A stretch of 64,000 nucleotides of DNA from positions 1-64,000 of the forward strand of contig JACNLO010000058.1 in the NCBI GenBank assembly GCA_014381555.1. The letters are read 5' to 3'. Below, piece after piece: positions 1-64,000 of the stretch. Positions within the stretch are counted from its first letter, which is position 1. Each line of letters opens with the position of its first letter. This stretch comes from Planctomycetota bacterium (GTDB taxonomy: Bacteria > Planctomycetota > Phycisphaerae > Phycisphaerales > SM1A02). The notes below the pieces were generated by a model. It saw nothing but the letters and a program-made list of their open reading frames with translations. It was not told the origin of the DNA and ran no database searches. Position numbers and translations under genes: made by a program.

Positions 1-1
1 G

Positions 2-74
<73 letters not shown>

Positions 75-106
75 TTTGGTTAGAAACACAGAAACATGAG
101 AACAAC

Positions 107-517
107 ATGAGCACAACAATTTACAAACAAGGTCAGGGATACTGGGTGCGATTGATGTCCGCCATCGGTTTTGGCCTTTTGGTCATGATGGGTGTGATTT
201 GGATTTGGGACCAACTCAGTGGCGTACAAATAGCAGACCTAGAATCTGTGTATGTGCAGGGTGGCTTTTCTGTCATCATCGTTGTTATTTGCGGCATAAT
301 TGGGTTTCATTTAATAGGAAGAAAAGCGAAATTCGTTGATTTTATGATTGCAACAGAGGGCGAAATGAGAAAGGTGAATTGGTCAACAAAACGAGAAATC
401 GTTGGTTCGACCATCCTTGTAATTATGCTCACGCTCTTTATTGCTGTTTTCTGCCAAATTGCAGATTTGGCATTTTCAGCGTTTTTCCAATGGGCAGGTG
501 TGTTGCAATCATCTTAA
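107..517 (+). CDS. secE: Preprotein translocase subunit SecE
   Basis: Small inner-membrane subunit of the SecYEG protein-export channel. The 136-residue product has three hydrophobic segments (about residues 18-40, 53-70 and 98-118). Before the last one is the amphipathic stretch EMRKVNWSTKREIVGST, the typical SecE signature. It is longer than the minimal one-helix form and resembles the three-helix E. coli type. ATG at 107 was chosen because the longer in-frame start would read through tRNA-Trp. It lies 33 nt after the tRNA and 17 nt before nusG, so the three are probably one transcription unit. Confidence 0.9.
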   Translation: MSTTIYKQGQGYWVRLMSAIGFGLLVMMGVIWIWDQLSGVQIADLESVYVQGGFSVIIVVICGIIGFHLIGRKAKFVDFMIATEGEMRKVNWSTKREIVGSTILVIMLTLFIAVFCQIADLAFSAFFQWAGVLQSS

Positions 518-534
518 AAGTGCAAGGGATCACG

Positions 535-1233
535 ATGACAGATACAGAACAAAACATAGAATCAACCCCAACTCCAGAAGTGGCTTGCGAGACTCCAGAA
601 GTTACAGATGATGTTGTAGCAGAAACTGCACCAGTTGAAGTTACAGAAGAGATTCCTGCAAGTGAAGAACCACGCACACAAGAGGGCATGAATTGGTTTG
701 TGCTTCGTGTCGCTTCAAACAAAGAAGACTTCGTTCGAAATGCACTTGACAAGAAAGTGCAAATAGAAGGGGTACAGCATCTAGTTGGGCGGATTATGGT
801 TCCGACCGAGAAAACAAAAACGCTGACAAAAACAGGCAAAACAAAAATTACTGAAACGAAGTTGTATCCAGGATATATCTTTGTAGAAATGAGACTTGTT
901 GATGCTCGAATTTCTCAAGATGTCTTTTTCTTGATTAAAGAAACAACAGGAGTAGGAGACTTTGTGGGCACTGCAGGTAAGCCAACCCCAATGTCTACAG
1001 ACGAAGTTGACAAAATGTTGTTCGACTCGCAAGCGCCCGAAGAGGTTACAGAAGTCAAACTTGAGTTTGCCAAGGGCGATCATGTGAATGTAAAAGATGG
1101 TCCATTCATGGGCTACGAAGGTACTGTTGATGATATTTTCCCAGAGAAGGGTGTCGTTCGAGTACTCGCAACGGTCTTTGGTCGTCAAACACAAATCGAT
1201 ATTGAATACTGGATGATCGAAAAAGCTGAATAA
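535..1233 (+). CDS. nusG: Transcription termination/antitermination protein NusG
   Basis: Binds RNA polymerase and modulates elongation, Rho termination and coupling to translation. The NGN domain starts at about residue 52 with MNWFVLRVAS and carries LYPGYIFVEM. A KOW motif follows (about residues 178-205, FAKGDHVNVKDGPFMGYEG). The product is 232 aa, about 50 longer than E. coli NusG, because of an acidic N-terminal extension rich in Glu, Thr, Val and Pro. ATG 535 has an AAGGGA ribosome site and matches the position after secE; a longer in-frame start would overlap secE. The usual downstream gene rplK is absent; tandem repeats follow instead. Confidence 0.93.
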   Translation: MTDTEQNIESTPTPEVACETPEVTDDVVAETAPVEVTEEIPASEEPRTQEGMNWFVLRVASNKEDFVRNALDKKVQIEGVQHLVGRIMVPTEKTKTLTKTGKTKITETKLYPGYIFVEMRLVDARISQDVFFLIKETTGVGDFVGTAGKPTPMSTDEVDKMLFDSQAPEEVTEVKLEFAKGDHVNVKDGPFMGYEGTVDDIFPEKGVVRVLATVFGRQTQIDIEYWMIEKAE

Positions 1234-1300
1234 CGAATTGGACTGGCACAAGTGTTGCAAAGCAACACTCAGATGCCTTTCCCATACTGTAGATGCAAGA

Positions 1301-1780
1301 AACGACAGTCCCGGAAAAGGGGACAGTCCCTATTTGACGCAAAACAAGCTCTAGTACAAAAGTGCTATTTTCGTTGAATGACTTTTCACGTCCACAGTTT
1401 ATGGACAGTCCCGGAAAAGGGGACAGTCCCTATTTGACGCAAAACAAACTCTAGTACAAAAGTGCTATTTTCGTTGAATGACTTTTCACGTCCATAGTTT
1501 ATGGACAGTCCCGGAAAAGGGGACAGTCCCTATTTGACGAAAAACAAGCTCTAGTACAAAAGTGCTATTTTCGTTGAATGACTTTTCACGTCCACAGTTT
1601 ATGGACAGTCCCGGAAAAGGGGACAGTCCCTATTTGACGCAAAACAAACTCTAGTACAAAAGTGCTATTTTCGTTGAATGACTTTTCACGTCCATAGTTT
1701 ATGGACAGTCCCGGAAAAGGGGACAGTCCCTATTTGACGAAAAACAAGCTCTAGTACAAAAGTGCTATTTTCGTTGAATG
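1301..1780 (+). repeat. 100-bp tandem repeat array, 4.8 copies
   Basis: Exact 100-bp period with units starting at 1301, 1401, 1501, 1601 and 1701; the last is truncated near 1780. Each unit begins with two direct copies of GGACAGTCCC separated by GGAAAAGG and continues with a shared A/T-rich stretch (CTAGTACAAAAGTGC and following). Units differ at a few bases (AAGCT/AAACT, GACGC/GACGA, CCACAG/CCATAG). These variants alternate, so units 2+3 and 4+5 form a 200-bp higher-order repeat. No convincing gene lies inside. It fills most of the 600-bp gap between nusG and the MoxR gene. Confidence 0.95.
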
Positions 1781-1800
1781 AATATTTGCGTCAACCGTTT

Positions 1801-1812
1801 GGGGACAGTCCC
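1801..1812 (+). repeat. Solitary GGGGACAGTCCC element
   Basis: Single copy of the same palindromic core as in the adjacent 100-bp array, 20 bp beyond its end and just upstream of the MoxR promoter-like hexamer TATCGT (1821-1826). Confidence 0.7.
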
Positions 1813-1832
1813 ATTTTTGGTATCGTGCACAC

Positions 1833-2834
1833 ATGGAAACAGGAACAATTTCACTTGAAGATGCGGCGAAAACATTTTTTGAAGATTACGCAAAACTTCG
1901 GGCTGAAATTGCAAAAGCAGTTGTTGGGCACGATGAAATAGTTGAAGGCGTTTTAATATGTCTATTTGCTGGTGGACACGCACTTCTAGAGGGAGTGCCT
2001 GGTCTTGGCAAAACATTGTTGATTAGAACGTTGAGTGAAGCTCTACACCTACAATTTGCTCGAATACAATTTACGCCAGACTTAATGCCGGCTGATATTA
2101 CTGGCACAACCGTTGTTGTGGAGACAGACGGCGCTCGAGATTTTGAGTTCCGCAGGGGACCACTCTTTGCACAAATGGTTCTTGCGGATGAAATCAATCG
2201 AGCAACCCCAAAAACACAGTCAGCGTTGCTTGAAGCAATGCAAGAGCGAACAGTCACTGTTGGTGGAGAAACACACCAACTTGAAAAACCATTCTTTGTG
2301 ATGGCGACCCAGAACCCGATTGAACAAGAGGGAACCTACCCACTTCCAGAAGCACAACTTGATAGATTTTTCTTCAAACTACATGTTGGATATTCCGGGC
2401 GTGAAGAGTTGATGGAAATTATAGATCGTACGACAAGCGGAATTTCTGCAGACGTACAGCGTGTGCTTGATACACACACAATTCTTTCATATCAACAAAC
2501 AGTACGTGAAGTTAGTATTTCTAATGATGTGCAAGACTATGCTGTGCGAATTGTGTTGGCGACGCACCCTGACGAGACAATTGCTACTCCAAAAGTAAAA
2601 ACATTTTTCAGATTTGGCGCATCTCCACGAGCAGCCCAAACACTAGTTCTTGGAGCGAAGGTTCGTGCGTTGCTTGCAGGTCGCACAAAAGTACACACAG
2701 ATGATATTAAAGACGTCGCACTTCCCGCACTTCGTCACCGTTGCATTTTGAATTTTGAAGCAGATGCAGAGGGAATTTCTTGCGATGATATTTTGGCAAA
2801 CCTAATCGAAACATTGCCAGTTTCAATAACTTGA
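1833..2834 (+). CDS. MoxR-family AAA+ ATPase
   Basis: A 333-aa AAA+ chaperone-like ATPase. Walker A GVPGLGKT lies at about residues 55-62, Walker B with the MoxR signature MVLADEINRATPKTQ near 112-126, and sensor motif ATQNPIEQEGTYPLPEAQLDRF near 155-176, followed by the lid domain. MoxR ATPases usually act with vWA-domain proteins to insert cofactors or assemble complexes; no vWA gene is adjacent here (the nearest is at 45.6 kb). Hexamer TATCGT ends 6 nt before the ATG with no Shine-Dalgarno, so the transcript may be leaderless. The family is clear but the client is unknown. Confidence 0.9.
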   Translation: METGTISLEDAAKTFFEDYAKLRAEIAKAVVGHDEIVEGVLICLFAGGHALLEGVPGLGKTLLIRTLSEALHLQFARIQFTPDLMPADITGTTVVVETDGARDFEFRRGPLFAQMVLADEINRATPKTQSALLEAMQERTVTVGGETHQLEKPFFVMATQNPIEQEGTYPLPEAQLDRFFFKLHVGYSGREELMEIIDRTTSGISADVQRVLDTHTILSYQQTVREVSISNDVQDYAVRIVLATHPDETIATPKVKTFFRFGASPRAAQTLVLGAKVRALLAGRTKVHTDDIKDVALPALRHRCILNFEADAEGISCDDILANLIETLPVSIT

Positions 2835-2844
2835 GAGACTTTTT

Positions 2845-3723
2845 ATGATTGATATTGCAATAGTTGCATGTTTGATGTTATCGCAGTCGAGCGAAGAAGC
2901 TCAAACATTTGATACAAAACTCGATTTTTATTATTTCAATCAGTTTGAATCTTCTGTTACAACTGGTGGCAATGTTGAGGTTTCTTCTAGTGGAACGTCG
3001 CTTCGATTAGATTCACAAGTTACAAACGATGATAATCTTTTGTTTGATTTTCAATTTCAGAAAACAGATTGGAATTTTGGTGGAACAACAGGATTAGGTG
3101 GAGATGATCCATGGGGAACAGTGAATACGATTGAATTTGTTGTTCAATGGACACACAAATACACTGATAAATCGCAGTGGTTTGCTGCGGGGTTCGTCCG
3201 GGCAAGTTATGAAGATAGTGCTTCAACTGATACAAAGGCAGGTGGTTCTTTTGGCCTTATTCATTCTTTTTCATCAGACCTCACCCTTGGGCTTGGCGTT
3301 GGTGTTATTGGCGAAGTTCAGGCAGATCCACTCGTGTTCCCGTTATTTGTCGTTGAGTGGAAACTTACTGACACGCTACGGATTAGGAGTGCAATGGCTG
3401 CTAGATTTGCGGGCAGGAGGGGTCTTGAACTCGTTTGGACTCCCCAAGATTCTTGGACGTATGGAGTTGGTTTATCTTATGAGTACAACAGATTCAAATT
3501 GGACGACAGTGGGATTGCTCCAAACGGTGCGGGTGAAACAACCTCATATCCACTAATTTTGAGGGCAACGCACAAAGCATCTTCAAGCTGTGACATTACA
3601 TTTTTGGGAGGCATTGTTTTTGGTGGGAACCTCGAGGTAACAGATCAATCACGGCAACTTATTCGATCAACAGATTATGAAAATTCCGGTGTGATTGGTA
3701 TTTTTGGTCAATTGCGGTTTTGA
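2845..3723 (+). CDS. Putative outer-membrane beta-barrel protein, unknown function
   Basis: A 292-aa protein that starts 10 nt after the MoxR stop, so it is probably cotranscribed. The N-terminus is a short hydrophobic segment (IAIVACLMLSQSS) that could be a signal peptide. The rest is a series of alternating polar/aromatic strands with frequent Gly, and the chain ends in FGQLRF with a C-terminal Phe, as in many outer-membrane barrels. The overall pattern recalls the small barrel families (such as DUF6268-like proteins) found in planctomycetes, but no specific motif was recognised. Function is not assigned. Confidence 0.65.
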   Translation: MIDIAIVACLMLSQSSEEAQTFDTKLDFYYFNQFESSVTTGGNVEVSSSGTSLRLDSQVTNDDNLLFDFQFQKTDWNFGGTTGLGGDDPWGTVNTIEFVVQWTHKYTDKSQWFAAGFVRASYEDSASTDTKAGGSFGLIHSFSSDLTLGLGVGVIGEVQADPLVFPLFVVEWKLTDTLRIRSAMAARFAGRRGLELVWTPQDSWTYGVGLSYEYNRFKLDDSGIAPNGAGETTSYPLILRATHKASSSCDITFLGGIVFGGNLEVTDQSRQLIRSTDYENSGVIGIFGQLRF

Positions 3724-3762
3724 ATGGTGTAGTGTTATGAAATAACAAAACGGCCTTTTTGT

Positions 3763-3797
3763 GGGGTTCGGGGGTTCTGGGGTTTTTGGGTTTTTGG
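3763..3797 (+). other. G-run cluster, potential G-quadruplex
   Basis: Five G-runs (GGGG, GGGGG, GGGG, GGG, GGG) separated by 3-5 nt T-rich loops on the plus strand, in the 94-bp gap between two convergent genes. It meets the usual G-quadruplex pattern of at least four runs of three G with loops of 1-7 nt. It may hinder transcription from the left-hand gene. No hairpin terminator was seen in this gap. Confidence 0.6.
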
Positions 3798-3817
3798 GTT
3801 CGTGGTTCATTGTGTAG

Positions 3818-5467
3818 CTAAAAATCGGGGAATCGCTCAATGTTATTCCAATCAGAAAGATCAACGACAATAGGTGTGGGGTGTATTTTCCATGGCACGC
3901 ATGGGAGTGGACCTGTTTCGACTTTTTTGGAATCGCCATGAGTTCTCGCGACCGCGAAGGAAAGACTATCTTGTTCTGTCCAAGAATTTGGTAGTTCGAT
4001 TCGAACGGACCAGTTGTGTTCTTTAATAACTTTTGAAACAGTCATTCCATTTGGAACGCGTTCCTGAGCAGGTGAGATAGTGGCAATTGTGTTTGTGTCA
4101 GGATGTAGTATTGAAACGGTTTCGATTCCACGAAGTTGTTCAATTGTCGAAATAGTTTCAGGTAGGTTACAGTTGTTGGAATTACCCTTGCAACTAATAA
4201 ATAATTCCCACACACCGAGTATTTTTCTCAGTTGCACAGTTGTAGCATTATCCTTGTCAACCACAATTGGTTTTCCAAGCTGTAGGCTTTGAAGATTCCA
4301 TAGAGGGTGTAAAACTTGAAACTGAATGCTTGGTGGAGTGATTGAAATGGCTGGTGGGACAATAGGAAGAGAGTATGACTGTTTGCCTATTTGAAGGTTG
4401 AGCCACTGTAATTGAGATTCAACAGTTACTGGTCCGAATATTGAAAGATCAACAAGTGGTGGTCGTGTTGCATGTGCTCGAAATGTGTGCGAAGCTGCAA
4501 CCTCAACCGCAATGGGAATATCGCCTTCATCTTGCCATTTAATTGATGCAACAACAGGTTCAAGAGTAGGGTTAGCGATTGCTATTGTTATATTTTCTCC
4601 ATACACCTGTTCAAGCCACTGAACATATGGTCTTTGGTCTTCAACCCAACGCAAAGCCCTTGTTGCAAGTTGCCTTGATGTTGTGGTCATATCGAGCATG
4701 ATTGATAATAAACGCCGAAGTGAGTCTGGATTAACTACCCAGCAAGCGTATAAGTATTCAGCATCGTATGCGGTGTTAGTCAGCAAATCTCTGCAAGCCG
4801 CTGCAACACCTCTGCTACTGCGAGCAAGCCGATTGAAACCGAGACGCCATAACTGCGATTCCCTTAAAGCAACTAGTCTTTCGACTTCGCTTAAGTTTGG
4901 TGGTTCTGGAGTAATTGCGTCTAAACGTGATGCAAGAAGTGTCCACCGCCAATATTCAAGAGGATTCCATTCAGGAAGATTGTATGGTGATTCAGCACGA
5001 AGTTCAGTTTTCTTTCTGTAACTTGAAAGATTAATGTTGGGTAGCGATGGTGGCAAGTTAATCCACTTTGGCATGAGAGTCATACCACCGAATTTTATGG
5101 TTCCATATCCTTCTTCAGGAAGTTCGACAAGAAGTACTGGTCCGGTGGAGTTATCTTTTGGATTGATTAAGAGCGAATCATCATTGTGAGTTACTGGGCG
5201 AACAGTAAATGGGTTACTTGTCCACAAAGAAGTATTTGGATTGGCTTCTATCCACCCCACAACACCAGTTCGATGTACTCCACCCTCAAAAACAACATCA
5301 ATTTCAAATGGCCAATGTTTTCCATTTGATTCTGTAATAAGTTGGACCATGAGTACGCCCCCTCTTGGTGCAAGAGGGCTTGTTTGTTTTGATTCTATGC
5401 TTTCAATTGGAACAGCAAAGACGCTTTGAGTAGCGATGGATAAAATAAACGCCAGTAAAAATTTCAT
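3818..5467 (-). CDS. Secreted protein of unknown function
   Basis: A 549-aa protein with a clear Sec signal peptide (MKFLLAFILSIATQSVFA, cleavage probably after residue 18). The remainder is a mix of beta-rich segments (about 35-130 and 290-520) and a helical Trp/Arg/Leu-rich middle (about 160-285). No catalytic motif, lipobox or membrane anchor was recognised. Its ATG overlaps the gmk stop by 4 nt (ATGA), so it is translated from the gmk transcript. It is convergent with the beta-barrel gene. Probably periplasmic or secreted; the link to gmk seems positional only. Confidence 0.7.
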   Translation of the reverse strand: MKFLLAFILSIATQSVFAVPIESIESKQTSPLAPRGGVLMVQLITESNGKHWPFEIDVVFEGGVHRTGVVGWIEANPNTSLWTSNPFTVRPVTHNDDSLLINPKDNSTGPVLLVELPEEGYGTIKFGGMTLMPKWINLPPSLPNINLSSYRKKTELRAESPYNLPEWNPLEYWRWTLLASRLDAITPEPPNLSEVERLVALRESQLWRLGFNRLARSSRGVAAACRDLLTNTAYDAEYLYACWVVNPDSLRRLLSIMLDMTTTSRQLATRALRWVEDQRPYVQWLEQVYGENITIAIANPTLEPVVASIKWQDEGDIPIAVEVAASHTFRAHATRPPLVDLSIFGPVTVESQLQWLNLQIGKQSYSLPIVPPAISITPPSIQFQVLHPLWNLQSLQLGKPIVVDKDNATTVQLRKILGVWELFISCKGNSNNCNLPETISTIEQLRGIETVSILHPDTNTIATISPAQERVPNGMTVSKVIKEHNWSVRIELPNSWTEQDSLSFAVARTHGDSKKVETGPLPCVPWKIHPTPIVVDLSDWNNIERFPDF

Positions 5468-6060
5468 GGAGTAGTTGCAGTTTTGCTACGAACTTTTTGA
5501 ATAATTGCGATTGTTTCAGCAATTGCAAGTTCAAGATTATCATTAACAATGAAATATTCGTATGCGCCACTCTCTTTTGCCAATTTAATTTCGCTTTTTG
5601 CTTCTCGAAACCTTCGTTCGATTGAATCAACGTCATCTCTTCCCCTTGTTTTAAGTCGATGAAGCAATTCATCTTCATTTGGAGGAAGGATGAAAATCCT
5701 GACAGACTCAGGCATATTGGTCTGAATTTGAATTCCACCTTGAACATCGATATCGAGCAACATAATTCTTCCACTAGAGAGAACTTCTGCTACAGATTTC
5801 TTTAGCGTGCCATATTGATGACACCCAAAGACCTCGGCATGTTCTAAAAACTCGCCGTTTTTGATTTTTGTGTTGAATTCTTCGGGGGTGATAAAGAAGT
5901 AATCTTGCCCATCGATTTCGGAAGAACTTTGTGGACGAGTCGTTGCCGAGACGCTAAACACCGCATCGAATGCATCTCGAACCTTGTGCACGATGGTTGT
6001 TTTTCCGACCCCAGAGGGTCCTGAAATAACAACCAGTATTCCTTGTTCTTGCTCGGGCAT
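5464..6060 (-). CDS. gmk: Guanylate kinase
   Basis: Phosphorylates GMP to GDP with ATP. The P-loop GPSGVGKTT lies near the N-terminus (residues 14-22). Family motifs are visible: VSATTR, the GMP-binding region GQDYFFITPEEF, GEFLEHAEVFG, YGTLKK, and LLDIDVQGGIQI. The lid carries RLKTRGRDD. About 198 aa, the normal size. Start 6060 (MPEQEQGILVV) is preferred over an upstream ATG at 6078 because TACAAT lies exactly 6 nt before it, and because it gives the usual short N-terminus. Divergent from der across a palindrome-containing intergenic region. Confidence 0.93.
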   Translation of the reverse strand: MPEQEQGILVVISGPSGVGKTTIVHKVRDAFDAVFSVSATTRPQSSSEIDGQDYFFITPEEFNTKIKNGEFLEHAEVFGCHQYGTLKKSVAEVLSSGRIMLLDIDVQGGIQIQTNMPESVRIFILPPNEDELLHRLKTRGRDDVDSIERRFREAKSEIKLAKESGAYEYFIVNDNLELAIAETIAIIQKVRSKTATTP

Positions 6061-6086
6061 TTGATAATTGTATCGCATATCAATCT

Positions 6087-6136
6087 TGGGTCTGACCCAA
6101 GGTCAGGCATGGGGTCTTAGCAGTGGCCAGACCCCC
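6087..6136. repeat. Palindromic elements between gmk and der
   Basis: Two adjacent inverted repeats. TGGGTC-T-GACCCA (6087-6099) is a perfect palindrome with one central base, the same architecture as GGGGAC-N-GTCCCC elsewhere in the window. It is followed by GGGGTCT...AGACCCC, a 7-bp-stem hairpin with a short loop. They lie in the divergent intergenic region, so they may be REP-like elements, operators, or both. Confidence 0.6.
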
Positions 6137-6152
6137 ATAGGTGTTGTAGTGG

Positions 6153-6158
6153 TACAAT
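6153..6158 (+). promoter_or_regulatory. -10-like hexamer TACAAT of der
   Basis: TACAAT preceded by GG, 7 nt upstream of the der ATG, with no Shine-Dalgarno in between. The spacing puts the transcription start at or beside the ATG, the pattern expected of a leaderless mRNA. No clear -35 box. Confidence 0.5.
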
Positions 6159-6165
6159 AGTCGGA

Positions 6166-7692
6166 ATGTCCCTACCCAGAATCGCTATTGTTGGCAGACC
6201 TAATGTTGGAAAGTCAAGCCTGTTAAACCGGCTCGCTCGGCGTAGGGTGTCAATTGTCGACCCAACTCCAGGTGTGACTCGAGACCGAGTGAGCGTTGTT
6301 TTAGAGATTGACCCACCATCAAAAACTTCGAAGGGAACAGAATCTAGACTAGCCGAGATTCACGATACGGGCGGGTGGGGAGTCTATGTTGTCGAAGGAG
6401 AGCACATTGATGACGCCGGGAAGGATTTGCGAGATCTTACATCCGACATCGAATTCCAAATCAAGGAAGCGATGAACACTTCGGATCTAATAATCTACAT
6501 CATTGATGCGCAAATCGGCATCACTCCTCTTGATGAGACGGTGGCAGAAATGTTACGTCGATCAGGTGCAGGTGATCGGATTCTTGTTGTTGCAAGTAAA
6601 GTAGATTCACGAGCATGGGAACCACACGGCCACGAAGCAGCTGCTCTTGGTCTCGGCGAAGCAATTTGCGTTTCATCTACAAGTGGACACGGAATAAAGT
6701 TTCTTACAGATCGAATTTGGGAACGTCTCGAAGGTGTGACGGGTCACCGTGACGAAAACCCCGATATGAAACTCGCAATAATTGGGAAGCGCAATGCTGG
6801 AAAGTCATCTCTGACAAATGCACTAGCAGGTGAAAATCGTGTAATTGTTTCAGAAATTGCCGGAACAACCCGAGATTCAATAGATGTTAAGTTTAAGATT
6901 GAAGGAAAATCATTTACAGCAATTGATACTGCGGGAGTTCGCAAACAAAAAAGTTTTGCTGATGATATTGAATATTACGCGTATCGAAGAATGCTCCAAT
7001 CGATACGGCGTGCCGATGTCACAATGCTGCTTATTGATGCAACCGACAGAATTTCTCAGGTAGACAAAAAACTTGCAATGGAATTACAGAGGCAGTTTAA
7101 GCCGACTGTGATTGTTGTCAATAAATGGGATCTTGTGGACGAGTCGATTTCTCCAGAGGATTATCTGGAGTACATCACGAAAGAATTAAGGGGTCTAGAT
7201 TTTGCTCCAATTGTCTTTGTTAGCGCGGTTGAAAGTAATGGAATCAACGACGCAGTATCGATGGCATTTAACTTGAAGGAACAGTCTGAACACCGCGAGA
7301 CAACAGGAAAATTGAACGCAGTCGTGAAATCAATTTTGAAAGATCGCGGTCCTTCGTCACGACTCGGTACGATTGCTAAATTATTGTATGTTTCTCAAAT
7401 TGCAACAAAACCACCAACAATTGCAATGGTAGTTAATGAGCCATCAATGTTTGAGGGACAATACGAGCGATATCTCATGAATCGCTTGCGAGAAGAACTA
7501 CCATTTAGTGAAATACCTATTCGACTTTTATTTACAAAGAGACGACGAAAATCACTTCATGATCTCAAGCACGGGGAAAAAGAAGATACAATCTCAGAAC
7601 TAACGCGTACAAACCCCTCTATTGGTCAGGCGAAAGAGGGAGCCGAAACCCAACCTGACGACATAAAAATAGTTGATGACTCCACCCAATAA
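6166..7692 (+). CDS. der: Ribosome-biogenesis GTPase Der (EngA)
   Basis: Essential double-GTPase acting in 50S subunit assembly. Two tandem G domains: G1 GRPNVGKSS at residues 10-18 with ASKVDS near 145-150, and the second G1 GKRNAGKSS near 207-215 with DTAGVRKQ and NKWD (about 322-325). A KH-like C-terminal domain follows (about 380-470). The 508-aa length is slightly above usual because of a small insertion in the first G domain and a polar C-terminal tail. A -10-like box 7 nt upstream suggests leaderless transcription. Confidence 0.96.
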   Translation: MSLPRIAIVGRPNVGKSSLLNRLARRRVSIVDPTPGVTRDRVSVVLEIDPPSKTSKGTESRLAEIHDTGGWGVYVVEGEHIDDAGKDLRDLTSDIEFQIKEAMNTSDLIIYIIDAQIGITPLDETVAEMLRRSGAGDRILVVASKVDSRAWEPHGHEAAALGLGEAICVSSTSGHGIKFLTDRIWERLEGVTGHRDENPDMKLAIIGKRNAGKSSLTNALAGENRVIVSEIAGTTRDSIDVKFKIEGKSFTAIDTAGVRKQKSFADDIEYYAYRRMLQSIRRADVTMLLIDATDRISQVDKKLAMELQRQFKPTVIVVNKWDLVDESISPEDYLEYITKELRGLDFAPIVFVSAVESNGINDAVSMAFNLKEQSEHRETTGKLNAVVKSILKDRGPSSRLGTIAKLLYVSQIATKPPTIAMVVNEPSMFEGQYERYLMNRLREELPFSEIPIRLLFTKRRRKSLHDLKHGEKEDTISELTRTNPSIGQAKEGAETQPDDIKIVDDSTQ

Positions 7693-7731
7693 TAGGGTGA
7701 TTGTCATTCGTGCCGCGATAGAAGTAAAGTT

Positions 7732-8892
7732 ATGCAAATAGTTCCGCTCCCAGTCTTTGAAGAAGACGCAGATCCATCAAAACGAGACTCACTTACGCTT
7801 GAGGAACAACTCGAGCAGATAGAAGAACCAGAAACTTTGGTTGTACGTTTTGGATCTCTCCAACTGATAGGTGAATACAAACAGGCTGGCGGAATTAAAG
7901 CTGGGTGTGGCTCAAAACTTGTTGCACGCACACATAGGGGTACGGAATTGGTTGATTTATTAACAACTACCTGTTCAAACTCGGGATGTTCAAAATCGAT
8001 TAGTCGTTCAGAAATGTTAGAGTATATTGAAGATTCTGGAGGCAAAAACTTTCCTTTCCACACAAACGGTCGAGTAATCCGAATTGCAACAAGTGATGAT
8101 CTTGGGCGAATGAACGAGTTGAAAAGCCGTATCTCAGAGCAACTAAAAAACGCAAGAAAACTTGTTGAAGAACATCGGCTAGCAATGAAAATTGTGGAGG
8201 TTGAGCCGATTCTTGGAGAAGAATTGTTAACCTTCTATTTTATCAGTGAAGACAAAGTAGATTTTCGAAAACTTGTTTCTGAATTGGCATCAAAATATTC
8301 CACAAGAATTGAGATGCGTCAAGTTGGATCTCGTGACGAGGCGAGGTTGGTCGCAGATTACGAACGTTGTGGTCAGCATTGTTGTTGCAAAAGTTTTTTA
8401 AAGGTTCTGTCGCCAGTTTCAATGCGTGCAGCAAAGCAACAAAAACAAACACTCGATCCTAAAAAAATCTCTGGTCGTTGTGGTCGATTAATGTGTTGTT
8501 TGAGGTATGAAGATCAAACATATCGCGAACTTAAAAAGAATCTTCCTCACAAAAAGACGCGAGTTGGTACTCCAGAAGGTCCTGCAATTGTTCAGGACGG
8601 TAAAATTCTGACACAACTTGTATTAGTAGAACTTGAACACGATAAACGTCGAGTTGCATTTCCTATTGAAGAATTAAGCGATCCAGAAACATGCCCAAGA
8701 CCGTGGGAAGTTAAAGAAATAGTTGAGGAACAAAAACCAAAGGGCAAACGAAAACGTAGAAAGAAAAAGAAACCCTCACAAGAGGGAGGTTCCAAAGAAG
8801 AACCTAAGTTGGCCAACAATTCAACCAAGAAAAAGCGTCGCGGGCGCCGAAGAAGAAAAAGAAAATCCAACAAGGATTCCGATAAGAATTAA
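7732..8892 (+). CDS. PSP1/RicT (YaaT)-like protein with basic C-terminal tail
   Basis: A 386-aa protein. The PSP1 core (about residues 120-260) has the conserved Cys cluster CGQHCCCKSFL and CGRLMCCLRYE. In the Bacillus RicT/YaaT family these bind an Fe-S cluster, and RicT acts with RicA and RicF in RNA maturation and development. N-terminal 90 residues are acidic and also contain Cys. The last 50 residues are almost purely Lys/Arg with KKKK and RRRRKRK runs, unlike Bacillus RicT and suggestive of nucleic-acid contact. It lies 39 nt after der and 3 nt before lepB. Family assignment is good; the role here is inferred. Confidence 0.85.
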   Translation: MQIVPLPVFEEDADPSKRDSLTLEEQLEQIEEPETLVVRFGSLQLIGEYKQAGGIKAGCGSKLVARTHRGTELVDLLTTTCSNSGCSKSISRSEMLEYIEDSGGKNFPFHTNGRVIRIATSDDLGRMNELKSRISEQLKNARKLVEEHRLAMKIVEVEPILGEELLTFYFISEDKVDFRKLVSELASKYSTRIEMRQVGSRDEARLVADYERCGQHCCCKSFLKVLSPVSMRAAKQQKQTLDPKKISGRCGRLMCCLRYEDQTYRELKKNLPHKKTRVGTPEGPAIVQDGKILTQLVLVELEHDKRRVAFPIEELSDPETCPRPWEVKEIVEEQKPKGKRKRRKKKKPSQEGGSKEEPKLANNSTKKKRRGRRRRKRKSNKDSDKN

Positions 8893-8895
8893 AGT

Positions 8896-10461
8896 ATGGA
8901 ACAAAAGGCAAAGAAAAAAACAAGCATCATAGAAACACTGCAGTCATTAGTTGTGGCATTTGTTTTAGCTATGGTCTTTCGCGGCTTTGTTGTTGAGGGT
9001 TTTGTAATACCAACTGGTTCTATGGCTCCAACACTTCTTGGCCAACATTTTTTAAAACACAGTGACCAGACGGGTCAAGATTTTACTGTAGGTTTTGATC
9101 AAGGGATTTCGGTTTCTCCAGAACGTTCTACCGATCCTTTGCTTGGGAGAAATGTACCTCTTTCAATGGCAGAAGCAAAGAAACTAGAGCCAAGGCGTGG
9201 GGACAGAGTGTTAGTGCTCAAAACCTTGTATCCTTTTTTTGAACCAGAACGATTTGATGTGGTTGTGTTTAAGAACCCAACAGACACCCAAGGGACGACT
9301 TCAAATTACATTAAACGGTTAATAGGTCTCCCTAATGAAACACTTTGGATTGCAGACGGCGATATTTTTGTAAGGCAAGACAGCGTGCCTGATTCAGAGT
9401 TTGAGATTCAGAGAAAACCAGAACATATTCAGCAATCGTTATGGAGAACAATTTCTGATAGCGATGCTATACCCACAGATACACTTGCGCTATCGCGGCC
9501 ATGGCGCGGATCACCATGGCGTGGTAGTCCAGATGGAGCGTGGAAACTCAATGATCGTACTTTGGTTTGTACAACCGCATCCCCTTCAACTCTTACTTGG
9601 GACCACAATCTGATTCTCATTGATGATTGGCTTCCATATAACATGTTAAATTCTAATCGGCGCAACCAACCTTTATCAGATGTCCGTGTATCTGCGACAC
9701 TAACTCCTGAAAAGGAAACCCTCAATGCAAGTTTTTCACTTGAAGCAGTACAACACCGTTTTGTTTGGATGATTTCTTCTGGTCAAGCAGTTCTTTCAAT
9801 GTCAACTCTTGATGGCGATGTCGTCAAAAAGGTAGAAGTTGATGTCGATGTGTTTCCTAAAATAGTTTCAGGTATAAGTAAGCCCATTCGTTTAGAGTGC
9901 TGGCACGTTGACCAAATGATGGTGCTCTATCTCAACGGAGCAAGGGTTGCAGAGTTGTTGTATGATTTTTTACCCGAAGAAAGAATACGCTTCGCATCTA
10001 ATGCGGACCCATCGGTTCCTATTGAAGAAATTGCAGGAAGTGGTGGGAAACCACCATCTCTGCAGTGGCAATTCGATGGTTCTCCATTGACTATTACAAA
10101 ACTTCAAGTTGGTCACGACTTGTATTACAACTATAATCACAGGGGCTTGACAGAACGAGCAACGAAGAATCCCACAAAAAAGGGTAACGAAGAATTGGTT
10201 CGGTATGGATCTCCAGCATTTGGAACCCATCCAGATAAATTGGCTGTTTTAACGGATGATCAGTTTATGATGGCTGGTGATAACAGTACACACTCGCTAG
10301 ATGGTCGTCTCTGGGGCAATCCTGATGAATTTGTTGCAGCTCAGATAGATGATTCACCGTTCATTGTTCACCGAGACCTGCTTATAGGGAAAGCGTGGGG
10401 TGTGTATTGGCTTCCCCCTCCGATTATTCCAGAGTTTAATCGGTTCCGTTTTATCAGGTAA
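8896..10461 (+). CDS. lepB: Signal peptidase I with large inserted domain
   Basis: Membrane serine protease removing Sec and Tat signal peptides. One N-terminal transmembrane helix (about 12-35) precedes box B with the catalytic Ser42 (PTGSMAPTLLG). The catalytic Lys140 is in NYIKRLIGLP, and box E is GDNSTHSLDGRLWG near residues 455-468. At 521 aa it is about twice the usual size. Roughly residues 165-430 form an insertion between the Lys box and box E, with strands resembling a LamG/concanavalin sandwich (VWMISSGQAVLSMSTLDG, IRLECWHVDQMMVLYLNGA). Starts 3 nt after the RicT-like gene. Confidence 0.9.
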   Translation: MEQKAKKKTSIIETLQSLVVAFVLAMVFRGFVVEGFVIPTGSMAPTLLGQHFLKHSDQTGQDFTVGFDQGISVSPERSTDPLLGRNVPLSMAEAKKLEPRRGDRVLVLKTLYPFFEPERFDVVVFKNPTDTQGTTSNYIKRLIGLPNETLWIADGDIFVRQDSVPDSEFEIQRKPEHIQQSLWRTISDSDAIPTDTLALSRPWRGSPWRGSPDGAWKLNDRTLVCTTASPSTLTWDHNLILIDDWLPYNMLNSNRRNQPLSDVRVSATLTPEKETLNASFSLEAVQHRFVWMISSGQAVLSMSTLDGDVVKKVEVDVDVFPKIVSGISKPIRLECWHVDQMMVLYLNGARVAELLYDFLPEERIRFASNADPSVPIEEIAGSGGKPPSLQWQFDGSPLTITKLQVGHDLYYNYNHRGLTERATKNPTKKGNEELVRYGSPAFGTHPDKLAVLTDDQFMMAGDNSTHSLDGRLWGNPDEFVAAQIDDSPFIVHRDLLIGKAWGVYWLPPPIIPEFNRFRFIR

Positions 10462-10559
10462 TTCAATTACGCGGGTGTTTTACCAATCTAAGTGGAACAT
10501 TCCAATCTTCTTCCCAACACTTCGTAGAGAGCGACAACCGTAGAGCCGAGGGAAGTCAC

Positions 10560-11585
10560 ATGGGATTGTTTGCATGGTTGACACGACGAATTTCACCTCA
10601 ACCCATCGCTGTTCATTATGGAAGCGATGTTGTACGGTTCATGCAAATAAAAAATAAAAAGAACCGTATCATCCAAGGCGCGGTTGAAGTAGCGCCAGAT
10701 GATTCTGCTGGAATTTCAGAAGCATTAACTTCATTTAAAGGAAGTCGATGTGTAGTGTGCTTATCTCCAAAAGATGCACTTGTTCAACATATTCGTACAG
10801 AATTAAACGAAGAAGAGGAACATATTCGTGACCGACTTATTGAACATGATGGAAGGTGGGGAAACGCAGAAATACGTTATGTTTGCGTGAAAACAACTGG
10901 GTCAGGAATCAGCGTAGGGCAAGAATTATTATGTGTTGGTGTTGATCGAGCACTTTCTGCTCGTGTTATGAGTACGTTAGAGGCGGCAGGTGCTCGAGTT
11001 ATTGCAGTCACTGTTCCAGTTTATGCTTCAATACGGGCTTTTGATTCATTGTATCGACGTGATGGCGATGAAATTATTACTTCTATGCTCATAGATATGG
11101 ATGAACGAATGTCTATGGTTATGATTTCGCATGGTGCAAATTGTGTGTTTGCGCATAGTGTTAAATCGTGTACATCAAAGACAGAAGAAATGTGGGAACC
11201 AGAACAAAGAAAGGAACCCTCTCTGTTGCCTATTTCAAATTCTGAGAGGCATGAAGACGGACGTCACCTTGAAGATGACCCGATGGGGCTACGAGGTATC
11301 CATGGAGGTAGTGCAGTGGAAGAATCGAAGTTCGTAGAAGAACTTAAACGATGTTTGCGACATCATGACACGTTGTTTCCAGATAGAACAATCGACCGAA
11401 TTATCTTCACAGGATATGGAGCTCTTGACACGCAAAAATGTGCATCAATTGCTTCGGAGTTTGGAATTTCTGGCTACATAGCAGATCCGTCCGCGTGGAT
11501 TACTGGTGCAGCTGAAATTGCAGGCGGTCCATCTTGGACTACAACAGCAGGATTGTGTTTACGGTATGCGGAGATGGCAGCATGA
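10560..11585 (+). CDS. PilM-like ATPase-fold assembly protein
   Basis: 341 aa. The N-terminus (VHYGSDVVRFMQIKNKKNRI) resembles the actin-fold PilM/GspL start, and the C-terminus has IIFTGYGALDTQKC and ITGAAEIAGG where PilM proteins close the nucleotide site. The middle (about 205-255) is a polar, poorly conserved insertion. The position as first gene of a five-gene set ending in a secretion ATPase supports the PilM/GspL role: a cytoplasmic partner of the inner-membrane platform. GAGGGAAG 6 nt upstream is a good ribosome site. Similarity is weak in detail. Confidence 0.72.
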   Translation: MGLFAWLTRRISPQPIAVHYGSDVVRFMQIKNKKNRIIQGAVEVAPDDSAGISEALTSFKGSRCVVCLSPKDALVQHIRTELNEEEEHIRDRLIEHDGRWGNAEIRYVCVKTTGSGISVGQELLCVGVDRALSARVMSTLEAAGARVIAVTVPVYASIRAFDSLYRRDGDEIITSMLIDMDERMSMVMISHGANCVFAHSVKSCTSKTEEMWEPEQRKEPSLLPISNSERHEDGRHLEDDPMGLRGIHGGSAVEESKFVEELKRCLRHHDTLFPDRTIDRIIFTGYGALDTQKCASIASEFGISGYIADPSAWITGAAEIAGGPSWTTTAGLCLRYAEMAA

Positions 11586-12184
11586 AGCACCCATTTGACG
11601 ATTTTTTACCACCTTCTTTGCACGCCCGTCGGGAGGCACATCGTATTGTTCGTGTCGGTGTTATATTGGTTGCAACGGTTTCTATTGCAACAGCGGTTGC
11701 CTTTGCGACAACGCTCAATGGCTGGCGAGGTTTACTAGAAAGTAGAAGTAGTGTTGCAATTCGTTGGGACGATGCAAACCAACGAATGGTTGCATTTGTA
11801 AAAGCGCAGAAAGAAATGCAAGTCGCAATGGACTCTGCAGAAGAAATAGATCGAGTCATCGATAGTGTCCCGCGTTCAATTATTCTTTTTGAATTAACGA
11901 AAGGGCTTCCAGACGATTCAAATCTAAATGATATTCGTCTTGAAACCCGTTCGAGAACAATTGAGAAAGATAAGGTAGCCCGCACACAGCAAATTACCTT
12001 GTTGGGAATCGCGCCAAACGATGCTACTATTTCTTCATACATTGAGGCGCTATCAACATCATCATATTTCACCGCTGTTTCATTGATGTATGCACAACAG
12101 GTGGGAACCACAACAAAACGTAATTTTTCAATTCATCTAGCAGTTGATCCTATGGCAACACTTGTAATGGTGGAAGAGCAATGA
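11582..12184 (+). CDS. PilN-like inner-membrane assembly protein
   Basis: 200 aa with a short cytoplasmic N-terminus (HPFDDFLPPSLHARR, resembling the PilN NLLP-type motif), one transmembrane helix (about 22-44), a coiled-coil-like segment and a periplasmic alpha/beta domain. This is the PilN/GspL C-terminal topology. The start at 11582 overlaps the pilM-like stop by 4 nt (ATGA). Assignment rests on topology and gene order. Confidence 0.7.
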   Translation: MKHPFDDFLPPSLHARREAHRIVRVGVILVATVSIATAVAFATTLNGWRGLLESRSSVAIRWDDANQRMVAFVKAQKEMQVAMDSAEEIDRVIDSVPRSIILFELTKGLPDDSNLNDIRLETRSRTIEKDKVARTQQITLLGIAPNDATISSYIEALSTSSYFTAVSLMYAQQVGTTTKRNFSIHLAVDPMATLVMVEEQ

Positions 12185-12714
12185 TTAGTCAATCTCGATA
12201 TCTCATGTTGGTTGGATTGCTGGTGTTGATTCCCGTTTCTGCGTGGGCAATCATTTACAGACCTATGAACAAAGCATTGAATTGTGTAGCAGAAGAAATA
12301 CGCACCAGAACAACATCTTATTCACACTTTGATGAGATTAACTCTCATTATAGACAATTAAAATATCTAACTAGAACCTTAAAAGATTCAACTGCCGAAG
12401 CTTATTCACGTATTCCACAAGAACACGGTGCAGACCAATGGCTCGAATCGGCATCTGATGCAGCACTTGAATTGGACATGGTTGTCAAGTCGGTTACGAC
12501 ATCAGGCGAACGGGTTGAGGGAGAATTTGGTGTCCTACCAGTAGACATAAGTGTTCAAGGGACACTTGATGGCGTGTACCGTTTGTTACAACATTTTGAA
12601 CGGATGGATTATATTTCAAGAATAGATCGAATGGGAATTCATCTAGTAGAAGATGATGTTGTAGAAGCCAGAATTGTAGTCCACCTGATATTTTCAATAG
12701 GCGGTAATTCATAA
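12181..12714 (+). CDS. PilO-like inner-membrane assembly protein
   Basis: 177 aa with an N-terminal transmembrane helix (about 8-28), a helical segment (30-75) and a ferredoxin-like periplasmic domain (about 90-175, VDISVQGTLDGVYRLLQHFERM). PilO partners PilN in the type IV pilus alignment complex. It overlaps the previous gene by ATGA and the next by TAATG, so translation is coupled. Confidence 0.7.
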   Translation: MISQSRYLMLVGLLVLIPVSAWAIIYRPMNKALNCVAEEIRTRTTSYSHFDEINSHYRQLKYLTRTLKDSTAEAYSRIPQEHGADQWLESASDAALELDMVVKSVTTSGERVEGEFGVLPVDISVQGTLDGVYRLLQHFERMDYISRIDRMGIHLVEDDVVEARIVVHLIFSIGGNS

Positions 12715-13328
12715 TGCAGGCCTTCAATAGAGCAACACAAAAATATGACGCAGCAACAATTTTTATATTTGTTGCGACACTTGTTGTAATTGTTAAACTT
12801 TCCTTGATGCGAGTTTTTGTTCCCACTTCTGTAGGTGCTGAAGAAATAGGAAGCGAAATCCTTATGGAACAAATGTGCACGAGCGAGAAATTAACAGAAA
12901 CTGCTTCGGAGATAGAAGAGTGGAATCAACAAGTACAGGTCCTTTCAACTAGGTTATCGAGCGACCCAGTCAAGTGGCAAAAAAAACTCGTTACGACGCA
13001 TGCGTTTGGACAAAAGAACGCAGAAGAGTTTATCTCGAAAAGTAATTCACGTAGTGAATTTATATTTGCAGCGAATTATGCGGAAAACAACCTGTCCCTT
13101 CAATCAGTAATGACCGGTCGTACTACGCTGGCAAATATTAATGGGAACATATATCGAGTTGGTGACATAATCTCGATTCGTGGAGGAGAAATTATGCTTC
13201 GTATCGTTGAACTTGGGTCAACATATGCCGTTGTTCAACTTGACAAATATGATCAAGGCGGAGACACGAAGCGAACTATCTATTTAGCAGATAGCCAAAA
13301 AATGGTTGGTGGAGGATTTGAGCCATGA
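12714..13328 (+). CDS. PilP/GspC-like membrane protein
   Basis: 204 aa with one transmembrane helix (about 16-37), a helical linker, and a C-terminal beta domain. The stretch LANINGNIYRVGDIISIRGGEIMLRIVEL resembles the PilP/GspC homology region that links the inner-membrane platform to the secretin. It sits between the PilO-like and GspE-like genes with overlapping start and stop codons. No secretin gene is in the window. The call rests on order plus the short homology region. Confidence 0.6.
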   Translation: MQAFNRATQKYDAATIFIFVATLVVIVKLSLMRVFVPTSVGAEEIGSEILMEQMCTSEKLTETASEIEEWNQQVQVLSTRLSSDPVKWQKKLVTTHAFGQKNAEEFISKSNSRSEFIFAANYAENNLSLQSVMTGRTTLANINGNIYRVGDIISIRGGEIMLRIVELGSTYAVVQLDKYDQGGDTKRTIYLADSQKMVGGGFEP

Positions 13329-15040
13329 AATCACTAGAGACAAAAGTAAAGGCAAAAAAAAGCAGGTCGTACTCCGAAAAACTCTTAGGTCTTCTTCAGG
13401 ATTGGGATTGTATAAATGAAGAAGACTTAAAATTAGTTGACAGGTTACAAAAGCAAAGCCACGGACGCTCATTATCGTTAATACTTCAAGACGTGGGAGT
13501 TGAAGAGGAACACCTACAAAAAGCAGTGGCAGAAGTTTCAGGGCTGCACTTTTCTAAACTAACAATCGAAAATGTGGCGGATGATCTGGTAACAAAACTT
13601 GGGATAGGTTGGTGCACAGAGCACGGCGTAATACCAGTTCGGTTCAAAGGAAATGCTTTTATTGCATCCTCCACAGTCGACGAACTCTTTCTGACTGATG
13701 ATATACGCAACAAATTTTCAGAGTCGGTCGGACAAATGCTTTCAACACATTGCGACATTCAGGGTATTCTTGGGCAATTAGCTCAAGCAGACAAAACAGT
13801 TGAGAAAGATGATGATACTAAAGATGGGGCGGAGTTTTATGAAGAAGAAAACAGTACTTCTGTAGACTTACAAGAAGAAGCCAACCATGCAGAATCATCC
13901 CCAGTAGTAAGGATTGTTGGAGAAATGATTACTTCTGCAGTTAGAGAGGACGCTTCAGACATCCATTTCGAACCAGGGACCGATTGCTCTCACATCCGAT
14001 TACGAATTGACGGCATTCTTCATGACTTTAAACAGTGTGAAAAAAATATGCACAGCGCAATTGTGAGTCGCATAAAAATTTTAGCAAACTTAGATATTGC
14101 TGAGCGTCGAATACCGCAGGATGGAAGAATTAGGGCAACAGTATTTGGACGTTCAATTGATCTTCGTGTTTCAACCGTTCCAACCCCAAAAGGCGAAAAG
14201 GTGGTGTTGCGTCTCCTTGATGACAGAAATATCCGCATAGGTCTTGATGAACTTGGTTTTTGCAAAGAATCTCTCTCAGCATGGAAACACGAAATCAGTT
14301 CTCCGCACGGAATAATTTTGGTAACAGGTCCAACGGGTTGTGGAAAAACTACAACTCTATATTCTTCCTTGCAAGAAATGGATCGTGAGAGATTGAACAT
14401 TTCAACCGTTGAAGATCCGGTGGAGTACGAACTCTCTGGTATCACTCAAATTCAAGTACATGAAAAAATAGACATGACATTTTCACGTGCACTTCGAGCC
14501 TTGCTTCGGCAAGATCCAGATGTAGTTTTGTTAGGTGAAATACGCGACATGGAAACCGCAAGCGTTGCAATTCAAGCAGCGATGACAGGGCACTTAGTTT
14601 TGTCAACCTTGCACACAAACGATGCGCCAAGTTCATTAACTCGTCTTATTAATATTGGCATAGAGCCATTTCTGGTTGCATCAGCGGTGAATGGGGTTCT
14701 TGCACAGCGGCTTGCGCGTAGAGTTTGCCAAAAATGCGTGCAAATGAAGAATCCAAACAAGAGAGAATCAAAACTTCTTGAAGGATTTAACTGTGAACAA
14801 ATTCCTCATGCTGTTGGCTGTTCATCCTGTCGTGGTAGTGGCTATTCTGGACGACTCGGAGTGTATGAGTTGCTCATAATGGATGACGAGCTCCGAGATT
14901 CCATTGCTGGGAATCCTACGATAACTTCGTTTAGGAAACTCGCCCTAAATCGCGGCATGCAAACCCTTCGACACGATGGTTTTGCAAAAGTTGCTGATGG
15001 CTTAACAACAGTAGACGAAATTTTGCGATTGACCGCTTAA
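13325..15040 (+). CDS. GspE/PilB-type assembly ATPase
   Basis: A 571-aa cytoplasmic hexameric ATPase powering pilus or pseudopilus extension. N-terminal GspE-II/MshEN-like domain (about 25-150), acidic linker, then the ATPase core with SDIHFEP (Asp box I), Walker A GPTGCGKTTT near 335-344, STVEDPVEY, Walker B LRQDPDVVLLGEIRD and the His box TGHLVLSTLHTNDA. The zinc tetracysteine CQKC...CSSC near 465-505 is typical of PilB/GspE and absent from PilT. The start overlaps the PilP-like stop by ATGA. Whether it serves a type IV pilus or type II secretion cannot be decided from the sequence. Confidence 0.92.
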   Translation: MKSLETKVKAKKSRSYSEKLLGLLQDWDCINEEDLKLVDRLQKQSHGRSLSLILQDVGVEEEHLQKAVAEVSGLHFSKLTIENVADDLVTKLGIGWCTEHGVIPVRFKGNAFIASSTVDELFLTDDIRNKFSESVGQMLSTHCDIQGILGQLAQADKTVEKDDDTKDGAEFYEEENSTSVDLQEEANHAESSPVVRIVGEMITSAVREDASDIHFEPGTDCSHIRLRIDGILHDFKQCEKNMHSAIVSRIKILANLDIAERRIPQDGRIRATVFGRSIDLRVSTVPTPKGEKVVLRLLDDRNIRIGLDELGFCKESLSAWKHEISSPHGIILVTGPTGCGKTTTLYSSLQEMDRERLNISTVEDPVEYELSGITQIQVHEKIDMTFSRALRALLRQDPDVVLLGEIRDMETASVAIQAAMTGHLVLSTLHTNDAPSSLTRLINIGIEPFLVASAVNGVLAQRLARRVCQKCVQMKNPNKRESKLLEGFNCEQIPHAVGCSSCRGSGYSGRLGVYELLIMDDELRDSIAGNPTITSFRKLALNRGMQTLRHDGFAKVADGLTTVDEILRLTA

Positions 15041-15097
15041 TTTCAGCAGTAGTCGGCAAATCCACAGACTCCCACCCATTACAGACACGCATATGGT

Positions 15098-15362
15098 ATT
15101 GGGGACAGTCGGTATTGGGGACAGTCCCCAGGGGACTGTCCCCAATATCAATAGCGATAACAGCCATTGTTTTGTGGGGTCTGTCCCCAACCGTATCACA
15201 TGGTGCCTGTCCCCATGTTTTCTTTGTTTACGTTTCAAAAAAAGCGATAATCTTTCTTTTTTGTGGGGACAGTCCCCTGGGGACTGTCCCCAATATCAAT
15301 AGCGATAACAGCCATTGTTTTGTGGGGTCTGTCCCCCGTTGCGTGCTCTGGGGACTGTCCCC
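15098..15362. repeat. Cluster of GGGGAC-N-GTCCCC palindromes with a 58-bp duplication
   Basis: Several copies of GGGGACAGTCCCC / GGGGACTGTCCCC. A 35-bp perfect palindrome (TATT..AATA arms) spans 15113-15147, and a second paired core lies at 15265-15291. A 58-bp segment occurs twice without change (15131-15188 and 15279-15336), each ending in GGGGTCTGTCCCC. The cluster fills the gap after the secretion ATPase gene and runs into the 3' end of the DUF456 gene, whose last codons are made from it. Confidence 0.88.
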
Positions 15363-15900
15363 AAAACAAGACGGGAGAAATAAGTAAGACGCACCAACAA
15401 ATTGCTGCGATGCCAGTTTTGCCAATGATGCCCATGACTCTACCGATGGCTGCTCCGGTTGCTGACTTTGCAAGTTCACCTGCTGGTGCAATTTCTTTGT
15501 GACTTAGTTCTCCGAGCAATGCTCCAAGAAATGCGCCAGCGATTGCCCCAATTAAAGTTCCAGCAAGTGGAATCGGAATAACAAACGTGCCAATGAAGGC
15601 GCCAATCATGCTTCCCAATATTGCGCCAACCATCCCGCGTTTTGTTCCGCCACCAGCCTTTGCACCGAGTCCAGCTGCAGCGGTCTCTATGATTTCACCA
15701 CAAACTGCAAGCCCAAGGACTATGCCGATTGTTACCCAACTCCAAATCGGCGAATCACTCCATAGCGGATTACACAATGTAATGGCAAGTGCACCAGCGA
15801 CCATCAACCATGTTCCAGGTAAACCCACAAGGGTAATAAGTACGCAAATTGAAGCGTAAAGGGCAAAAATCACCAGTATTACAATAGAAATCCAGTCCAT
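15235..15900 (-). CDS. DUF456 membrane protein with repeat-derived C-terminus
   Basis: A 221-aa membrane protein of the DUF456 type: LVGLPGTWLMVAGAL near the N-terminus, then Gly/Ala-rich helices (GAILGSMIGAFIGTF, LIGAIAGAFLGALLGEL) with the polar middle GAKAGGGTKRG. Function of DUF456 is unknown. The family-like part ends near residue 178; the remaining 43 or so residues (from FWGQSPEHATG) are translated palindrome repeat and are hydrophilic. AAGGAAA lies 5 nt before the ATG. It is divergent from the next gene. The tail suggests that repeat insertion removed the original stop codon. Confidence 0.82.
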   Translation of the reverse strand: MDWISIVILVIFALYASICVLITLVGLPGTWLMVAGALAITLCNPLWSDSPIWSWVTIGIVLGLAVCGEIIETAAAGLGAKAGGGTKRGMVGAILGSMIGAFIGTFVIPIPLAGTLIGAIAGAFLGALLGELSHKEIAPAGELAKSATGAAIGRVMGIIGKTGIAAICWCVLLISPVLFWGQSPEHATGDRPHKTMAVIAIDIGDSPQGTVPTKKKDYRFF

Positions 15901-15938
15901 CGTTTCCTTACTTGCTTATTGGGGTTCTATCTGCCATC

Positions 15939-17570
15939 ATGTCATGCATGGTACTAGCAACAACCATTGCGTGTTCACTTGTCATTGGGTTGGTTGATGA
16001 ACCCAATGCTGCCGATGCATGGAATGAACTCTTTCAAGAGATTGAAGATGTGGAGTACCCCTATGATTACGATTCTGAATGGACTGATGAAATTCAAGCT
16101 CGGTATGAAGAGTTATCCCCAGTTTTTCAGCAGATTCAAGAAATTTCAGCAATCGAACATTGTGACTGGGAACTTGATTACTCCAAAGGTCTCGATTTAC
16201 TTGTTCCACACCTCTCTCAACTCCGGAATGCACAGTTACTTCTTGGTTTTTCTATGGATGGAGACATTCGCAACGGCAAAACTTCTTCTGCAATAGAACA
16301 ATTGAATTCAATGCTCGATATCACCAAGCACCAAAACACCACATCATTAACGATTGGTTCACTTGTTGCAGCAAGTTCATTTTCAATGGCCTCGCAACAT
16401 GAAGACTTGATTGATGCAACAAATGACCTCGCCCAACTCGACTCTATGTTGGAAAAAATAAATTCATTTGACTCCTTCGACCCATTTGGCATTCGTGCGA
16501 GTGTTGGTGAGGAGCGTAAGAACGTGTTGGACTGGTTGCAGGTGACCGAAAATCCAGATTTTTCTATAATTACTTCGGTTCTAAATCAAGCAGATGTTGA
16601 TAAATCTGGATGGGACATGAAACAAGAAATTGAAAATTATTCCAAGACGATGAAAAAAATGGAAGTAATCTTCCAAATGCCGAACAAAGAAGAAGCGATG
16701 AAAGCGACAGTTGCGTTGGAGCAAGAAACGAAAGAACTTGGAAATTTGACTGAACTTCTTTCTTTTTCAGCGAGTCCACTTCTTGACACGGCATTTACTG
16801 TAACGAGTAACGTGGAAGTTTTTAAAGCGTTGCTTGAGCAAAGAATCGAGATGCTTCGTAATCCCAATTCAGCAACATATTTTTTGAAAGCAGTCAAAGT
16901 GTACAACGAACTTGACCCTGAAGAACGGGTCAAAGCACTAACAGAAGGTGACTGGTCAGTTCTGAATGTGCCAGTCGAGCTACTCAGTAGAGCGGTTGAA
17001 ATGGAGCCAGCAAAAATTACACTTGCAGAAACTCCAGCCACACCACTTTGGATTCCTTCGCTTCTTTCTCTAACATTGGACATGCTTGGGCATGGCAATA
17101 TCGAAGACATGGCTCTTGCCCTGCAAGTGGCAGGGCACATGAGTCAACAAGATAGGATTGCATCCTCTCTTGCCGCAGCATGTATTGTGCGAACAGTGGT
17201 GGATTCTTTACCAGATCAAATGATAACCCAAGAGCGAGAGCAGCTTTTAAAATCGACACGTAGTATCCCAACTGCTGACGCGTTTATGGTTCTTGCATCA
17301 GCAGAAAGTGATACAAGACGGCTCGCCAAGTTTTTATGTATTGAAAAACCGTGGAATCCTTCAATAGGATACGTCATGGCAGAGACAATGAAGTTGCGGG
17401 AAGACGAGGGAGTGTGCGATGCATGGGGTCTTTTTGTTGACAGGATGGGCGTTCCAGAAAACCCGTTTGATAACAATTGGAAACTCAAACAATTCAACAC
17501 CAATTTGCAAGAGGCAAAGACATTGCCATTGCTTTTGAGAAAAAAACTTAGTCGCCCCAAAGGGCGGTAA
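15939..17570 (+). CDS. Hypothetical exported or membrane-anchored protein
   Basis: About 543 aa. A hydrophobic N-terminal segment (MVLATTIACSLVIGLV) acts as signal or anchor; the rest is largely helical and acidic, with no recognised motif. ATG 15939 is preferred, although an in-frame TTG at 15912 is possible. The 3' end overlaps the convergent futalosine-hydrolase gene by 23 bp. Helical pattern and size recall uncharacterised planctomycete periplasmic proteins, but function cannot be stated. Confidence 0.7.
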   Translation: MSCMVLATTIACSLVIGLVDEPNAADAWNELFQEIEDVEYPYDYDSEWTDEIQARYEELSPVFQQIQEISAIEHCDWELDYSKGLDLLVPHLSQLRNAQLLLGFSMDGDIRNGKTSSAIEQLNSMLDITKHQNTTSLTIGSLVAASSFSMASQHEDLIDATNDLAQLDSMLEKINSFDSFDPFGIRASVGEERKNVLDWLQVTENPDFSIITSVLNQADVDKSGWDMKQEIENYSKTMKKMEVIFQMPNKEEAMKATVALEQETKELGNLTELLSFSASPLLDTAFTVTSNVEVFKALLEQRIEMLRNPNSATYFLKAVKVYNELDPEERVKALTEGDWSVLNVPVELLSRAVEMEPAKITLAETPATPLWIPSLLSLTLDMLGHGNIEDMALALQVAGHMSQQDRIASSLAAACIVRTVVDSLPDQMITQEREQLLKSTRSIPTADAFMVLASAESDTRRLAKFLCIEKPWNPSIGYVMAETMKLREDEGVCDAWGLFVDRMGVPENPFDNNWKLKQFNTNLQEAKTLPLLLRKKLSRPKGR

Positions 17571-18186
17571 TAGAATCGTTCACCGCTTCGCCAAGGTTGG
17601 CTAGTGCAAGGTTCAAATTCCACTCTTGAGTTTCTCTGTTCCCAGTCGTGTTTGATATTGAACGAATCTCAATAGCTGGCGCACTTACTCTATGTGCAGC
17701 ATGTACAACAGCCGCACCCTCCATTGCTTCGCAGATTGCACCAGTGCGTGAAGCAACAAGCGTCGCCTGCGCATCACTGCCACTACACGTCGCAACGGTC
17801 GCAATCGTGCCAACACTACCAAGTGGAGAAAGCCGTTCAAGCATCCATGTATCAACAGGTACTTCGTTACCTTCAAAATTACCAAGCGAAAAACCCATTT
17901 GTTCCATATCTTGGAAACCAGATGGAGTCATCAACCCTTCTTCTGCATACACACATGAATCTGCAACGACGACATCGCCTAACGACAGTTTGCTTTCTGG
18001 AAGAGCGCCTGCAACCCCAGCATTAATCACCCACTTGAATGGACCATCCGAAAGAATAGCCGCGGTGGTTGCCGCTGCAGCGTTTGTTCGCCCAATTCCA
18101 CCAGCGACAACAAAAGTTCCTTGTGGTCTTCCAATCACGTCGGACTCTGCTTGGACAGCAGTTACGATAAGAATTCTGCGTGCCAT
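17548..18186 (-). CDS. mqnB: Futalosine hydrolase (MqnB-type nucleosidase)
   Basis: A 212-aa member of the PNP/UDP nucleoside phosphorylase fold (MTA/SAH nucleosidase-like). Motifs: GGIGRTNAAAATT, INAGVAGALPES, LGDVVVADSCVYAEEG and the ribose/purine-binding CEAMEGAAVVHAA. The C-terminus IEIRSISNTTGNRETQEWNLNLALANLGEAV matches futalosine hydrolases better than MTA/SAH nucleosidases. It would release dehypoxanthine futalosine in menaquinone synthesis. It overlaps the hisS stop by 1 nt. An MTA/SAH nucleosidase role is the main alternative. Confidence 0.8.
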   Translation of the reverse strand: MARRILIVTAVQAESDVIGRPQGTFVVAGGIGRTNAAAATTAAILSDGPFKWVINAGVAGALPESKLSLGDVVVADSCVYAEEGLMTPSGFQDMEQMGFSLGNFEGNEVPVDTWMLERLSPLGSVGTIATVATCSGSDAQATLVASRTGAICEAMEGAAVVHAAHRVSAPAIEIRSISNTTGNRETQEWNLNLALANLGEAVNDSITALWGD

Positions 18187-19430
18187 TACGAAGTAAGGTG
18201 TGAAAGAAGATGATCAATCGGTATGTCAACTTGCTCGCCACTTTTCATATCTTTGACTGCAAACATGTTTTGTTCAAGTTCTTTCCCGAGAATAACAGCA
18301 AATGCAGCTTGGGTCTTTGCAGCTTCGGTGAGTAACTTGCCAACATTGCGGGTTGTTTTGTAGGACCGTCGAGCGTGCAATCCATTTTCTCTCAACATTG
18401 CAATTGTCGAAGAAAGTACTTCATCACCTTCATCACACGCGCTCACAACAAAGACGTCTGGAGTTGGCATGTAGTGCGCTCCATCTTTAAGTAGCCCCTT
18501 ATCCTTCAGAACAAGTGAGAGCACAACATCGCCCATACCAAATCCAACTGCTGGAACGGAAGGCCCACCAAACATTTCAATTAAATTATCATACCTGCCA
18601 CCACCAGCTATAGCGCGTTCAGCACCAGAGCGTTCGTGTATTTCAAAAACGATGCCGGTGTAGTAAGCAATCCCACGAACGATATTAAAGTCGAATGTAC
18701 ACCACTCCTGAATACCCCACGCGACGAGTTCTTCTTGTAATGAGGTTAACTCTTCATGTTCAATTGAAACATCGCAGTCAAATTGTGTAAACGATTTGGT
18801 TTCGAACCCATGTTCTTTTGTTTTTTCTTCGAAAACCTCCGCAGACATTTTTTCACGTTTATCAAGAAGCGTAAGAGCAACTTGAAGTTTATCTTTTGGA
18901 ATGCCGCTATTGAGTAGCATTTTTGTTACAACATCGCGGTGACTAATGCGAACAACTACATCCTTGTGAGTTAAACCCAGAGTAGCAAGCGCTTGAATTG
19001 CAGTGGCAATTACCTCCGAATCAGCAGATGGATTGTCGATGCCAAGCAAATCCACATTCCACTGTTTAAATTCACGGAGTCTACCGCGTTGTGGTCTCTC
19101 TGCTCGAAAGTGACCCGGTATGCCAAACCACTTTGTCGGTAAAGGTAGCGAACGACCTTTTGCAGCAGCCATACGTGCGAGGGTCGGTGTAAACTCTGGA
19201 CGCAGAGCGTAATCAACATCACCACCAGAACGTTTGAAACTAAAAAGATCGTTGACAATCCCTTCGCCACTTTTTACCGTGTATAAATCAAGGTGTTCAA
19301 AAGTCGGACCTTCAATTTCATCAAAACCAGCATCTATAGAAGCGTCTCGCCAAGCGGTTTCAATGTGACGAAGTACAGCAAGGTCTGGTGGAAAGAAGTC
19401 TCGTGTACCTTTTGGTGCTTGGTGTGTCAC
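18186..19430 (-). CDS. hisS: Histidyl-tRNA synthetase
   Basis: Class II aminoacyl-tRNA synthetase, 414 aa. Motif 1 region (GFDEIEGPTFEHLDLY), motif 2 (FGIPGHFRAERPQRGRLREFKQWNVDLLG), the histidine-binding RGIAYYTGIVFEI and motif 3 (AIAGGGRYDNLIEMFGG, VGFGMG). The C-terminal anticodon-binding domain covers about 315-410. It starts 3 nt after the mutase gene stop and overlaps mqnB by 1 nt, so these three genes probably form one unit. Confidence 0.95.
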   Translation of the reverse strand: MTHQAPKGTRDFFPPDLAVLRHIETAWRDASIDAGFDEIEGPTFEHLDLYTVKSGEGIVNDLFSFKRSGGDVDYALRPEFTPTLARMAAAKGRSLPLPTKWFGIPGHFRAERPQRGRLREFKQWNVDLLGIDNPSADSEVIATAIQALATLGLTHKDVVVRISHRDVVTKMLLNSGIPKDKLQVALTLLDKREKMSAEVFEEKTKEHGFETKSFTQFDCDVSIEHEELTSLQEELVAWGIQEWCTFDFNIVRGIAYYTGIVFEIHERSGAERAIAGGGRYDNLIEMFGGPSVPAVGFGMGDVVLSLVLKDKGLLKDGAHYMPTPDVFVVSACDEGDEVLSSTIAMLRENGLHARRSYKTTRNVGKLLTEAAKTQAAFAVILGKELEQNMFAVKDMKSGEQVDIPIDHLLSHLTS

Positions 19431-19433
19431 TGT

Positions 19434-21047
19434 TTACCACTCGGGTCCGCCACTGTAGCGACCAAAGACATCGCCCATGGCTTGAACCATTTCACCAAGT
19501 GTACAACGTGAGAGAGATGCTTCGATCAAACTGCTCATAACGTTTTCATCATTACGTGCGGCTTCTCTAATTGCGTCAAGTGCGGACATTGCTTTGTCTT
19601 CATCTCGCGATTTTAAGAATGCATCAAGTCGCTCACATTGATTTGTTTCAACGGAGTGAGGAATCTGTAGGAGTTCTACTTGAGCTTCCTCGTTGCCATC
19701 AGGGTACGCGTTAACACCAACAATAACTCGGTCGCCTGCTTCCATTTCCTGACCAAAACGGTATGAAGCTTCGGCTATTGACCGTCTGAAATAACCTTTG
19801 TGAATACCTTGAACAACTCCACCCAAATCATCTATTTCTTCGATGATGGAGTTGGCATCACTTTCCATTTGATCAGTAAGTGATTCGACAAAGTAACTTC
19901 CAGCGAGTGGATCGACCGTTCGATGTACTCCAGTTTCATGTGCTAGTACTTGTTGTGTTCGAAGTGCAACACGAACAGCAGTTTCGGTTGGAAGCCCAAG
20001 TGTTTCGTCCATCGAGTCCGTGTGTAAACTTTGGCAACCACCCAGAACGCCAGCCATCGCTTGGTATGCAACACGCACGATATTGTTCAGTGGTTGTTGC
20101 TCAGTGAGAGAACATCCAGCCGTTTGGACATGAGTTCGCAATAACCAAGATCGTTCATTTTTTGCACCGAAGCGATCCCTCATTGCGTGAGCCCAAATTC
20201 TTCGAGCAGCGCGGAGTTTACAAATTTCTTCGAAGAACTCATTGTGGCTGTTGAAGAAGAATGAGAGTCGCGGGGCAAACGAGTCTACATCTAGACCACG
20301 TTCTATGCATGCCTCGACATATTCCATTCCATCACGAAGTGTGAATGCGAGTTCTTGAGTAGCCGTTGAGCCGGCTTCCCGGATGTGGTATCCACTGATG
20401 GAAACACTGTTCCACCGTTTGGTGTTGTTGGTAGCAAATTCAATTGTGTCTACAACGAGTTTGACGGATGCTTCTGGTGGGTAAATAAATTCGTTTTGAG
20501 AGTGGAATTCTTTAAGAATGTCGTTCTGCAACGTGCCACCTAGAGAGTTCCAATCTATATCGCGTTCTTTTGCCATCGCGAGGTACATCGCCCAAATTAC
20601 ACAAGCTGGGCCGTTGATAGTTTGGCTAACAGTGACCTCTCCGATTGGAATGTCTGCATACAAACGGTGCATATCATCGATGGTGTCGATGGCAACCCCA
20701 CAGCGACCCACTTCACCAACCGAAAGAGGGTCATTACTGTCTCTCCCCATCAATGTTGGAAGGTCGAAAGCTGTAGAAAGACCGGTATTCGTTTTTCCAC
20801 CCTTAGCATTTGCAAGGAGATATTTGAAACGAGCATTCGTATCATCTGCGGACCCAAAGCCGGCGAATTGCCGCATTGTCCACAATCGAGAGCGGTACAT
20901 TGATTCATGGACGCCTCGGGTGTAGGGAAACTGGCCAGGAAGACCGATATTTGGGTCTATTTCACCGTTTTTTGGATTGTAAAGTGGGTTGATTACATAT
21001 CCCGAAAGCGATACGGCATCTGCATCGTGTTGTTGGGCTGTGGCCAT
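19434..21047 (-). CDS. Methylmalonyl-CoA mutase large (catalytic) subunit
   Basis: 537 aa. It contains the substrate-binding TIM-barrel domain: FPYTRGVHESMYRSRLWTMRQFAGFGSADDTN, GLSTAFDLPTLMG, VSQTINGPA, QNDILKEFHSQNEFI, SISGYHIREAGSTATQELAF, and RTHVQTAGCSLTEQQPLNN. It lacks the B12-binding domain, so a separate small subunit (not in this window) is required, as in the two-gene mutases of archaea and many bacteria. It converts methylmalonyl-CoA to succinyl-CoA; isobutyryl-CoA or related mutases are alternatives. The second of two tandem ATGs is chosen because TATAAT lies 6 nt before it. Confidence 0.9.
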   Translation of the reverse strand: MATAQQHDADAVSLSGYVINPLYNPKNGEIDPNIGLPGQFPYTRGVHESMYRSRLWTMRQFAGFGSADDTNARFKYLLANAKGGKTNTGLSTAFDLPTLMGRDSNDPLSVGEVGRCGVAIDTIDDMHRLYADIPIGEVTVSQTINGPACVIWAMYLAMAKERDIDWNSLGGTLQNDILKEFHSQNEFIYPPEASVKLVVDTIEFATNNTKRWNSVSISGYHIREAGSTATQELAFTLRDGMEYVEACIERGLDVDSFAPRLSFFFNSHNEFFEEICKLRAARRIWAHAMRDRFGAKNERSWLLRTHVQTAGCSLTEQQPLNNIVRVAYQAMAGVLGGCQSLHTDSMDETLGLPTETAVRVALRTQQVLAHETGVHRTVDPLAGSYFVESLTDQMESDANSIIEEIDDLGGVVQGIHKGYFRRSIAEASYRFGQEMEAGDRVIVGVNAYPDGNEEAQVELLQIPHSVETNQCERLDAFLKSRDEDKAMSALDAIREAARNDENVMSSLIEASLSRCTLGEMVQAMGDVFGRYSGGPEW

Positions 21048-21053
21048 CATGCC

Positions 21054-21059
21054 ATTATA
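21054..21059 (-). promoter_or_regulatory. TATAAT -10 box of the mutase gene
   Basis: Perfect TATAAT on the minus strand, 6 nt before ATG 21047 and 3 nt before ATG 21050. The transcription start would fall at about the second ATG, giving a leaderless message. The palindromic 24-bp repeat array begins about 8 bp upstream and occupies the place of the -35 box. Confidence 0.6.
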
Positions 21060-21066
21060 GCCATTC

Positions 21067-21226
21067 TTCCTCTGAGGTAACCTCTGCGTCTTCCTCTGAG
21101 GTAACCTCTGTGTCTACCTCTGAGGTAACCTCTGTGTCTACCTCTGAGGTAACCTCTGCGTCTACCTCTGAGGTAACCTCTGCGTCTACCTCTGAGGTAA
21201 CCTCTGTGTCTACCTCTGAGGTAATA
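21067..21226. repeat. 24-bp palindromic tandem repeat array (about 6.5 units)
   Basis: CCTCTGAGGTAA recurs at 21069, 21093, 21117, 21141, 21165, 21189 and 21213, an exact 24-bp period. Each unit holds two overlapping perfect palindromes with one central base: ACCTC-T-GAGGT and GAGGT-A-ACCTC. Units vary only at two positions (TCTAC/TCTTC and GCG/GTG). Open frames exist through it on both strands only because 24 is a multiple of 3. It lies between the lipoprotein stop and the TATAAT box of the mutase gene, so an iteron-like regulator-binding array is the favoured reading. Confidence 0.9.
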
Positions 21227-21235
21227 ATATTGTCG

Positions 21236-21739
21236 TTAATGGTCGTAGCCGTTAACTGGATCCGATGTGTCGAACTCGCCGCCCTCACTCGTCCACCAAT
21301 CTGGTTGGTCATTGACCTCATCAACTCTAAGTGGGCGATCGCTTATGGGGTTAGAGTATTCGCCAGAATCTCTCAATGTGATGTCAATTCTTCTCGACCA
21401 CCCATTTGGGACGGTCATCGAGTTGGATAGTGGGCCATACCCAACACCGCTTGGAAATACTTCCCACATCATTAAATCTGGGGTTAAAACGTTGTTATCA
21501 CCCGAATCCTTAATAAAATCGATTACAAGTTTTTTCCCTACTGGAATTTCCATCACAAAAATTCGCTCGCCACTGCGAGTGTCGATGATTGTTACAGTTT
21601 TTGGAGATTCCTCAGTTGATTGCCAAGTAGCAGCACTGTCTGGACCATTAAAAAACGGGTTTCCGCCCGGAACGTACATTTGACACCCGCTGATTGTGAC
21701 AGAAATGCCGAAGAATAACATGAGTGTTCGATGGAGCAT
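21236..21739 (-). CDS. Small lipoprotein, unknown function
   Basis: 167 aa. The N-terminus is a lipoprotein signal (MLHRTLMLFFGISVTISGC, lipobox ISGC, lipid-carrying Cys at residue 19). The mature part is a compact beta-rich domain (TVTIIDTRSGERIFVMEIPVGK, WSRRIDITLRDSGEY) with an acidic tail (DQPDWWTSEGGEFDTSD). ATG 21739 is chosen over an upstream start because it gives the signal peptide directly and avoids overlap with ispF. No family was recognised. It lies upstream of the 24-bp array and the mutase gene on the same strand. Confidence 0.78.
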   Translation of the reverse strand: MLHRTLMLFFGISVTISGCQMYVPGGNPFFNGPDSAATWQSTEESPKTVTIIDTRSGERIFVMEIPVGKKLVIDFIKDSGDNNVLTPDLMMWEVFPSGVGYGPLSNSMTVPNGWSRRIDITLRDSGEYSNPISDRPLRVDEVNDQPDWWTSEGGEFDTSDPVNGYDH

Positions 21740-21788
21740 AGGTGCTATTACATCGGCAATTCGCTTTGGGGAGGTACAATGTACATCT

Positions 21789-22271
21789 ATGGATATTCGA
21801 GTTGGACATGGTTTTGATTCACACCGCCTAACCTCACCAGAGGGGGGTGGCAGGCAGATGTGTATTGGGGGAGTCAAAATCGATTGCCAAGTTGGACCCA
21901 TTGCTCACAGTGATGGGGATGCTGTAACGCATGCCGTGACAGATGCAATTCTTGCAGCATCTGGCCAGCCAGATTTGGGAACTCTTTTTCCAAACAATGC
22001 CCCTGAAAACGAATGTAGAGACTCAATGGAGTTTCTTGTCGAATCGGTTACTCGAGCAAGCGAACAGGGTTGGGCAATTTGTAATATAGATATCACCGTG
22101 CTTTGTGATGCGTGCAAAATTGTTACGCACAAAGAACAAATATGTAATTCACTTCAAAAACACATTGGCGCACCAGTGAACATTAAAGGAAAAACCTTTG
22201 AGGGTACTGCTGATATTGAAGTAATAGAAGTGCACGCTGTAGCGTTAGTGCAAAGAGGAATTCACGAATGA
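21789..22271 (+). CDS. ispF: 2-C-methyl-D-erythritol 2,4-cyclodiphosphate synthase
   Basis: MEP-pathway enzyme for isoprenoid precursors, 160 aa. Zn-binding Asp/His pair in RVGHGFDSHRL, IAHSDGDAVTHAVTDAILAASG with the third Zn His, and the C-terminal IEVIEVHAVALVQR. ATG 21789 matches the usual N-terminus. TACAAT ends 8 nt upstream, so a leaderless message is likely. Overlaps the next gene by 4 nt. A longer in-frame GTG start at 21696 would run into the divergent lipoprotein gene. Confidence 0.95.
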   Translation: MDIRVGHGFDSHRLTSPEGGGRQMCIGGVKIDCQVGPIAHSDGDAVTHAVTDAILAASGQPDLGTLFPNNAPENECRDSMEFLVESVTRASEQGWAICNIDITVLCDACKIVTHKEQICNSLQKHIGAPVNIKGKTFEGTADIEVIEVHAVALVQRGIHE

Positions 22272-22774
22272 ATAATTTACTTTGGCAAGAAGCGGCTGCA
22301 TTCGCCTCAAATGCTCACAAGCATCAAGTTCGGAACGATGGACGTCCATATGTATCACATTGCTTCCGAGTGGCTATGACAATAAGTCTTATTTTTGGGT
22401 TTGATGATGCTGAAGTTTTGGCGGGTGCACTATTGCACGACACCATAGAAGATTGCGAAGTTGATTATGATGAAATACTAGAACTGTTTGGCCGCAACGT
22501 TGCAAACTATGTTGCAGTGATGACAAAAGACAAGCGTCTAGAAGAACCAATTCGAGAGGTCTCATACGACAGGCAACTTGCTGAAGGTCCTTGGAAAGGT
22601 CGACTCATTAAACTTGCAGATGTATATGACAATTACAGTGACTCACCAAAAGAAAAGCGAGCGACTTACGTAGAGAAGGTCTCGCGAATACTTGAATTAA
22701 CAAAAAATGATCCACAACTTCAGGATGCATACGCAAAACTTCAAGAACTCCTACAGGAGAGTGCGGCATGTTAG
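22268..22774 (+). CDS. HD-domain (p)ppGpp-hydrolase-like protein
   Basis: 168 aa, a single HD domain of the RelA/SpoT hydrolase (MESH1-like) type. Visible ligands: H in PYVSHCFRVA, the HD pair in LLHDTIEDCEVDYDEI, and the distal Asp in RLIKLADVYDNYSD. There is no synthetase or TGS domain. It could hydrolyse (p)ppGpp or NADPH-type substrates, as described for small alarmone hydrolases. Start overlaps ispF by ATGA; the stop overlaps the next gene by 7 nt. Confidence 0.82.
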   Translation: MNNLLWQEAAAFASNAHKHQVRNDGRPYVSHCFRVAMTISLIFGFDDAEVLAGALLHDTIEDCEVDYDEILELFGRNVANYVAVMTKDKRLEEPIREVSYDRQLAEGPWKGRLIKLADVYDNYSDSPKEKRATYVEKVSRILELTKNDPQLQDAYAKLQELLQESAAC

Positions 22775-23517
22775 TGCAATTTGCTATTGGTTTCTTAATT
22801 GCAGCATTAACGTCTTGTTTTACATCAAGCGGGCTAACTGTTGAAGAAATTCTCGACAATGTTGAAACTGCGAATGTTGCATCAGTCACGGCAAATGTGG
22901 CATATACACGTACAGATCCGATGTTAAACCGTAAAGAAATTCGAACAGGAAAAATTCTTTTTCGAACTCTTGATGGCAACAAGCGTGAAGCAGCAATTAT
23001 GTTCGACACACTAATCATTGGTCGTAGAAAAGAAACAAAACAAAAACATTACATCTTCTCGGGACGCTGGATGGTAGAAATTGATCGCGAAAAAAAACAA
23101 TTTATTAAACGAGAACTTATAGCACCAGACAAAAAAAATATTGATCCGTTTGAACTTGGTAGTGGACCAATTCCATTGCCTATCGGACAAAAAAAAGAAG
23201 AAGTGCTTTTAAAATTTAAAGTAGAACGAGTTTCTAAGCCAAACACTGGTCCTTTGGCAAAATTGGATGACACTGTGGTCGGTTTACACTTAACTCCAAA
23301 AACAAAAGACGAATGGGAATACATTGATTTGTTTTATGATCCCTCGACATGGTTGCCTGTTGGAGTTTGCACCGTTGAACTAGATGGAACAAAACGAGAG
23401 AGTCGTTTGACAAACATTAAAGTAAACGCATTAAGCAAGGAAGAAGCCTCTCTCCTTAGCGTGTTGCCGCCAGACCCAAAAGAATGGTCAATTGATATTC
23501 GTCCTTGGGTAGATTAA
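22768..23517 (+). CDS. LolA-like outer-membrane lipoprotein-sorting family protein
   Basis: 249 aa with a hydrophobic N-terminal export segment (FAIGFLIAALTSCF, possible lipobox LTSC). A beta-rich domain follows with the pattern of LolA-like proteins: TVEEILDNVETANVASVTANVAYTR, GKILFR, RWMVEIDREKKQFIKREL, and DLFYDPSTWLPVGV. This fold is common for planctomycete periplasmic proteins near lipoprotein trafficking, but the true role is not evident. It is the last gene of the ispF-HD unit. Confidence 0.68.
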   Translation: MLVQFAIGFLIAALTSCFTSSGLTVEEILDNVETANVASVTANVAYTRTDPMLNRKEIRTGKILFRTLDGNKREAAIMFDTLIIGRRKETKQKHYIFSGRWMVEIDREKKQFIKRELIAPDKKNIDPFELGSGPIPLPIGQKKEEVLLKFKVERVSKPNTGPLAKLDDTVVGLHLTPKTKDEWEYIDLFYDPSTWLPVGVCTVELDGTKRESRLTNIKVNALSKEEASLLSVLPPDPKEWSIDIRPWVD

Positions 23518-23720
23518 ACCCGCAGAGTTTCTTGTTTTTCGATTGTGACACTTGGCCTTGCAAGTTCATCTCTTGCTGCATCGACAACAAAGGCATGCAC
23601 TCCGAACGTCATAGCAACCGCATCAAGAGCGCCATTGGTGAGAAACTCAACACCCAAATCGTGCGATTTTGCTCGGTCAATGAGGGATAATATTTCATTT
23701 TGCTTGGGCTCTTGAGTCAT
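23514..23720 (-). CDS. Small hypothetical protein
   Basis: 68 aa. GGAG lies 6 nt before ATG 23720, which supports expression. The sequence is a mildly acidic helix-rich chain (QNEILSLIDRAKSHDLGVEFL, AVAMTFGVHAFVVDAARDELA) with no signal peptide or recognised motif. The stop overlaps the end of the LolA-like gene by 4 nt on the opposite strand. Plausible gene, function unknown. Confidence 0.55.
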   Translation of the reverse strand: MTQEPKQNEILSLIDRAKSHDLGVEFLTNGALDAVAMTFGVHAFVVDAARDELARPSVTIEKQETLRV

Positions 23721-23820
23721 AGGAATCTCCAATTCAAACAGGTACTATCTGTATTCTTCGGCTCATGTCAAGTACAATATGGAATGACCTTTATTTTTGG
23801 TCGAAAAATGGAGAAAAAAG

Positions 23821-24783
23821 ATGTCAATACCTAGTGAAATCAAAGTTTGTGAGTGTTGGGCACGTGATGGGCTTCAATCGATTCCAAAGGTTATTCCTAC
23901 TGCTGAAAAAGTAGAGATGATAAATCGAATCATTGCATCTGGAGTTAAGAAACTTGAGGTTACAAGTTTCTCTCATCCAGGGTTGCTTCCACAGTTCGCG
24001 GATTGTGTAGAAATATTGCAACAAATAAATCGCAAAGATGACGTGTCATACGTTGTCCTGATGCCAAACTCAAAAGGGTTTGATCGATTTGAACAATGCG
24101 TCAAGGATGGGTATGGTGCGGATGAGATTATTTTGATGATCTCAGCAAGCGTTGCCCACAACACAGTGAACTTCCGGATGGATCATCCAACAGCGATGAA
24201 AGCACACGCTGCAATTATGAAACGGTCTCACGATTTAGGCGTCAAAATAATTGGTTGCCCAGGCACTGTGTACGGGTGTGCAATCCAAGGCGATGTTCCA
24301 ATGGAGGATGTGTTGAGTGTGACACGTTTTTACGTTGAGGAAGGCGCTCAAACAATTATGCTTGGTGACACAACTGGCGCAGCGAATCCAAATTCAGTTA
24401 GAGAACGAATTGGGATTCTGCTTGAAGAGTTTCCAGAGACCGAGTTTATCGCTCACTTTCATGACACACGTGGAAACGGAATTGTTAACTCGATAGCAGC
24501 GCTTGAACTTGGTTTGAATTACGTTGATACTTCCCTTGGCGCAATTGGAGGGCAACCAGCAACTGGTGCAAACAAATATCAATTTGGTTTTACAGGTAAT
24601 ACGTGTAGTGAAGATTTAATTTGTTTGCTCGAAGAAATGGGTGTTTCAACCGGAATCGATATCGATGCAATGATTGAAAATGGAAAGCGCGGCGAAGAAA
24701 TTATTGGCCAGCAATTGCGGGCAAATGTTATTCGTTCCGGTCCCGTTAATCACGACTCAAAGGAATACGCCCCGACGGCATAG
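23821..24783 (+). CDS. Hydroxymethylglutaryl-CoA lyase-like protein
   Basis: 320 aa, HMGL/DRE-TIM metallolyase family. CWARDGLQSIPKVIP matches the RDGLQ metal and substrate motif, VTSFSHPGLLPQFAD follows, then GDTTGAANP and the metal-binding HFHDTRGNGIVNSIAALE. Position of the catalytic GxC region reads GAIGGQPATGAN, close to but not the same as the textbook GCPYAPGA, so the substrate could be a related acyl-CoA. HMG-CoA lyase would yield acetoacetate and acetyl-CoA in leucine breakdown. GGAGAA lies 5 nt before the ATG. The 3' end overlaps the convergent gene by 38 bp. Confidence 0.8.
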   Translation: MSIPSEIKVCECWARDGLQSIPKVIPTAEKVEMINRIIASGVKKLEVTSFSHPGLLPQFADCVEILQQINRKDDVSYVVLMPNSKGFDRFEQCVKDGYGADEIILMISASVAHNTVNFRMDHPTAMKAHAAIMKRSHDLGVKIIGCPGTVYGCAIQGDVPMEDVLSVTRFYVEEGAQTIMLGDTTGAANPNSVRERIGILLEEFPETEFIAHFHDTRGNGIVNSIAALELGLNYVDTSLGAIGGQPATGANKYQFGFTGNTCSEDLICLLEEMGVSTGIDIDAMIENGKRGEEIIGQQLRANVIRSGPVNHDSKEYAPTA

Positions 24784-26431
24784 ATCGAAACGCAGGAGTG
24801 TTGAATGGCGCTTGGACTGGCCAACATTCCCCCCATCCATCAACTACTAGAAGAACGTCTTGGATATCTACGATTCCGTCGTTATTGATATCTTCGTCAA
24901 CATACGTATTGCCTATGTTGCCTATGACTTCGAGCAAATCCGTTGTGTTTATATAACCATCTGAAGTAATGTCCGCTTTGCAGCCAGCATCTCGAATAAT
25001 TTCTCCAAGCATTGCGGCAAAAAACGCTGCCGAAGTCTCGTTTTTTGGATGTACGTTTCCAGAGTCAAGAAAATCGCCATTTGAAAATTCAATTAAGTTA
25101 ATAGAGTTGCTTCCAAACTCAAACGAGTCGAACCCTTTGTAGAGTAACCAAGGTATTGCTGAAGAACCTGTAAACAATGTTTCATCTGTTGCTGCATAAA
25201 TGGAAGCTGCTGCAACATTTTCGAAACCTGAGGCAATGTCAAAAGCCGCATTTTGTTGGTTTTGTAAATATTGCCTTGTCTGTTCATCATCAGCAGACAT
25301 GTTTAAAAGATGTGAAATCACAATAAGGTGTTGTACAGAAGTTAACCCAACCATAGAAGCAGAACTGTTTGCTTGCTCGATCATATCCAACATGCGTTCA
25401 TAGGAAGTGTCGTATCCAAGCGCTTCGGGAGCGAAGTACCACATAAAAACAACAGTCTGGTCACGGTCAAGGGTCGTGACATCAAGCCAATGTGTAAATT
25501 GTTCTAATGAAAACTTTTTGTCATGATGGTCGCTTCCTGCAATGTCGCACCCAAAACCGTAATAGGACCAACTATCATCTGCCATATAACTGTAATAGAA
25601 ACCATTTTCTCGATTACCTGATTTGTCTTTGTGATAATAGACACATCCAGCGGGTTCTAAGTATTGGTTTGTCCCTGCGAGAGGTTCAAGTTGCTCTAGT
25701 TCCATTCTTAACAAACCAGAAAGGTTGTTTACTGCTGGGAAGTCGGTTGCTACAGCATTTATTTGCCTTGGAATTGCCTGCCTTACACCAGCAGTAGGAT
25801 CTTCGCCAAGGTGCCAAAATGGGCGAGCACCATTTTGCAAATCTAACGTTCCGACGTCTGCACCGTTGTCAAGTATTTTTAGTTCTTCAACCTGTTGGGA
25901 CAACTTTGACGGGCAACGATATAGAAACCTGAAAGCCAAGTTGTCTCCGCTTTCTGTAAAGTCACCATGAACACCATTTGATAAAAAATCTTTTCCAACT
26001 GAATTCCACTTATACTCAAACAGTGTGTCATCTCCTAGATCGTCGAATTTTTTAGAAGTAAAAATTTCGCGTAAGCCCCGAGTTGGTAGTGAAAAATATG
26101 TTTCGTCTCCTTCTCTCTCAACTGTATATCCTAAGTCATCGCTAGATTGGATATCAGAAACAGGTGCACAATCAGAGGTGCACCTGAAAAGGTGTGAACC
26201 TGTTGACGCTCCACACCCAATTGCAGAAATTGTTGGAATTGGCCAAACTCTAAGTGAAGCAAGCGTTACGCGATGAAAATACGGGGAAGAAAATGAGTCG
26301 CCCATTGCAATAAGGCGCACGTCACCCCGCAATGTCTGCGCCATGTTTTCAAGTCCTACAGATGTTGGCACATCGGAATATCCGTGTAGACAAAATATAA
26401 CTACCACAGCGGAAACAATAATGGACTGCAT
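24746..26431 (-). CDS. Secreted SGNH-type hydrolase with dockerin-like C-terminus
   Basis: 561 aa. Signal peptide (MQSIIVSAVVVIFCLHG), then an SGNH-like block I (RLIAMGDSFSSPY, Ser47) and a later block-V-like DSGNVHPKNETSAAFF containing a candidate catalytic His. The C-terminus (about 485-545) has two EF-hand-like loops, DITSDGYINTTDLLEV and DINNDGIVDIQDVLLV, ending in WGEC, the arrangement of dockerin-type modules in planctomycete secreted proteins. Probably an extracellular esterase or deacetylase on polysaccharide; the substrate is unknown. AATAAT lies 6 nt before the ATG. Confidence 0.72.
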   Translation of the reverse strand: MQSIIVSAVVVIFCLHGYSDVPTSVGLENMAQTLRGDVRLIAMGDSFSSPYFHRVTLASLRVWPIPTISAIGCGASTGSHLFRCTSDCAPVSDIQSSDDLGYTVEREGDETYFSLPTRGLREIFTSKKFDDLGDDTLFEYKWNSVGKDFLSNGVHGDFTESGDNLAFRFLYRCPSKLSQQVEELKILDNGADVGTLDLQNGARPFWHLGEDPTAGVRQAIPRQINAVATDFPAVNNLSGLLRMELEQLEPLAGTNQYLEPAGCVYYHKDKSGNRENGFYYSYMADDSWSYYGFGCDIAGSDHHDKKFSLEQFTHWLDVTTLDRDQTVVFMWYFAPEALGYDTSYERMLDMIEQANSSASMVGLTSVQHLIVISHLLNMSADDEQTRQYLQNQQNAAFDIASGFENVAAASIYAATDETLFTGSSAIPWLLYKGFDSFEFGSNSINLIEFSNGDFLDSGNVHPKNETSAAFFAAMLGEIIRDAGCKADITSDGYINTTDLLEVIGNIGNTYVDEDINNDGIVDIQDVLLVVDGWGECWPVQAPFNTPAFRSMPSGRIPLSRD

Positions 26432-26465
26432 AATCTCATTATTGTGATAGCAAAGGGTCTTGAAG

Positions 26466-27245
26466 TCAAGAAAAACGAGTAATAATAGTGCTTGCGAGCC
26501 GAGGTGATGCGGTAAAAACAGTGCTTATCAGCCGCATGGTGGTATTTGTCCAGATCTCTGGTTTTGGCCTGCGTAAACAACGCACGATTGCATTGGCAAC
26601 TTTTTCTGGTGGTTGCATGAGCCAAGAGGGTGTTTGCGATTCAAAAGTGGAAACGCCTTTTCCACTTCTCGTTGCACTGGCGTCGAAAAATTCAGTGCGA
26701 GTGCCTATGGGATGCACTGTGCTGACAAAAATGTTTTTATGCTTAAGTTCCATACGAGTGGATGTTGCAAATGCCTCCAAAGCAGATTTACTTGCACAGT
26801 ACGCACCGTGGCTTGGTGTTGCGAATTTAGATAGACAACTTGCACAAAACAAAATGTGCCCTTGCTTTTTTTTCATCATTTCATTTGCAGCAAGAGAAGC
26901 AAGTTCAACTGCAGCAAATACATTCAATTGAAACAACTCTTGAAACTGAACCGAGTTGTAGTCTGCTATGTTTTGGTCTAAACCATGGCCAGCGTTTGCA
27001 AAAACTGCGTAGAGGTCTCCAGATTGTTTAAGCAAGTATTCATTAAAGCCCGCTTCAGTCACATCACCAACAACAAATGAACAACAATCACCAAGTTCGT
27101 CTGCAAGTGAGCGTAATTTATCTTCTCTTCTTGCAGTCATGACGCACCTCATCCCAGCGGAAACACACGCTCGCGCAGTTGCTTCGCCAATTCCACTACT
27201 TGCCCCTGTAATGAGAATTGTTTTCCCCTCAATGCAAACGCTCAT
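26466..27245 (-). CDS. Short-chain dehydrogenase/reductase
   Basis: 259 aa, classical SDR. Cofactor motif TGASSGIGEAT at residues 13-23, FANAGHG (NAG motif), active-site Ser near ILFCASC and the YCASK catalytic pair. ARRE after strand beta2 suggests NADPH preference. The substrate is unknown. Its start overlaps the stop of the acyl-CoA carboxylase gene by 4 nt, so it may act on an acyl-CoA or its product in the same catabolic unit. Confidence 0.85.
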   Translation of the reverse strand: MSVCIEGKTILITGASSGIGEATARACVSAGMRCVMTARREDKLRSLADELGDCCSFVVGDVTEAGFNEYLLKQSGDLYAVFANAGHGLDQNIADYNSVQFQELFQLNVFAAVELASLAANEMMKKKQGHILFCASCLSKFATPSHGAYCASKSALEAFATSTRMELKHKNIFVSTVHPIGTRTEFFDASATRSGKGVSTFESQTPSWLMQPPEKVANAIVRCLRRPKPEIWTNTTMRLISTVFTASPRLASTIITRFS

Positions 27246-28876
27246 GTTTGTAGCACGCCGGTTTTGTATTCACCAACTATTTCAAAAGTTGATGCAATCG
27301 AAAGAGCGTTGATTAACTCTTGGCGTGTTTCTTCTGGGTTAATCATTCTATCCACCCACCCACGCGCGGCACCGTAGAAAATATCTTGCTGCTCATCGTA
27401 ACTTGCCGTTATCGCAGCGAGTAATTGTTTGCTTTCATCTGGATCGATTTCTTCGCCCCTTCGCTTACGCGCGGCAAGGTCAATTTGAAGTAACGTGTTT
27501 GCCGCGGATGAGCCACCCATCACTGCATACTTTGCAGTAGGCCACGCAAGTGTAAGAAAAGGGTCAAACGCACGACCGCACATGGCGTAATGCCCAGCAC
27601 CGTAACTACTGCCAACAATCAAACTTATTTTTGGCACAATAGAGTTACTCATAGCATTTACCATTTTTGCGCCAGAGCGAATGATTCCTGCTTGTTCGCT
27701 GTCGCGACCAACCATAAAGCCGGTCGTGTCGTTCACAAAGATGAGAGGAATTCGTTTTTGGTTGCAGTCCATGATGAAACGTGCTGCTTTATCAGCTGCT
27801 TCGGTGTAAATAACGGCAGGCATGTTTGCAGATGTTGAGGGACCAGCCTTGCCACCAGCCATTTTCTTTTGAGTTAAACATCTTTGATTTGCAACGATGC
27901 CACACGGCCATCCGCCGATTCGTGCATACCCACAGACCATAGAACGACCGTAGTCCGATTTGTATTCGTTGTAACTTTCATTGTCGACAATGCAAGTTAA
28001 GAGTTCGTTCATATCGTATTGTTCATGGGACGCCGCCTTGAAAATACTGTCTATGTCTGCTGGTTTTTTGGCCGACGCAACAACTTCGTATGGAGGATCG
28101 AGTACGGGGTGAACCGACATATCACTGTGTACAAGGGCTTGTATCCGTTTGATACATGCCTCATCATCTGGTTCTTGAAAATCAATAGTTCCAGAAATTT
28201 CAGCGTGCATTTCTGCGCCACCAAGATCTTCGTTTCCAACTTCTTGACCAATCGCCGCCTTAACTAGGGCTGGACCAGCAAGGTAGAGCCCGCTTCCCTC
28301 TGTCATTAGAAGCGTGTCGCAAAGTACTGGTAGATACCCACCACCTGCAACGCAGTTTCCCATGATGGCAGCGATTTGTGTAATGCCTTCTGCAGAAATA
28401 ACTGCGTTGTTCCTGAAGACGCGTCCAAAGTCATCGGTATCAGGAAAGACATCTTCTTGCAGTGGAAGAAAAACACCCGCTGAGTCAACAAGATAGAGAA
28501 GTGGTAATCGTGCTCGTTCGGCAATGGTTTGCGCCCGTATTATTTTTTTGCACGTCATTGGAAAAAATGCCCCAGCTTTTACCGTAGCATCATTCGCAAT
28601 AATCATGCATTGTTTTCCACCAACCTGTGTAACGGTTGTGACAACACCAGCTGATGGTGCTCCGCCGTATTCCTTATACATATTATGTGCAAAGAAAAGA
28701 CCGCACTCAAACCGTGGCGCGCCTTTGTCTGCAAGTTTGTTAATTCGTTCACGTGCAGTGAGCCGTCCATGACGGTGTTGACGCTCGATGCCTCGTTCAC
28801 CACCACCGAGTTTTATTTGTGCTGCTGTATCGATGAGTTTTGCAGTTGCTAGTTTCAATATAGACGGTTCGCTCAT
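27242..28876 (-). CDS. Acyl-CoA carboxylase beta subunit (methylcrotonyl/propionyl-CoA type)
   Basis: 544-aa carboxyltransferase. Family motifs: GRLTARERI, GGAPSAGVVTTV, LPLLYLVDSAGVFLPLQEDVFPDTDDFGRVF, GNCVAGGGYLPVL and GKAGPSTSANMPAVI region; C-terminal GSSYGAGHYAMCGRAFDPFLTLAWPTAKYAVMGG. The VFPDxxxFGRxF signature is that of methylcrotonyl-CoA carboxylase. No biotin-carrying alpha subunit is adjacent. Proximity to the HMG-CoA-lyase-like gene supports leucine catabolism. TATCCT lies 7 nt before the ATG, just downstream of a strong terminator. Confidence 0.88.
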   Translation of the reverse strand: MSEPSILKLATAKLIDTAAQIKLGGGERGIERQHRHGRLTARERINKLADKGAPRFECGLFFAHNMYKEYGGAPSAGVVTTVTQVGGKQCMIIANDATVKAGAFFPMTCKKIIRAQTIAERARLPLLYLVDSAGVFLPLQEDVFPDTDDFGRVFRNNAVISAEGITQIAAIMGNCVAGGGYLPVLCDTLLMTEGSGLYLAGPALVKAAIGQEVGNEDLGGAEMHAEISGTIDFQEPDDEACIKRIQALVHSDMSVHPVLDPPYEVVASAKKPADIDSIFKAASHEQYDMNELLTCIVDNESYNEYKSDYGRSMVCGYARIGGWPCGIVANQRCLTQKKMAGGKAGPSTSANMPAVIYTEAADKAARFIMDCNQKRIPLIFVNDTTGFMVGRDSEQAGIIRSGAKMVNAMSNSIVPKISLIVGSSYGAGHYAMCGRAFDPFLTLAWPTAKYAVMGGSSAANTLLQIDLAARKRRGEEIDPDESKQLLAAITASYDEQQDIFYGAARGWVDRMINPEETRQELINALSIASTFEIVGEYKTGVLQT

Positions 28877-28901
28877 ACTGCACAGGATACCGCATCTCTA
28901 C

Positions 28902-28936
28902 AAAAAACTCGCCAATCAACGTTGTTGATTGGCGAG
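28902..28936 (-). terminator. Strong intrinsic terminator upstream of mccB
   Basis: Minus-strand hairpin with a perfect 13-bp stem (CTCGCCAATCAAC / GTTGATTGGCGAG) and a 3-nt loop AAC, followed by TTTTTT. The U-tract ends only 25 nt before the mccB ATG. It either ends the upstream RNA or acts as an attenuator for mccB. Confidence 0.92.
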
Positions 28937-28951
28937 CAAAAGTCCTGAAAG

Positions 28952-29005
28952 GGGCTTCGCACCTGTAAACCCGATGGGTCTACGGGTTCAGGTTACGCGA
29001 AGCCC
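28952..29005 (-). other. Long hairpin within the candidate RNA
   Basis: GGGCTTCGC pairs with GCGAAGCCC; inside, ACCTG pairs with CAGGT and ACCCG with CGGGT, leaving loop TAGACCCAT. This gives 19 paired positions with small bulges and is not followed by a U-tract. The stop codon of the 14-codon frame just upstream falls in the 5' arm. Confidence 0.75.
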
Positions 29006-29032
29006 TCTTATACAGTCACATAATTCGATCAC
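28988..29032 (-). CDS. Possible 14-aa leader peptide with an extreme Shine-Dalgarno
   Basis: GTG ATC GAA ... ACC TGA encodes MIELCDCIRGLRVT. AGGAGG lies exactly 6 nt before the GTG, within AAAGGAGGTGATC (29034-29046), the perfect complement of the typical 16S rRNA 3' tail. The frame ends inside the 5' arm of the long hairpin. A ribosome loading here would disturb that hairpin and could influence the downstream terminator. It is very short and lacks an obvious run of regulatory codons, so this is tentative. Confidence 0.35.
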   Translation of the reverse strand: MIELCDCIRGLRVT

Positions 29033-29281
29033 TGATCACCTCCTTTGAAACGCTGCCATGCCCAACCGTCGCGTCCCACTTGACGCCGCCAAGCCATTTA
29101 CCCCTCCAACTTCAGGAGGGCACACCGCCCAAGGCACATTGCCTTGGTCGTCGTGGCGCCTAATCTTGGATTCTGGTTTTTGACCAGGTTCAAGAATGGC
29201 TTGCCACAAGTACTTAATTTCTATCGGCAAATAAATTGCGCAGAGCCACACAAAATATCCCGAGATATTATTTTGGAAGAA

Positions 29282-31657
29282 CTATTCGAGGTCAGAGTCT
29301 TCTTCTGCCTCAAGTTGCTGCATCTCATCCCAATCTTCAAGTGATATGAGGATTTCACGTGCAACCGAACCTTTGTGTTCACCGACGATACCAGCAACGG
29401 CCATTTGATCAACTAATCGCGAAGCTCGTCCATACCCAATACCCATTCTTCGCTGCAGAAGTGAAACAGAACCGCGTCCACTCTCAATCATGATACGAAC
29501 ACTCTCATCGAACAAATCGTCACGTTCATGGACATCATCAGAGCCATTGCTCCCAGAGCCTCCACCGGGCTTGATTTGTACCAAAGTACGCTCAAAGTTA
29601 GGTGCAGCAACTTCTTTGAGGTGCTTTACAACAGATCGAATTTCTTTTGGAGATACAAATGTGCCCTGTGAACGATTCGCAGTCGTAGAGCCAGGAGAAA
29701 TGTAGAGCATGTCCCCGTTGCCTAGTAAAAGTTCTGCACCCTTTGTATCCAAAACAATTCGGCTATCCATACCACTACTTACTTTAAAAGCAACACGACA
29801 TGGCATATTAGATTTAATTAAACCGGTGACGACTTTTGCTTCGGGTCGCTGAGTAGCAAGTATCAAGTGAATTCCAACTGCACGTGCTTTTTGCGCAATT
29901 CGTACAATTGCTTGCTCAACATCTTTCGCGGTCATCATTAAGTCAGCAAGTTCGTCAATAATGAAAACTATATACGGAAGTTTTACAGGAATGCGAGCTT
30001 TTGCTTCTTCGGTTTGTGGATCGAGAATTTTATAAATTTCATCTTCGGTAAGTTCGTTGAATCCAAGTAAATCGCGAACTCCTAGTTTTTGGAAAATTTG
30101 ATACCGTTCTTCCATTCGAGCAACGGCCCATTCCAAAATGGCCGCAGCACGACCCATCTCAGTAACAACAGGACATGCAAGATGTGGAATGTCAGAGAAT
30201 TGACTTAGCTCAACCATTTTTGGATCAACCAAAATAAGTTTCAATTCGTCAGGGCGTTTCGTGTACATCCATCCAGCAATGATGGAGTTAATGCAAACAC
30301 TCTTGCCCGAACCAGTAGTTCCTGCGACAAGCATGTGTGGCATTTTCGTAAGGTCTTCCACCATTGGTTCACCCGAAGCGTCTTTGCCAAGGAACATTGG
30401 AAGTTTCATTTTCTCTGCCCGCTTGCTGCTCATCAATTCTTTGATGCAAACTGTCTCGCGTTCTGGATTTGGTACTTCGATACCAACAGTTTTACGTCCG
30501 GCAGTATTTGGAACGATGCGAATATTTGGCGCACCTAAACTTCTTGCAATGTCACTAGCGACACCGTTGATGCTCGACACCTTTGTTCCCGGCGCAAGGT
30601 CTATGGAGTACAAAGTAATCGTTGGACCAGCTTCAATACCGGAGACTTCTCCATCAATGCCATACATCTGTAAGGTTTCTTCAAGATCAACCGCTTGTTG
30701 CCTGACAAGTTCCTCTATGGAATCACCAAAACCTTCTTCTGGATCGTCAAGTAAATCGAGAGACGGAAAGATGTACCCCTCAAAATTATCGGGGCGCTGA
30801 ATATCAGATTCTTTCGCCGCCTTCCCGCTGCTCGCAACACGAACAGGTAACTTTGCAATCTTCTTAACTAATTCTGATGGTGACAATTTCTTTCTTGGTT
30901 CTTCTTCTTCGTTCTCATACTCATCTTCCTCGTAATATTCATTATCAAGATACTCTTCATCGTCCCATTCTTCTTCTACTTCTTCGCCCACTTCAAGAAC
31001 AGTGCTTCGTCGTAATCGGAGCTTCGATAACGCTCGGGTGTTAATTTTTGGAACCTTGAATCGTGTGATACGTAAAAAAGCTGAGAGTAAAAGGTGTGGA
31101 ATCGCAAACGCGATTTGTTCTGCTGCTACAACAAGCCCAATAGCGAAAGCGGCAAGAACGATGAGGAATGCTCCGAAGTTACTAAAACTTGTTGTAAGTT
31201 GGGTTACTATTGTCTTTGCAATTAGACCCGCTTTTGCGCCCGCTAATGTCCCCACTTCGGGCAAAAACAATTCGTGGAAACATGAGATAGAAAGTGCGAT
31301 AATTAGTAAGCCCAGAGCACGGACTGAAGTGTGGGAGATTTCCTTGCCACGGAACACAAGTGTTACCCAAGTGCCGACGCCAAAAATGAGAACCCAAACC
31401 CCGAACCCAAGTACGTGGTATGTCCAATATGCAATCCAAGCTCCAACAATCCCACACCAGTTTGAAACTGGATCGTTATGTACTGCAACCACGTGACTCG
31501 GGGCATCACCAATATCGAATGAAAGTAGTGCTACAGCAACAAAAAGAGCGATTGTTGCACTAGATATCCACAAAATCCGAGAGGATAGGGCGGCGGTGGT
31601 CAATGAAGAAGGGCGTTTTGAAGACGCTCTGCGCGTACGTACAGCGGTAGTTCCCAT
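29282..31657 (-). CDS. ftsK: DNA translocase FtsK
   Basis: 791 aa. N-terminal membrane domain with about four transmembrane helices (25-200), an acidic linker (Glu/Asp/Tyr-rich, about 225-265), then the RecA-like motor with Walker A GTTGSGKSVCINS, Walker B KLILVDPK, and IVFIIDELADLMM. The C-terminal gamma winged helix (VSLLQRRMGIGYGRASRLVDQM) reads chromosome-orienting sequences. It moves chromosome dimers at division. A weak hairpin with U-rich tail (AATATC/GATATT) follows the stop. Confidence 0.96.
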   Translation of the reverse strand: MGTTAVRTRRASSKRPSSLTTAALSSRILWISSATIALFVAVALLSFDIGDAPSHVVAVHNDPVSNWCGIVGAWIAYWTYHVLGFGVWVLIFGVGTWVTLVFRGKEISHTSVRALGLLIIALSISCFHELFLPEVGTLAGAKAGLIAKTIVTQLTTSFSNFGAFLIVLAAFAIGLVVAAEQIAFAIPHLLLSAFLRITRFKVPKINTRALSKLRLRRSTVLEVGEEVEEEWDDEEYLDNEYYEEDEYENEEEEPRKKLSPSELVKKIAKLPVRVASSGKAAKESDIQRPDNFEGYIFPSLDLLDDPEEGFGDSIEELVRQQAVDLEETLQMYGIDGEVSGIEAGPTITLYSIDLAPGTKVSSINGVASDIARSLGAPNIRIVPNTAGRKTVGIEVPNPERETVCIKELMSSKRAEKMKLPMFLGKDASGEPMVEDLTKMPHMLVAGTTGSGKSVCINSIIAGWMYTKRPDELKLILVDPKMVELSQFSDIPHLACPVVTEMGRAAAILEWAVARMEERYQIFQKLGVRDLLGFNELTEDEIYKILDPQTEEAKARIPVKLPYIVFIIDELADLMMTAKDVEQAIVRIAQKARAVGIHLILATQRPEAKVVTGLIKSNMPCRVAFKVSSGMDSRIVLDTKGAELLLGNGDMLYISPGSTTANRSQGTFVSPKEIRSVVKHLKEVAAPNFERTLVQIKPGGGSGSNGSDDVHERDDLFDESVRIMIESGRGSVSLLQRRMGIGYGRASRLVDQMAVAGIVGEHKGSVAREILISLEDWDEMQQLEAEEDSDLE

Positions 31658-31730
31658 AGCAACCTACATATCGGCAACGTGAGCACTTCGACTGCGAAAA
31701 AATGCGTAAATTTGGGCGCGGTCGTAAAAG

Positions 31731-31746
31731 TTGCAACGTGTTGCAA
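31731..31746. promoter_or_regulatory. Perfect 16-bp inverted repeat, candidate operator upstream of ftsK
   Basis: TTGCAAC-GT-GTTGCAA in the 98-bp gap between the MBL gene stop and the ftsK start. The 2-nt spacer is too short for an RNA hairpin loop, so a dimeric regulator site is more likely than a terminator. No partner site is visible. Confidence 0.45.
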
Positions 31747-31755
31747 ACAAACAGA

Positions 31756-32553
31756 TTATGTGGCTTGCATAGGTTCTTTTTCGATAGAAAGTAATCTAGA
31801 ACAACGTTCTTGGCTCGTTATCGTGACATATTTTTGAAGATGTGGAAGGTTGTCCAGATACAAATCACGGATGATTTGTGGGGAATTGCATTGCCTAGAG
31901 AGGTGGAGCAAGACAATATGCTGCAGGGTCGATTCTGAGGCAATGTGGCAGATTGCTGCGATAGACTCTTCGTTGGAGAGGTGTCCATCTCCATCCATAA
32001 TTCTACTTTTAAGTGACTCTGGACGGTTGCTCTGTCGTTGCATCGTGGGGTCATAATTTGACTCAAATGCTATGGCATCAAGGTCTATGAACCGATCAAG
32101 AAGTTGTTGTGGAACTCGACCTAAATCTGTCGCATAACCAAGCCGAACTCTTCCAGTATCGAAAATAAATCCCACTGTTCCAAGTGCATCATGTGAAAAC
32201 CGAATGGCCTCAATCTCTATTCCATGTAACTCAAGCCGATTGTTGAATGGAACAATGCAAGAATCATCAAGACCCGCTCTTTTTGCGCGAGTTACATGAT
32301 GTTCGTGTAAATGTACACGAATGCCACGATGTAAAAAAGTTCGACACCAGACTGGGTTGAAATGGTCTCGGTCAAAATGTGTTACTACTACATCTTGCAC
32401 ATCATCAAGTTGTACGTTGTGTGTTCGCATACGATCTTTGGTTTGCTTCATCGAGAAACCAGCATCAATCATTACCCAGTTGTTGCGCAATCGTAAAAGC
32501 GAGCAATTACCCGAAGAGCCACTGCCTAAGACAAAAAAATCAAGTTTATTCAT
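31756..32553 (-). CDS. MBL-fold metallohydrolase (YycJ/WalJ-like)
   Basis: 265 aa. The start LDFFVLGSGSSGNCSLLR is typical of the YycJ/WalJ family. The metal-binding motif reads THFDRDHFNPV (HxHxDH variant with Phe for the second residue), and downstream ligands include FSHDALGTVGFIF, GYATDLG and HLS. The family has been linked to nuclease-like or cell-wall/DNA-repair roles. The start at 32553 overlaps the lpxA-like stop by 8 nt (ATGAATAA). Confidence 0.83.
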   Translation of the reverse strand: MNKLDFFVLGSGSSGNCSLLRLRNNWVMIDAGFSMKQTKDRMRTHNVQLDDVQDVVVTHFDRDHFNPVWCRTFLHRGIRVHLHEHHVTRAKRAGLDDSCIVPFNNRLELHGIEIEAIRFSHDALGTVGFIFDTGRVRLGYATDLGRVPQQLLDRFIDLDAIAFESNYDPTMQRQSNRPESLKSRIMDGDGHLSNEESIAAICHIASESTLQHIVLLHLSRQCNSPQIIRDLYLDNLPHLQKYVTITSQERCSRLLSIEKEPMQAT

Positions 32554-33364
32554 TTGCTGCAACAAAGCCCCTGCGTTCACTTCGTTTTGCATGAAATGGT
32601 GGCACTAGGCCTCTTCGTGACGCGTCGATAAATGCTGCATATTCGAGTGCAATCGAATCGCCATCTTCACGTAATTCCTTTAGAGAAGTGTTTATTGTGT
32701 TGCCACTTTTATAGAGTAACTTGTACACTTCCTTTCGCCTCGTAATTTCATCTTTGTTCATGCCACTTCGGCGCATGCCAATAATGTTTACCGACCCAAC
32801 AATGTTCGGACCCGTAATCATAAAATATGGTGGAACATCATACGAAGCATAACTTAATCCAATAATCATTACACCTTTTCCAAGGGTTACGAATTGGTGA
32901 ATGTTCGCACTTCCACCAAGAATTACATTGTCTTGAAGATGCACATGACCCGCGAGTGAAACATCTGTGACAATTGTGCAATTATCTCCTATTTGGCAAT
33001 CGTGCGCAACGTGTGAAGTTGTCATAAACATATTGCAGCTTCCAATAGTTGTTGGCAAATCTTTTGTAGCACGATGTACTGTTACACCCTCACGAAATAC
33101 ATTGTCATTGCCAATCAGAATTCCCGGTTCATATTGGTCATGACGAAAATTAATATCTTGTGCTGCGAATCCAATCGTAACAAATGGGTAAATGGTGTTG
33201 TTTTCGCCTAGCTCAAGTTTTCCTGTGAGATAGCAGTTGCCAATGAGTCGAGTCTTGCTTCCAATTGAGATCTCACCTTGCAAAACGCAGTGTGGGCCAA
33301 TAATGACATCATCGGCAAGAGTAATATTTCCGTCTAGAATTGCAGTAGGGTGTATTTCAGGCAT
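32546..33364 (-). CDS. LpxA-like acyl-ACP:UDP-GlcNAc O-acyltransferase, paralogue 1
   Basis: About 272 aa, left-handed beta-helix hexapeptide protein. IHPTAILDGNITLADDVIIGPHCVL opens the helix; GVTVHRATKDLPTTIGSCNMFMTTSHVAHDCQIGDN contains the catalytic His of the LpxA family; the C-terminal helical domain follows (GMRRSGMNKDEITRRKEVYKLLYKSG). A second LpxA is at 59096 in the main lipid A operon, so this copy may use another acyl chain or sugar. Start 33364 is chosen because of the IHPTA N-terminus and a weak -10-like box; 33403 is an alternative that would overlap lipB. Confidence 0.82.
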   Translation of the reverse strand: MPEIHPTAILDGNITLADDVIIGPHCVLQGEISIGSKTRLIGNCYLTGKLELGENNTIYPFVTIGFAAQDINFRHDQYEPGILIGNDNVFREGVTVHRATKDLPTTIGSCNMFMTTSHVAHDCQIGDNCTIVTDVSLAGHVHLQDNVILGGSANIHQFVTLGKGVMIIGLSYASYDVPPYFMITGPNIVGSVNIIGMRRSGMNKDEITRRKEVYKLLYKSGNTINTSLKELREDGDSIALEYAAFIDASRRGLVPPFHAKRSERRGFVAANE

Positions 33365-33391
33365 CTCTCGCGTATCATCCCAAGAATCGTA

Positions 33392-34084
33392 ATGTTGTGC
33401 CAACTAGAAACGTCTGATCTTGGAAAAATGGCCTATGAACCAGTGCTTGAGTTGCAAAGAGTGGTTCAACAAGGTGTAATTGAGCGTCGAGGAGGGAGTA
33501 ATACATCTCCATTTCACCTTCTCCTTGTAGAACATGACCCACCCGTCATTACAATTAGCAAACGACCTGAAGTAAAAAAACATCTTCTTGCCTCGACAGA
33601 ACAACTACAAAATGCTGGAGTGCAACTTTGCCAAACTGATAGGGGTGGTGATATTACATATCACGGACCTGGGCAACTTGTTGGATATCTCATCTGTGAC
33701 TTGAATGCTTTGTCTTTGAGATTACATGGATACATGCGTTTTTTAGAAAGCACAATTATTAAAGTGCTCGACACGTTTGGAATCAAGGGACACCGCGATG
33801 ATTGTGCAACTGGGGTGTGGGTTGAAAACGCAAAGGTGTGCGCGATGGGCGTACGTATTTCACGATGGGTATCAATGCATGGGTTTGCGTTAAATGTAGC
33901 ACCAAATATGGATCATTACAATCTCATTGTGCCTTGTGGTTTAGCAGGGAGAAGTGTAACGTCGATGCAACTCATCATTGACAAGCAGTGTCCGACAATG
34001 GAAGACGTTAAAGATGTTGTAACAAATACGTTTACAGTGGCTATTGCGAATCAAGCCCAAGTTCAGAAAGAACCTCTTCAGTAA
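33392..34084 (+). CDS. lipB: Octanoyltransferase LipB
   Basis: 230 aa. Transfers octanoyl groups from ACP to lipoyl domains. Motifs: LLVEHDPPVITISKR, RGGDITYHGPGQLVGYLI, ATGVWVENAKVCAMGVRISRWVSMHGFALNV with the catalytic Lys, and VPCGLAGRSVTSM with the nucleophilic Cys. Divergent from the lpxA paralogue; the 3' end overlaps the convergent Skp-like gene by 44 bp. GcvT in this window belongs to a lipoate-dependent system, consistent with the need for LipB. Confidence 0.94.
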   Translation: MLCQLETSDLGKMAYEPVLELQRVVQQGVIERRGGSNTSPFHLLLVEHDPPVITISKRPEVKKHLLASTEQLQNAGVQLCQTDRGGDITYHGPGQLVGYLICDLNALSLRLHGYMRFLESTIIKVLDTFGIKGHRDDCATGVWVENAKVCAMGVRISRWVSMHGFALNVAPNMDHYNLIVPCGLAGRSVTSMQLIIDKQCPTMEDVKDVVTNTFTVAIANQAQVQKEPLQ

Positions 34085-34739
34085 TATCGATACCTTCTGG
34101 AAGCCTTAGTGCTGAGCGTAGCCGAATCTGCATAATAGTTGCGTCAGGATTATCCTGTTCAAACTCCGCATCAGGTGGGATGAAGCGAAGCACAATGTCA
34201 ATATCTAATCGTTCAGCGACAACATTTACAGCTTCAACAACTTCGTTGTATGACTCCTGCATCTGCTTGGAGTACAATTTGCCCCGTGCCTCAGCACCAA
34301 TATTTTGAAGGTGTTGGAACCTATCGTAGATTTGTTGCCATCGTTGGCGAACGTCAGCAGCGTCAGGGTCATCTGGCAAGAGATTTTTTGCTTCTTCGGT
34401 GACGGCTTCTAGTCCCGCACGTGTCTCTTTCATCTCTTTAGAAAGTTCGTTATCAAGTTCTTTTCGTGCCTCAATAAAATGATCTGCTTTGAGGAGTTGA
34501 GACAACGCCTTTCCTGTTTCCATGAAACCAACTGACCACACTCGGCTAGTTTCCTTTTCGCCCCAGGAAATTCGCCCATCTTCATTTTTAATAGTTAAAT
34601 CTTTTTCGCCCGCGAGAGTAATTGAATCTATGGGACCAAGTTTTCCAGGGTCGTCTCCGCTCATTACAGTTGAAGTTATAACGCCTGCGAGTAGAATTAC
34701 TGCTACTAGCCCGTAAAATTGTTTTGTTTGAAAACTCAT
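34041..34739 (-). CDS. Skp/OmpH-like periplasmic protein, paralogue 1
   Basis: 232 aa with an N-terminal hydrophobic export or anchor segment (FYGLVAVILLAGVITSTVM) and a long charged helical middle (about 75-190, heptad-like, Lys/Glu-rich) flanked by beta strands, the OmpH/Skp pattern. The ending VVAERLDIDIVLRFIPPDAEF resembles the C-terminal strand of OmpH proteins. It starts 6 nt after the lepA stop. Two further Skp-like genes lie at 55-56.6 kb. Role as outer-membrane chaperone is inferred. Confidence 0.65.
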   Translation of the reverse strand: MSFQTKQFYGLVAVILLAGVITSTVMSGDDPGKLGPIDSITLAGEKDLTIKNEDGRISWGEKETSRVWSVGFMETGKALSQLLKADHFIEARKELDNELSKEMKETRAGLEAVTEEAKNLLPDDPDAADVRQRWQQIYDRFQHLQNIGAEARGKLYSKQMQESYNEVVEAVNVVAERLDIDIVLRFIPPDAEFEQDNPDATIMQIRLRSALRLPEGIDITEEVLSELGLDSQ

Positions 34740-34745
34740 GATGTG

Positions 34746-36551
34746 TTAATCACCTTGTTCTAAAATTGATAAAAATGCGGATTGTGGGATGTGTACGTTG
34801 CCGATGGCCTTCATACGTCGCTTCCCCTTCTTTTGTTTCTCAAGTAATTTTCTTTTTCGTGTTATATCACCACCATAACACTTGGCAGTAACATTTTTTC
34901 GATATCCCTTGACGGTCTCGCGAGCAATGATTTTCCCACCAATTGCTGCTTGGAGGGCAATTTCAAACTGATGACGATCAATTTGCCGGCGTAATTTCAA
35001 CAAAATTGCACGGGTGCGAACTTCCGCTTTTTCTTTGTGGCAAATAATACTCAAGGCTTCAACTGGGGTACCGTTGACAAGAATGGAAACCTTAACGAGT
35101 CGGTCTGCTCGGAACTCAACGATTTCATAATCCATAGTCCCGTATCCACGGGTAATTGATTTTAGTTTGTCGTAAAAATCATAAATAATCTCAGCAAGCG
35201 GTAACTCGTAGTCGAGCATTTGCCTGCCTTCAGAAACAAATCTTTGCCCCTTGAAAACACCACGACGGCCCTCGCACAGACGCATCAAGTCGCCGATTGA
35301 TTCATCAGGACAGATAATTTCGACTTTGACTATCGGCTCACAAATACTCTTTATTTGTGAGGGGTCTGGCAAGTCAGCAGGATTATGAATGTCAAGGACA
35401 GTCCCGTCTGTTAACTCAACTTGATAATTCACAGTTGGCGCAGTTTGCACAATTTCTGCACCGCCTTCTCGCTCAAGTCGCTCTTGCACAATTTCCATAT
35501 GTAACAAACCAAGAAATCCACAACGGAATCCGAATCCGAGCGCTTCACTGTGCTGAGTTTCATATGTAAAACTTGAATCATTTAACCGCAACTTCTCTAC
35601 TGCCTCTCGAAGTGTTTCAAACTCGGTTTTTTTACTGCCACTCTCACTTGAAGCAGGATAGAAATCACAAAAGACCATCTGTTTTGGTTCTTCATATCCA
35701 GGAAGTGGCTTTAGTGCTGGATTAGATTCGATCGTAATAGTATCGCCAATTCGAACATCATCCAATGTCTTAATTGCCGCAACCATGTAACCAACCTCTG
35801 AGGTGCCAATAGTTTTTGCCTGTTCGGGATTTGGTGTATATCTACCAAGTTCTGTAATAGTAAATGTTCGTTCAGTTCCCATCATCCGAATCTTGTCACC
35901 CTTTGAAAGTGAACCATCAAAGACTCGGAAGTAAACAATAACACCGCGATAGTCATCGTAGTGCGAATCAAAAATTAATGCCCGGGTCTCTTCCATGACA
36001 GCGGGTTTGGGTTCAGGTAACTTTTCGCAAATAGCATCAAGCAATTCAGGAATACCTTCGCCAGTTTTTGCAGAACAATAAATACAATCTTCTGCAGGCA
36101 AACCAAGAATTTGTTCAATTTCCATAGCAACTTTTTCTGGATCAGCAGAGGGTAAATCGATTTTGTTGACGACCGGAATCAATTCCAGTTCATTTTCTAT
36201 GGCTAAGTATGCATTAGCAACAGTTTGCGCTTCTACGCCTTGTGTCGAATCAACTACAAGTAACGCACCCTCGCATGCAGTAAGCGCGCGTGAAACTTCG
36301 TATGTAAAATCCACATGACCAGGGGTGTCAATAAAATTTAGTTGAAAATCTTCACCACCGAAAGAATGGTGAACAGTTACAGAAGATGCCTTAATCGTAA
36401 TACCGCGTTCTCGCTCCAAGTCCATCGAGTCAAGTAATTGAGCTTTTGCATCCCGTTCGCTCACGGCTTTTGTTTCTTGCAACAACCGATCGGCCAATGT
36501 ACTTTTGCCGTGATCAATGTGTGCGATGATTGAAAAGTTGCGAATTGGCAT
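34746..36551 (-). CDS. lepA: Elongation factor 4 (LepA)
   Basis: 601-aa translational GTPase. G1 HIDHGKSTLADRLL at residues 9-22, switch II NFIDTPGHVDFTYEV, NKIDLP, EF-Tu-like domain 2, EF-G-like domains III and V, and the LepA-specific C-terminal domain (KAEVRTRAILLKLRRQIDRHQFEIALQAAIGGKIIARETVKGYRKNVTAKCYGGDITRKRKLLEKQKKGKRRMK). Length is as in other bacteria. It acts in 30S assembly and translation under stress. Confidence 0.97.
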   Translation of the reverse strand: MPIRNFSIIAHIDHGKSTLADRLLQETKAVSERDAKAQLLDSMDLERERGITIKASSVTVHHSFGGEDFQLNFIDTPGHVDFTYEVSRALTACEGALLVVDSTQGVEAQTVANAYLAIENELELIPVVNKIDLPSADPEKVAMEIEQILGLPAEDCIYCSAKTGEGIPELLDAICEKLPEPKPAVMEETRALIFDSHYDDYRGVIVYFRVFDGSLSKGDKIRMMGTERTFTITELGRYTPNPEQAKTIGTSEVGYMVAAIKTLDDVRIGDTITIESNPALKPLPGYEEPKQMVFCDFYPASSESGSKKTEFETLREAVEKLRLNDSSFTYETQHSEALGFGFRCGFLGLLHMEIVQERLEREGGAEIVQTAPTVNYQVELTDGTVLDIHNPADLPDPSQIKSICEPIVKVEIICPDESIGDLMRLCEGRRGVFKGQRFVSEGRQMLDYELPLAEIIYDFYDKLKSITRGYGTMDYEIVEFRADRLVKVSILVNGTPVEALSIICHKEKAEVRTRAILLKLRRQIDRHQFEIALQAAIGGKIIARETVKGYRKNVTAKCYGGDITRKRKLLEKQKKGKRRMKAIGNVHIPQSAFLSILEQGD

Positions 36552-36563
36552 TAACAGTACAGT

Positions 36564-38039
36564 CTAACGCAATGGGAGCGAGACAACCTTTTCTAATTCA
36601 TCAGAAGGTCGTGCAATAAGGTCATATCCATCACAATCAGTAATTGTGCATCGAACGAGTGAGCCGATAGTCTGTTTTTTCTCCGACATCAAAATCGTGC
36701 ACGCATCAACATCTGGGGCTTGCTGTTTCGTGCGGCATTGGTAAAGGTGCAATGCCCCCTCCCCAGTTTCCCCAAGATAGGAATCAATCAATATTTCATG
36801 TTTTTCACCATCTGTTGCTGCCTTCTCTGCTTTGGAAAACGCAATCTCTTGTTGGGTGAGCATCAACTCTTCTTCTCTTTGTTGTTTCACATCATCAGAA
36901 ACACGAAGTGCGGCATTATCTTCCATAGTACCCGCTACTGTTCCATCTTCCTTTGAATATTGAAACACGCCTAACGCTTCAAATTTGTGTTCCTGAATAA
37001 AATCAAGTAACTGTTTGTGATCTTCCTCGGTTTCACCAGGAAAACCTGTAATCATCGTTGTTCTGATTGCGACATTGGGAATTGTATTTCGAATGGTGTT
37101 GAGCAAATCTGATTGTGCTTTGGCAGAGACATTCCTACGCATCGATTCAAGCATTGCATCACTTGCATGTTGCAATGGAATGTCTATATAAGGAACAACA
37201 TGCTCTAGTTGCGCCATTGCTTCCATTGTCTCGTTCGTAAAGTTGTTCGGATACGCATACATCAGTCGAATCCATCCACCGCCCCCGACCCCGCCCCCGA
37301 CCCCGGAGTTGGCAACAGCATCGTTGAGCGCAGTGAGCAAACCTACAAGCCCCTGTGCATATCCGATATCCTCGCCATAACTCGTCGTGTCTTGTCCAAT
37401 TAAATTAAATTCAAAAACACCAGAAGCAAGTAACTGCTTCGCCTCTTCGACAATTATTTCTACTGGCTTAGACCGCATCTTTCCACGAATGGAAGGAATG
37501 GTGCAGAATGCACAGTTCTGATTGCACCCTTCGCTCACCCTCAAATATGCCCAATGCCTTGGCGTTAATTGAAAGCGATTGGAATCATCTTCAAAATAAC
37601 CATTTGACTCTTGCATCCCACGTGCACGAGCTGCGAGGACCGCATTTGCTTCGATCCATTGTGGAACTTTTTCTTTTTCTGGTGGTTCTTGCATAGCATC
37701 GACAATATGGTCTCGGTCAAACACGCCAATCATTGCGTCTATTCCGGGACATAACTCAAGTAAATGTGCACGTTGCCTTTGCACCAAGCAGCCCGCAGCA
37801 ATTACACGTGTTACATTCGCTGTTTCTTTCAGAGCGACCGCTTCGTTGATAACCTCCACAGATTCATCCTTGGCCGATTCAACAAAACCGCACGTGTTAA
37901 TGACAATTGCGTCCGCTTCGTTGTGATCTGCAACGAGTTCGTAGCCAGCATCGACTAACGATGCAAGCATTTGCTCGCTGTCAACAAGATTCTTTGGACA
38001 GCCGAGTGAAACAAAACCGATTTTTGTAATCATTGCCAT
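36564..38039 (-). CDS. rimO: Ribosomal protein S12 methylthiotransferase RimO
   Basis: 491 aa, radical-SAM methylthiotransferase acting on Asp of S12. N-terminal UPF0004 domain (GFVSLGCPKNLVDSEQML, with Cys residues binding an Fe-S cluster), radical-SAM motif CNQNCAFCTIPSIRGKMRSK near residues 176-195, and a C-terminal TRAM-like domain. An unusual Gly-rich insertion (SGVGGGVGGGG) interrupts the core at about residues 247-257. Start may be Met1 or Met3. It lies 12 nt upstream of lepA on the same strand. Confidence 0.95.
   Translation of the reverse strand: MAMITKIGFVSLGCPKNLVDSEQMLASLVDAGYELVADHNEADAIVINTCGFVESAKDESVEVINEAVALKETANVTRVIAAGCLVQRQRAHLLELCPGIDAMIGVFDRDHIVDAMQEPPEKEKVPQWIEANAVLAARARGMQESNGYFEDDSNRFQLTPRHWAYLRVSEGCNQNCAFCTIPSIRGKMRSKPVEIIVEEAKQLLASGVFEFNLIGQDTTSYGEDIGYAQGLVGLLTALNDAVANSGVGGGVGGGGWIRLMYAYPNNFTNETMEAMAQLEHVVPYIDIPLQHASDAMLESMRRNVSAKAQSDLLNTIRNTIPNVAIRTTMITGFPGETEEDHKQLLDFIQEHKFEALGVFQYSKEDGTVAGTMEDNAALRVSDDVKQQREEELMLTQQEIAFSKAEKAATDGEKHEILIDSYLGETGEGALHLYQCRTKQQAPDVDACTILMSEKKQTIGSLVRCTITDCDGYDLIARPSDELEKVVSLPLR
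37279..37307 (-). repeat. G-rich 12-bp duplication inside rimO
   Basis: The unit GGGGTCGGGGGC occurs twice in tandem on the coding strand and encodes a Gly/Val linker. Runs of four and five G also satisfy a G-quadruplex pattern. Base composition is far from that of the surrounding gene. Confidence 0.7.
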
Positions 38040-38051
38040 GGACTGCGTATT

Positions 38052-38600
38052 TTACAGGTATAGTTGGTGTTCTGCGATATATTGGGCAACCGTAGGCAGA
38101 ACAAGTTCTTCAATAGATTTTCCATCTTGTATAAGCCGGCGGATATCTGTAGAGCCAGCGGTAATTGGTTGTATCGGCAATACACGTTCATCACTAACCT
38201 CAAGGTTATCACGTGGCATAATGGCAGGGTTTGCCAGCTTGATAACATCTTCCCAACGTCGCCATTTATTAAATTGCTCCCATTGATCTGCGCCAATGAG
38301 CAGTCGAAGTTCGTCGTATTCGTCCTTTATTGCTTCGATGGTCTCAATGGTGTAACTCGTTCCTTTCCGATCGAGTTCGATAGTTGAAATGGATGCCCAA
38401 GGGCAATCAGCAAGTGCAAGTTTGAGCATCTCAAGTCTGTGGTGGTTGGAGGTTGGCATGTTATCTTTTAGTGGTGACCTAGAAGCAGGAACGTACAGAA
38501 TGTGATCAAACTGAAGAAAGTTCATTGCATCACGAGGGATTTCAACGTGTGCAATGTGGGGAGGGTCAAACGAACCGCCGTATAAAAGTGTGCGTGTCAT
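38052..38600 (-). CDS. nadD: Nicotinate-nucleotide adenylyltransferase
   Basis: 182 aa. Converts NaMN to NaAD in NAD synthesis. Nucleotidyltransferase motif GGSFDPPHIAHV at residues 8-19, VPASRSPLK, the dinucleotide-binding LLIGADQWEQFNKWRRWEDV and the ISTIELDRKGTSYTIETIEAI segment. The ISSTxIR-type motif reads ITAGSTDIRRLIQDG. Overlaps panC by 4 nt and lies 12 nt from rimO, so panC-nadD-rimO-lepA probably form one operon. Confidence 0.95.
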   Translation of the reverse strand: MTRTLLYGGSFDPPHIAHVEIPRDAMNFLQFDHILYVPASRSPLKDNMPTSNHHRLEMLKLALADCPWASISTIELDRKGTSYTIETIEAIKDEYDELRLLIGADQWEQFNKWRRWEDVIKLANPAIMPRDNLEVSDERVLPIQPITAGSTDIRRLIQDGKSIEELVLPTVAQYIAEHQLYL

Positions 38601-39385
38601 GTTGGCAACTCAGCGTTGTCAATTAGGCGAATGTGTCCCAGACGAGCTGCGACAAGTGCGCGAGTCGGTTTGTTATCAATAGGCGAGAGCAAAGTCTGTG
38701 CATCTCTGATAACAGCGTACTCCACCTCAAGCCCGTGGTCATCGAGTATCTCTAACATTGATTGTTCACTTGTGCAATGCAAAGCTTTATGTAAACCAAG
38801 TGCTTGGGAACGTTGATCAGTTGTTAGATATGCATTTCGGCTACTCATTGCGAGCCCATCGGCGTCTCGAATAATTTCTGCCCCAATGATTTTTAAGTTT
38901 TCCCATCGTTTGCCTTCTTGAGCAATGAGTTGTTTGATGACAAGATATTGTTGATAGTCTTTGAGACCAAACACAGTAACCACTGGTTGCACGATGTCAA
39001 ACAACCGAGCAACCGCAACACAGACACCACGAAAATGTGTTGGCCTGCAAGCGTCTTCAAGTTGTGGTTGCGTTGCTGACTTTGGAAGACAGATGTTTTC
39101 TGGAGCAGAGGGATACATTGTTTCAACTGATGGAGCAAAAACAATATCCGCACCAACGCTTTTTGCAAACTCGCAATCTTGTTCCAAGTTACGTGGGTAT
39201 TTTTCTAAATCCTCTTCTGGAGCAAATTGTTCTGGATTCACAAAAATGCTTACAACGACTGGTTTACCTGTCTTTTTTGCTTCACGTATCAACGAAAGGT
39301 GCCCATCGTGTAGCGCACCCATGGTCGGCACAAACGCACACCCCCGAAAGGGGATCAATTCATCTGCATTGGCGATTACTTCCAT
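38597..39385 (-). CDS. panC: Pantothenate synthetase
   Basis: 262 aa. Joins pantoate and beta-alanine with ATP. Motifs: FVPTMGALHDGHLSLIREA (HIGH-like), SIFVNPEQFAPEEDLEKYPR, PATQPQLED-like KSATQPQLEDACRPTHFRGVCVAVARLF, VFGLKDYQQYLVIKQL (catalytic Lys/Asp/Gln), and RDADGLAMSSRNAYL (KMSKS-like). Slightly shorter than E. coli PanC. A -10-like TAAACT lies 6 nt before the ATG and touches a 63-bp palindrome. Confidence 0.95.
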   Translation of the reverse strand: MEVIANADELIPFRGCAFVPTMGALHDGHLSLIREAKKTGKPVVVSIFVNPEQFAPEEDLEKYPRNLEQDCEFAKSVGADIVFAPSVETMYPSAPENICLPKSATQPQLEDACRPTHFRGVCVAVARLFDIVQPVVTVFGLKDYQQYLVIKQLIAQEGKRWENLKIIGAEIIRDADGLAMSSRNAYLTTDQRSQALGLHKALHCTSEQSMLEILDDHGLEVEYAVIRDAQTLLSPIDNKPTRALVAARLGHIRLIDNAELPT

Positions 39386-39391
39386 TAATAC

Positions 39392-39397
39392 AGTTTA
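39392..39397 (-). promoter_or_regulatory. -10-like hexamer TAAACT of panC
   Basis: TAAACT on the minus strand, 6 nt before the panC ATG and ending exactly where the 63-bp palindrome begins. Any -35 region would lie inside the palindrome. Consistent with a leaderless panC message. Confidence 0.4.
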
Positions 39398-39460
39398 GGG
39401 TCTGGTACGGACCTGGTACACCTTCTGGAAGAGAAGGTGTACCAGGTCCGTACCAGACCC
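39398..39460. repeat. Perfect 63-bp inverted repeat (29-bp arms, 5-nt loop)
   Basis: Left arm begins GGGTCTGGTACGGACC (39398-39426) and the right arm (39432-39460) is its exact reverse complement; the loop is GGAAG. It is placed between divergent panC and the IscA-type gene, with a -10-like box directly outside each end. No U-tract follows on either side, so it is not a standard terminator. Likely a REP-like element; a regulatory role is possible. Confidence 0.95.
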
Positions 39461-39463
39461 TGC

Positions 39464-39469
39464 TATAAT
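39464..39469 (+). promoter_or_regulatory. TATAAT -10 box of the IscA-type gene
   Basis: Perfect TATAAT 3 bp outside the palindrome and 35 nt upstream of the ATG, with TAGGAGA as ribosome site nearer the gene. The message is leadered, unlike many others in this window. Confidence 0.6.
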
Positions 39470-39504
39470 GTGATATTGGAACAATATTTAGGAGATATCC
39501 AGTT

Positions 39505-39861
39505 ATGTCAGTAATTATCACAGAAACAGCTGCACGAGAAATCAGCAACATTATGACCCAACAAGAGTTAAATCTAGAAAAAACGCATCTTCGTGTTGGC
39601 GTGAAGGGTGGAGGCTGTTCTGGGTTTAGTTACATTTTGGACTTAACCGAGACCAAAAAAGAAGGGGATGAACAATGGGAGTACTCTTTTGAAATAGAGG
39701 GCTCGCCACTTGATTTGAAAGTGATTTGTGACCCAAAAAGTTATCTTTATCTTAATGGTACAACCGTTGATTTCAAAGACGAAGTGATGGGCAGGGGATT
39801 CGTCTTTGATAATCCTAATGCAACAAATACGTGTGGTTGTGGCAGCAGTTTCAATGCATGA
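39505..39861 (+). CDS. IscA/ErpA-type Fe-S cluster carrier
   Basis: 118 aa, A-type carrier protein. The three conserved Cys are present: one in GVKGGGCSGFSYIL (residue 38) and two in TNTCGCGSSF (residues 111-113). It delivers Fe-S clusters to targets such as RimO or LipA-like enzymes. Which subtype (IscA, ErpA, SufA) is uncertain. It overlaps the following channel gene by ATGA. Confidence 0.9.
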   Translation: MSVIITETAAREISNIMTQQELNLEKTHLRVGVKGGGCSGFSYILDLTETKKEGDEQWEYSFEIEGSPLDLKVICDPKSYLYLNGTTVDFKDEVMGRGFVFDNPNATNTCGCGSSFNA

Positions 39862-40574
39862 GTGACGCTAGTTCTCAAGTTATAGAAGAAGTCGTTGAGG
39901 AAAAGCTACATTCTTTTGATTTGTTCGTTGCAGTCACGGGTATTATCGCATTATCACTATTAAGTTGGCGATTGTTCTTAGATCCAACCTGTGTCACTGT
40001 TGAATTGATTGATATGTTCGACCTTGGGATTTGTGCAATTTTCTTTTGGGACTTTTTACGTAAGTTGTTTACTGCAAAGTCAAAAATTAAATACTTACTT
40101 ACTTGGGGTCCAATTGATTTACTCGCTTCGGTACCGGCTGCACAATTTGCCAACACAAGAATTATTCATACTTTGCACTGGCCTCATCTGTTTAGAATTA
40201 TGCAGGGCATCCGTGCTATTAAAGTGATACACGCTATCGTGCATGCAGTGAGAAAAAACAAACGAACAGCTATGGTGGTAACAGGTATTGTTATAGCTGA
40301 AAGTACAATTGTTGGGTGCTGTTTTGCGGTTTTGCATTTTGAATCACAAGATCCTACCGCTAACATTACGAGTGCTGCGGATGTTTTATGGTGGTCAGTT
40401 GTGACGATGTCCACGGTGGGGTACGGTGATTTTTATCCAGTAACCGTCGGTGGAAGGTTCATGGCCGTTTTGCTCATGTTCGTTGGTATCGGGTTATTCG
40501 CAATGCTCGCAGGCGTTTTCGCAGATACGCTAAGGTCTGCAGCGACCGAAATTACGACAAAAACGAAATTGTAA
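39858..40574 (+). CDS. Voltage-gated-type potassium channel
   Basis: 238 aa with six predicted transmembrane segments. The S4-like helix IIHTLHWPHLFRIMQGIRAIKVIHAIVHAVRKNKR has spaced basic residues. The pore loop WWSVVTMSTVGYGDFYP carries the TVGYGD selectivity filter, followed by the S6 helix FMAVLLMFVGIGLFAMLAGVFADTL. There is no RCK domain. Translation is coupled to the IscA-type gene by a 4-nt overlap, an unusual pairing. The stop abuts the convergent fabF gene directly. Confidence 0.9.
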   Translation: MSDASSQVIEEVVEEKLHSFDLFVAVTGIIALSLLSWRLFLDPTCVTVELIDMFDLGICAIFFWDFLRKLFTAKSKIKYLLTWGPIDLLASVPAAQFANTRIIHTLHWPHLFRIMQGIRAIKVIHAIVHAVRKNKRTAMVVTGIVIAESTIVGCCFAVLHFESQDPTANITSAADVLWWSVVTMSTVGYGDFYPVTVGGRFMAVLLMFVGIGLFAMLAGVFADTLRSAATEITTKTKL

Positions 40575-41885
40575 TTACGATTCGAATCGCTTAACGACAA
40601 GCGTGTTGTTCTGGCCACCAAAACCAAACGAGTTACTTAGGCAACAATCTACTTGCGCTTTTCGTGAAACATTTGGTACATAATCCAAATCAAGCTCGGG
40701 ATCTGGGTTGTCAAGATTTATCGTTGGTACGAGAGTATTTGTCTGAATAGACATGACGCACGTGATTAGTTCAACTGAACCAGCTGCCGCGATAAGGTGT
40801 CCCATCATCGACTTAATTGAACTTACGGGAACGTCTTTTGCATTCTCTCCAAAAACGAGTTTGATTGCTTTGGTTTCAATCGAGTCGTTTTCTTGCGTAC
40901 TTGTGCCGTGCGCTGAAATGTATTGAACAAGCGGTTTACCGTTTTTGGTTTCGTTTGGATTTATGCCCGCTTGGTTGAGTGCACTACGAATAGCGGCAGC
41001 AGGTCCCCGACCCTCAGGATGCAAATCCGTAATACGGTATGCGTCCGCACTTGAACCAAAGCCAACTATTTCCGCAATCGGTGTTGCTCCACGTTTTTGT
41101 GCATGTTCTAGCGTCTCAAGGACAAGCATCCCAGAACCCTCACCCATGACAAAGCCACCTCGGTCTTTTGAAAACGGTTTTGATGCCTTTCGGGGGTCTC
41201 CATCAAATGTGGAAAGAGCGGTTAGTCGATTGAACCCAGTGATGCCAAGCGCGTGGAGCATAGTGTGCGTTCCTCCGCTGAACATAACATCTGCATCGCC
41301 AGACCTAAGAACGCTTACGGCTTCTCCAATTGCTTGCGTGCTCGCAGCACATGCAGTTAAACAATTAAACGCTGGGCCTTGCAAACCGTATTCTTTTGCA
41401 ACATGCCAAAGCGGCATGTTTGGTTCTTGTTCAACTTCGCCCCATTCATCAAGTTGTTCTCTTGCAAACTTCGCCCAAGCAACTGCGTCTACTTTTCCAT
41501 CTTCAACATCCCACGAATGCGTGTCAATCATAGAGTGTGCAGAAAAATCTAAGACACCTTCGCCAGCGCCAAGGTAAATCCCAGCGCGGTCAAGATTCAA
41601 TTCGCCATAGTCACAAAGCCCAGACTGATCCCAAGCTTGCCGAGCAGCGCCAAGTGCAAACTGCGAGTTCATTGCTGGGTCGTGGTGAATGGAAGCATCT
41701 TTAACATGAGCCGTCCAATCGTAATCTCGGACTTGCCCCGCAAACTTTGTTGGAAAACTTGACGCATCAAAACGATCGATTGGTGCAATTGCAGATTCAC
41801 TGTTGCACATTCGTTTCCAAACGGATTCGAGGTCGTTGCCCAGCGGTGTTATCCAGCCCATGCCTGTGATGACAACTCTTGTCAT
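40575..41885 (-). CDS. Beta-ketoacyl-ACP synthase II-type enzyme (intact active site)
   Basis: 436 aa, thiolase fold. Catalytic Cys179 in NCLTACAASTQA, first His in SAHGTSTQENDS and second His in MMGHLIAAAGSVEL are all present, so it should condense malonyl-ACP. Compared with FabF it has a longer segment around residues 110-165. It overlaps the upstream ketoacyl-synthase gene by 4 nt; the two resemble the KSalpha/KSbeta pairs of type II polyketide and aryl-polyene systems. No ACP or ketoreductase gene is adjacent. Confidence 0.88.
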   Translation of the reverse strand: MTRVVITGMGWITPLGNDLESVWKRMCNSESAIAPIDRFDASSFPTKFAGQVRDYDWTAHVKDASIHHDPAMNSQFALGAARQAWDQSGLCDYGELNLDRAGIYLGAGEGVLDFSAHSMIDTHSWDVEDGKVDAVAWAKFAREQLDEWGEVEQEPNMPLWHVAKEYGLQGPAFNCLTACAASTQAIGEAVSVLRSGDADVMFSGGTHTMLHALGITGFNRLTALSTFDGDPRKASKPFSKDRGGFVMGEGSGMLVLETLEHAQKRGATPIAEIVGFGSSADAYRITDLHPEGRGPAAAIRSALNQAGINPNETKNGKPLVQYISAHGTSTQENDSIETKAIKLVFGENAKDVPVSSIKSMMGHLIAAAGSVELITCVMSIQTNTLVPTINLDNPDPELDLDYVPNVSRKAQVDCCLSNSFGFGGQNNTLVVKRFES

Positions 41886-43204
41886 GCTTCAATCCCTCCA
41901 AGAATAATAGCAACACATTGTCCGCCTTCACTTGGAGTGACAACAAGGACTTTATCGATTTTTTGTTGTCTTGCATCACTTCGAGCAGCATCTATTCCAG
42001 AAGTTTTCGGTGCACCAAGGCGAGCAGGAATCATCTGTTCTTTGATTGACTTTGCAGCAACACTTATTGCAATTGCACCGTTGCCAGCCATGCAGTTACC
42101 CGTATATGGAATAGTCGTGATAGTTGGAATGGAACAAAGATTATCCCCAAAAATTGCAGAGAGTCCTTCGCGCTCTGCATCATCAACCTGTTTAACACCA
42201 GAACCAAGTGGCACGATGACATCAATATCACTCGGCTCACACTTTGCTTCAGCAAGTGCCTTCTTAATCGCTGACTCGATTGCATTTGGATCTGCTTCGA
42301 GTGGCGAGTCAGCAAACGATTGTCTGCAACCAATTCCATCAATGGTGCACCACGGTGTGCCATTTCTTGCATCGCAAGATGTCTTTGACTCCACAATCAT
42401 GATGCCGCCACCTTCACCGATGACCGTTCCATTTGCGTCATCTGAAAATGGTTGTATAAGTGTAGTCATATCTTCCGATCCATCTGAATCGATGAGCCGA
42501 CACGTACAATGTTGCCGGTAGAGTGCAAGAGGGTTGATTCTGTCTTCAGCCCCACCAGAAAGACAAGCATCTGCATCACCTCGCTGAATAACCCTGCGGG
42601 ATTCTGCAATGGATAACCCACTTGACGCTTCGCAACATGTAATGGTGTTAGAAGGTCCTTGGCAGTCGTGCACAATAGTGACGTGGCACGCAAGCATGTT
42701 TGGTAAGTACTTCAAGAGCCACAAAGGTGTTAAGTTTTGCATGCCTTCACCACCCCAGTGGGCGAGGTCAAACGTTCCATCTTCTTTTTGGCTCGTAACA
42801 AGGGCAGCCCCAAGTTCATTGACTTCGGCAGAGATGAGCCCAGCACCGATATGGCAACCAACTCGATCGGGAGAAATCGTGGGTGGGTCCTCGCTTGTCG
42901 CGGCAGTTTGCAAGCGAGCATTTTCAATAGCATCCGCAGCGGCGCCTACGGCTAATGCTGTGTCGCGGCACATCACTTTGGTCGCTTTGCGGTGGCTCTT
43001 TGGAACGATTTTTTTCACTTTGAAGGCGTCTTCTGCAAGTTCACCAGCGACCTGCGAAGTGAACCCGCTTGGGTCAAAACGCTCGATCTTGTGAATCCCA
43101 GTTCTTCCCTCAAGCATAGCCTCCCATAGAGAATCGATGCCAACGCCAAAGCAGGTTATGACACCCACTCCTGAAATGACAATTTGTGCATCGTTCGATG
43201 GCAT
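41882..43204 (-). CDS. Ketoacyl-synthase-like protein lacking both catalytic histidines
   Basis: 440 aa with the thiolase-fold pattern (ISGVGVITCFGVGIDSLWEAM, GRTGIHKIERFD). Cys is kept at the nucleophile position (SNTITCCEASSGLS, 190/191), but the first His region reads VPLGSGVKQ (332-340) instead of xAHGTxT, and the second reads YTGNCMAGNGA (367-377) instead of TGHxxGAAG. Thus it is probably not a condensing enzyme on its own; by analogy with chain-length factors it may pair with the next gene's product. It starts close to the palindrome elements at 43.2 kb. Confidence 0.82.
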   Translation of the reverse strand: MPSNDAQIVISGVGVITCFGVGIDSLWEAMLEGRTGIHKIERFDPSGFTSQVAGELAEDAFKVKKIVPKSHRKATKVMCRDTALAVGAAADAIENARLQTAATSEDPPTISPDRVGCHIGAGLISAEVNELGAALVTSQKEDGTFDLAHWGGEGMQNLTPLWLLKYLPNMLACHVTIVHDCQGPSNTITCCEASSGLSIAESRRVIQRGDADACLSGGAEDRINPLALYRQHCTCRLIDSDGSEDMTTLIQPFSDDANGTVIGEGGGIMIVESKTSCDARNGTPWCTIDGIGCRQSFADSPLEADPNAIESAIKKALAEAKCEPSDIDVIVPLGSGVKQVDDAEREGLSAIFGDNLCSIPTITTIPYTGNCMAGNGAIAISVAAKSIKEQMIPARLGAPKTSGIDAARSDARQQKIDKVLVVTPSEGGQCVAIILGGIEA

Positions 43205-43226
43205 AGGCGGGGATTGTACCGCATTG

Positions 43227-43265
43227 TTTTTGGGGGACAGTCCCCAGGGGACTGTCCCCCAAAAA
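43227..43265. repeat. 39-bp perfect palindrome of the GGGGACAGTCCCC family
   Basis: TTTTTG + GGGGACAGTCCCC, central A, then the exact reverse complement. It is a palindrome of palindromes: each half also contains GGGGAC-N-GTCCCC. Located in the gap between the KAS-like gene start and the DAHP synthase stop. Confidence 0.93.
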
Positions 43266-43303
43266 AAGAAGCAAAAGAGCGGTTCTTGTTGCCATCAAGT
43301 ACA

Positions 43304-43344
43304 TTTCTATGGGGACAGTCCCCAGGGGACTGTCCCCATAGAAA
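43304..43344. repeat. 41-bp perfect palindrome of the same family
   Basis: TTTCTAT + GGGGACAGTCCCC, central A, then the exact reverse complement ending in ATAGAAA. The core is identical to the copy at 43227 but the outer arms differ, and each pair of arms is self-complementary. Confidence 0.93.
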
Positions 43345-43389
43345 AATGGTGTTTTCACTGCGAAGCAGAAACGACCTGCGGGATAGTTT

Positions 43390-44715
43390 TTATCCGAGTT
43401 TTTGGCCAACAAGCATAGCAAGTTCGATGGATTGTTCGTAATTCAATCGTGGGTCGACGAGTGTTTCATACGAATCGCCAAGTCCAGTTTCATCGAGACC
43501 ACGAGCTCCGCCAGTACACTCTGTAACGTTTTGTCCACAAACCTCAACGTGTACACCGCCTAGCGAAGAACCCATCTCCTTGTGAATGTCAATGGATTGT
43601 TCTAATTCAGAAAGAATGGAATCGAAATTACGTGTTTTGATTCCGCTCTCGGTTTTTTTTGTGTTGCCGTGCATCGGGTCGCTAATAAAGATCACTTGTT
43701 TACCAGTTGCTTTGACCGACTCGATGAGTTTTGGAAGTTCATCTGCAATTTTCTCAGCACCATACCGGTGAATCAATGTGATCCGACCCGGTTCATTATT
43801 TGGATGCAATGTATCAAGGAGTTTTTCGATTTCCACATCGTGCGTTCCAAGTTTGATGCCAATAGGATTTGCAATCCCACGGAAAAATTCGATGTGCCCA
43901 CCATCAAGATCTGTAGTTCTTGCACCAATCCAAGGGAAGTGGCACGACAAGTCATACCAACCCTCGCGTCTTGGAACTTGCCGAGTTTGCGCCTGTTCAT
44001 AATGTAAATGCAATCCCTCATGGCTTGTAAAAAATTCAACTCTATTTATTGCCCCAACCGATTCACCAGCGAGAGTCTCCATGAACCTTAAACTTTCAGC
44101 AATCGACGCAACAATCGCTTGGTATTCACTTGCTTTTGGAGAATGTTCAACAAAGCCCAAATCCCAATATTCAGGATGGTGCAAATCGGCAAACCCACCA
44201 TCTATAAGTGCTCGTACAAAATTAATCGTCATTGCACTTCGTTCAAAACCCCTGAGCAGTCGATTTGGATTTGGCGTTCGGGCAATTTCAGAAAATTCAA
44301 TATCATTTACGATATCTCCACGATAACTCGGAAGCGTTACACCATCAATAGTTTCCATTTCACTTGATCGCGGCTTTGCGTATTGACCAGCAAGACGACC
44401 AACTCGAATAACGCGACGTTTCGTTGAGTGCACCAAAACAAGCGACATTTGCAGGAGAACCTTAAGTTGTCCTGTAATCCTTTCAGGAGTGCAATCTGCA
44501 AAGCGCTCGGCACAATCGCCCGCCTGCAACAAAAATCGTTTTCCATTTGCCACATCCGCGAGTTGTGATTTTAGGGTCTCAATTTCCCAAGATGAAACCA
44601 GTGGAGGGCACGTGGAAAGTTGCGTAACCGTCCTTGAAAGTGCCTCTTCATCGGCATAATGTGGCTGTTGAACGGTTGTTTTGCTTTGCCATGATGTTGG
44701 TGACCAGTTTGTCAT
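43390..44715 (-). CDS. 3-deoxy-7-phosphoheptulonate synthase, class II
   Basis: 441 aa, plant/Mycobacterium-type DAHP synthase, first step of the shikimate pathway. Motifs: LLQAGDCAERFADC, RVGRLAGQYAKPRS, LPSYRGDIVN, RVEFFTSHEGLHLHYEQA, WIGARTTDLDGGHIEFFRGIANPIGIKLG, HRYGAEKI, ISDPMHGNT and GVHVEVCGQNVTECTGGA. The start at 44715 fits the family; the longer frame would read across tRNA-Leu. The ATG lies only 9 nt after the tRNA, with no Shine-Dalgarno. Confidence 0.94.
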   Translation of the reverse strand: MTNWSPTSWQSKTTVQQPHYADEEALSRTVTQLSTCPPLVSSWEIETLKSQLADVANGKRFLLQAGDCAERFADCTPERITGQLKVLLQMSLVLVHSTKRRVIRVGRLAGQYAKPRSSEMETIDGVTLPSYRGDIVNDIEFSEIARTPNPNRLLRGFERSAMTINFVRALIDGGFADLHHPEYWDLGFVEHSPKASEYQAIVASIAESLRFMETLAGESVGAINRVEFFTSHEGLHLHYEQAQTRQVPRREGWYDLSCHFPWIGARTTDLDGGHIEFFRGIANPIGIKLGTHDVEIEKLLDTLHPNNEPGRITLIHRYGAEKIADELPKLIESVKATGKQVIFISDPMHGNTKKTESGIKTRNFDSILSELEQSIDIHKEMGSSLGGVHVEVCGQNVTECTGGARGLDETGLGDSYETLVDPRLNYEQSIELAMLVGQKLG

Positions 44716-44724
44716 GCTCAAAAA

Positions 44725-44808
44725 TGCGGGCGAGAGGACTCGAACCTCCACGGGTGTTACCCCACCAGAACCTAAATCTGGCGCGTCTGCCAATTTCGCC
44801 ACGCCCGC
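44725..44808 (-). tRNA. tRNA-Leu (anticodon UAG)
   Basis: Minus-strand cloverleaf with acceptor GCGGGCG/CGCCCGC, discriminator A, anticodon stem CCAGA/TCTGG around loop TTTAGGT (anticodon TAG at 44774-44772), a long variable arm (TGGGGTAACACCC region) and T arm GAGGTTCGAGTCCTC. The long variable arm is diagnostic of class II tRNAs such as Leu. CCA is not encoded; the next bases are TTTTT. Confidence 0.95.
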
Positions 44809-44870
44809 TGGGTGGTGCAGAAGTGGATATGATACGGGAAAAGGCGTTTCACCAACACTAAGTACTCCAA

Positions 44871-45536
44871 ATGAACTTTGCATCTTCTACATTAATGCCT
44901 CTCCTTGCCAGAATCGTTGTTGCTTCGGCGATGTTGACTTCGGGTTGGCTGAACTGCTTTGGGCAAGTTCAAATTCGAGCAGAAATAGCGGATGGTCTTC
45001 GTGCAATGGATATCAAAGTCCATCACTCGATTTTGGAAACTGAACCTCCACCAATCACAGACGAGGTTGCAGAAGGTGAAGATAGTTCCGAGACTTCTCA
45101 ACAAGACGCAGCAGCTGTGGCCACGAGACCAACAACTCGCGGTGTAAATCGAATCGTATGGCTCATTCAAGATAGATGGCCCGATTTAGGAGGGTGGGGG
45201 ACTTTTATTGCGTGGTCTGCAGCGGTGGCACAACTTGCCGCTGGAGTGATGCTATTAGTAGGGCTTTTTACTCGCCTAGCAGCTCTAGTTATCTGCACTG
45301 CAACGGGAATGGCTATCTATATTGTCTCAATTAATGCTCATGGCATGTTTTCAATGAACCCATTTGACTGGCCACTGGACTCTCACCGTTTCATTCAACT
45401 CTATGCTGGATTAGGATTATTCACACTCTCTCTTGGTTTACTCGTTGGTGGAGCCGGCGGATTGTCAATTGACCACCGGCACAAAAAAGTGGACCCTTCC
45501 CAAAAAAGCAAGTCTACGAAAAACAGCAACGATTAG
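44871..45536 (+). CDS. DoxX-like membrane protein
   Basis: 221 aa with about four transmembrane helices: LLARIVVASAMLTSGWLNCFG, FIAWSAAVAQLAAGVMLLVGLFTRLAALVIC, ATGMAIYIVSI and FIQLYAGLGLFTLSLGLLVGG. Between helix 1 and 2 is a polar loop (about 35-95) rich in Glu, Pro and Thr, longer than in typical DoxX. The LAAGVMLLVGLFTRLAAL segment is the DoxX signature. First gene of the vWA/ExbBD operon. Function of DoxX here is unknown. Confidence 0.78.
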   Translation: MNFASSTLMPLLARIVVASAMLTSGWLNCFGQVQIRAEIADGLRAMDIKVHHSILETEPPPITDEVAEGEDSSETSQQDAAAVATRPTTRGVNRIVWLIQDRWPDLGGWGTFIAWSAAVAQLAAGVMLLVGLFTRLAALVICTATGMAIYIVSINAHGMFSMNPFDWPLDSHRFIQLYAGLGLFTLSLGLLVGGAGGLSIDHRHKKVDPSQKSKSTKNSND

Positions 45537-45571
45537 CTGAATTACAAGAAATTGGTGTAGCATTGCAATCG

Positions 45572-46498
45572 ATGATGTCTGACACAACAACTTCAAAAGT
45601 CGATACAAGCAAGCCCATTGCGTGGGTTGTTTCAATTGGTGTACATCTAGGAATTGGACTCCTCGCTTTTGTAGCTACATGGTCAATTGTCAGAACCGAA
45701 GAAGATCCACCACGCGTTGTGACCTCAGTTTGGCACGAACAACCGGTAAACGAAAAGGCAAAACTGCCAATGGTATTACCACCTGCTGCAAAAAGTGAGA
45801 TGGAATTGCCAGAGTTGGCACTTCCACAAGAATCTGAAATAAATATGCAAGATGGGTTTGCAGTTCTTCATGAAATTGCAACAAGTGGAGTAATACCTGA
45901 ATTTGCCAGACGAGAACCAGAGACCGAAGTGCAGTTTATGGGGCTTGATGCTGTTTCTGCAAAACGAATTGTCTATGTTGTTGATGCCTCTGGCTCAATG
46001 TTGTTGCGACTTCCTGAAGTGTATGACGAGGTTGAACGATCATTAAAAACATTACACCCAAAACAATCATTTGGAATCATTTTTTGCAAGAACGGACGGG
46101 CCGTTATTGTTCCGCCAAAACGTACGCTTGTATTTGCAACTGCTTCCAACATTGAAAAAGCGATGGAGTGGATTGCATCATGCAAGGAACTTGTTGGCTC
46201 GAGTAGTAGTGATCCCTTGAATGCCCTCAAGGCAGCATTTAACGTAAGCCCAGATGTTGTGTATTTATTGAGCCAAGATATCGAAGGAAAACGTGAGTAT
46301 GTTGTAAACGCTGTTGCATTGCTTGAGGAACTAGATAGATTAAATCCTATTGATACCCGAAATGGGCTACGAAAAGTGAAAATCAAATGCATTCAGTACT
46401 GGGGAGAGAAACAAGACCAATTAATGCAACAAATTGCAGAGATTCATGGGGGAAATGATGGATATACATTTATTGAGCGTGGTAGAGTAGGGAAGTAA
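45572..46498 (+). CDS. Membrane-anchored vWA-domain protein
   Basis: About 308 aa. N-terminal single transmembrane helix (AWVVSIGVHLGIGLLAFVATW) with a short cytoplasmic start and a Pro-rich periplasmic linker, a TonB-like topology. The C-terminal vWA domain starts near residue 130, with MIDAS motif VVDASGSMLLRLPEV (DxSxS), LNALKAAF as the likely MIDAS Thr/Ser region, and VVYLLSQDIEGKREY. Start ATG 45572 or 45575. It lies directly upstream of ExbB and two ExbD genes, suggesting that it replaces TonB or TolA as the energised periplasmic arm. Confidence 0.82.
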   Translation: MMSDTTTSKVDTSKPIAWVVSIGVHLGIGLLAFVATWSIVRTEEDPPRVVTSVWHEQPVNEKAKLPMVLPPAAKSEMELPELALPQESEINMQDGFAVLHEIATSGVIPEFARREPETEVQFMGLDAVSAKRIVYVVDASGSMLLRLPEVYDEVERSLKTLHPKQSFGIIFCKNGRAVIVPPKRTLVFATASNIEKAMEWIASCKELVGSSSSDPLNALKAAFNVSPDVVYLLSQDIEGKREYVVNAVALLEELDRLNPIDTRNGLRKVKIKCIQYWGEKQDQLMQQIAEIHGGNDGYTFIERGRVGK

Positions 46499-46509
46499 GG
46501 AGAACTGGC

Positions 46510-47319
46510 ATGGACGCCAAACGGAGATGGATTCAAATAGGTATGGTTTTGGTTGCCAGTACAGCTACTACTGCGCTTGCTGAAAGTGGGGAAAGCAGTT
46601 TTGGTGAAGCTTTTTTTGTTTCACGAAGCAGTGATGGTTCAATCGAAGTGCTCGGAAGTGCGGTGACGTGGATTTTACTTGTTATGTCGATGTGTAGCAT
46701 TGGTCTTATGATCCACCTTGCCCTTGCAAATCGTCGTCCTACCGTACTGCCTGATGAACTTGTAAAAAGGATCCGACAGAATCTTAAGAAAAAACAATTC
46801 CAAGCAGCAATTGATGTTGCGTCTAAGGACAGCAGTTATTTAGGAAAAATATTAGTTGCATCTTTCCTTGAAGCAAAATTTGGTTTTCCTGCAATGATGC
46901 GTTCGCTTGAACAGACTGCAGATGAACTTGCGACAGCTCGAATGCGCCGAATCGAACTGCTTAATGTAGTTGGGCAAGTTAGCCCTATGATTGGGTTGTT
47001 CGGCACAGTGTACGGCATGATTTTGGCGTTTGGAGCAATCGTCGCTTCTGGAGGAAGCGCGGACCCAGTTGCACTTGCAGGAGGAATTGGCACAGCTTTA
47101 ACAACGACATTTTGGGGACTCGTCGTGGCAATTCCAGCACTTTCAGGATACGCAATTCTTCGGAATAAAATTGATGAACTTACGGTTGAAGCTACTATTG
47201 TTGGTGAAGAAATATTGAATAATTTTAGACCAAGAAAAGCTGCCAAAACAACTCGCCCAAATAACAATGTTTCAACCATTGAATCTATTAAGCAACCCCA
47301 AACAATAGAAGTAACGTAA
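46510..47319 (+). CDS. MotA/TolQ/ExbB proton-channel family protein
   Basis: 269 aa. N-terminal signal-like helix (IGMVLVASTATTALAES), transmembrane helix 1 (VTWILLVMSMCSIGLMIHLAL), a cytoplasmic helical domain, then the conserved pair VVGQVSPMIGLFGTVYGMILAFGAI and GGIGTALTTTFWGLVVAIPALSGYAIL. The GLFGTVxGM and ALxTTxxGLxVAIPA motifs define the family. An AAGGAGAA ribosome site precedes the ATG. Partner of the two ExbD proteins downstream. Confidence 0.9.
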   Translation: MDAKRRWIQIGMVLVASTATTALAESGESSFGEAFFVSRSSDGSIEVLGSAVTWILLVMSMCSIGLMIHLALANRRPTVLPDELVKRIRQNLKKKQFQAAIDVASKDSSYLGKILVASFLEAKFGFPAMMRSLEQTADELATARMRRIELLNVVGQVSPMIGLFGTVYGMILAFGAIVASGGSADPVALAGGIGTALTTTFWGLVVAIPALSGYAILRNKIDELTVEATIVGEEILNNFRPRKAAKTTRPNNNVSTIESIKQPQTIEVT

Positions 47320-47756
47320 TGGCTCGTCGTGGTATTCCATCATCTGCAATTAATGCAAACATGACACCAATGATTGATGTGACATTTTTACTTATTGTGT
47401 TCTTTGTTGTTGTGTCGCAAATTGTTGACAGAGACGCGGTTCCGCTGGACTTGCCTGCGCCAACTCAAGCAGCCTCAGGTATTCCTGATTCCGCAGAACA
47501 TGTTACTGTGAACCTAGTGCCTATTGCTGGTGGGGAAATTTCAGGAATCGTTGTTGGTGGGCACACGGTTGCAGTTGATGCAATGGACGAGTTAACATCT
47601 ATAGTAAATACCCGGTTGCAAGGTGGTGCCACTGACGTACATTTACGCGCTGACCGAGCGACAAAATATTTGTACATTCATCAAGCAATAGAAGCAATTC
47701 GTGCTGTTGGAACATCACCCAGAATGCAACTAGTTGTTGATGGTGAGTATCGATGA
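47319..47756 (+). CDS. ExbD/TolR-family protein 1
   Basis: 145 aa. One transmembrane helix (NMTPMIDVTFLLIVFFVVVSQIV) with the conserved Asp of the proton path (MIDVTFLLIVFF), then a periplasmic domain ending in VHLRADRATKYLYIHQAIEAIRAVG. Overlaps exbB by TAATG and the next gene by ATGA. Confidence 0.88.
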   Translation: MARRGIPSSAINANMTPMIDVTFLLIVFFVVVSQIVDRDAVPLDLPAPTQAASGIPDSAEHVTVNLVPIAGGEISGIVVGGHTVAVDAMDELTSIVNTRLQGGATDVHLRADRATKYLYIHQAIEAIRAVGTSPRMQLVVDGEYR

Positions 47757-48208
47757 TCATAAGGCGACGAAAAGCGGGCACAATTGGGTTGAACTTGACT
47801 TCAATGATTGATGTTGTTTTTCTATTACTCGTGTATTTTATGGTTGCAACAGAATTTAAAACAGCAGAAGAATCGTTTCCTATGGATGTGCCAATTCGGA
47901 ATCATGGACAGACGCTGGCGCTTGATAATGAGCCACTTGTAATTCTTGTTGAGTCTTCTGGGGTCGGGGAAAAAGAAATTCGACTGCGACTTGAAGGTCC
48001 TTGGGACCCCATCTCTTCACTGAATGCCCTGTCAACATTTTTGCGCTCAAATAAAGCGGGTGGATTTGGAAACAGTGGTTTGTTTACCGAAAACCACCCA
48101 ATACGAATCAAGCCAACTAGTGACACTCGGTGGGAACACGCTATTGCTACGTACAATATTGTTGTGGGGGCGAATTACACAAACATCTCTTTGGATGAAC
48201 CATTATGA
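47753..48208 (+). CDS. ExbD/TolR-family protein 2
   Basis: 151 aa with the same topology: NLTSMIDVVFLLLVYFMVATEF with the conserved Asp, then a periplasmic domain (IRLRLEGPWDPISSLNALSTFLR, HPIRIKPTSDTRWEHAIATYNIV). It differs from its neighbour enough to suggest a heterodimer rather than a recent duplication. ATGA overlaps on both sides. Confidence 0.87.
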   Translation: MIIRRRKAGTIGLNLTSMIDVVFLLLVYFMVATEFKTAEESFPMDVPIRNHGQTLALDNEPLVILVESSGVGEKEIRLRLEGPWDPISSLNALSTFLRSNKAGGFGNSGLFTENHPIRIKPTSDTRWEHAIATYNIVVGANYTNISLDEPL

Positions 48209-49857
48209 TGGTTTTGGCTACGATATTACTGTGTGCATCTTCGCAACAACTGGATGCTGTGAAGGAAAAACTATTTACACAGTGGACTACAACATCAAGC
48301 ATTCCGAATGTTACCTTCGGTTTACCTAATGAAAACGAAATTAGTGCTGTAGAAAAACAAATTGAGCTCCTTAGGCAGAACATAGAGTTTTCAACTGCTG
48401 GCGAACTTACTTATACACAACGACAAATAGATGTACCGTTTCTGTTGGGTATGGTTGATGGCATTACGATGGAATTTGATTCTTCATTTGCACAAAAGTG
48501 TGTAGACCATCTCTCGGTGTTTGGTGATGAACTCGGTGGAATTGCTGCCTCTCGATTATGGCGGATGCGACACCGTGCTTCAGTGATTTTGGGTGACGAG
48601 AAGTCAGCGAATAGAGCAAGGGATGAATTTAGGTCACTTGAACACCAACATCCCGTTGATGTTGCAGTATTTAAATTGTTTGATATTGAACAAGAGTTTA
48701 AGGTTGGCAATGTTGAGCGTGCTAGAGCAATTTACGATAAACAAGCGTTAGAGTATGTCTCCAAAAACACTCAATTCTTGAGAATACCGTTCGCCCATGC
48801 ATACGCTCGCCTAGCAACAACACATTTTGAAGCGGTGCATGGTTGGTTTTCATTAGCAGATTGGCTAGTTGATTACGGATACGAGCAATCAGTTGTTGAC
48901 GAACAACTTGTTCGTTGGATTTCTCGGCTGAACACCCCGATAGTAATTGCTAAAGAAAATGAAGATCCTAGAATCGCCTCACTTGCAACTCGGCTTGAGA
49001 TAACAAGTGCACTTTCAGATAACATTGAAGTTGCTTTAGAACAATTAATGGTTCTTGCTAGGGCTGGCGATGGTCGCGCAGCGGAACGAGTGCTTGAACA
49101 GGGCGATTCAAAATATGAAAAAGAAGCACTTTCGTTGCTGTTTACATATCCAGAACGAGTTCGCGCATCACTGGATTATTGGCAACTTTATGCTGCTCGG
49201 ATTGATTATAAGAATCATGAATTGGAACAAGCACTTGAGCGCTTGATTCCAATCTCAAATACCAACGGTGAATATAAAACAAAAGCATTGGATTTCATAG
49301 AGATTATTAGCGGGAGTGAATTTACGAATTTGGAACATGCATTTGGTACAACTTCGGTTGATGAATTGCCCGAAGAACTGCTTGAGCAATATCCTCCACA
49401 AGTGATTCAAGATTTATTAACCCAATGTATTCATCTCTGCCACTCCGAGAATATAACTAAGTGGAATGCAGCGGCTCTCGCTGTTTTGCTTAAACATTCT
49501 CGGGATGTTAATCCATCTGTTTTAGCGGAAGGGCATAGATTGCTTGGGAACTGTGATAAAGCAATTCCACTTTTTAAAAAAGCAATCGAGCGTAATGGGG
49601 ATACGGTTCAAACTACTGCTGGGCTAGCAGACTGCACGGGTGATCGAGAAGCTATGGGACGAGTTGTTTCGTCAACATCATTCGATGAAGCATCATCATA
49701 TTGGTTTTGGCTGTCAAATTTAAGGGTGTTGCAGTGGTATATCGATGATGGTGGCAATGCTACTGAAGTAGTTGCTAAGGTGAATCGTTTACGAAAAAAA
49801 GACGCCTCTCTTGGAGGCGAATTCTTTCTATCAGAATTTAATTCTGTCCTTTATTAG
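48205..49857 (+). CDS. Exported helical-repeat protein of unknown function
   Basis: 550 aa with a short hydrophobic export segment ([14 protein letters not shown]). The remainder is almost wholly helical with TPR-like spacing in the second half ([34 protein letters not shown]). It ends the DoxX-vWA-ExbB-ExbD-ExbD operon with an ATGA overlap. A periplasmic scaffold working with the vWA protein is a plausible inference. The 3' end contains, on the opposite strand, the terminator of the sigma-factor gene. Confidence 0.75.
49794..49819 (-). terminator. Intrinsic terminator of the sigma-factor gene
   Basis: Minus-strand hairpin CGCCTC-CAAGA-GAGGCG followed by TCTTTTTTT. It lies about 35 nt past the sigma-factor stop and entirely within the last codons of the convergent TPR-like gene (Lys-Lys-Asp-Ala-Ser-Leu-Gly-Gly region). 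Confidence 0.85.
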
Positions 49858-50681
49858 GACGCTCTTCGGCTATGAATTGGAGTTCCGTTTTGCATACGCT
49901 CGCGCAATCTTCGTAATGAATCAATTTCAATTTGCCTGACACGTTCTCTAGTTAACCCAATCACATCACCAATTTCTTTCAATGTAAGTGGGTCTTGCCC
50001 TTCAAGACCGAATCTAAGCCGTAGGACTCTTGCATCTCGATGGTCTAGTTGACCTAAGAAACAAAGAATATCTTTTATCGTTTCTCGTTGTTCGACTTGC
50101 TCGTCCGGGCGTTTGTTGCTTTGGTCCTCAAAAACATCAGATAATGAAATAAGTTCACCGCCTGAAGTCCTTGGTTTTCTACCTGACGCTGCTTGCATCG
50201 CTCTACGTACAGCGCGAAGTTTCTTCTCGGGAAGCTCCATATATGCAGCTACATCTTTGTTCGAAGGCGAATGGCCATAATCATTGGTTAATGTACGCAT
50301 AGCCTCACGATATCTGTTGATAAGGTCAACCATGTACGCAGGAACGTGTACTGGCTGCGTGGCATGGATTAGCATTCGTTTGATTGATTGTTTAATCCAC
50401 CACGATGCGTACGTTGAAAAACGTGCACCGTGCGCGGGGTCAAAACCCTCGACAGCTCGAATTAAGCCAATGTTGCCTTCTTCGATAAGATCTGCGAGTG
50501 TGAGTCCTCGACCTAGATATCGCTTTCCTATTGAAACTACAAGGCGTAGATTTGCTCGAATCATATGTTCTTTAGCTGCTTGATCACAATCATTGATGAT
50601 TCGCCAGCCAAGTTCTTTTTCTTCTTCTGGTGTAAGAAGAGGAACTTCGTTTATTTGTTGTAGATAGAGTTCAAGATCCAC
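49854..50681 (-). CDS. RNA polymerase sigma factor, RpoD/SigA family
   Basis: 275 aa. Region 1.2/2 ([92 protein letters not shown]) and region 4 ([29 protein letters not shown]) are complete. Region 1.1 and the large non-conserved insert are missing, so it is a group 2 type (RpoS/HrdA-like) rather than the housekeeping factor. GTG start with AGGAG 6 nt upstream. Confidence 0.92.
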
Positions 50682-50887
50682 GCATTTCTCCTAGTTTGCT
50701 GTTGCTTTTCAAATCCTACGCAAGCATCGGAATGAATTTGATTCAAATCAAGCAATCTATTCAAAAGAACTCTTACAGAACCCTCATAATCGGAATGCCT
50801 TTGCTAGCCCTCAAGAAAAACGCCACCCTACGATTGAAAACAATGCAATTCAATGTACGATGTCACAATGGGAAAGATAATCCAATA

Positions 50888-51598
50888 ATGACGACGAACG
50901 ATATATCCAGAATTTTGCAGGAGTGGCCTTATGATTCGAGCAAAATGAACGTAAGAATTACAGAAGCGGAGGCTGGCCGCGAGGTGCTTCAATTGAGGGT
51001 GGAACTTGGGATTGTGCAAATGGAAGTGATCGGTCGCCCAGACGGAGTTTTGCAAGACGGATACAAATCGCTTCTTGATTTATTTGAAGATCGTGGAACA
51101 CATGGTGGTCTAGATTCTGAAATGTGCCGGCGTCTTCGAGAAGAAGGTGTACAACGGTCACATCGTGCTGCAGCTTTTTTTACAATGGGTCGTTGGGAGG
51201 ATGTTATACGTGATTGCACTCAGAACCTTCAGCTCTTTGATTTGTGCAACCAGAATGCAAATGAAGAACAAGATCGGGTAGCGCTTGAACAATTTAGAGC
51301 ACCAGTAATCGCTCTCAGAACACGTTCTGCAGCAGAATGGGCAATAGAATTAGAAAATACTATTGAAGCATTGGCCGCATTAGATCACGGATTGGACGCA
51401 CTTCGTGATGCTCTTGGAGATGACTGGAATGAATCAAATGAAGCACAACTTCTTCAAGGAATGAAAGAAGCACTTGTTCCAAGACTTCCAACTTCCGAGC
51501 GAGCTGATTTACAAGAACGTCTTGCAACAGCAATAGAAAATGAAAACTATGAACTCGCTGCCATTCTTAGAGACGAGATTCGTTTGCTACGCGATTAA
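50888..51598 (+). CDS. UVR-motif (UvrB/UvrC C-terminal) domain protein
   Basis: 236 aa. The C-terminus (ADLQERLATAIENENYELAAILRDEIRLL) is a UVR motif, a helical hairpin used by UvrB/UvrC and McsA for protein contacts. The N-terminal 100 residues contain ITEAEAGREVLQLRVELGIVQMEVIGRPDG, a pattern seen in planctomycete proteins of unknown role. ATG 50888 is chosen over a 64-codon longer start because GATAAT lies exactly 6 nt upstream. The 205 nt before it, up to the sigma-factor start, hold no other feature that I could identify. Confidence 0.75.
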   Translation: MTTNDISRILQEWPYDSSKMNVRITEAEAGREVLQLRVELGIVQMEVIGRPDGVLQDGYKSLLDLFEDRGTHGGLDSEMCRRLREEGVQRSHRAAAFFTMGRWEDVIRDCTQNLQLFDLCNQNANEEQDRVALEQFRAPVIALRTRSAAEWAIELENTIEALAALDHGLDALRDALGDDWNESNEAQLLQGMKEALVPRLPTSERADLQERLATAIENENYELAAILRDEIRLLRD

Positions 51599-51611
51599 TG
51601 CAAGCGAGCAC

Positions 51612-52727
51612 TTATCTTTTGTAAAAAGGTAGATTGACAATGGTTGCGGGCAATTGCTGTTTTCCAAAATCAATATCAACGATCTCGCCATCAAAATCAC
51701 TAGCAACATATGCCATCCCAATTGGATAGTTTAGGGTAGGGCTAAAGCACCCGCTTGTAATTTTCCCAATCACTGCTCCGTTCGTACACACATCCATGCC
51801 TTGACGTGGTGAGCGTCTTCCATCAAGCCTAACACCGACAAGTTTTTTTCCAGACCCGTGTTCGGCAATGTGCCTGATTGCCTCTTGTCCAATGAATGGT
51901 TCCGCTTCGTTGTCACCAATTCCCTTCTCTAGTTTTACTGCGAAAGATAACCCTGCAGATAGAGGGTCTGTTTCCTCATCGAGTTCATGACCATAGAGTG
52001 GCATCCCAGCTTCGAGCCGCAACGAATCGCGAGCACCTAATCCTGCAGGTTTTATACTGTTTGTATCTTCAACATGTGTAAGCATCATGTCGAGCGCTTT
52101 CTGAGCTAACCCTTTTGGAAGAATAACTTCTACACCATCTTCACCAGTGTACCCCGTTCGTGAAATCTTAATTTTTGCAATGAACACATTTTTAGTTATG
52201 AAACGGTATCGCTTAAGATCTGGAATTGAACTTGAAAAATTTGATAAAAGTTCCATCACCTTGGGACCCTGAAGAGCAACCATCGCTGTTGATTCAGTTT
52301 CATCTTTAACTTTACAAACGAAATCGCCTCGATTCGATTCAATGTGATCCCAAATTTTTTCTCGGTTTGCTCCATTGCACACCATCATGTAACTCGAATC
52401 ACCCTCTTGATACACAAGGACATCGTCGCGGCATCCGCCTGCTTCATTGCATATCAAAGAGTACCGAATTTGACCCTCACTCATCCCATAAATTTGCCGA
52501 GTACACAATCGGTCAAGCAGTTTGCACGCATCTCTACCCTTGAATCGGAGTCTCCCCATATGGGACACATCAAAGAACCCGCCACTTGTTCGCACTTGGG
52601 TATGTTCTTCAATAATCGATCCGTAATGCAAAGGAAGGGACCAACCAGCAAAATCAACCATTTTTGCCCCTTTGTTAAGGTGGTAGGAGTGAAACGGTGA
52701 GGTGAATAATTCTTGAGTGTTTGTCAT
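51612..52727 (-). CDS. gcvT: Aminomethyltransferase (glycine cleavage T protein)
   Basis: 371 aa. Transfers the methylene group to tetrahydrofolate in glycine cleavage. Motifs: FHSYHLNKGAKMVDFAGWSLPLHYGSIIEEH, FDVSHMGRLRFKGRDA, YSLICNEAGGCRDDVLVY, ISRTGYTGEDGVEVI, GLGARDSLRLEAGMPLYGHELDEETDPLSAGLSFAVK and GKITSGCFSPTLNYPIGMAYV. The other gcv genes are not in the window. Convergent with the UVR gene and divergent from bamA. Confidence 0.95.
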   Translation of the reverse strand: MTNTQELFTSPFHSYHLNKGAKMVDFAGWSLPLHYGSIIEEHTQVRTSGGFFDVSHMGRLRFKGRDACKLLDRLCTRQIYGMSEGQIRYSLICNEAGGCRDDVLVYQEGDSSYMMVCNGANREKIWDHIESNRGDFVCKVKDETESTAMVALQGPKVMELLSNFSSSIPDLKRYRFITKNVFIAKIKISRTGYTGEDGVEVILPKGLAQKALDMMLTHVEDTNSIKPAGLGARDSLRLEAGMPLYGHELDEETDPLSAGLSFAVKLEKGIGDNEAEPFIGQEAIRHIAEHGSGKKLVGVRLDGRRSPRQGMDVCTNGAVIGKITSGCFSPTLNYPIGMAYVASDFDGEIVDIDFGKQQLPATIVNLPFYKR

Positions 52728-52817
52728 TGCTTTGTACCTTTTGTGGCAATGTATTGTACTTCCAAGGAGGTCTGCGGTTGTGGGTGGTGCTTCAGGCAGG
52801 TATCCTTCTCAAAACGG

Positions 52818-55304
52818 ATGCGATTCCTCAACACCATACTTTATTGCCTTTTATGCGTTCTCATTATGTCCCCACTCTTCGCTTGGTCTGGGGATAGATT
52901 TGGTGCTAGATTGGATGAACACTTTATCTCAGCAATTAGATTTGAGCGTCTTGACCGGGTGGAAGAACAGCGTGTTCAAAATCTAATTCAATCAGCCGTG
53001 GGGGAGTTGTATGACCCCGAATTAGTTGAGGGTGATGTTCACATCCTTACTCACCTTGGAGTATTCGAGAATATTAAGGCAGAGGTTATTCTCCAAGAGG
53101 ACGAAACAATAGAACTTGTCTTTACATTTACCGAGCAACAAATTATTACACAGGTTTCTGTGGTTGGGAATACACAAATTAGCGACAAGGAGTTATCAGC
53201 TAGTTTACCTGTGATGGAAGGACTTGGTAGAGATCAAGATGCCATCGATCGGGGCAAAAGATCAATAATGGATTTGTACAAAGCACAAGGAAATTACCTT
53301 GTCGAAGTTATTCCTGAAACGATTGTGTATGGCAAGGATTTTTTTACTGAAGAAGACGGCGAACACAAGAAAATTCCCGAGACAGTAGTCCTGATTTACA
53401 GAATCATGGAAGGCCCGAGAGTACGTGTAAAAGGAATGCTTTTTTCTGGAAACCATTCATTCACCACAAAGGAACTAGCTGCAGAAGTTGACACCTCAGT
53501 TTCAGTTCCATTTTTTCGACGAGGCGAACTAAATGAACAGATACTTGATGCAGACGTTCAAAGTTTAAAAAGTTTTTACATTAATAGAGGGTTCCGAGAT
53601 GTACGAGTTTCATACACAGATCCCCTAAGCCCAAACGACAAAGAGGCATCCGTTGTGTTTCTTATTGAGGAAGGACCTCAATATACTATTGGTGGCATCT
53701 CTGTTGAATTTATAACGGTTGGTAATCTAAAACCCGTGTTTACAGTGGAACAAATCAGAGGATTGATTCCAATGAAACAGGGAGATGTGTTTCGACAGTT
53801 CGAGATGAATGACGCTGTTGCTTCAATCAATAATGCGTACGGGGTGCTCGGTAGAATTATCAACGTTGAACCAAAACAGCAGGCAATTCGACGAGCACGA
53901 AAAGCGATGTATGGCGGGAGTAATTCCATTGAATTAGATTCGGCTAATGCAATCCCATATCACGCTGAACCAGGCGCGACGATAGATGTTTTGTTTGTGA
54001 TATCTGAGGGCCGCCCAACAAAGGTTGGGGTTGTTGAAATCAAAGGCAATTCAGTTACACAAGACAAGGTCATCCGCGGACGCATTGGCTTAAAGCCGGG
54101 CTACCCATTTAATATAGAAGAAGCCAACAGGTCTGAAACGCGCCTTATGAAAACAGGCCTCTTTAATAAGGTCACCATGACGATTCAACCAGAAAATAGT
54201 GAGAATCCGAATGTGCGAGATCTTCTTGTTGAGGTGGATGAATCACAAACAGGATCATTAAACTTTGGTTTAATGGCTGGAAGTGACTCTGGTCTGATTG
54301 GTAACATTTCTTTAAACCAACGAAACTTTGATGTCGCTGATTGGCCAGAAAGTTGGTCAGAGTTTTGGCAACGAAAAGCATTTATTGGAGCGGGGCAAAA
54401 GTTTTCGATGGCGTTTCAGCCCGGTGATGAGGTGTTCAATTACGAAACGAGTTTGACAGATCCACGGTTTTTGGATTCCGATTATTCACTTGGTGGTTCT
54501 GTGGGTTGGAGGCAGCGAGAATATGACGATTACAAACAAGAGACTTTGTTTAGCAGGGCGACCATTGGTCGTAGGTTCGGAGATATTTGGTACGGTCGTT
54601 TATCACTTTCTGCGGATCGAATTAAATTGACAAATTTTGATGATAATGTTCCTTTGGAAATATTTAATGATCGAGGTCCAAGTACGATTAACTCATTAGG
54701 TCTTTCGGTGACTAGAACAACTTTGGCACCATTCATTCGACCAACCGAGGGGTCGCGTATCAGCTTGAATATCGACCAATTTGGAATACCTTCCGGGGAT
54801 TACACCTTTACAAAAACCTACCTTTCAGCAACTTCTTATTTTGCTATTGATCGGGACTTTCTCAACAGAACATCCACGCTTCGAGTTGACAGTAAGATTG
54901 GGTATATTTTTGGAGGCGAGTCCCCAACATTCGAGAAGTTTTATCTTGGTGGACGAACGTTCAGAGGTTTTGACTATCGAACAATTTCTCCAAAAGGAAC
55001 ACCACGAGTTGCTGGTGGCGACCCAAATGTTCCTGTTGGAGGCGACTGGGAGTTTTACCTAGGTGCTCAATATGAATTCCCTGTACTCGACAGGTTTATT
55101 TCTATGGTGGCCTTTTGTGATAGTGGCACAGTTGTCAATTCGCCTAGTTTTGATGAATATAGAGTGAGTGTTGGCGCTGGTATTCGGCTTTACATTCCTC
55201 AACTCGGTCAAGCACCCCTTGCTTTTGACTTTGGCTTCCCAATCATGAAAGAAGAAGAAGATAAAAAGAAGGTGTTTAGTTTCAGTGTCCAGTTGCCTTT
55301 CTGA
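52818..55304 (+). CDS. bamA: Outer membrane protein assembly factor BamA
   Basis: 828 aa. Signal peptide MRFLNTILYCLLCVLIMSPLFAWS, tandem POTRA domains (about 40-430; for example VSVVGNTQISDKELSASL, VRVKGMLFSGNHSFTTKELA, VGVVEIKGNSVTQDKVIRGRIGLKPG), then a 16-strand-type barrel with the lid-loop signature YLGGRTFRGFDYRTISPKG, close to VRGF. It ends in SFSVQLPF with a terminal Phe. ATG 52818 gives the signal peptide directly; a longer frame from 52713 is Cys-rich and unlikely. Leads the bamA-skp-skp-lpx operon. Confidence 0.95.
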   Translation: MRFLNTILYCLLCVLIMSPLFAWSGDRFGARLDEHFISAIRFERLDRVEEQRVQNLIQSAVGELYDPELVEGDVHILTHLGVFENIKAEVILQEDETIELVFTFTEQQIITQVSVVGNTQISDKELSASLPVMEGLGRDQDAIDRGKRSIMDLYKAQGNYLVEVIPETIVYGKDFFTEEDGEHKKIPETVVLIYRIMEGPRVRVKGMLFSGNHSFTTKELAAEVDTSVSVPFFRRGELNEQILDADVQSLKSFYINRGFRDVRVSYTDPLSPNDKEASVVFLIEEGPQYTIGGISVEFITVGNLKPVFTVEQIRGLIPMKQGDVFRQFEMNDAVASINNAYGVLGRIINVEPKQQAIRRARKAMYGGSNSIELDSANAIPYHAEPGATIDVLFVISEGRPTKVGVVEIKGNSVTQDKVIRGRIGLKPGYPFNIEEANRSETRLMKTGLFNKVTMTIQPENSENPNVRDLLVEVDESQTGSLNFGLMAGSDSGLIGNISLNQRNFDVADWPESWSEFWQRKAFIGAGQKFSMAFQPGDEVFNYETSLTDPRFLDSDYSLGGSVGWRQREYDDYKQETLFSRATIGRRFGDIWYGRLSLSADRIKLTNFDDNVPLEIFNDRGPSTINSLGLSVTRTTLAPFIRPTEGSRISLNIDQFGIPSGDYTFTKTYLSATSYFAIDRDFLNRTSTLRVDSKIGYIFGGESPTFEKFYLGGRTFRGFDYRTISPKGTPRVAGGDPNVPVGGDWEFYLGAQYEFPVLDRFISMVAFCDSGTVVNSPSFDEYRVSVGAGIRLYIPQLGQAPLAFDFGFPIMKEEEDKKKVFSFSVQLPF

Positions 55305-55375
55305 CTGCTCATTCGGAATTTCTCGTACAATTACCACTTATTCTTATTGCATACTTCGAAACGAAGGAACTTAAC

Positions 55376-56011
55376 ATGTCTTTACACACACGAACGCGAA
55401 GAATCACTGTAGTTTTAGCAACAATAGCAATTGTTTGTACGGTTGCTGGATATGCAGCAGTCGCAGCAACAGCACTTCGAAGGCCACCCACGGTTGTCGT
55501 AACGTTTAATATTTCAAGAGTGACCGCAAATCTCACAGAAAGAGCTGCCTCAGAGGCACGGCTTCGTGAGCTTGTTTCAAAAATTGAAGATGAACAGACT
55601 AAACGTATTAAAGCAATTGAAAGTTTGGAAGAAAGTTTCGTAGAAGCATCTGAAGCAGAAAAGTTAGGGGTCATTGATCAACTTGACCAGTTAAACCTTG
55701 AAGCGATTAGTTACCAGCGCTTCGCAGGTATGAGAGTCGACAATGAACGTTCGTTAATGTTTAGAGATATTTACAAAAAGATACGTAAAGCTGTTGCAGA
55801 CATCTCTGAAGAAAACGGGTATGACATTGTGCTTATCAGTGATGACGATCGGGAAATAATGATAGATCGGGAGTCGAATGTTCCAAGGGAATTTCAGGTG
55901 AAAGAACAAATTGGTCTTCAAAGAGTTATTTTTGCAAGTGCCCAAACAGATATCACGGAACAAATCGTGACACACATGAACCTTGAATGGGAAAAACGCT
56001 CAGATCATTGA
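55376..56011 (+). CDS. Skp/OmpH-family periplasmic chaperone, paralogue 2
   Basis: 211 aa. N-terminal transmembrane or signal segment (ITVVLATIAIVCTVAGYAAVAATAL), beta strand VVVTFNISRVTANLTERA, long coiled-coil-like helices (RLRELVSKIEDEQTKRIKAIESLEESFVEASEAEK) and closing strand YDIVLISDDDRE, the Skp arrangement. AAGGAA lies 8 nt before the ATG. Position right after bamA supports a chaperone for outer-membrane proteins. Confidence 0.82.
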   Translation: MSLHTRTRRITVVLATIAIVCTVAGYAAVAATALRRPPTVVVTFNISRVTANLTERAASEARLRELVSKIEDEQTKRIKAIESLEESFVEASEAEKLGVIDQLDQLNLEAISYQRFAGMRVDNERSLMFRDIYKKIRKAVADISEENGYDIVLISDDDREIMIDRESNVPREFQVKEQIGLQRVIFASAQTDITEQIVTHMNLEWEKRSDH

Positions 56012-56029
56012 TCTGAAAGGAAAATATAC

Positions 56030-56650
56030 ATGCAGCATGTAAGAAATAAAACACACCACATTTACGCAATTGCACTTCTCGTTGTTATCTCAATGGCATG
56101 GCAATCCCAAGCAAATAGGAAAGTTGCTCCTGCGACACCAGCAGTTCTTGTTTCGGTTGATTTTGAAAGAGCTTTTTCTTCATTAGAAGAACGGGTGTAT
56201 GAAGAATCAAAAGTGCAAGCATTTGTTGCGAAACTGACCGAAGATATCGAATCAAAAAGATTGCACATTGAAAGTTATGAACAAGAATTTGAATTGTATG
56301 AGTCCGGCTCTGACAAATGGGAAGAACTTCTTCAAGAGCAACAACTTGAAGTCCTAGAGTACCAGGCTCAAATTGAGTATAGAAATATTAGGGCAATTCG
56401 TGAAGAGTCAAAGGGAATGCGCCGCATTTATCAGCACATTAGAGAGGCTGCAGCTGAATTATCAAAGGAAAATGGTTGGGATTATGTCATTGTAAATGAC
56501 GCAGCTTTTTCATTGCCCGAAGGAGACAACGTTGACATGGGAGCTCAAATCAGTAGTCGTCGAATGCTCTATGCAAATCCATCCCTTGATGTTACGGATA
56601 TCCTCATTGAATATATGAATGCTTCATTTGATGAGATGGCAGTTCGGTAA
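56030..56650 (+). CDS. Skp/OmpH-family periplasmic chaperone, paralogue 3
   Basis: 206 aa with the same layout as the preceding gene: signal segment (IYAIALLVVISMAWQSQA), strand VLVSVDFERAFSSLEER, charged helices, and final strand WDYVIVNDAAFSLPEG. It aligns along its length with the neighbour by eye (YQHIREAAAELSKENGWDYVIV versus YKKIRKAVADISEENGYDIVLI), so it arose by tandem duplication. GAAAGGAAAA is the ribosome site. Confidence 0.82.
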   Translation: MQHVRNKTHHIYAIALLVVISMAWQSQANRKVAPATPAVLVSVDFERAFSSLEERVYEESKVQAFVAKLTEDIESKRLHIESYEQEFELYESGSDKWEELLQEQQLEVLEYQAQIEYRNIRAIREESKGMRRIYQHIREAAAELSKENGWDYVIVNDAAFSLPEGDNVDMGAQISSRRMLYANPSLDVTDILIEYMNASFDEMAVR

Positions 56651-56658
56651 ACCAACCC

Positions 56659-57693
56659 GTGGCTAACGAACAACACACTGCCGGATCACTCGCGGATGCA
56701 CTTCACGCAGATCTTGATGGACCAGCTGATTTGCTTTGTATTGGAGTTTCTTCGATTGAACAAGCAAAATCAGGCGACATTACGTTTATGGTCTCAGCGA
56801 AGTATGCAAAGGAATGGGAACACTCTGGCGCAACAATTGGGATAGTTCCAAATGGTGTCGATGTTCCAGGGCATGACCCATCGGCACGCGCTTTGCTGCG
56901 TGTTGATAGTGCCTCGATTGCAATGGCAGAGGTTCTAGAACTTTTTAAATCAGAGGAAGATTTGCCCCCAAAAGGCATACATCCATCAGCAATTATTGAT
57001 TCCTCTGCAACTGTTGGCAGTGATGTTCGAATTGGGCCACATGTAATTGTCGGAGCCAAAGTGCATATCGGAGATGGTGTTGCGTTATGTAATCATGTCA
57101 GCATTGGACGCGGCTCACAAGTTGGTTCAAATACTATCCTCAGACCGGGCGTTGTTATTGAATACGATTGCACAATCGGGGAAGAGTGTATCCTCAATGC
57201 CAACGTTACAGTTGGGACTGATGGGTTTGGGTATTGCCCAAACGCTGATATGACTGGGCTTATAAAACTGCAACATGTAGGCACTGTGGTCATCGGGGAT
57301 CGGGTTGAAATAGGTTCTAATTCTTGCCTTGACAGAGGGAAATTTTTAGCGACACAGATTGGAAATGGCACAAAAATAGATAATTTAGTGCAAATTGGTC
57401 ATAATGTTACTATTGGCGAAAACTGCGTTATTGCATCAGGAACGGGGATTGGAGGTTCCGTGCAGGTTGGCAATTGGGTTCAAATCGCAGCTCATGTGGG
57501 CATTGCACCCCACTGTAAGGTAGGTGATGGGGCAAAAATTGGTGCTAAGAGTGGTTTAATGCACGATATACCTGATGGTGAAGAGTGGCTTGGTCTCCCA
57601 GCTGGCAAAATGAAGGATGTATTGCGGCAATGGGCTTCTACTCGTAAACTGCCCGGAATCATTTCAAAATATGACCGAGATAAAGACCAATAG
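56659..57693 (+). CDS. lpxD: UDP-3-O-acylglucosamine N-acyltransferase LpxD
   Basis: 344 aa. N-terminal uridine-binding domain (GDITFMVSAKYAKEW), left-handed beta-helix of hexapeptide repeats from about residue 105, with the catalytic-His segment LVQIGHNVTIGENCVIASGTGIGGSVQVG, and C-terminal helix VLRQWASTRKLPGIIS. Adds the second acyl chain in lipid A synthesis. GTG start, 8 nt after the skp-like stop. Confidence 0.95.
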   Translation: MANEQHTAGSLADALHADLDGPADLLCIGVSSIEQAKSGDITFMVSAKYAKEWEHSGATIGIVPNGVDVPGHDPSARALLRVDSASIAMAEVLELFKSEEDLPPKGIHPSAIIDSSATVGSDVRIGPHVIVGAKVHIGDGVALCNHVSIGRGSQVGSNTILRPGVVIEYDCTIGEECILNANVTVGTDGFGYCPNADMTGLIKLQHVGTVVIGDRVEIGSNSCLDRGKFLATQIGNGTKIDNLVQIGHNVTIGENCVIASGTGIGGSVQVGNWVQIAAHVGIAPHCKVGDGAKIGAKSGLMHDIPDGEEWLGLPAGKMKDVLRQWASTRKLPGIISKYDRDKDQ

Positions 57694-57725
57694 ACCCACA
57701 ATCGGGTTGAGTCTCACAACGAATC

Positions 57726-59093
57726 ATGACGAATCCCACACAACAATCTGAACAAACAGCGAAGCACACAGAGGGTGGTGTCCATATGCAGCACACAGTT
57801 GCAAAGCCAGTCGCAGTTAGCGGAAAAGGGTTGTTGCTCGGGAAGAATGTAGATCTCGTGATTACGCCAGCTGCGGTGGGCGAAGGCATTGTTTTTGAAC
57901 GGACGGATATTGAGCCATCAATTCAAATACCTGCTCTAGTTGATAATGTGACTGATCGAGCGAGACGTACTACCCTGAGTGGAAGTGATGTCACCATCGA
58001 AACAGTGGAGCACCTGATGTCTGCTCTTTCTGGGGTTGGAATTGATAACGCAATTATTCGAATGGATGGTCCAGAAGTACCGTGTGGTGATGGTTCATCG
58101 ATGCCTTTTGTCGAACCATTACTCAAGGCAGGACGGGTAGAACAAGATCAACCCAGAACTGTATTTCGAGTTACAGAACCAATTTGTTTGCAGGATGGTG
58201 ATGCGATGATTGCAGCATTTCCTTCGCATCAAGAAGGGCTACGAATTGTGTATGACCTTGATTATGGTCATGAAACATCACGAATTGCAAGGCAAACACA
58301 AGCGTGGGATAGCCAAAGTGGTACATACAACACAGATGTAGCACCCGCAAGAACATTTAGTCTTGAAGAAGAAGCTCAAGCGTTACAGTCTCAAGGAATG
58401 TGCACTCATCTTTCTCCATCCGAGGTGTTAGTAATTGGAGAGGACGGTCCGATTGATAATTCGTATCGTTTTGACAACGAACCTGTTCGGCACAAAATTC
58501 TTGATATCATCGGAGATCTATATTTATCTGGAGCATGTATCCAAGGAAGAATTGTTGCAAGCCGATCTGGGCATGCACTCAACCGAAAACTTTGCAAAGC
58601 AATAGTTGAGCAAAACAAAGTATCCAAACGCCACACGATTGCTTCAACAGGTTCCGAGATGGATGTGCGTGAAATTCAGCGCATCATGCCACATCGATAC
58701 CCCATGCTTCTTGTTGATCGAGTTGTAGAAATGGACGGGACAGCAAAAGCAGTAGGAGTGAAAAACGTCACAATTAACGAGCCGTTTTTTCAGGGGCACT
58801 ACCCAGGCACCCCAATTATGCCTGGTGTACTTGTGGTTGAAGCGATGGCACAACTTGGCGGCTTACTTATGAGTAGAAAACTTGAGCACACAGGCAAATT
58901 GGCCGTTTTGCTGAGTCTTGATAAAGTGAAACTTCGTCACCCAGTGACCCCAGGGGATCAGTTAATTTTAGAGGCTCATTCCATTCGTGCGGGAGTCCGA
59001 ACAGCTGCATTGCAATGCAAAGCATTTGTTGGCTCACGCCTTGCCGCAGAAGCGCAGATTCGGTTTATGATGGTAGATGCGGAGCAAGATTAA
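57726..59093 (+). CDS. lpxC: Bifunctional LpxC-FabZ fusion
   Basis: 455 aa. Residues 20-310 form LpxC, the Zn-dependent UDP-3-O-acyl-GlcNAc deacetylase: zinc ligands in TVEHLMSALSGVGIDNA and RFDNEPVRHKILDIIGDLYLSG, plus YNTDVAPARTFSLEEE. Residues 320-455 form FabZ, the 3-hydroxyacyl-ACP dehydratase: IMPHRYPMLLVDRVVEMDG, FFQGHYPGTPIMPGVLVVEAMAQLGGLLM with catalytic His and Glu. The fusion is known in Bacteroidetes and some other phyla. Both halves keep the key residues. Confidence 0.95.
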   Translation: MTNPTQQSEQTAKHTEGGVHMQHTVAKPVAVSGKGLLLGKNVDLVITPAAVGEGIVFERTDIEPSIQIPALVDNVTDRARRTTLSGSDVTIETVEHLMSALSGVGIDNAIIRMDGPEVPCGDGSSMPFVEPLLKAGRVEQDQPRTVFRVTEPICLQDGDAMIAAFPSHQEGLRIVYDLDYGHETSRIARQTQAWDSQSGTYNTDVAPARTFSLEEEAQALQSQGMCTHLSPSEVLVIGEDGPIDNSYRFDNEPVRHKILDIIGDLYLSGACIQGRIVASRSGHALNRKLCKAIVEQNKVSKRHTIASTGSEMDVREIQRIMPHRYPMLLVDRVVEMDGTAKAVGVKNVTINEPFFQGHYPGTPIMPGVLVVEAMAQLGGLLMSRKLEHTGKLAVLLSLDKVKLRHPVTPGDQLILEAHSIRAGVRTAALQCKAFVGSRLAAEAQIRFMMVDAEQD

Positions 59094-59095
59094 CG

Positions 59096-59893
59096 ATGAC
59101 TAACATTCACCCAACAGCAATCATTGATTCCACCGCAACCATCGCAGAAGATGCCGTCATAGGTCCTTCATGCATTATTGGTCCAGAAGTTGTTATTGGC
59201 TCCGGAACAGAACTACTGAATCACGTTACTGTCCAGTGCAACACAACCATTGGTAAAGACAACCGGATTTTTCCTTTCAGTGTTATTGGCGGTGACCCAC
59301 AAGACAAAAAATATGCCAAGGAAGTGACCACCTTAGTAATTGGTAATCGAAATGAAATTCGAGAGCATGTCACTATCCATCGAGGGACTGAAAATGGTGG
59401 AGGCATTACAGTCATCGGAGATGGAAATTTGCTCATGGTCGCATCTCACGTTGCGCACGATTGTGTGCTTGGAAGTGACCTTGTTATTGCTAATCAAGTG
59501 ATGCTTGCTGGACACATTACAGTGGAAGATTATGCAACAATTGGCGGCGGCGCTGGAATTAATCAATTTTCACGGATAGGCCGTTGCTCATATGTTGGCG
59601 GTTTGGCAAGAATAACTAGAGACGTTCCACCTTACATGATTGTAGAAGGGACTCCAGCAGAAGTTAGAGCAGTAAACATTGTTGCAATGTCAAGGCAAGG
59701 ATATCCCGAAGATCAAATTGGCGCGATGAAAGAAGCTCACAAACGATTGTTCCGCGATAATGGTGGGTCTCTTGCTCAGAAGATGGAACTCTTACTTGAG
59801 GAGTTTGGCGAACATCTTCCCGTGCAACATTTGTGTAATTCAATTACCGCTTCAGCCCAAGGCCGTCATGGTCGTTCGAATGAAAAGCTTTGA
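59096..59893 (+). CDS. lpxA: UDP-N-acetylglucosamine acyltransferase LpxA
   Basis: 265 aa. NIHPTAIIDSTATIAEDAVIGPSCIIGPEVVIG begins the beta-helix; the catalytic and substrate region reads GDPQDKKYAKEVTTLVIGNRNEIREHVTIHRGTENGGG and HVAHDCVLGSDLVIANQVMLAGH; the C-terminal helices contain MSRQGYPEDQIGAMKEAHKRLFRDNG. Standard length for LpxA. ATG 59096 lies 2 nt after the lpxC-fabZ stop. Last gene of the lipid A set; lpxB is not in the window. Confidence 0.95.
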   Translation: MTNIHPTAIIDSTATIAEDAVIGPSCIIGPEVVIGSGTELLNHVTVQCNTTIGKDNRIFPFSVIGGDPQDKKYAKEVTTLVIGNRNEIREHVTIHRGTENGGGITVIGDGNLLMVASHVAHDCVLGSDLVIANQVMLAGHITVEDYATIGGGAGINQFSRIGRCSYVGGLARITRDVPPYMIVEGTPAEVRAVNIVAMSRQGYPEDQIGAMKEAHKRLFRDNGGSLAQKMELLLEEFGEHLPVQHLCNSITASAQGRHGRSNEKL

Positions 59894-59912
59894 AGTAGCT
59901 GCGAACCCCCGT

Positions 59913-60074
59913 TCAATCTTCATCTTCTTTCACATCTTCCACCCATTCATCTATTGATGGACTTTGAACATCTGCGATGACAGTAGATTGTGCGAGTGTG
60001 TGCATTGCGAAATCGGTTGTGTCAAAGACAAACCCAGAGGATTGTTCAAAGTGGGAATTGTGAAGATCTGTCAT
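59913..60074 (-). CDS. Candidate small acidic protein (53 aa)
   Basis: Open frame of 53 codons, MTDLHNSHFEQSSGFVF at the start and SIDEWVEDVKEDED at the end. CAGGA lies 8 nt before the ATG. It has no signal peptide; the C-terminus is strongly acidic. It occupies most of the roughly 400-nt gap between lpxA and the DUF5658-like gene; the rest of that gap (60075-60290) shows nothing else recognisable. Could be a chance frame. Confidence 0.4.
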   Translation of the reverse strand: MTDLHNSHFEQSSGFVFDTTDFAMHTLAQSTVIADVQSPSIDEWVEDVKEDED

Positions 60075-60290
60075 GGAAAAGTCCTGATGTGTGGTAGGGG
60101 ATACGAAAAGCTAGATGATGAGTATTGATATCGAAATAGGCTTGCTTGTCAAGTTCAACGTCTGATAAACAACCCTAATTTGGCAAAATTCGGAAATAAC
60201 TGAAAGTGGTATGCGTTTATATGCTTATCGGTCTGACCCTCATCAAGCGGAACTATCTGCGGGAACTTCGATGTTGGGCAATTAAACCTC

Positions 60291-60743
60291 ATGGCATATT
60301 CAGAAATACAAGCAAACAATTTACCACTAGACGAAAAGAAGAGGTCTGAACGGGTTATTTGGCTTCTTGCTGGAGTTGTTTTGTTGAGTTTGGCTGATTT
60401 GTTCCTTACTCTCACATATTTGACTTCTGTAGGAATGAGTGAAGGCAATCCAATCGCAGTATGGCTCCTTCATTCAACCAACTCAGTATGGCCATTAGCA
60501 GTCTATAAAATGATGACTGTTGCCATTTGTGTTTCCCTTTTATATATGCATAGGCGAAAACGACAGGGCGAATTGGCATCGTGGTGTGCAATGTGCATCC
60601 TTATAGCTCTTTCAATCTGGTGGAATCAATATTCTCGGTATCAGCCCTATCTCCCATTGGCAGAAGATCACATGGTGATGGTCAATGAGATGTTTGTTCA
60701 ACCGTTCCTTACAACCCACAAACAGGTCCCCATAATTCAATAG
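60291..60743 (+). CDS. DUF5658-like membrane protein
   Basis: 150 aa with three hydrophobic helices (VIWLLAGVVLLSLADLFLTLTYL, VWPLAVYKMMTVAICVSLLYM, WCAMCILIALSIWW). The motif LADLFLTLTYLTSVGMSEGNPIAVWLL is the DUF5658 pattern. Function unknown. Confidence 0.72.
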   Translation: MAYSEIQANNLPLDEKKRSERVIWLLAGVVLLSLADLFLTLTYLTSVGMSEGNPIAVWLLHSTNSVWPLAVYKMMTVAICVSLLYMHRRKRQGELASWCAMCILIALSIWWNQYSRYQPYLPLAEDHMVMVNEMFVQPFLTTHKQVPIIQ

Positions 60744-60801
60744 GGGCTACGTCAACTACTTCCATTTTAGAATATGACAGGCGGAGACGTTCGCGTCTTG
60801 G

Positions 60802-60807
60802 TACAGT
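60802..60807 (+). promoter_or_regulatory. -10-like hexamer TACAGT
   Basis: GG-TACAGT ends 6 nt before the ATG of the lipoprotein gene at 60814, with no ribosome site. Same spacing and GGTA context as upstream of der, ispF and others. Confidence 0.45.
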
Positions 60808-60813
60808 AGCGAC

Positions 60814-61272
60814 ATGCTTCGAATATTATCATTTCTTCTTTGTATTTGCGTATTGGAGGGTTGTGGTGTGCGTGCCCCAACCGTACGTTTTACTGGTGCA
60901 GAAGTTACTCAATCTACCACCGAAGCAATCGCCCTGAATGCTGAATTCGATATTTCGAATACTAATGACGAACCGCTTCGTCTGGATTATTACGAATACA
61001 CGGTCTCTGCAGGTAACCATACTGTGTACCAAGGAATATCTGTGCCGAATCTAACCATCCCTCGTTGGGCAACGATTAGTAGTTCTATACCTATTGTTAT
61101 CCGACGAGACAGACTCCCAGAAATTGGGGAACAAGTTGCTTGGAAACTATCTGGATCGCTTAGTTATTATCCCCCATCAGCAATTGCTGAAACACTAATG
61201 AACCTAGGCATTTGGAAACCTAAAACAACAGTGCATGCTCGTGAAGACCTTGAAGTTCCCCGTATAAACTGA
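60814..61272 (+). CDS. LEA14/Why-domain-like lipoprotein
   Basis: 152 aa. Lipoprotein signal (MLRILSFLLCICVLEGC, lipobox LEGC). The mature part has alternating strands typical of LEA type 2 domains: IALNAEFDISNTNDEPLRLDYYEYTVSAGNHTVYQGISVPNLTIPRWATISSSIPIVI. Such proteins are often small cell-surface or stress-related proteins, but the role is unproven. Confidence 0.72.
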   Translation: MLRILSFLLCICVLEGCGVRAPTVRFTGAEVTQSTTEAIALNAEFDISNTNDEPLRLDYYEYTVSAGNHTVYQGISVPNLTIPRWATISSSIPIVIRRDRLPEIGEQVAWKLSGSLSYYPPSAIAETLMNLGIWKPKTTVHAREDLEVPRIN

Positions 61273-61375
61273 TTCACGCTCCTATCCATCCCACACAATC
61301 GGAATGAATTGCACACAACGTCGCTTCAATGTGTAAGTTGTGAATTGCGACCTTGCTGCTACCGATGTGAATGGT

Positions 61376-62425
61376 ATGGATATCGAAGGCATTCTTTCTT
61401 GTGCGTCTGAACGGGGCGCATCAGATATACATCTTGTTTCTGGTGAACCCCCAGTTATACGTGTTGACACTGGTTTAGTACGCCTTGAATATCCACCGTT
61501 ACAAGAGGATGAACTTTGTAATCAACTTGGAACAATGCTCAATGACAAACAACTTTCAACACTACAAACACAACAAGATGTTGATTTGTCTTGGGCAACT
61601 TCAAGTTGCAGATATAGAGTGAATGTACACATCCAACGTGGGCTTCACGCAATTTCGATGCGAACGGTGAAATCAAATATTCCACCACTTGAAACTCTAA
61701 ACCTTCCTCCTGCAATTGCACCTCTTGCAGAATTACCACGAGGGCTTGTTCTTGTAACAGGTGATACAGGGTCTGGAAAATCTACAACCCTTGCATCATT
61801 GCTTGATCGGATTAACTCATCGAAGAACAAGCATATTATTACGCTTGAAGATCCAGTTGAATATGTGTTTGATTCAAATTGTTGTTTGGTGGAGCAGCGT
61901 GAACTTGGAAGAGACATGCCAAGTTTTGCTTCTGGATTGAAACATGCACTTAGACAAGATCCAGACATAATTCTTGTTGGCGAAATGCGAGATTTAGAAA
62001 CAACTTCCCTTGCTATTTCTGCAGCAGAGACTGGGCATCTTGTGCTCTCGACATTGCACACGGTGAACGCATCGCAAACCGTAGAGCGAATTATCGATAT
62101 GTATCCCGCAAATCAACAATCTCAAGTTAGATCGATGCTTGCAAATACTTTGAAGGCTGTGATTTCTCAAGCTTTGTTACAAAAAATTGGCGGGGGTATG
62201 GTTCCAGCCGTTGAGGTTCTATTGTGCGATCCCGCTGTGAGAAATATTATTAGAGAAGCAAGAACATTTGAAATACCAAACGTTATCGAAACAAATAGTC
62301 GCAAGGGGATGGTAACTCGAGATGCTTCCATTGCGACTTTAGTATTTAATGGTCTCATCGAACGAGATGTTGCACTTGCAAATTCCACTGACCCACAGAG
62401 ATTACACATGACCCTCGCAGCATAA
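61376..62425 (+). CDS. pilT: Type IV pilus retraction ATPase PilT
   Basis: About 349 aa. SDIHLVSGEPPVIRVD is the PilT N-terminal signature, followed by Walker A GDTGSGKSTT near 129-138, HIITLEDPVEYVF, Walker B LRQDPDIILVGEMRDLET and AETGHLVLSTLHTVNA. The tetracysteine of PilB is absent, supporting PilT over PilB. The C-terminus AIATLVFNGLIERDVAL resembles the AIRNLIRE-type motif. GTG 61340 is an alternative start. It lies 11 nt upstream of the pilC-type gene. Confidence 0.93.
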   Translation: MDIEGILSCASERGASDIHLVSGEPPVIRVDTGLVRLEYPPLQEDELCNQLGTMLNDKQLSTLQTQQDVDLSWATSSCRYRVNVHIQRGLHAISMRTVKSNIPPLETLNLPPAIAPLAELPRGLVLVTGDTGSGKSTTLASLLDRINSSKNKHIITLEDPVEYVFDSNCCLVEQRELGRDMPSFASGLKHALRQDPDIILVGEMRDLETTSLAISAAETGHLVLSTLHTVNASQTVERIIDMYPANQQSQVRSMLANTLKAVISQALLQKIGGGMVPAVEVLLCDPAVRNIIREARTFEIPNVIETNSRKGMVTRDASIATLVFNGLIERDVALANSTDPQRLHMTLAA

Positions 62426-62436
62426 GGATTGTTGGT

Positions 62437-63669
62437 ATGCCTACTTACCGCTATGAATTGCAAAAAGAAAGCGGAGATTTGTTGGTTGGGCGAGTTGCTG
62501 CTCAATCAGCAGCAGGAGCTGCAAGCGTAATACAACATCGTGGTGGTCGAATTATTCGATTAGTTCCACTGAGTACAACACAATCTAATATGTTTCAAAA
62601 AATTTGGACAGTCTTGAATACTGGGAATGGTCCAAAGAAACGCGACATACTTGATTTCACTACGCAACTCGCTGTAATGGTTCGCGCAGGAATAAGTTTA
62701 CGCGTCGCAATTGATGGTATTAGCAAGCATGTGGAAAATAAAAAACTACAAGAAATATTAACTTCAATCAGGGAAGACCTTGAGGCCGGATGTACATTCT
62801 CTGACGCTATTTCAAAGTACCCAAAATTGTTCTCTCCACTCTATATCAATATGGTTAAGGCAAGTGAATTGTCTGGTTCATTCGGCCACATGCTTGACCG
62901 AATCGCAAAAATTATTGCAAGCCAGATTGAAACAAAAAAACTTATAGTTGGCGCAAGTATTTATCCTGCGGTAATTGGTGGTTTAGCAACGGTTGTAACT
63001 ATCTTCCTCCTGACATTCGTGCTTCCTAGGTTTGCGGGAGTTTTTGCTGGTAAGGAAGCAATTCTTCCGTGGCCGACAACTTTTTTAATGGGTCTTAGTG
63101 CATGGATGGTCTTGTATTGGTGGACGGTTCCAATTGCAATGGCGTGTGTTGCAGTAGGGGCAATTCTTATCTCAAAAACTGAACGTGGGCTATGCTTTCT
63201 TGACAATGTAAAATTGAAAATTCCAGTTGTGAAAAAAATGCTTCGGGCACTGTATATCACGCGTTCATTACAAACATTCGGTGAGTTAGTGAACGCGGGG
63301 GTTCCAATGGTAAATGCACTTGAAGTAACAGCGAACATATCTGGGAATCGTAATTATCATGCCCTTTGGAGCGATGTCGCAGATGGTGTAAAAGAAGGTC
63401 GCCGTATAAATGAAATTTTGTGTGGCACAAAACTCTTGCCCATGCCGGTGGTTCAAATGGTTGCCGCTGGCGAAGAGTCCGGAAAACTTGGCGATGTTTT
63501 AGAGGAAATTTCAGAGTATTACGATCGCGTGTTGCGAGATGCAATAAAAACGTTTACAAGTTTACTTGAGCCAGCGATGATTGTATTTATGGGAGTTATT
63601 GTCGGCTTTATTGCAATGGCAATTATCCTTCCAATTTTCAAAATGAGCGCGGTGGTAACGAGTTCATGA
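62437..63669 (+). CDS. Type IV pilus / type II secretion platform protein (PilC/GspF)
   Basis: 410 aa inner-membrane protein. Two T2SSF domains, the first starting KRDILDFTTQLAVMVRAGISLRVAIDGI and the second YITRSLQTFGELVNAGVPMVNALEVTANISGN, with transmembrane helices near 168-195, 218-240 and 378-402. MVKASELSGSFGHMLDRIA and MVAAGEESGKLGDVLEEISEYYD are the conserved family turns. Overlaps the next gene by 4 nt. Confidence 0.94.
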   Translation: MPTYRYELQKESGDLLVGRVAAQSAAGAASVIQHRGGRIIRLVPLSTTQSNMFQKIWTVLNTGNGPKKRDILDFTTQLAVMVRAGISLRVAIDGISKHVENKKLQEILTSIREDLEAGCTFSDAISKYPKLFSPLYINMVKASELSGSFGHMLDRIAKIIASQIETKKLIVGASIYPAVIGGLATVVTIFLLTFVLPRFAGVFAGKEAILPWPTTFLMGLSAWMVLYWWTVPIAMACVAVGAILISKTERGLCFLDNVKLKIPVVKKMLRALYITRSLQTFGELVNAGVPMVNALEVTANISGNRNYHALWSDVADGVKEGRRINEILCGTKLLPMPVVQMVAAGEESGKLGDVLEEISEYYDRVLRDAIKTFTSLLEPAMIVFMGVIVGFIAMAIILPIFKMSAVVTSS

Positions 63670-64000
63670 AATATGTACAAACAAAAGTTCGTCGAGGTTT
63701 TTGGTTGGTGGAGTCAGCCATAGCAATTGCAGTAGTTGGTATTGGAGTAGTTGCGGTTGTTGGTTCGCAACAAGCGTGGCATATTCAAACGGTCGTTTCA
63801 GAAGAAATTGCAACAGGAATGAGACTTGCAAATGAAATACGAGAAATGTCCTTGTTACTCCCAGCAAATGATCCGGTTACTGGATTGGCAACTTGGGGAA
63901 TTGAGTCTGGTGAAACCATTCCAATGGATATTGATGATCTTGATGACCTCGATAATCAGATTTTTTCAGAACCATATGGAACAGGACCACTTGATGCCAC
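63666..64000 (+). CDS. Type IV prepilin-like protein (partial, runs off the window)
   Basis: The first 111 codons are visible. The prepilin cleavage site RRG|FWLVESAIAIAVVGIGVVAVVG has Glu at +5 and a hydrophobic helix, as processed by PilD peptidase. The segment after it (QQAWHIQTVVSEEIATGMRLANEIREMSLLLP) is a helix, then an acidic stretch IDDLDDLDNQ. It starts inside the pilC stop (ATGA). It may be a minor pilin or pseudopilin; the C-terminus is not visible. Confidence 0.85.
   Translation, partial: MKYVQTKVRRGFWLVESAIAIAVVGIGVVAVVGSQQAWHIQTVVSEEIATGMRLANEIREMSLLLPANDPVTGLATWGIESGETIPMDIDDLDDLDNQIFSEPYGTGPLDA

Follow-up and report, generated by a model that had tools for sequence, protein, structure and literature searches.

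tmRNA (RF00023) is a structured RNA that engages ribosomes and carries a short frame of about 10 to 15 codons. The Caulobacter/alphaproteobacterial sRNA CC2171 (RF01867) combines AAAGGAGGTGATCCAGTG with a short GTG-started ORF (VSHCHQP...), later hairpins, and a terminator, an arrangement also seen in the RNA described here; no functional account of CC2171, or of an RNA such as this one, was found in a search of open-licence papers. In Sinorhizobium, rnTrpL/peTrpL is an attenuator-derived sRNA with an ultrashort ORF, an overlapping hairpin, and a terminator, released as a small transcript (PMC7298713, PMC10117765). Extended Shine-Dalgarno sites, in which long pairing with the 16S tail reaches toward the start codon, occur in Staphylococcus aureus before ordinary genes and uORFs (PMC13009471).

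In the window (the whole 64,000-nt stretch of Planctomycetota DNA analysed), a candidate RNA gene of approximately 310 nt was delimited on the minus strand, from about 29212 to 28902. It lies between ftsK upstream (29282 to 31657, minus strand; Pfam PF01580, PF17854, and PF09397) and a gene for an acyl-CoA carboxylase carboxyltransferase downstream ("mccB"; 27242 to 28876, minus strand; PF01039). The RNA is new to Rfam, and in its 3' module it is similar to CC2171.

Structure and transcription of the RNA gene

Folding gave z = -4.8 for the 310-nt stretch and z = -5.6 for a 391-nt stretch, and no shuffle equalled either. From its 5' end, the predicted molecule (all features on the minus strand) begins with P1, a long hairpin domain with an A-rich loop (29153 to 29207), which was present in both the MFE and the centroid fold and gave a weak covariation signal at one base pair. 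It is followed by hairpins P2 (29126 to 29150), in which single pairs showed compensatory changes in as many as 36 of 89 sequences, and P3 (29102 to 29120), for which as many as 39 of 90 sequences carried compensatory changes, 97.6% of cells were paired, and covariation was the strongest of the molecule. For P4 and its inner hairpin P4a (29061 to 29093), 98.9% and 95.2% of cells were paired, with double-sided changes. Further 3', the end of the micro-ORF described below forms the 5' arm of a long hairpin (28952 to 29005), most outer pairs of which were 92 to 99% paired; as many as 33 sequences carried compensatory changes in this hairpin. The last element is a predicted intrinsic terminator (28902 to 28936). 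The 13-bp stem followed by TTTTTT that had been proposed for it was confirmed, with arms at 28936 to 28924 and 28920 to 28908 and the T-run at 28907 to 28902. This stem also covaries, and a terminator-like hairpin with a T-run was found in 83 of 95 relatives.

A loop motif of the CCGACGGG type (CGACGGG-type) was observed 3' of the micro-ORF stop, within the long hairpin (28952 to 28980 and equivalent positions). It was found phylum-wide, even in copies that have otherwise diverged, and is possibly a contact or protein site. A 71-aa ORF across the region (29036 to 29251) was rejected, its reading frame not being consistently open in relatives.

Over 95 distinct sequences, 96.5% of base-pair cells were paired against 78.1% after shuffling, and double-sided changes numbered 348, compared with 94 for shuffled data. 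The covariation score was 0.556 against a shuffled value of 0.206, none of 500 shuffles scored as high, and the signal collapsed when the partners were slid. Because this alignment had been fitted to the covariance model, 90 full-length sequences were aligned with MAFFT without structural information and analysed again; P2, P3, P4/P4a, the long hairpin, and the terminator were all recovered with compensatory changes. The top pairs of a covariation ranking fell in the same helices. A CAGT/ACTG pairing around the start codon was nearly invariant across relatives and hence uninformative on covariation. The comparison shows that the predicted structure of the RNA gene is conserved across relatives. 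The sequence-only reading had proposed a multi-hairpin structured RNA on this strand and had named compensatory changes in relatives as a check; such changes proved abundant, in four helices and the terminator, and together with the folding scores they uphold the proposal.

A nucleotide search located the RNA in 10 of the 13 genomes of the genus, with weaker matches in the family and order. Covariance model R1, built from 17 sequences, matched over the full length in 178 of the 301 genomes of the order (Phycisphaerales), nearly all in single copy. The wider model, R2, was run on 392 genomes drawn from the phylum and matched 69 of them, again nearly always in single copy, the weakest matches including a few without the Shine-Dalgarno and frame (L288, L290, and L305). 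Several genomes of the same genus or family, including G003, G006, and G009, gave no match, and the RNA is therefore not universally required. A pattern search of viral contigs gave no match.

In most relatives, a candidate promoter box, CGATAMT with TTG 16 to 17 nt upstream, was found 180 to 230 nt before the Shine-Dalgarno. Promoter scores of ≥9 were obtained in 54 of 94 relatives, compared with 1% of shuffled sequences, in a scan anchored near -200, which was a second, narrower look beside a wide scan that gave no signal. In the window, the equivalent position is occupied by the -10 box GATAGA (29225 to 29220, minus strand), with a weak -35 box, and from this box transcription would start near 29212 (about 29213 to 29211).

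The neighbouring genes vary. Throughout the genus and in part of the family, ftsK lies upstream, and the acyl-CoA carboxylase gene lies downstream in most, not all. In another family, a zinc-type (znuABC-type) ABC transporter operon with ZnuA and ABC-3 Pfam matches lies upstream, and in further relatives neither adjoins the RNA gene. The downstream gene, acyl-CoA carboxylase in the genus, is a different one in L012, L013, L018, L251, and more. Since the neighbours differ among clades, a leader or attenuator of mccB, one of two roles put forward earlier, is unlikely. The other, a stand-alone RNA engaging 30S tails, fits a gene that is usually single copy among variable neighbours, the 30S engagement itself being predicted from sequence. 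Taken together, the comparisons show the RNA gene to be a predicted independent transcription unit, with a putative promoter and terminator of its own.

A short conserved ORF of approximately 60 to 90 aa (MKVETILAELNRMRQDVDEDP...), without a Pfam match, was observed between the znuABC-like operon and the RNA gene in L251 and related loci. About 30 loci share this ORF cluster.

The 16S-tail complement and its micro-ORF

A 16S search of the window's own assembly gave no match, and the tail sequence was therefore taken from a genome of the same genus (G004), whose 16S 3' end reads GGCTGGATCACCTCCTTTCT; in nine other genomes of the order, the 3' end is identical over this part. The 13-nt element AAAGGAGGTGATC (29046 to 29034, minus strand) is its perfect complement, as the earlier 13-nt match had indicated. 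The predicted duplex energy is -24.4 kcal/mol, compared with a median of -7.8 and a best value of -16.9 kcal/mol for the sites preceding 56 long ORFs in the window; the median for the RNA family is -29.0 kcal/mol. The core of the element, the 12-mer AAGGAGGTGATC, occurs once in the organism's own 2.0-Mb genome (G000), at the RNA gene. It is rare in the relatives searched, where a genome has one to a few copies, and was absent from most reversed-pattern controls; at the several places checked, the copies in relatives lay in the RNA element or on the antisense strand of the 16S gene. Single-sequence folding predicted a mean unpaired probability of 0.39 for the complement in the family and 0.46 in the window, and its exposure in such folding is thus only moderate, a point against ribosome capture by the RNA.

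A GTG codon at 29032, six bases 3' of GGAGG, opens a micro-ORF of 14 codons that ends in TGA at 28988 (MIELCDCIRGLRVT; 28988 to 29032, minus strand). Start, frame, and stop were kept in 91 of 91 non-redundant relatives. In each, the frame closes at codon 10 to 17, compared with 19% of shuffled sequences; L249, in which the frame closes at once and the start is probably misassigned, was left out of this count, which would otherwise be 95 of 96. Over 96 sequences, the start codons were GTG (86), ATG (6), and TTG (4), and the stop codons were TAA (51), TAG (23), and TGA (22). Indels between relatives comprised whole codons. The start, frame, and stop of the micro-ORF thus appear to be under selection, and the existence of the RNA and the translation of its micro-ORF are well-supported predictions.

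These findings alter the sequence-only reading on two points. The region had been described as lacking a credible gene, and the 14-codon ORF behind the 16S complement had been overlooked. The complement had also been regarded as a bare binding element. Its pairing was upheld; its bareness was not, as it is the Shine-Dalgarno of the conserved micro-ORF.

Similar modules in other phyla

Comparable modules were collected with an exact AAGGAGGTGATCCAGTG scan of one genome per species; the cross-phylum counts below are drawn from the matches listed and are to be read as "at least." Among the matches listed were Phycisphaerales, many Alphaproteobacteria, and single contigs of Acidobacteriota, Krumholzibacteriota, and Myxococcota, and nearly all of these matches open ORFs of 9 to 33 codons. 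One group, with peptides beginning VSHC..., is CC2171 of Rfam, and members were confirmed in L093, L107, L118, and L130.

In the Rhodobacteraceae, the ORF was exactly 18 codons long in 38 of 38 cases among the matches listed, with all three stops interchangeable and a synonymous fraction of 0.239 over the same 38. These loci (among L078 to L188; e.g., L129:7370) lie between a Vut_1-family transporter gene and arfB (RF-1 domain), which was downstream in 33 of 36 loci among the matches listed. The space ahead of the Shine-Dalgarno, 64 nt in the median, leaves no room for a 5' domain. Rhodobacteraceae-type RNAs gave no Rfam match at gathering level (L078 and L129). In Bosea, rnr lies downstream of the RNA. 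Bradyrhizobium-type ORFs had 14 codons in 10 of 10 cases among the matches listed (V-S-x-x-KRCHLAGIAR; L113, L120, L127, L128, and others), and the element gave no Rfam match in L127.

Upstream hairpins, a super-Shine-Dalgarno, and ORFs of 14 to 15 codons were also observed in L100, L112, and L114 (Krumholzibacteriota and Acidobacteriota) and in L124 and L137 (Lujinxingiaceae and Myxococcales). Across taxa, L100 resembled L112, and L124 resembled L137.

On most alphaproteobacterial loci, the R2 match was limited to the Shine-Dalgarno/start segment; on one Acidobacteriota locus, it was full length (E = 1.6e-5). Homology of the alphaproteobacterial and Planctomycetota RNAs is not claimed, as R1 and R2 support a shared Shine-Dalgarno/start only. 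The alphaproteobacterial RNAs are treated here as analogues, not proven homologues, that would work like the Planctomycetota RNA.

Possible roles and relation to known systems

The simplest account of an exceptionally strong 16S pairing spent on one RNA with a guarded frame length and a drifting peptide is that a ribosome must bind, advance by a short, fixed distance into the hairpin, and stop. With a probability of roughly one half, the element is read here as a ribosome-capturing RNA, one where selection would favour the translation of a mini-ORF of fixed length and not the peptide that results. 30S subunits would be captured via the unusually long 16S-tail pairing, would initiate at GTG 29032, and would translate into the 5' arm of the long hairpin; after termination, the ribosome could be recaptured by the nearby super-Shine-Dalgarno. 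Selection would then act on a ribosome positioned on the RNA, whereby the hairpin may be kept open, the RNA protected, or free 30S reported or buffered. The conserved anatomy is the starting point from which we infer this function.

The serious rival, about half as probable, is that the micropeptide (V-x-x-(x)-C-D-C-T-K-G-L-H/R-x) is functional; the transcript would then be its mRNA, with an elaborate 5' UTR that may sense a ligand. The strictly kept start, frame, and stop are expected of such an mRNA, and a peptide core, [DC]-C-[TM]-[KR]-G-L-[RH], is still recognisable within the order, most of which retains a semiconserved C-x-K/R-G-L with one or two cysteines. However, codon changes between close pairs gave a synonymous fraction of 0.233, compared with 0.223 expected at random, and thus no excess, in a test that is weak because the pairs are nonindependent and the last codons double as an arm of a covarying hairpin. 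Distant Planctomycetota encode unrelated peptides of still 10 to 14 codons (MTLNRRWLSL, VIEGQCKQRWNL, and MCHRPRRPLT). The codons conserved at the C-terminal end are those that lie in the hairpin arm, and the Cys codon in the micro-ORFs is TGT over TGC by 121:10, a bias that suggests an RNA-level constraint on that codon.

It is unlikely that the RNA is instead a cis-acting leader or attenuator, in which micro-ORF translation would determine whether the long hairpin/terminator prevails or transcription continues into the next gene. The anatomy resembles that of an attenuator, with a micro-ORF that runs into a hairpin and a terminator beyond it, and the arfB and rnr genes next to the alphaproteobacterial loci agree with this reading. 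Nevertheless, no downstream gene is constant in Planctomycetota, conservation of the upstream neighbour is no weaker than that of the downstream gene, and the terminator is a separate covarying hairpin located after the ORF hairpin. Somewhat less probable again is a noncoding RNA that does no more than pair with the 16S tail, its ORF being fortuitous. The strong structure, the 13- to 15-nt complement of the 16S tail, and the poorly conserved peptide would all suit such an RNA; the replacement of GTG by ATG or TTG only, the interchange of stops, and the closure of all 91 frames at codon 10 to 17 argue against it.

An Rfam scan of positions 27500 to 30500 at E ≤ 10 returned nothing but an irrelevant snoRNA, and thus no RNase P, SRP, or 6S RNA. 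Relatives likewise gave no match to these families and only subthreshold CC2171 matches, mainly carried by the Shine-Dalgarno segment. Hence, the absence of tmRNA, SRP RNA, and RNase P RNA signatures and the label "undescribed element," both part of the initial description, stand. Across the window, the Rfam matches at gathering level were two tRNA genes, at 2 to 74 (plus strand) and 44725 to 44808 (minus strand). A diverged housekeeping RNA (tmRNA, RNase P RNA, SRP RNA, or 6S) is therefore highly improbable, even though the element is usually single copy, 300 to 350 nt long, and strongly structured, since neither permissive nor gathering thresholds gave an Rfam match and the tmRNA of the organism is located elsewhere in its genome, as the sole above-cutoff match (contig C64, outside the window; E = 3.5e-62).

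The ribosome-capturing reading can tentatively be widened to a cross-phylum class of RNAs with a full 16S-tail complement, a clade-fixed mini-ORF length, and an irrelevant peptide, which may sense, buffer, or check the quality of 30S subunits that are free and correctly matured; this extension is less probable than the reading itself. Besides the Planctomycetota family and CC2171, the class would take in the 18-codon group of the Rhodobacteraceae, the 14-codon group of Bradyrhizobium, and the Acidobacteriota, Krumholzibacteriota, and Myxococcota relatives. If the ribosome-capturing reading is right, the element would be a dedicated bacterial RNA whose job depends on being translated and not on the product. 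It would offer a natural system for the effects of extended 16S pairing on initiation, ribosome recycling, and free-subunit sensing, and would give a testable function to CC2171 and to the unannotated alphaproteobacterial RNAs beside ribosome-rescue and RNA-decay genes (arfB and rnr).

Among known systems, CC2171 shares with the window RNA the extended Shine-Dalgarno and short ORF, the window having AAAGGAGGTGATC-AGTG (one C fewer than AAAGGAGGTGATCCAGTG) and most order-level relatives having AAGGAGGTGATCCAGTG. At the CC2171 gathering cutoff of 75 bits, however, there was no match for the window or for the same-genus loci L001, L003, and L008, and the best relative (L014) reached 33.4 bits. 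R2, in turn, matches CC2171-type loci over the Shine-Dalgarno/start segment only. CC2171 begins shortly upstream of the Shine-Dalgarno and has no 5' domain, whereas in the Planctomycetota RNA four hairpins make up a 5' domain and a putative promoter lies 180 to 230 nt upstream. The ultrashort ORF, overlapping hairpin, and terminator are common to rnTrpL/peTrpL and the window RNA; rnTrpL is leaderless, whereas the Planctomycetota RNA has a super-Shine-Dalgarno, a large 5' structured domain, and no constant downstream gene. Compared with tmRNA, the window RNA lacks tRNA-like ends and has a Shine-Dalgarno and start codon. Finally, in contrast to the extended sites of S. aureus, the window-type complement marks one stand-alone RNA per genome.
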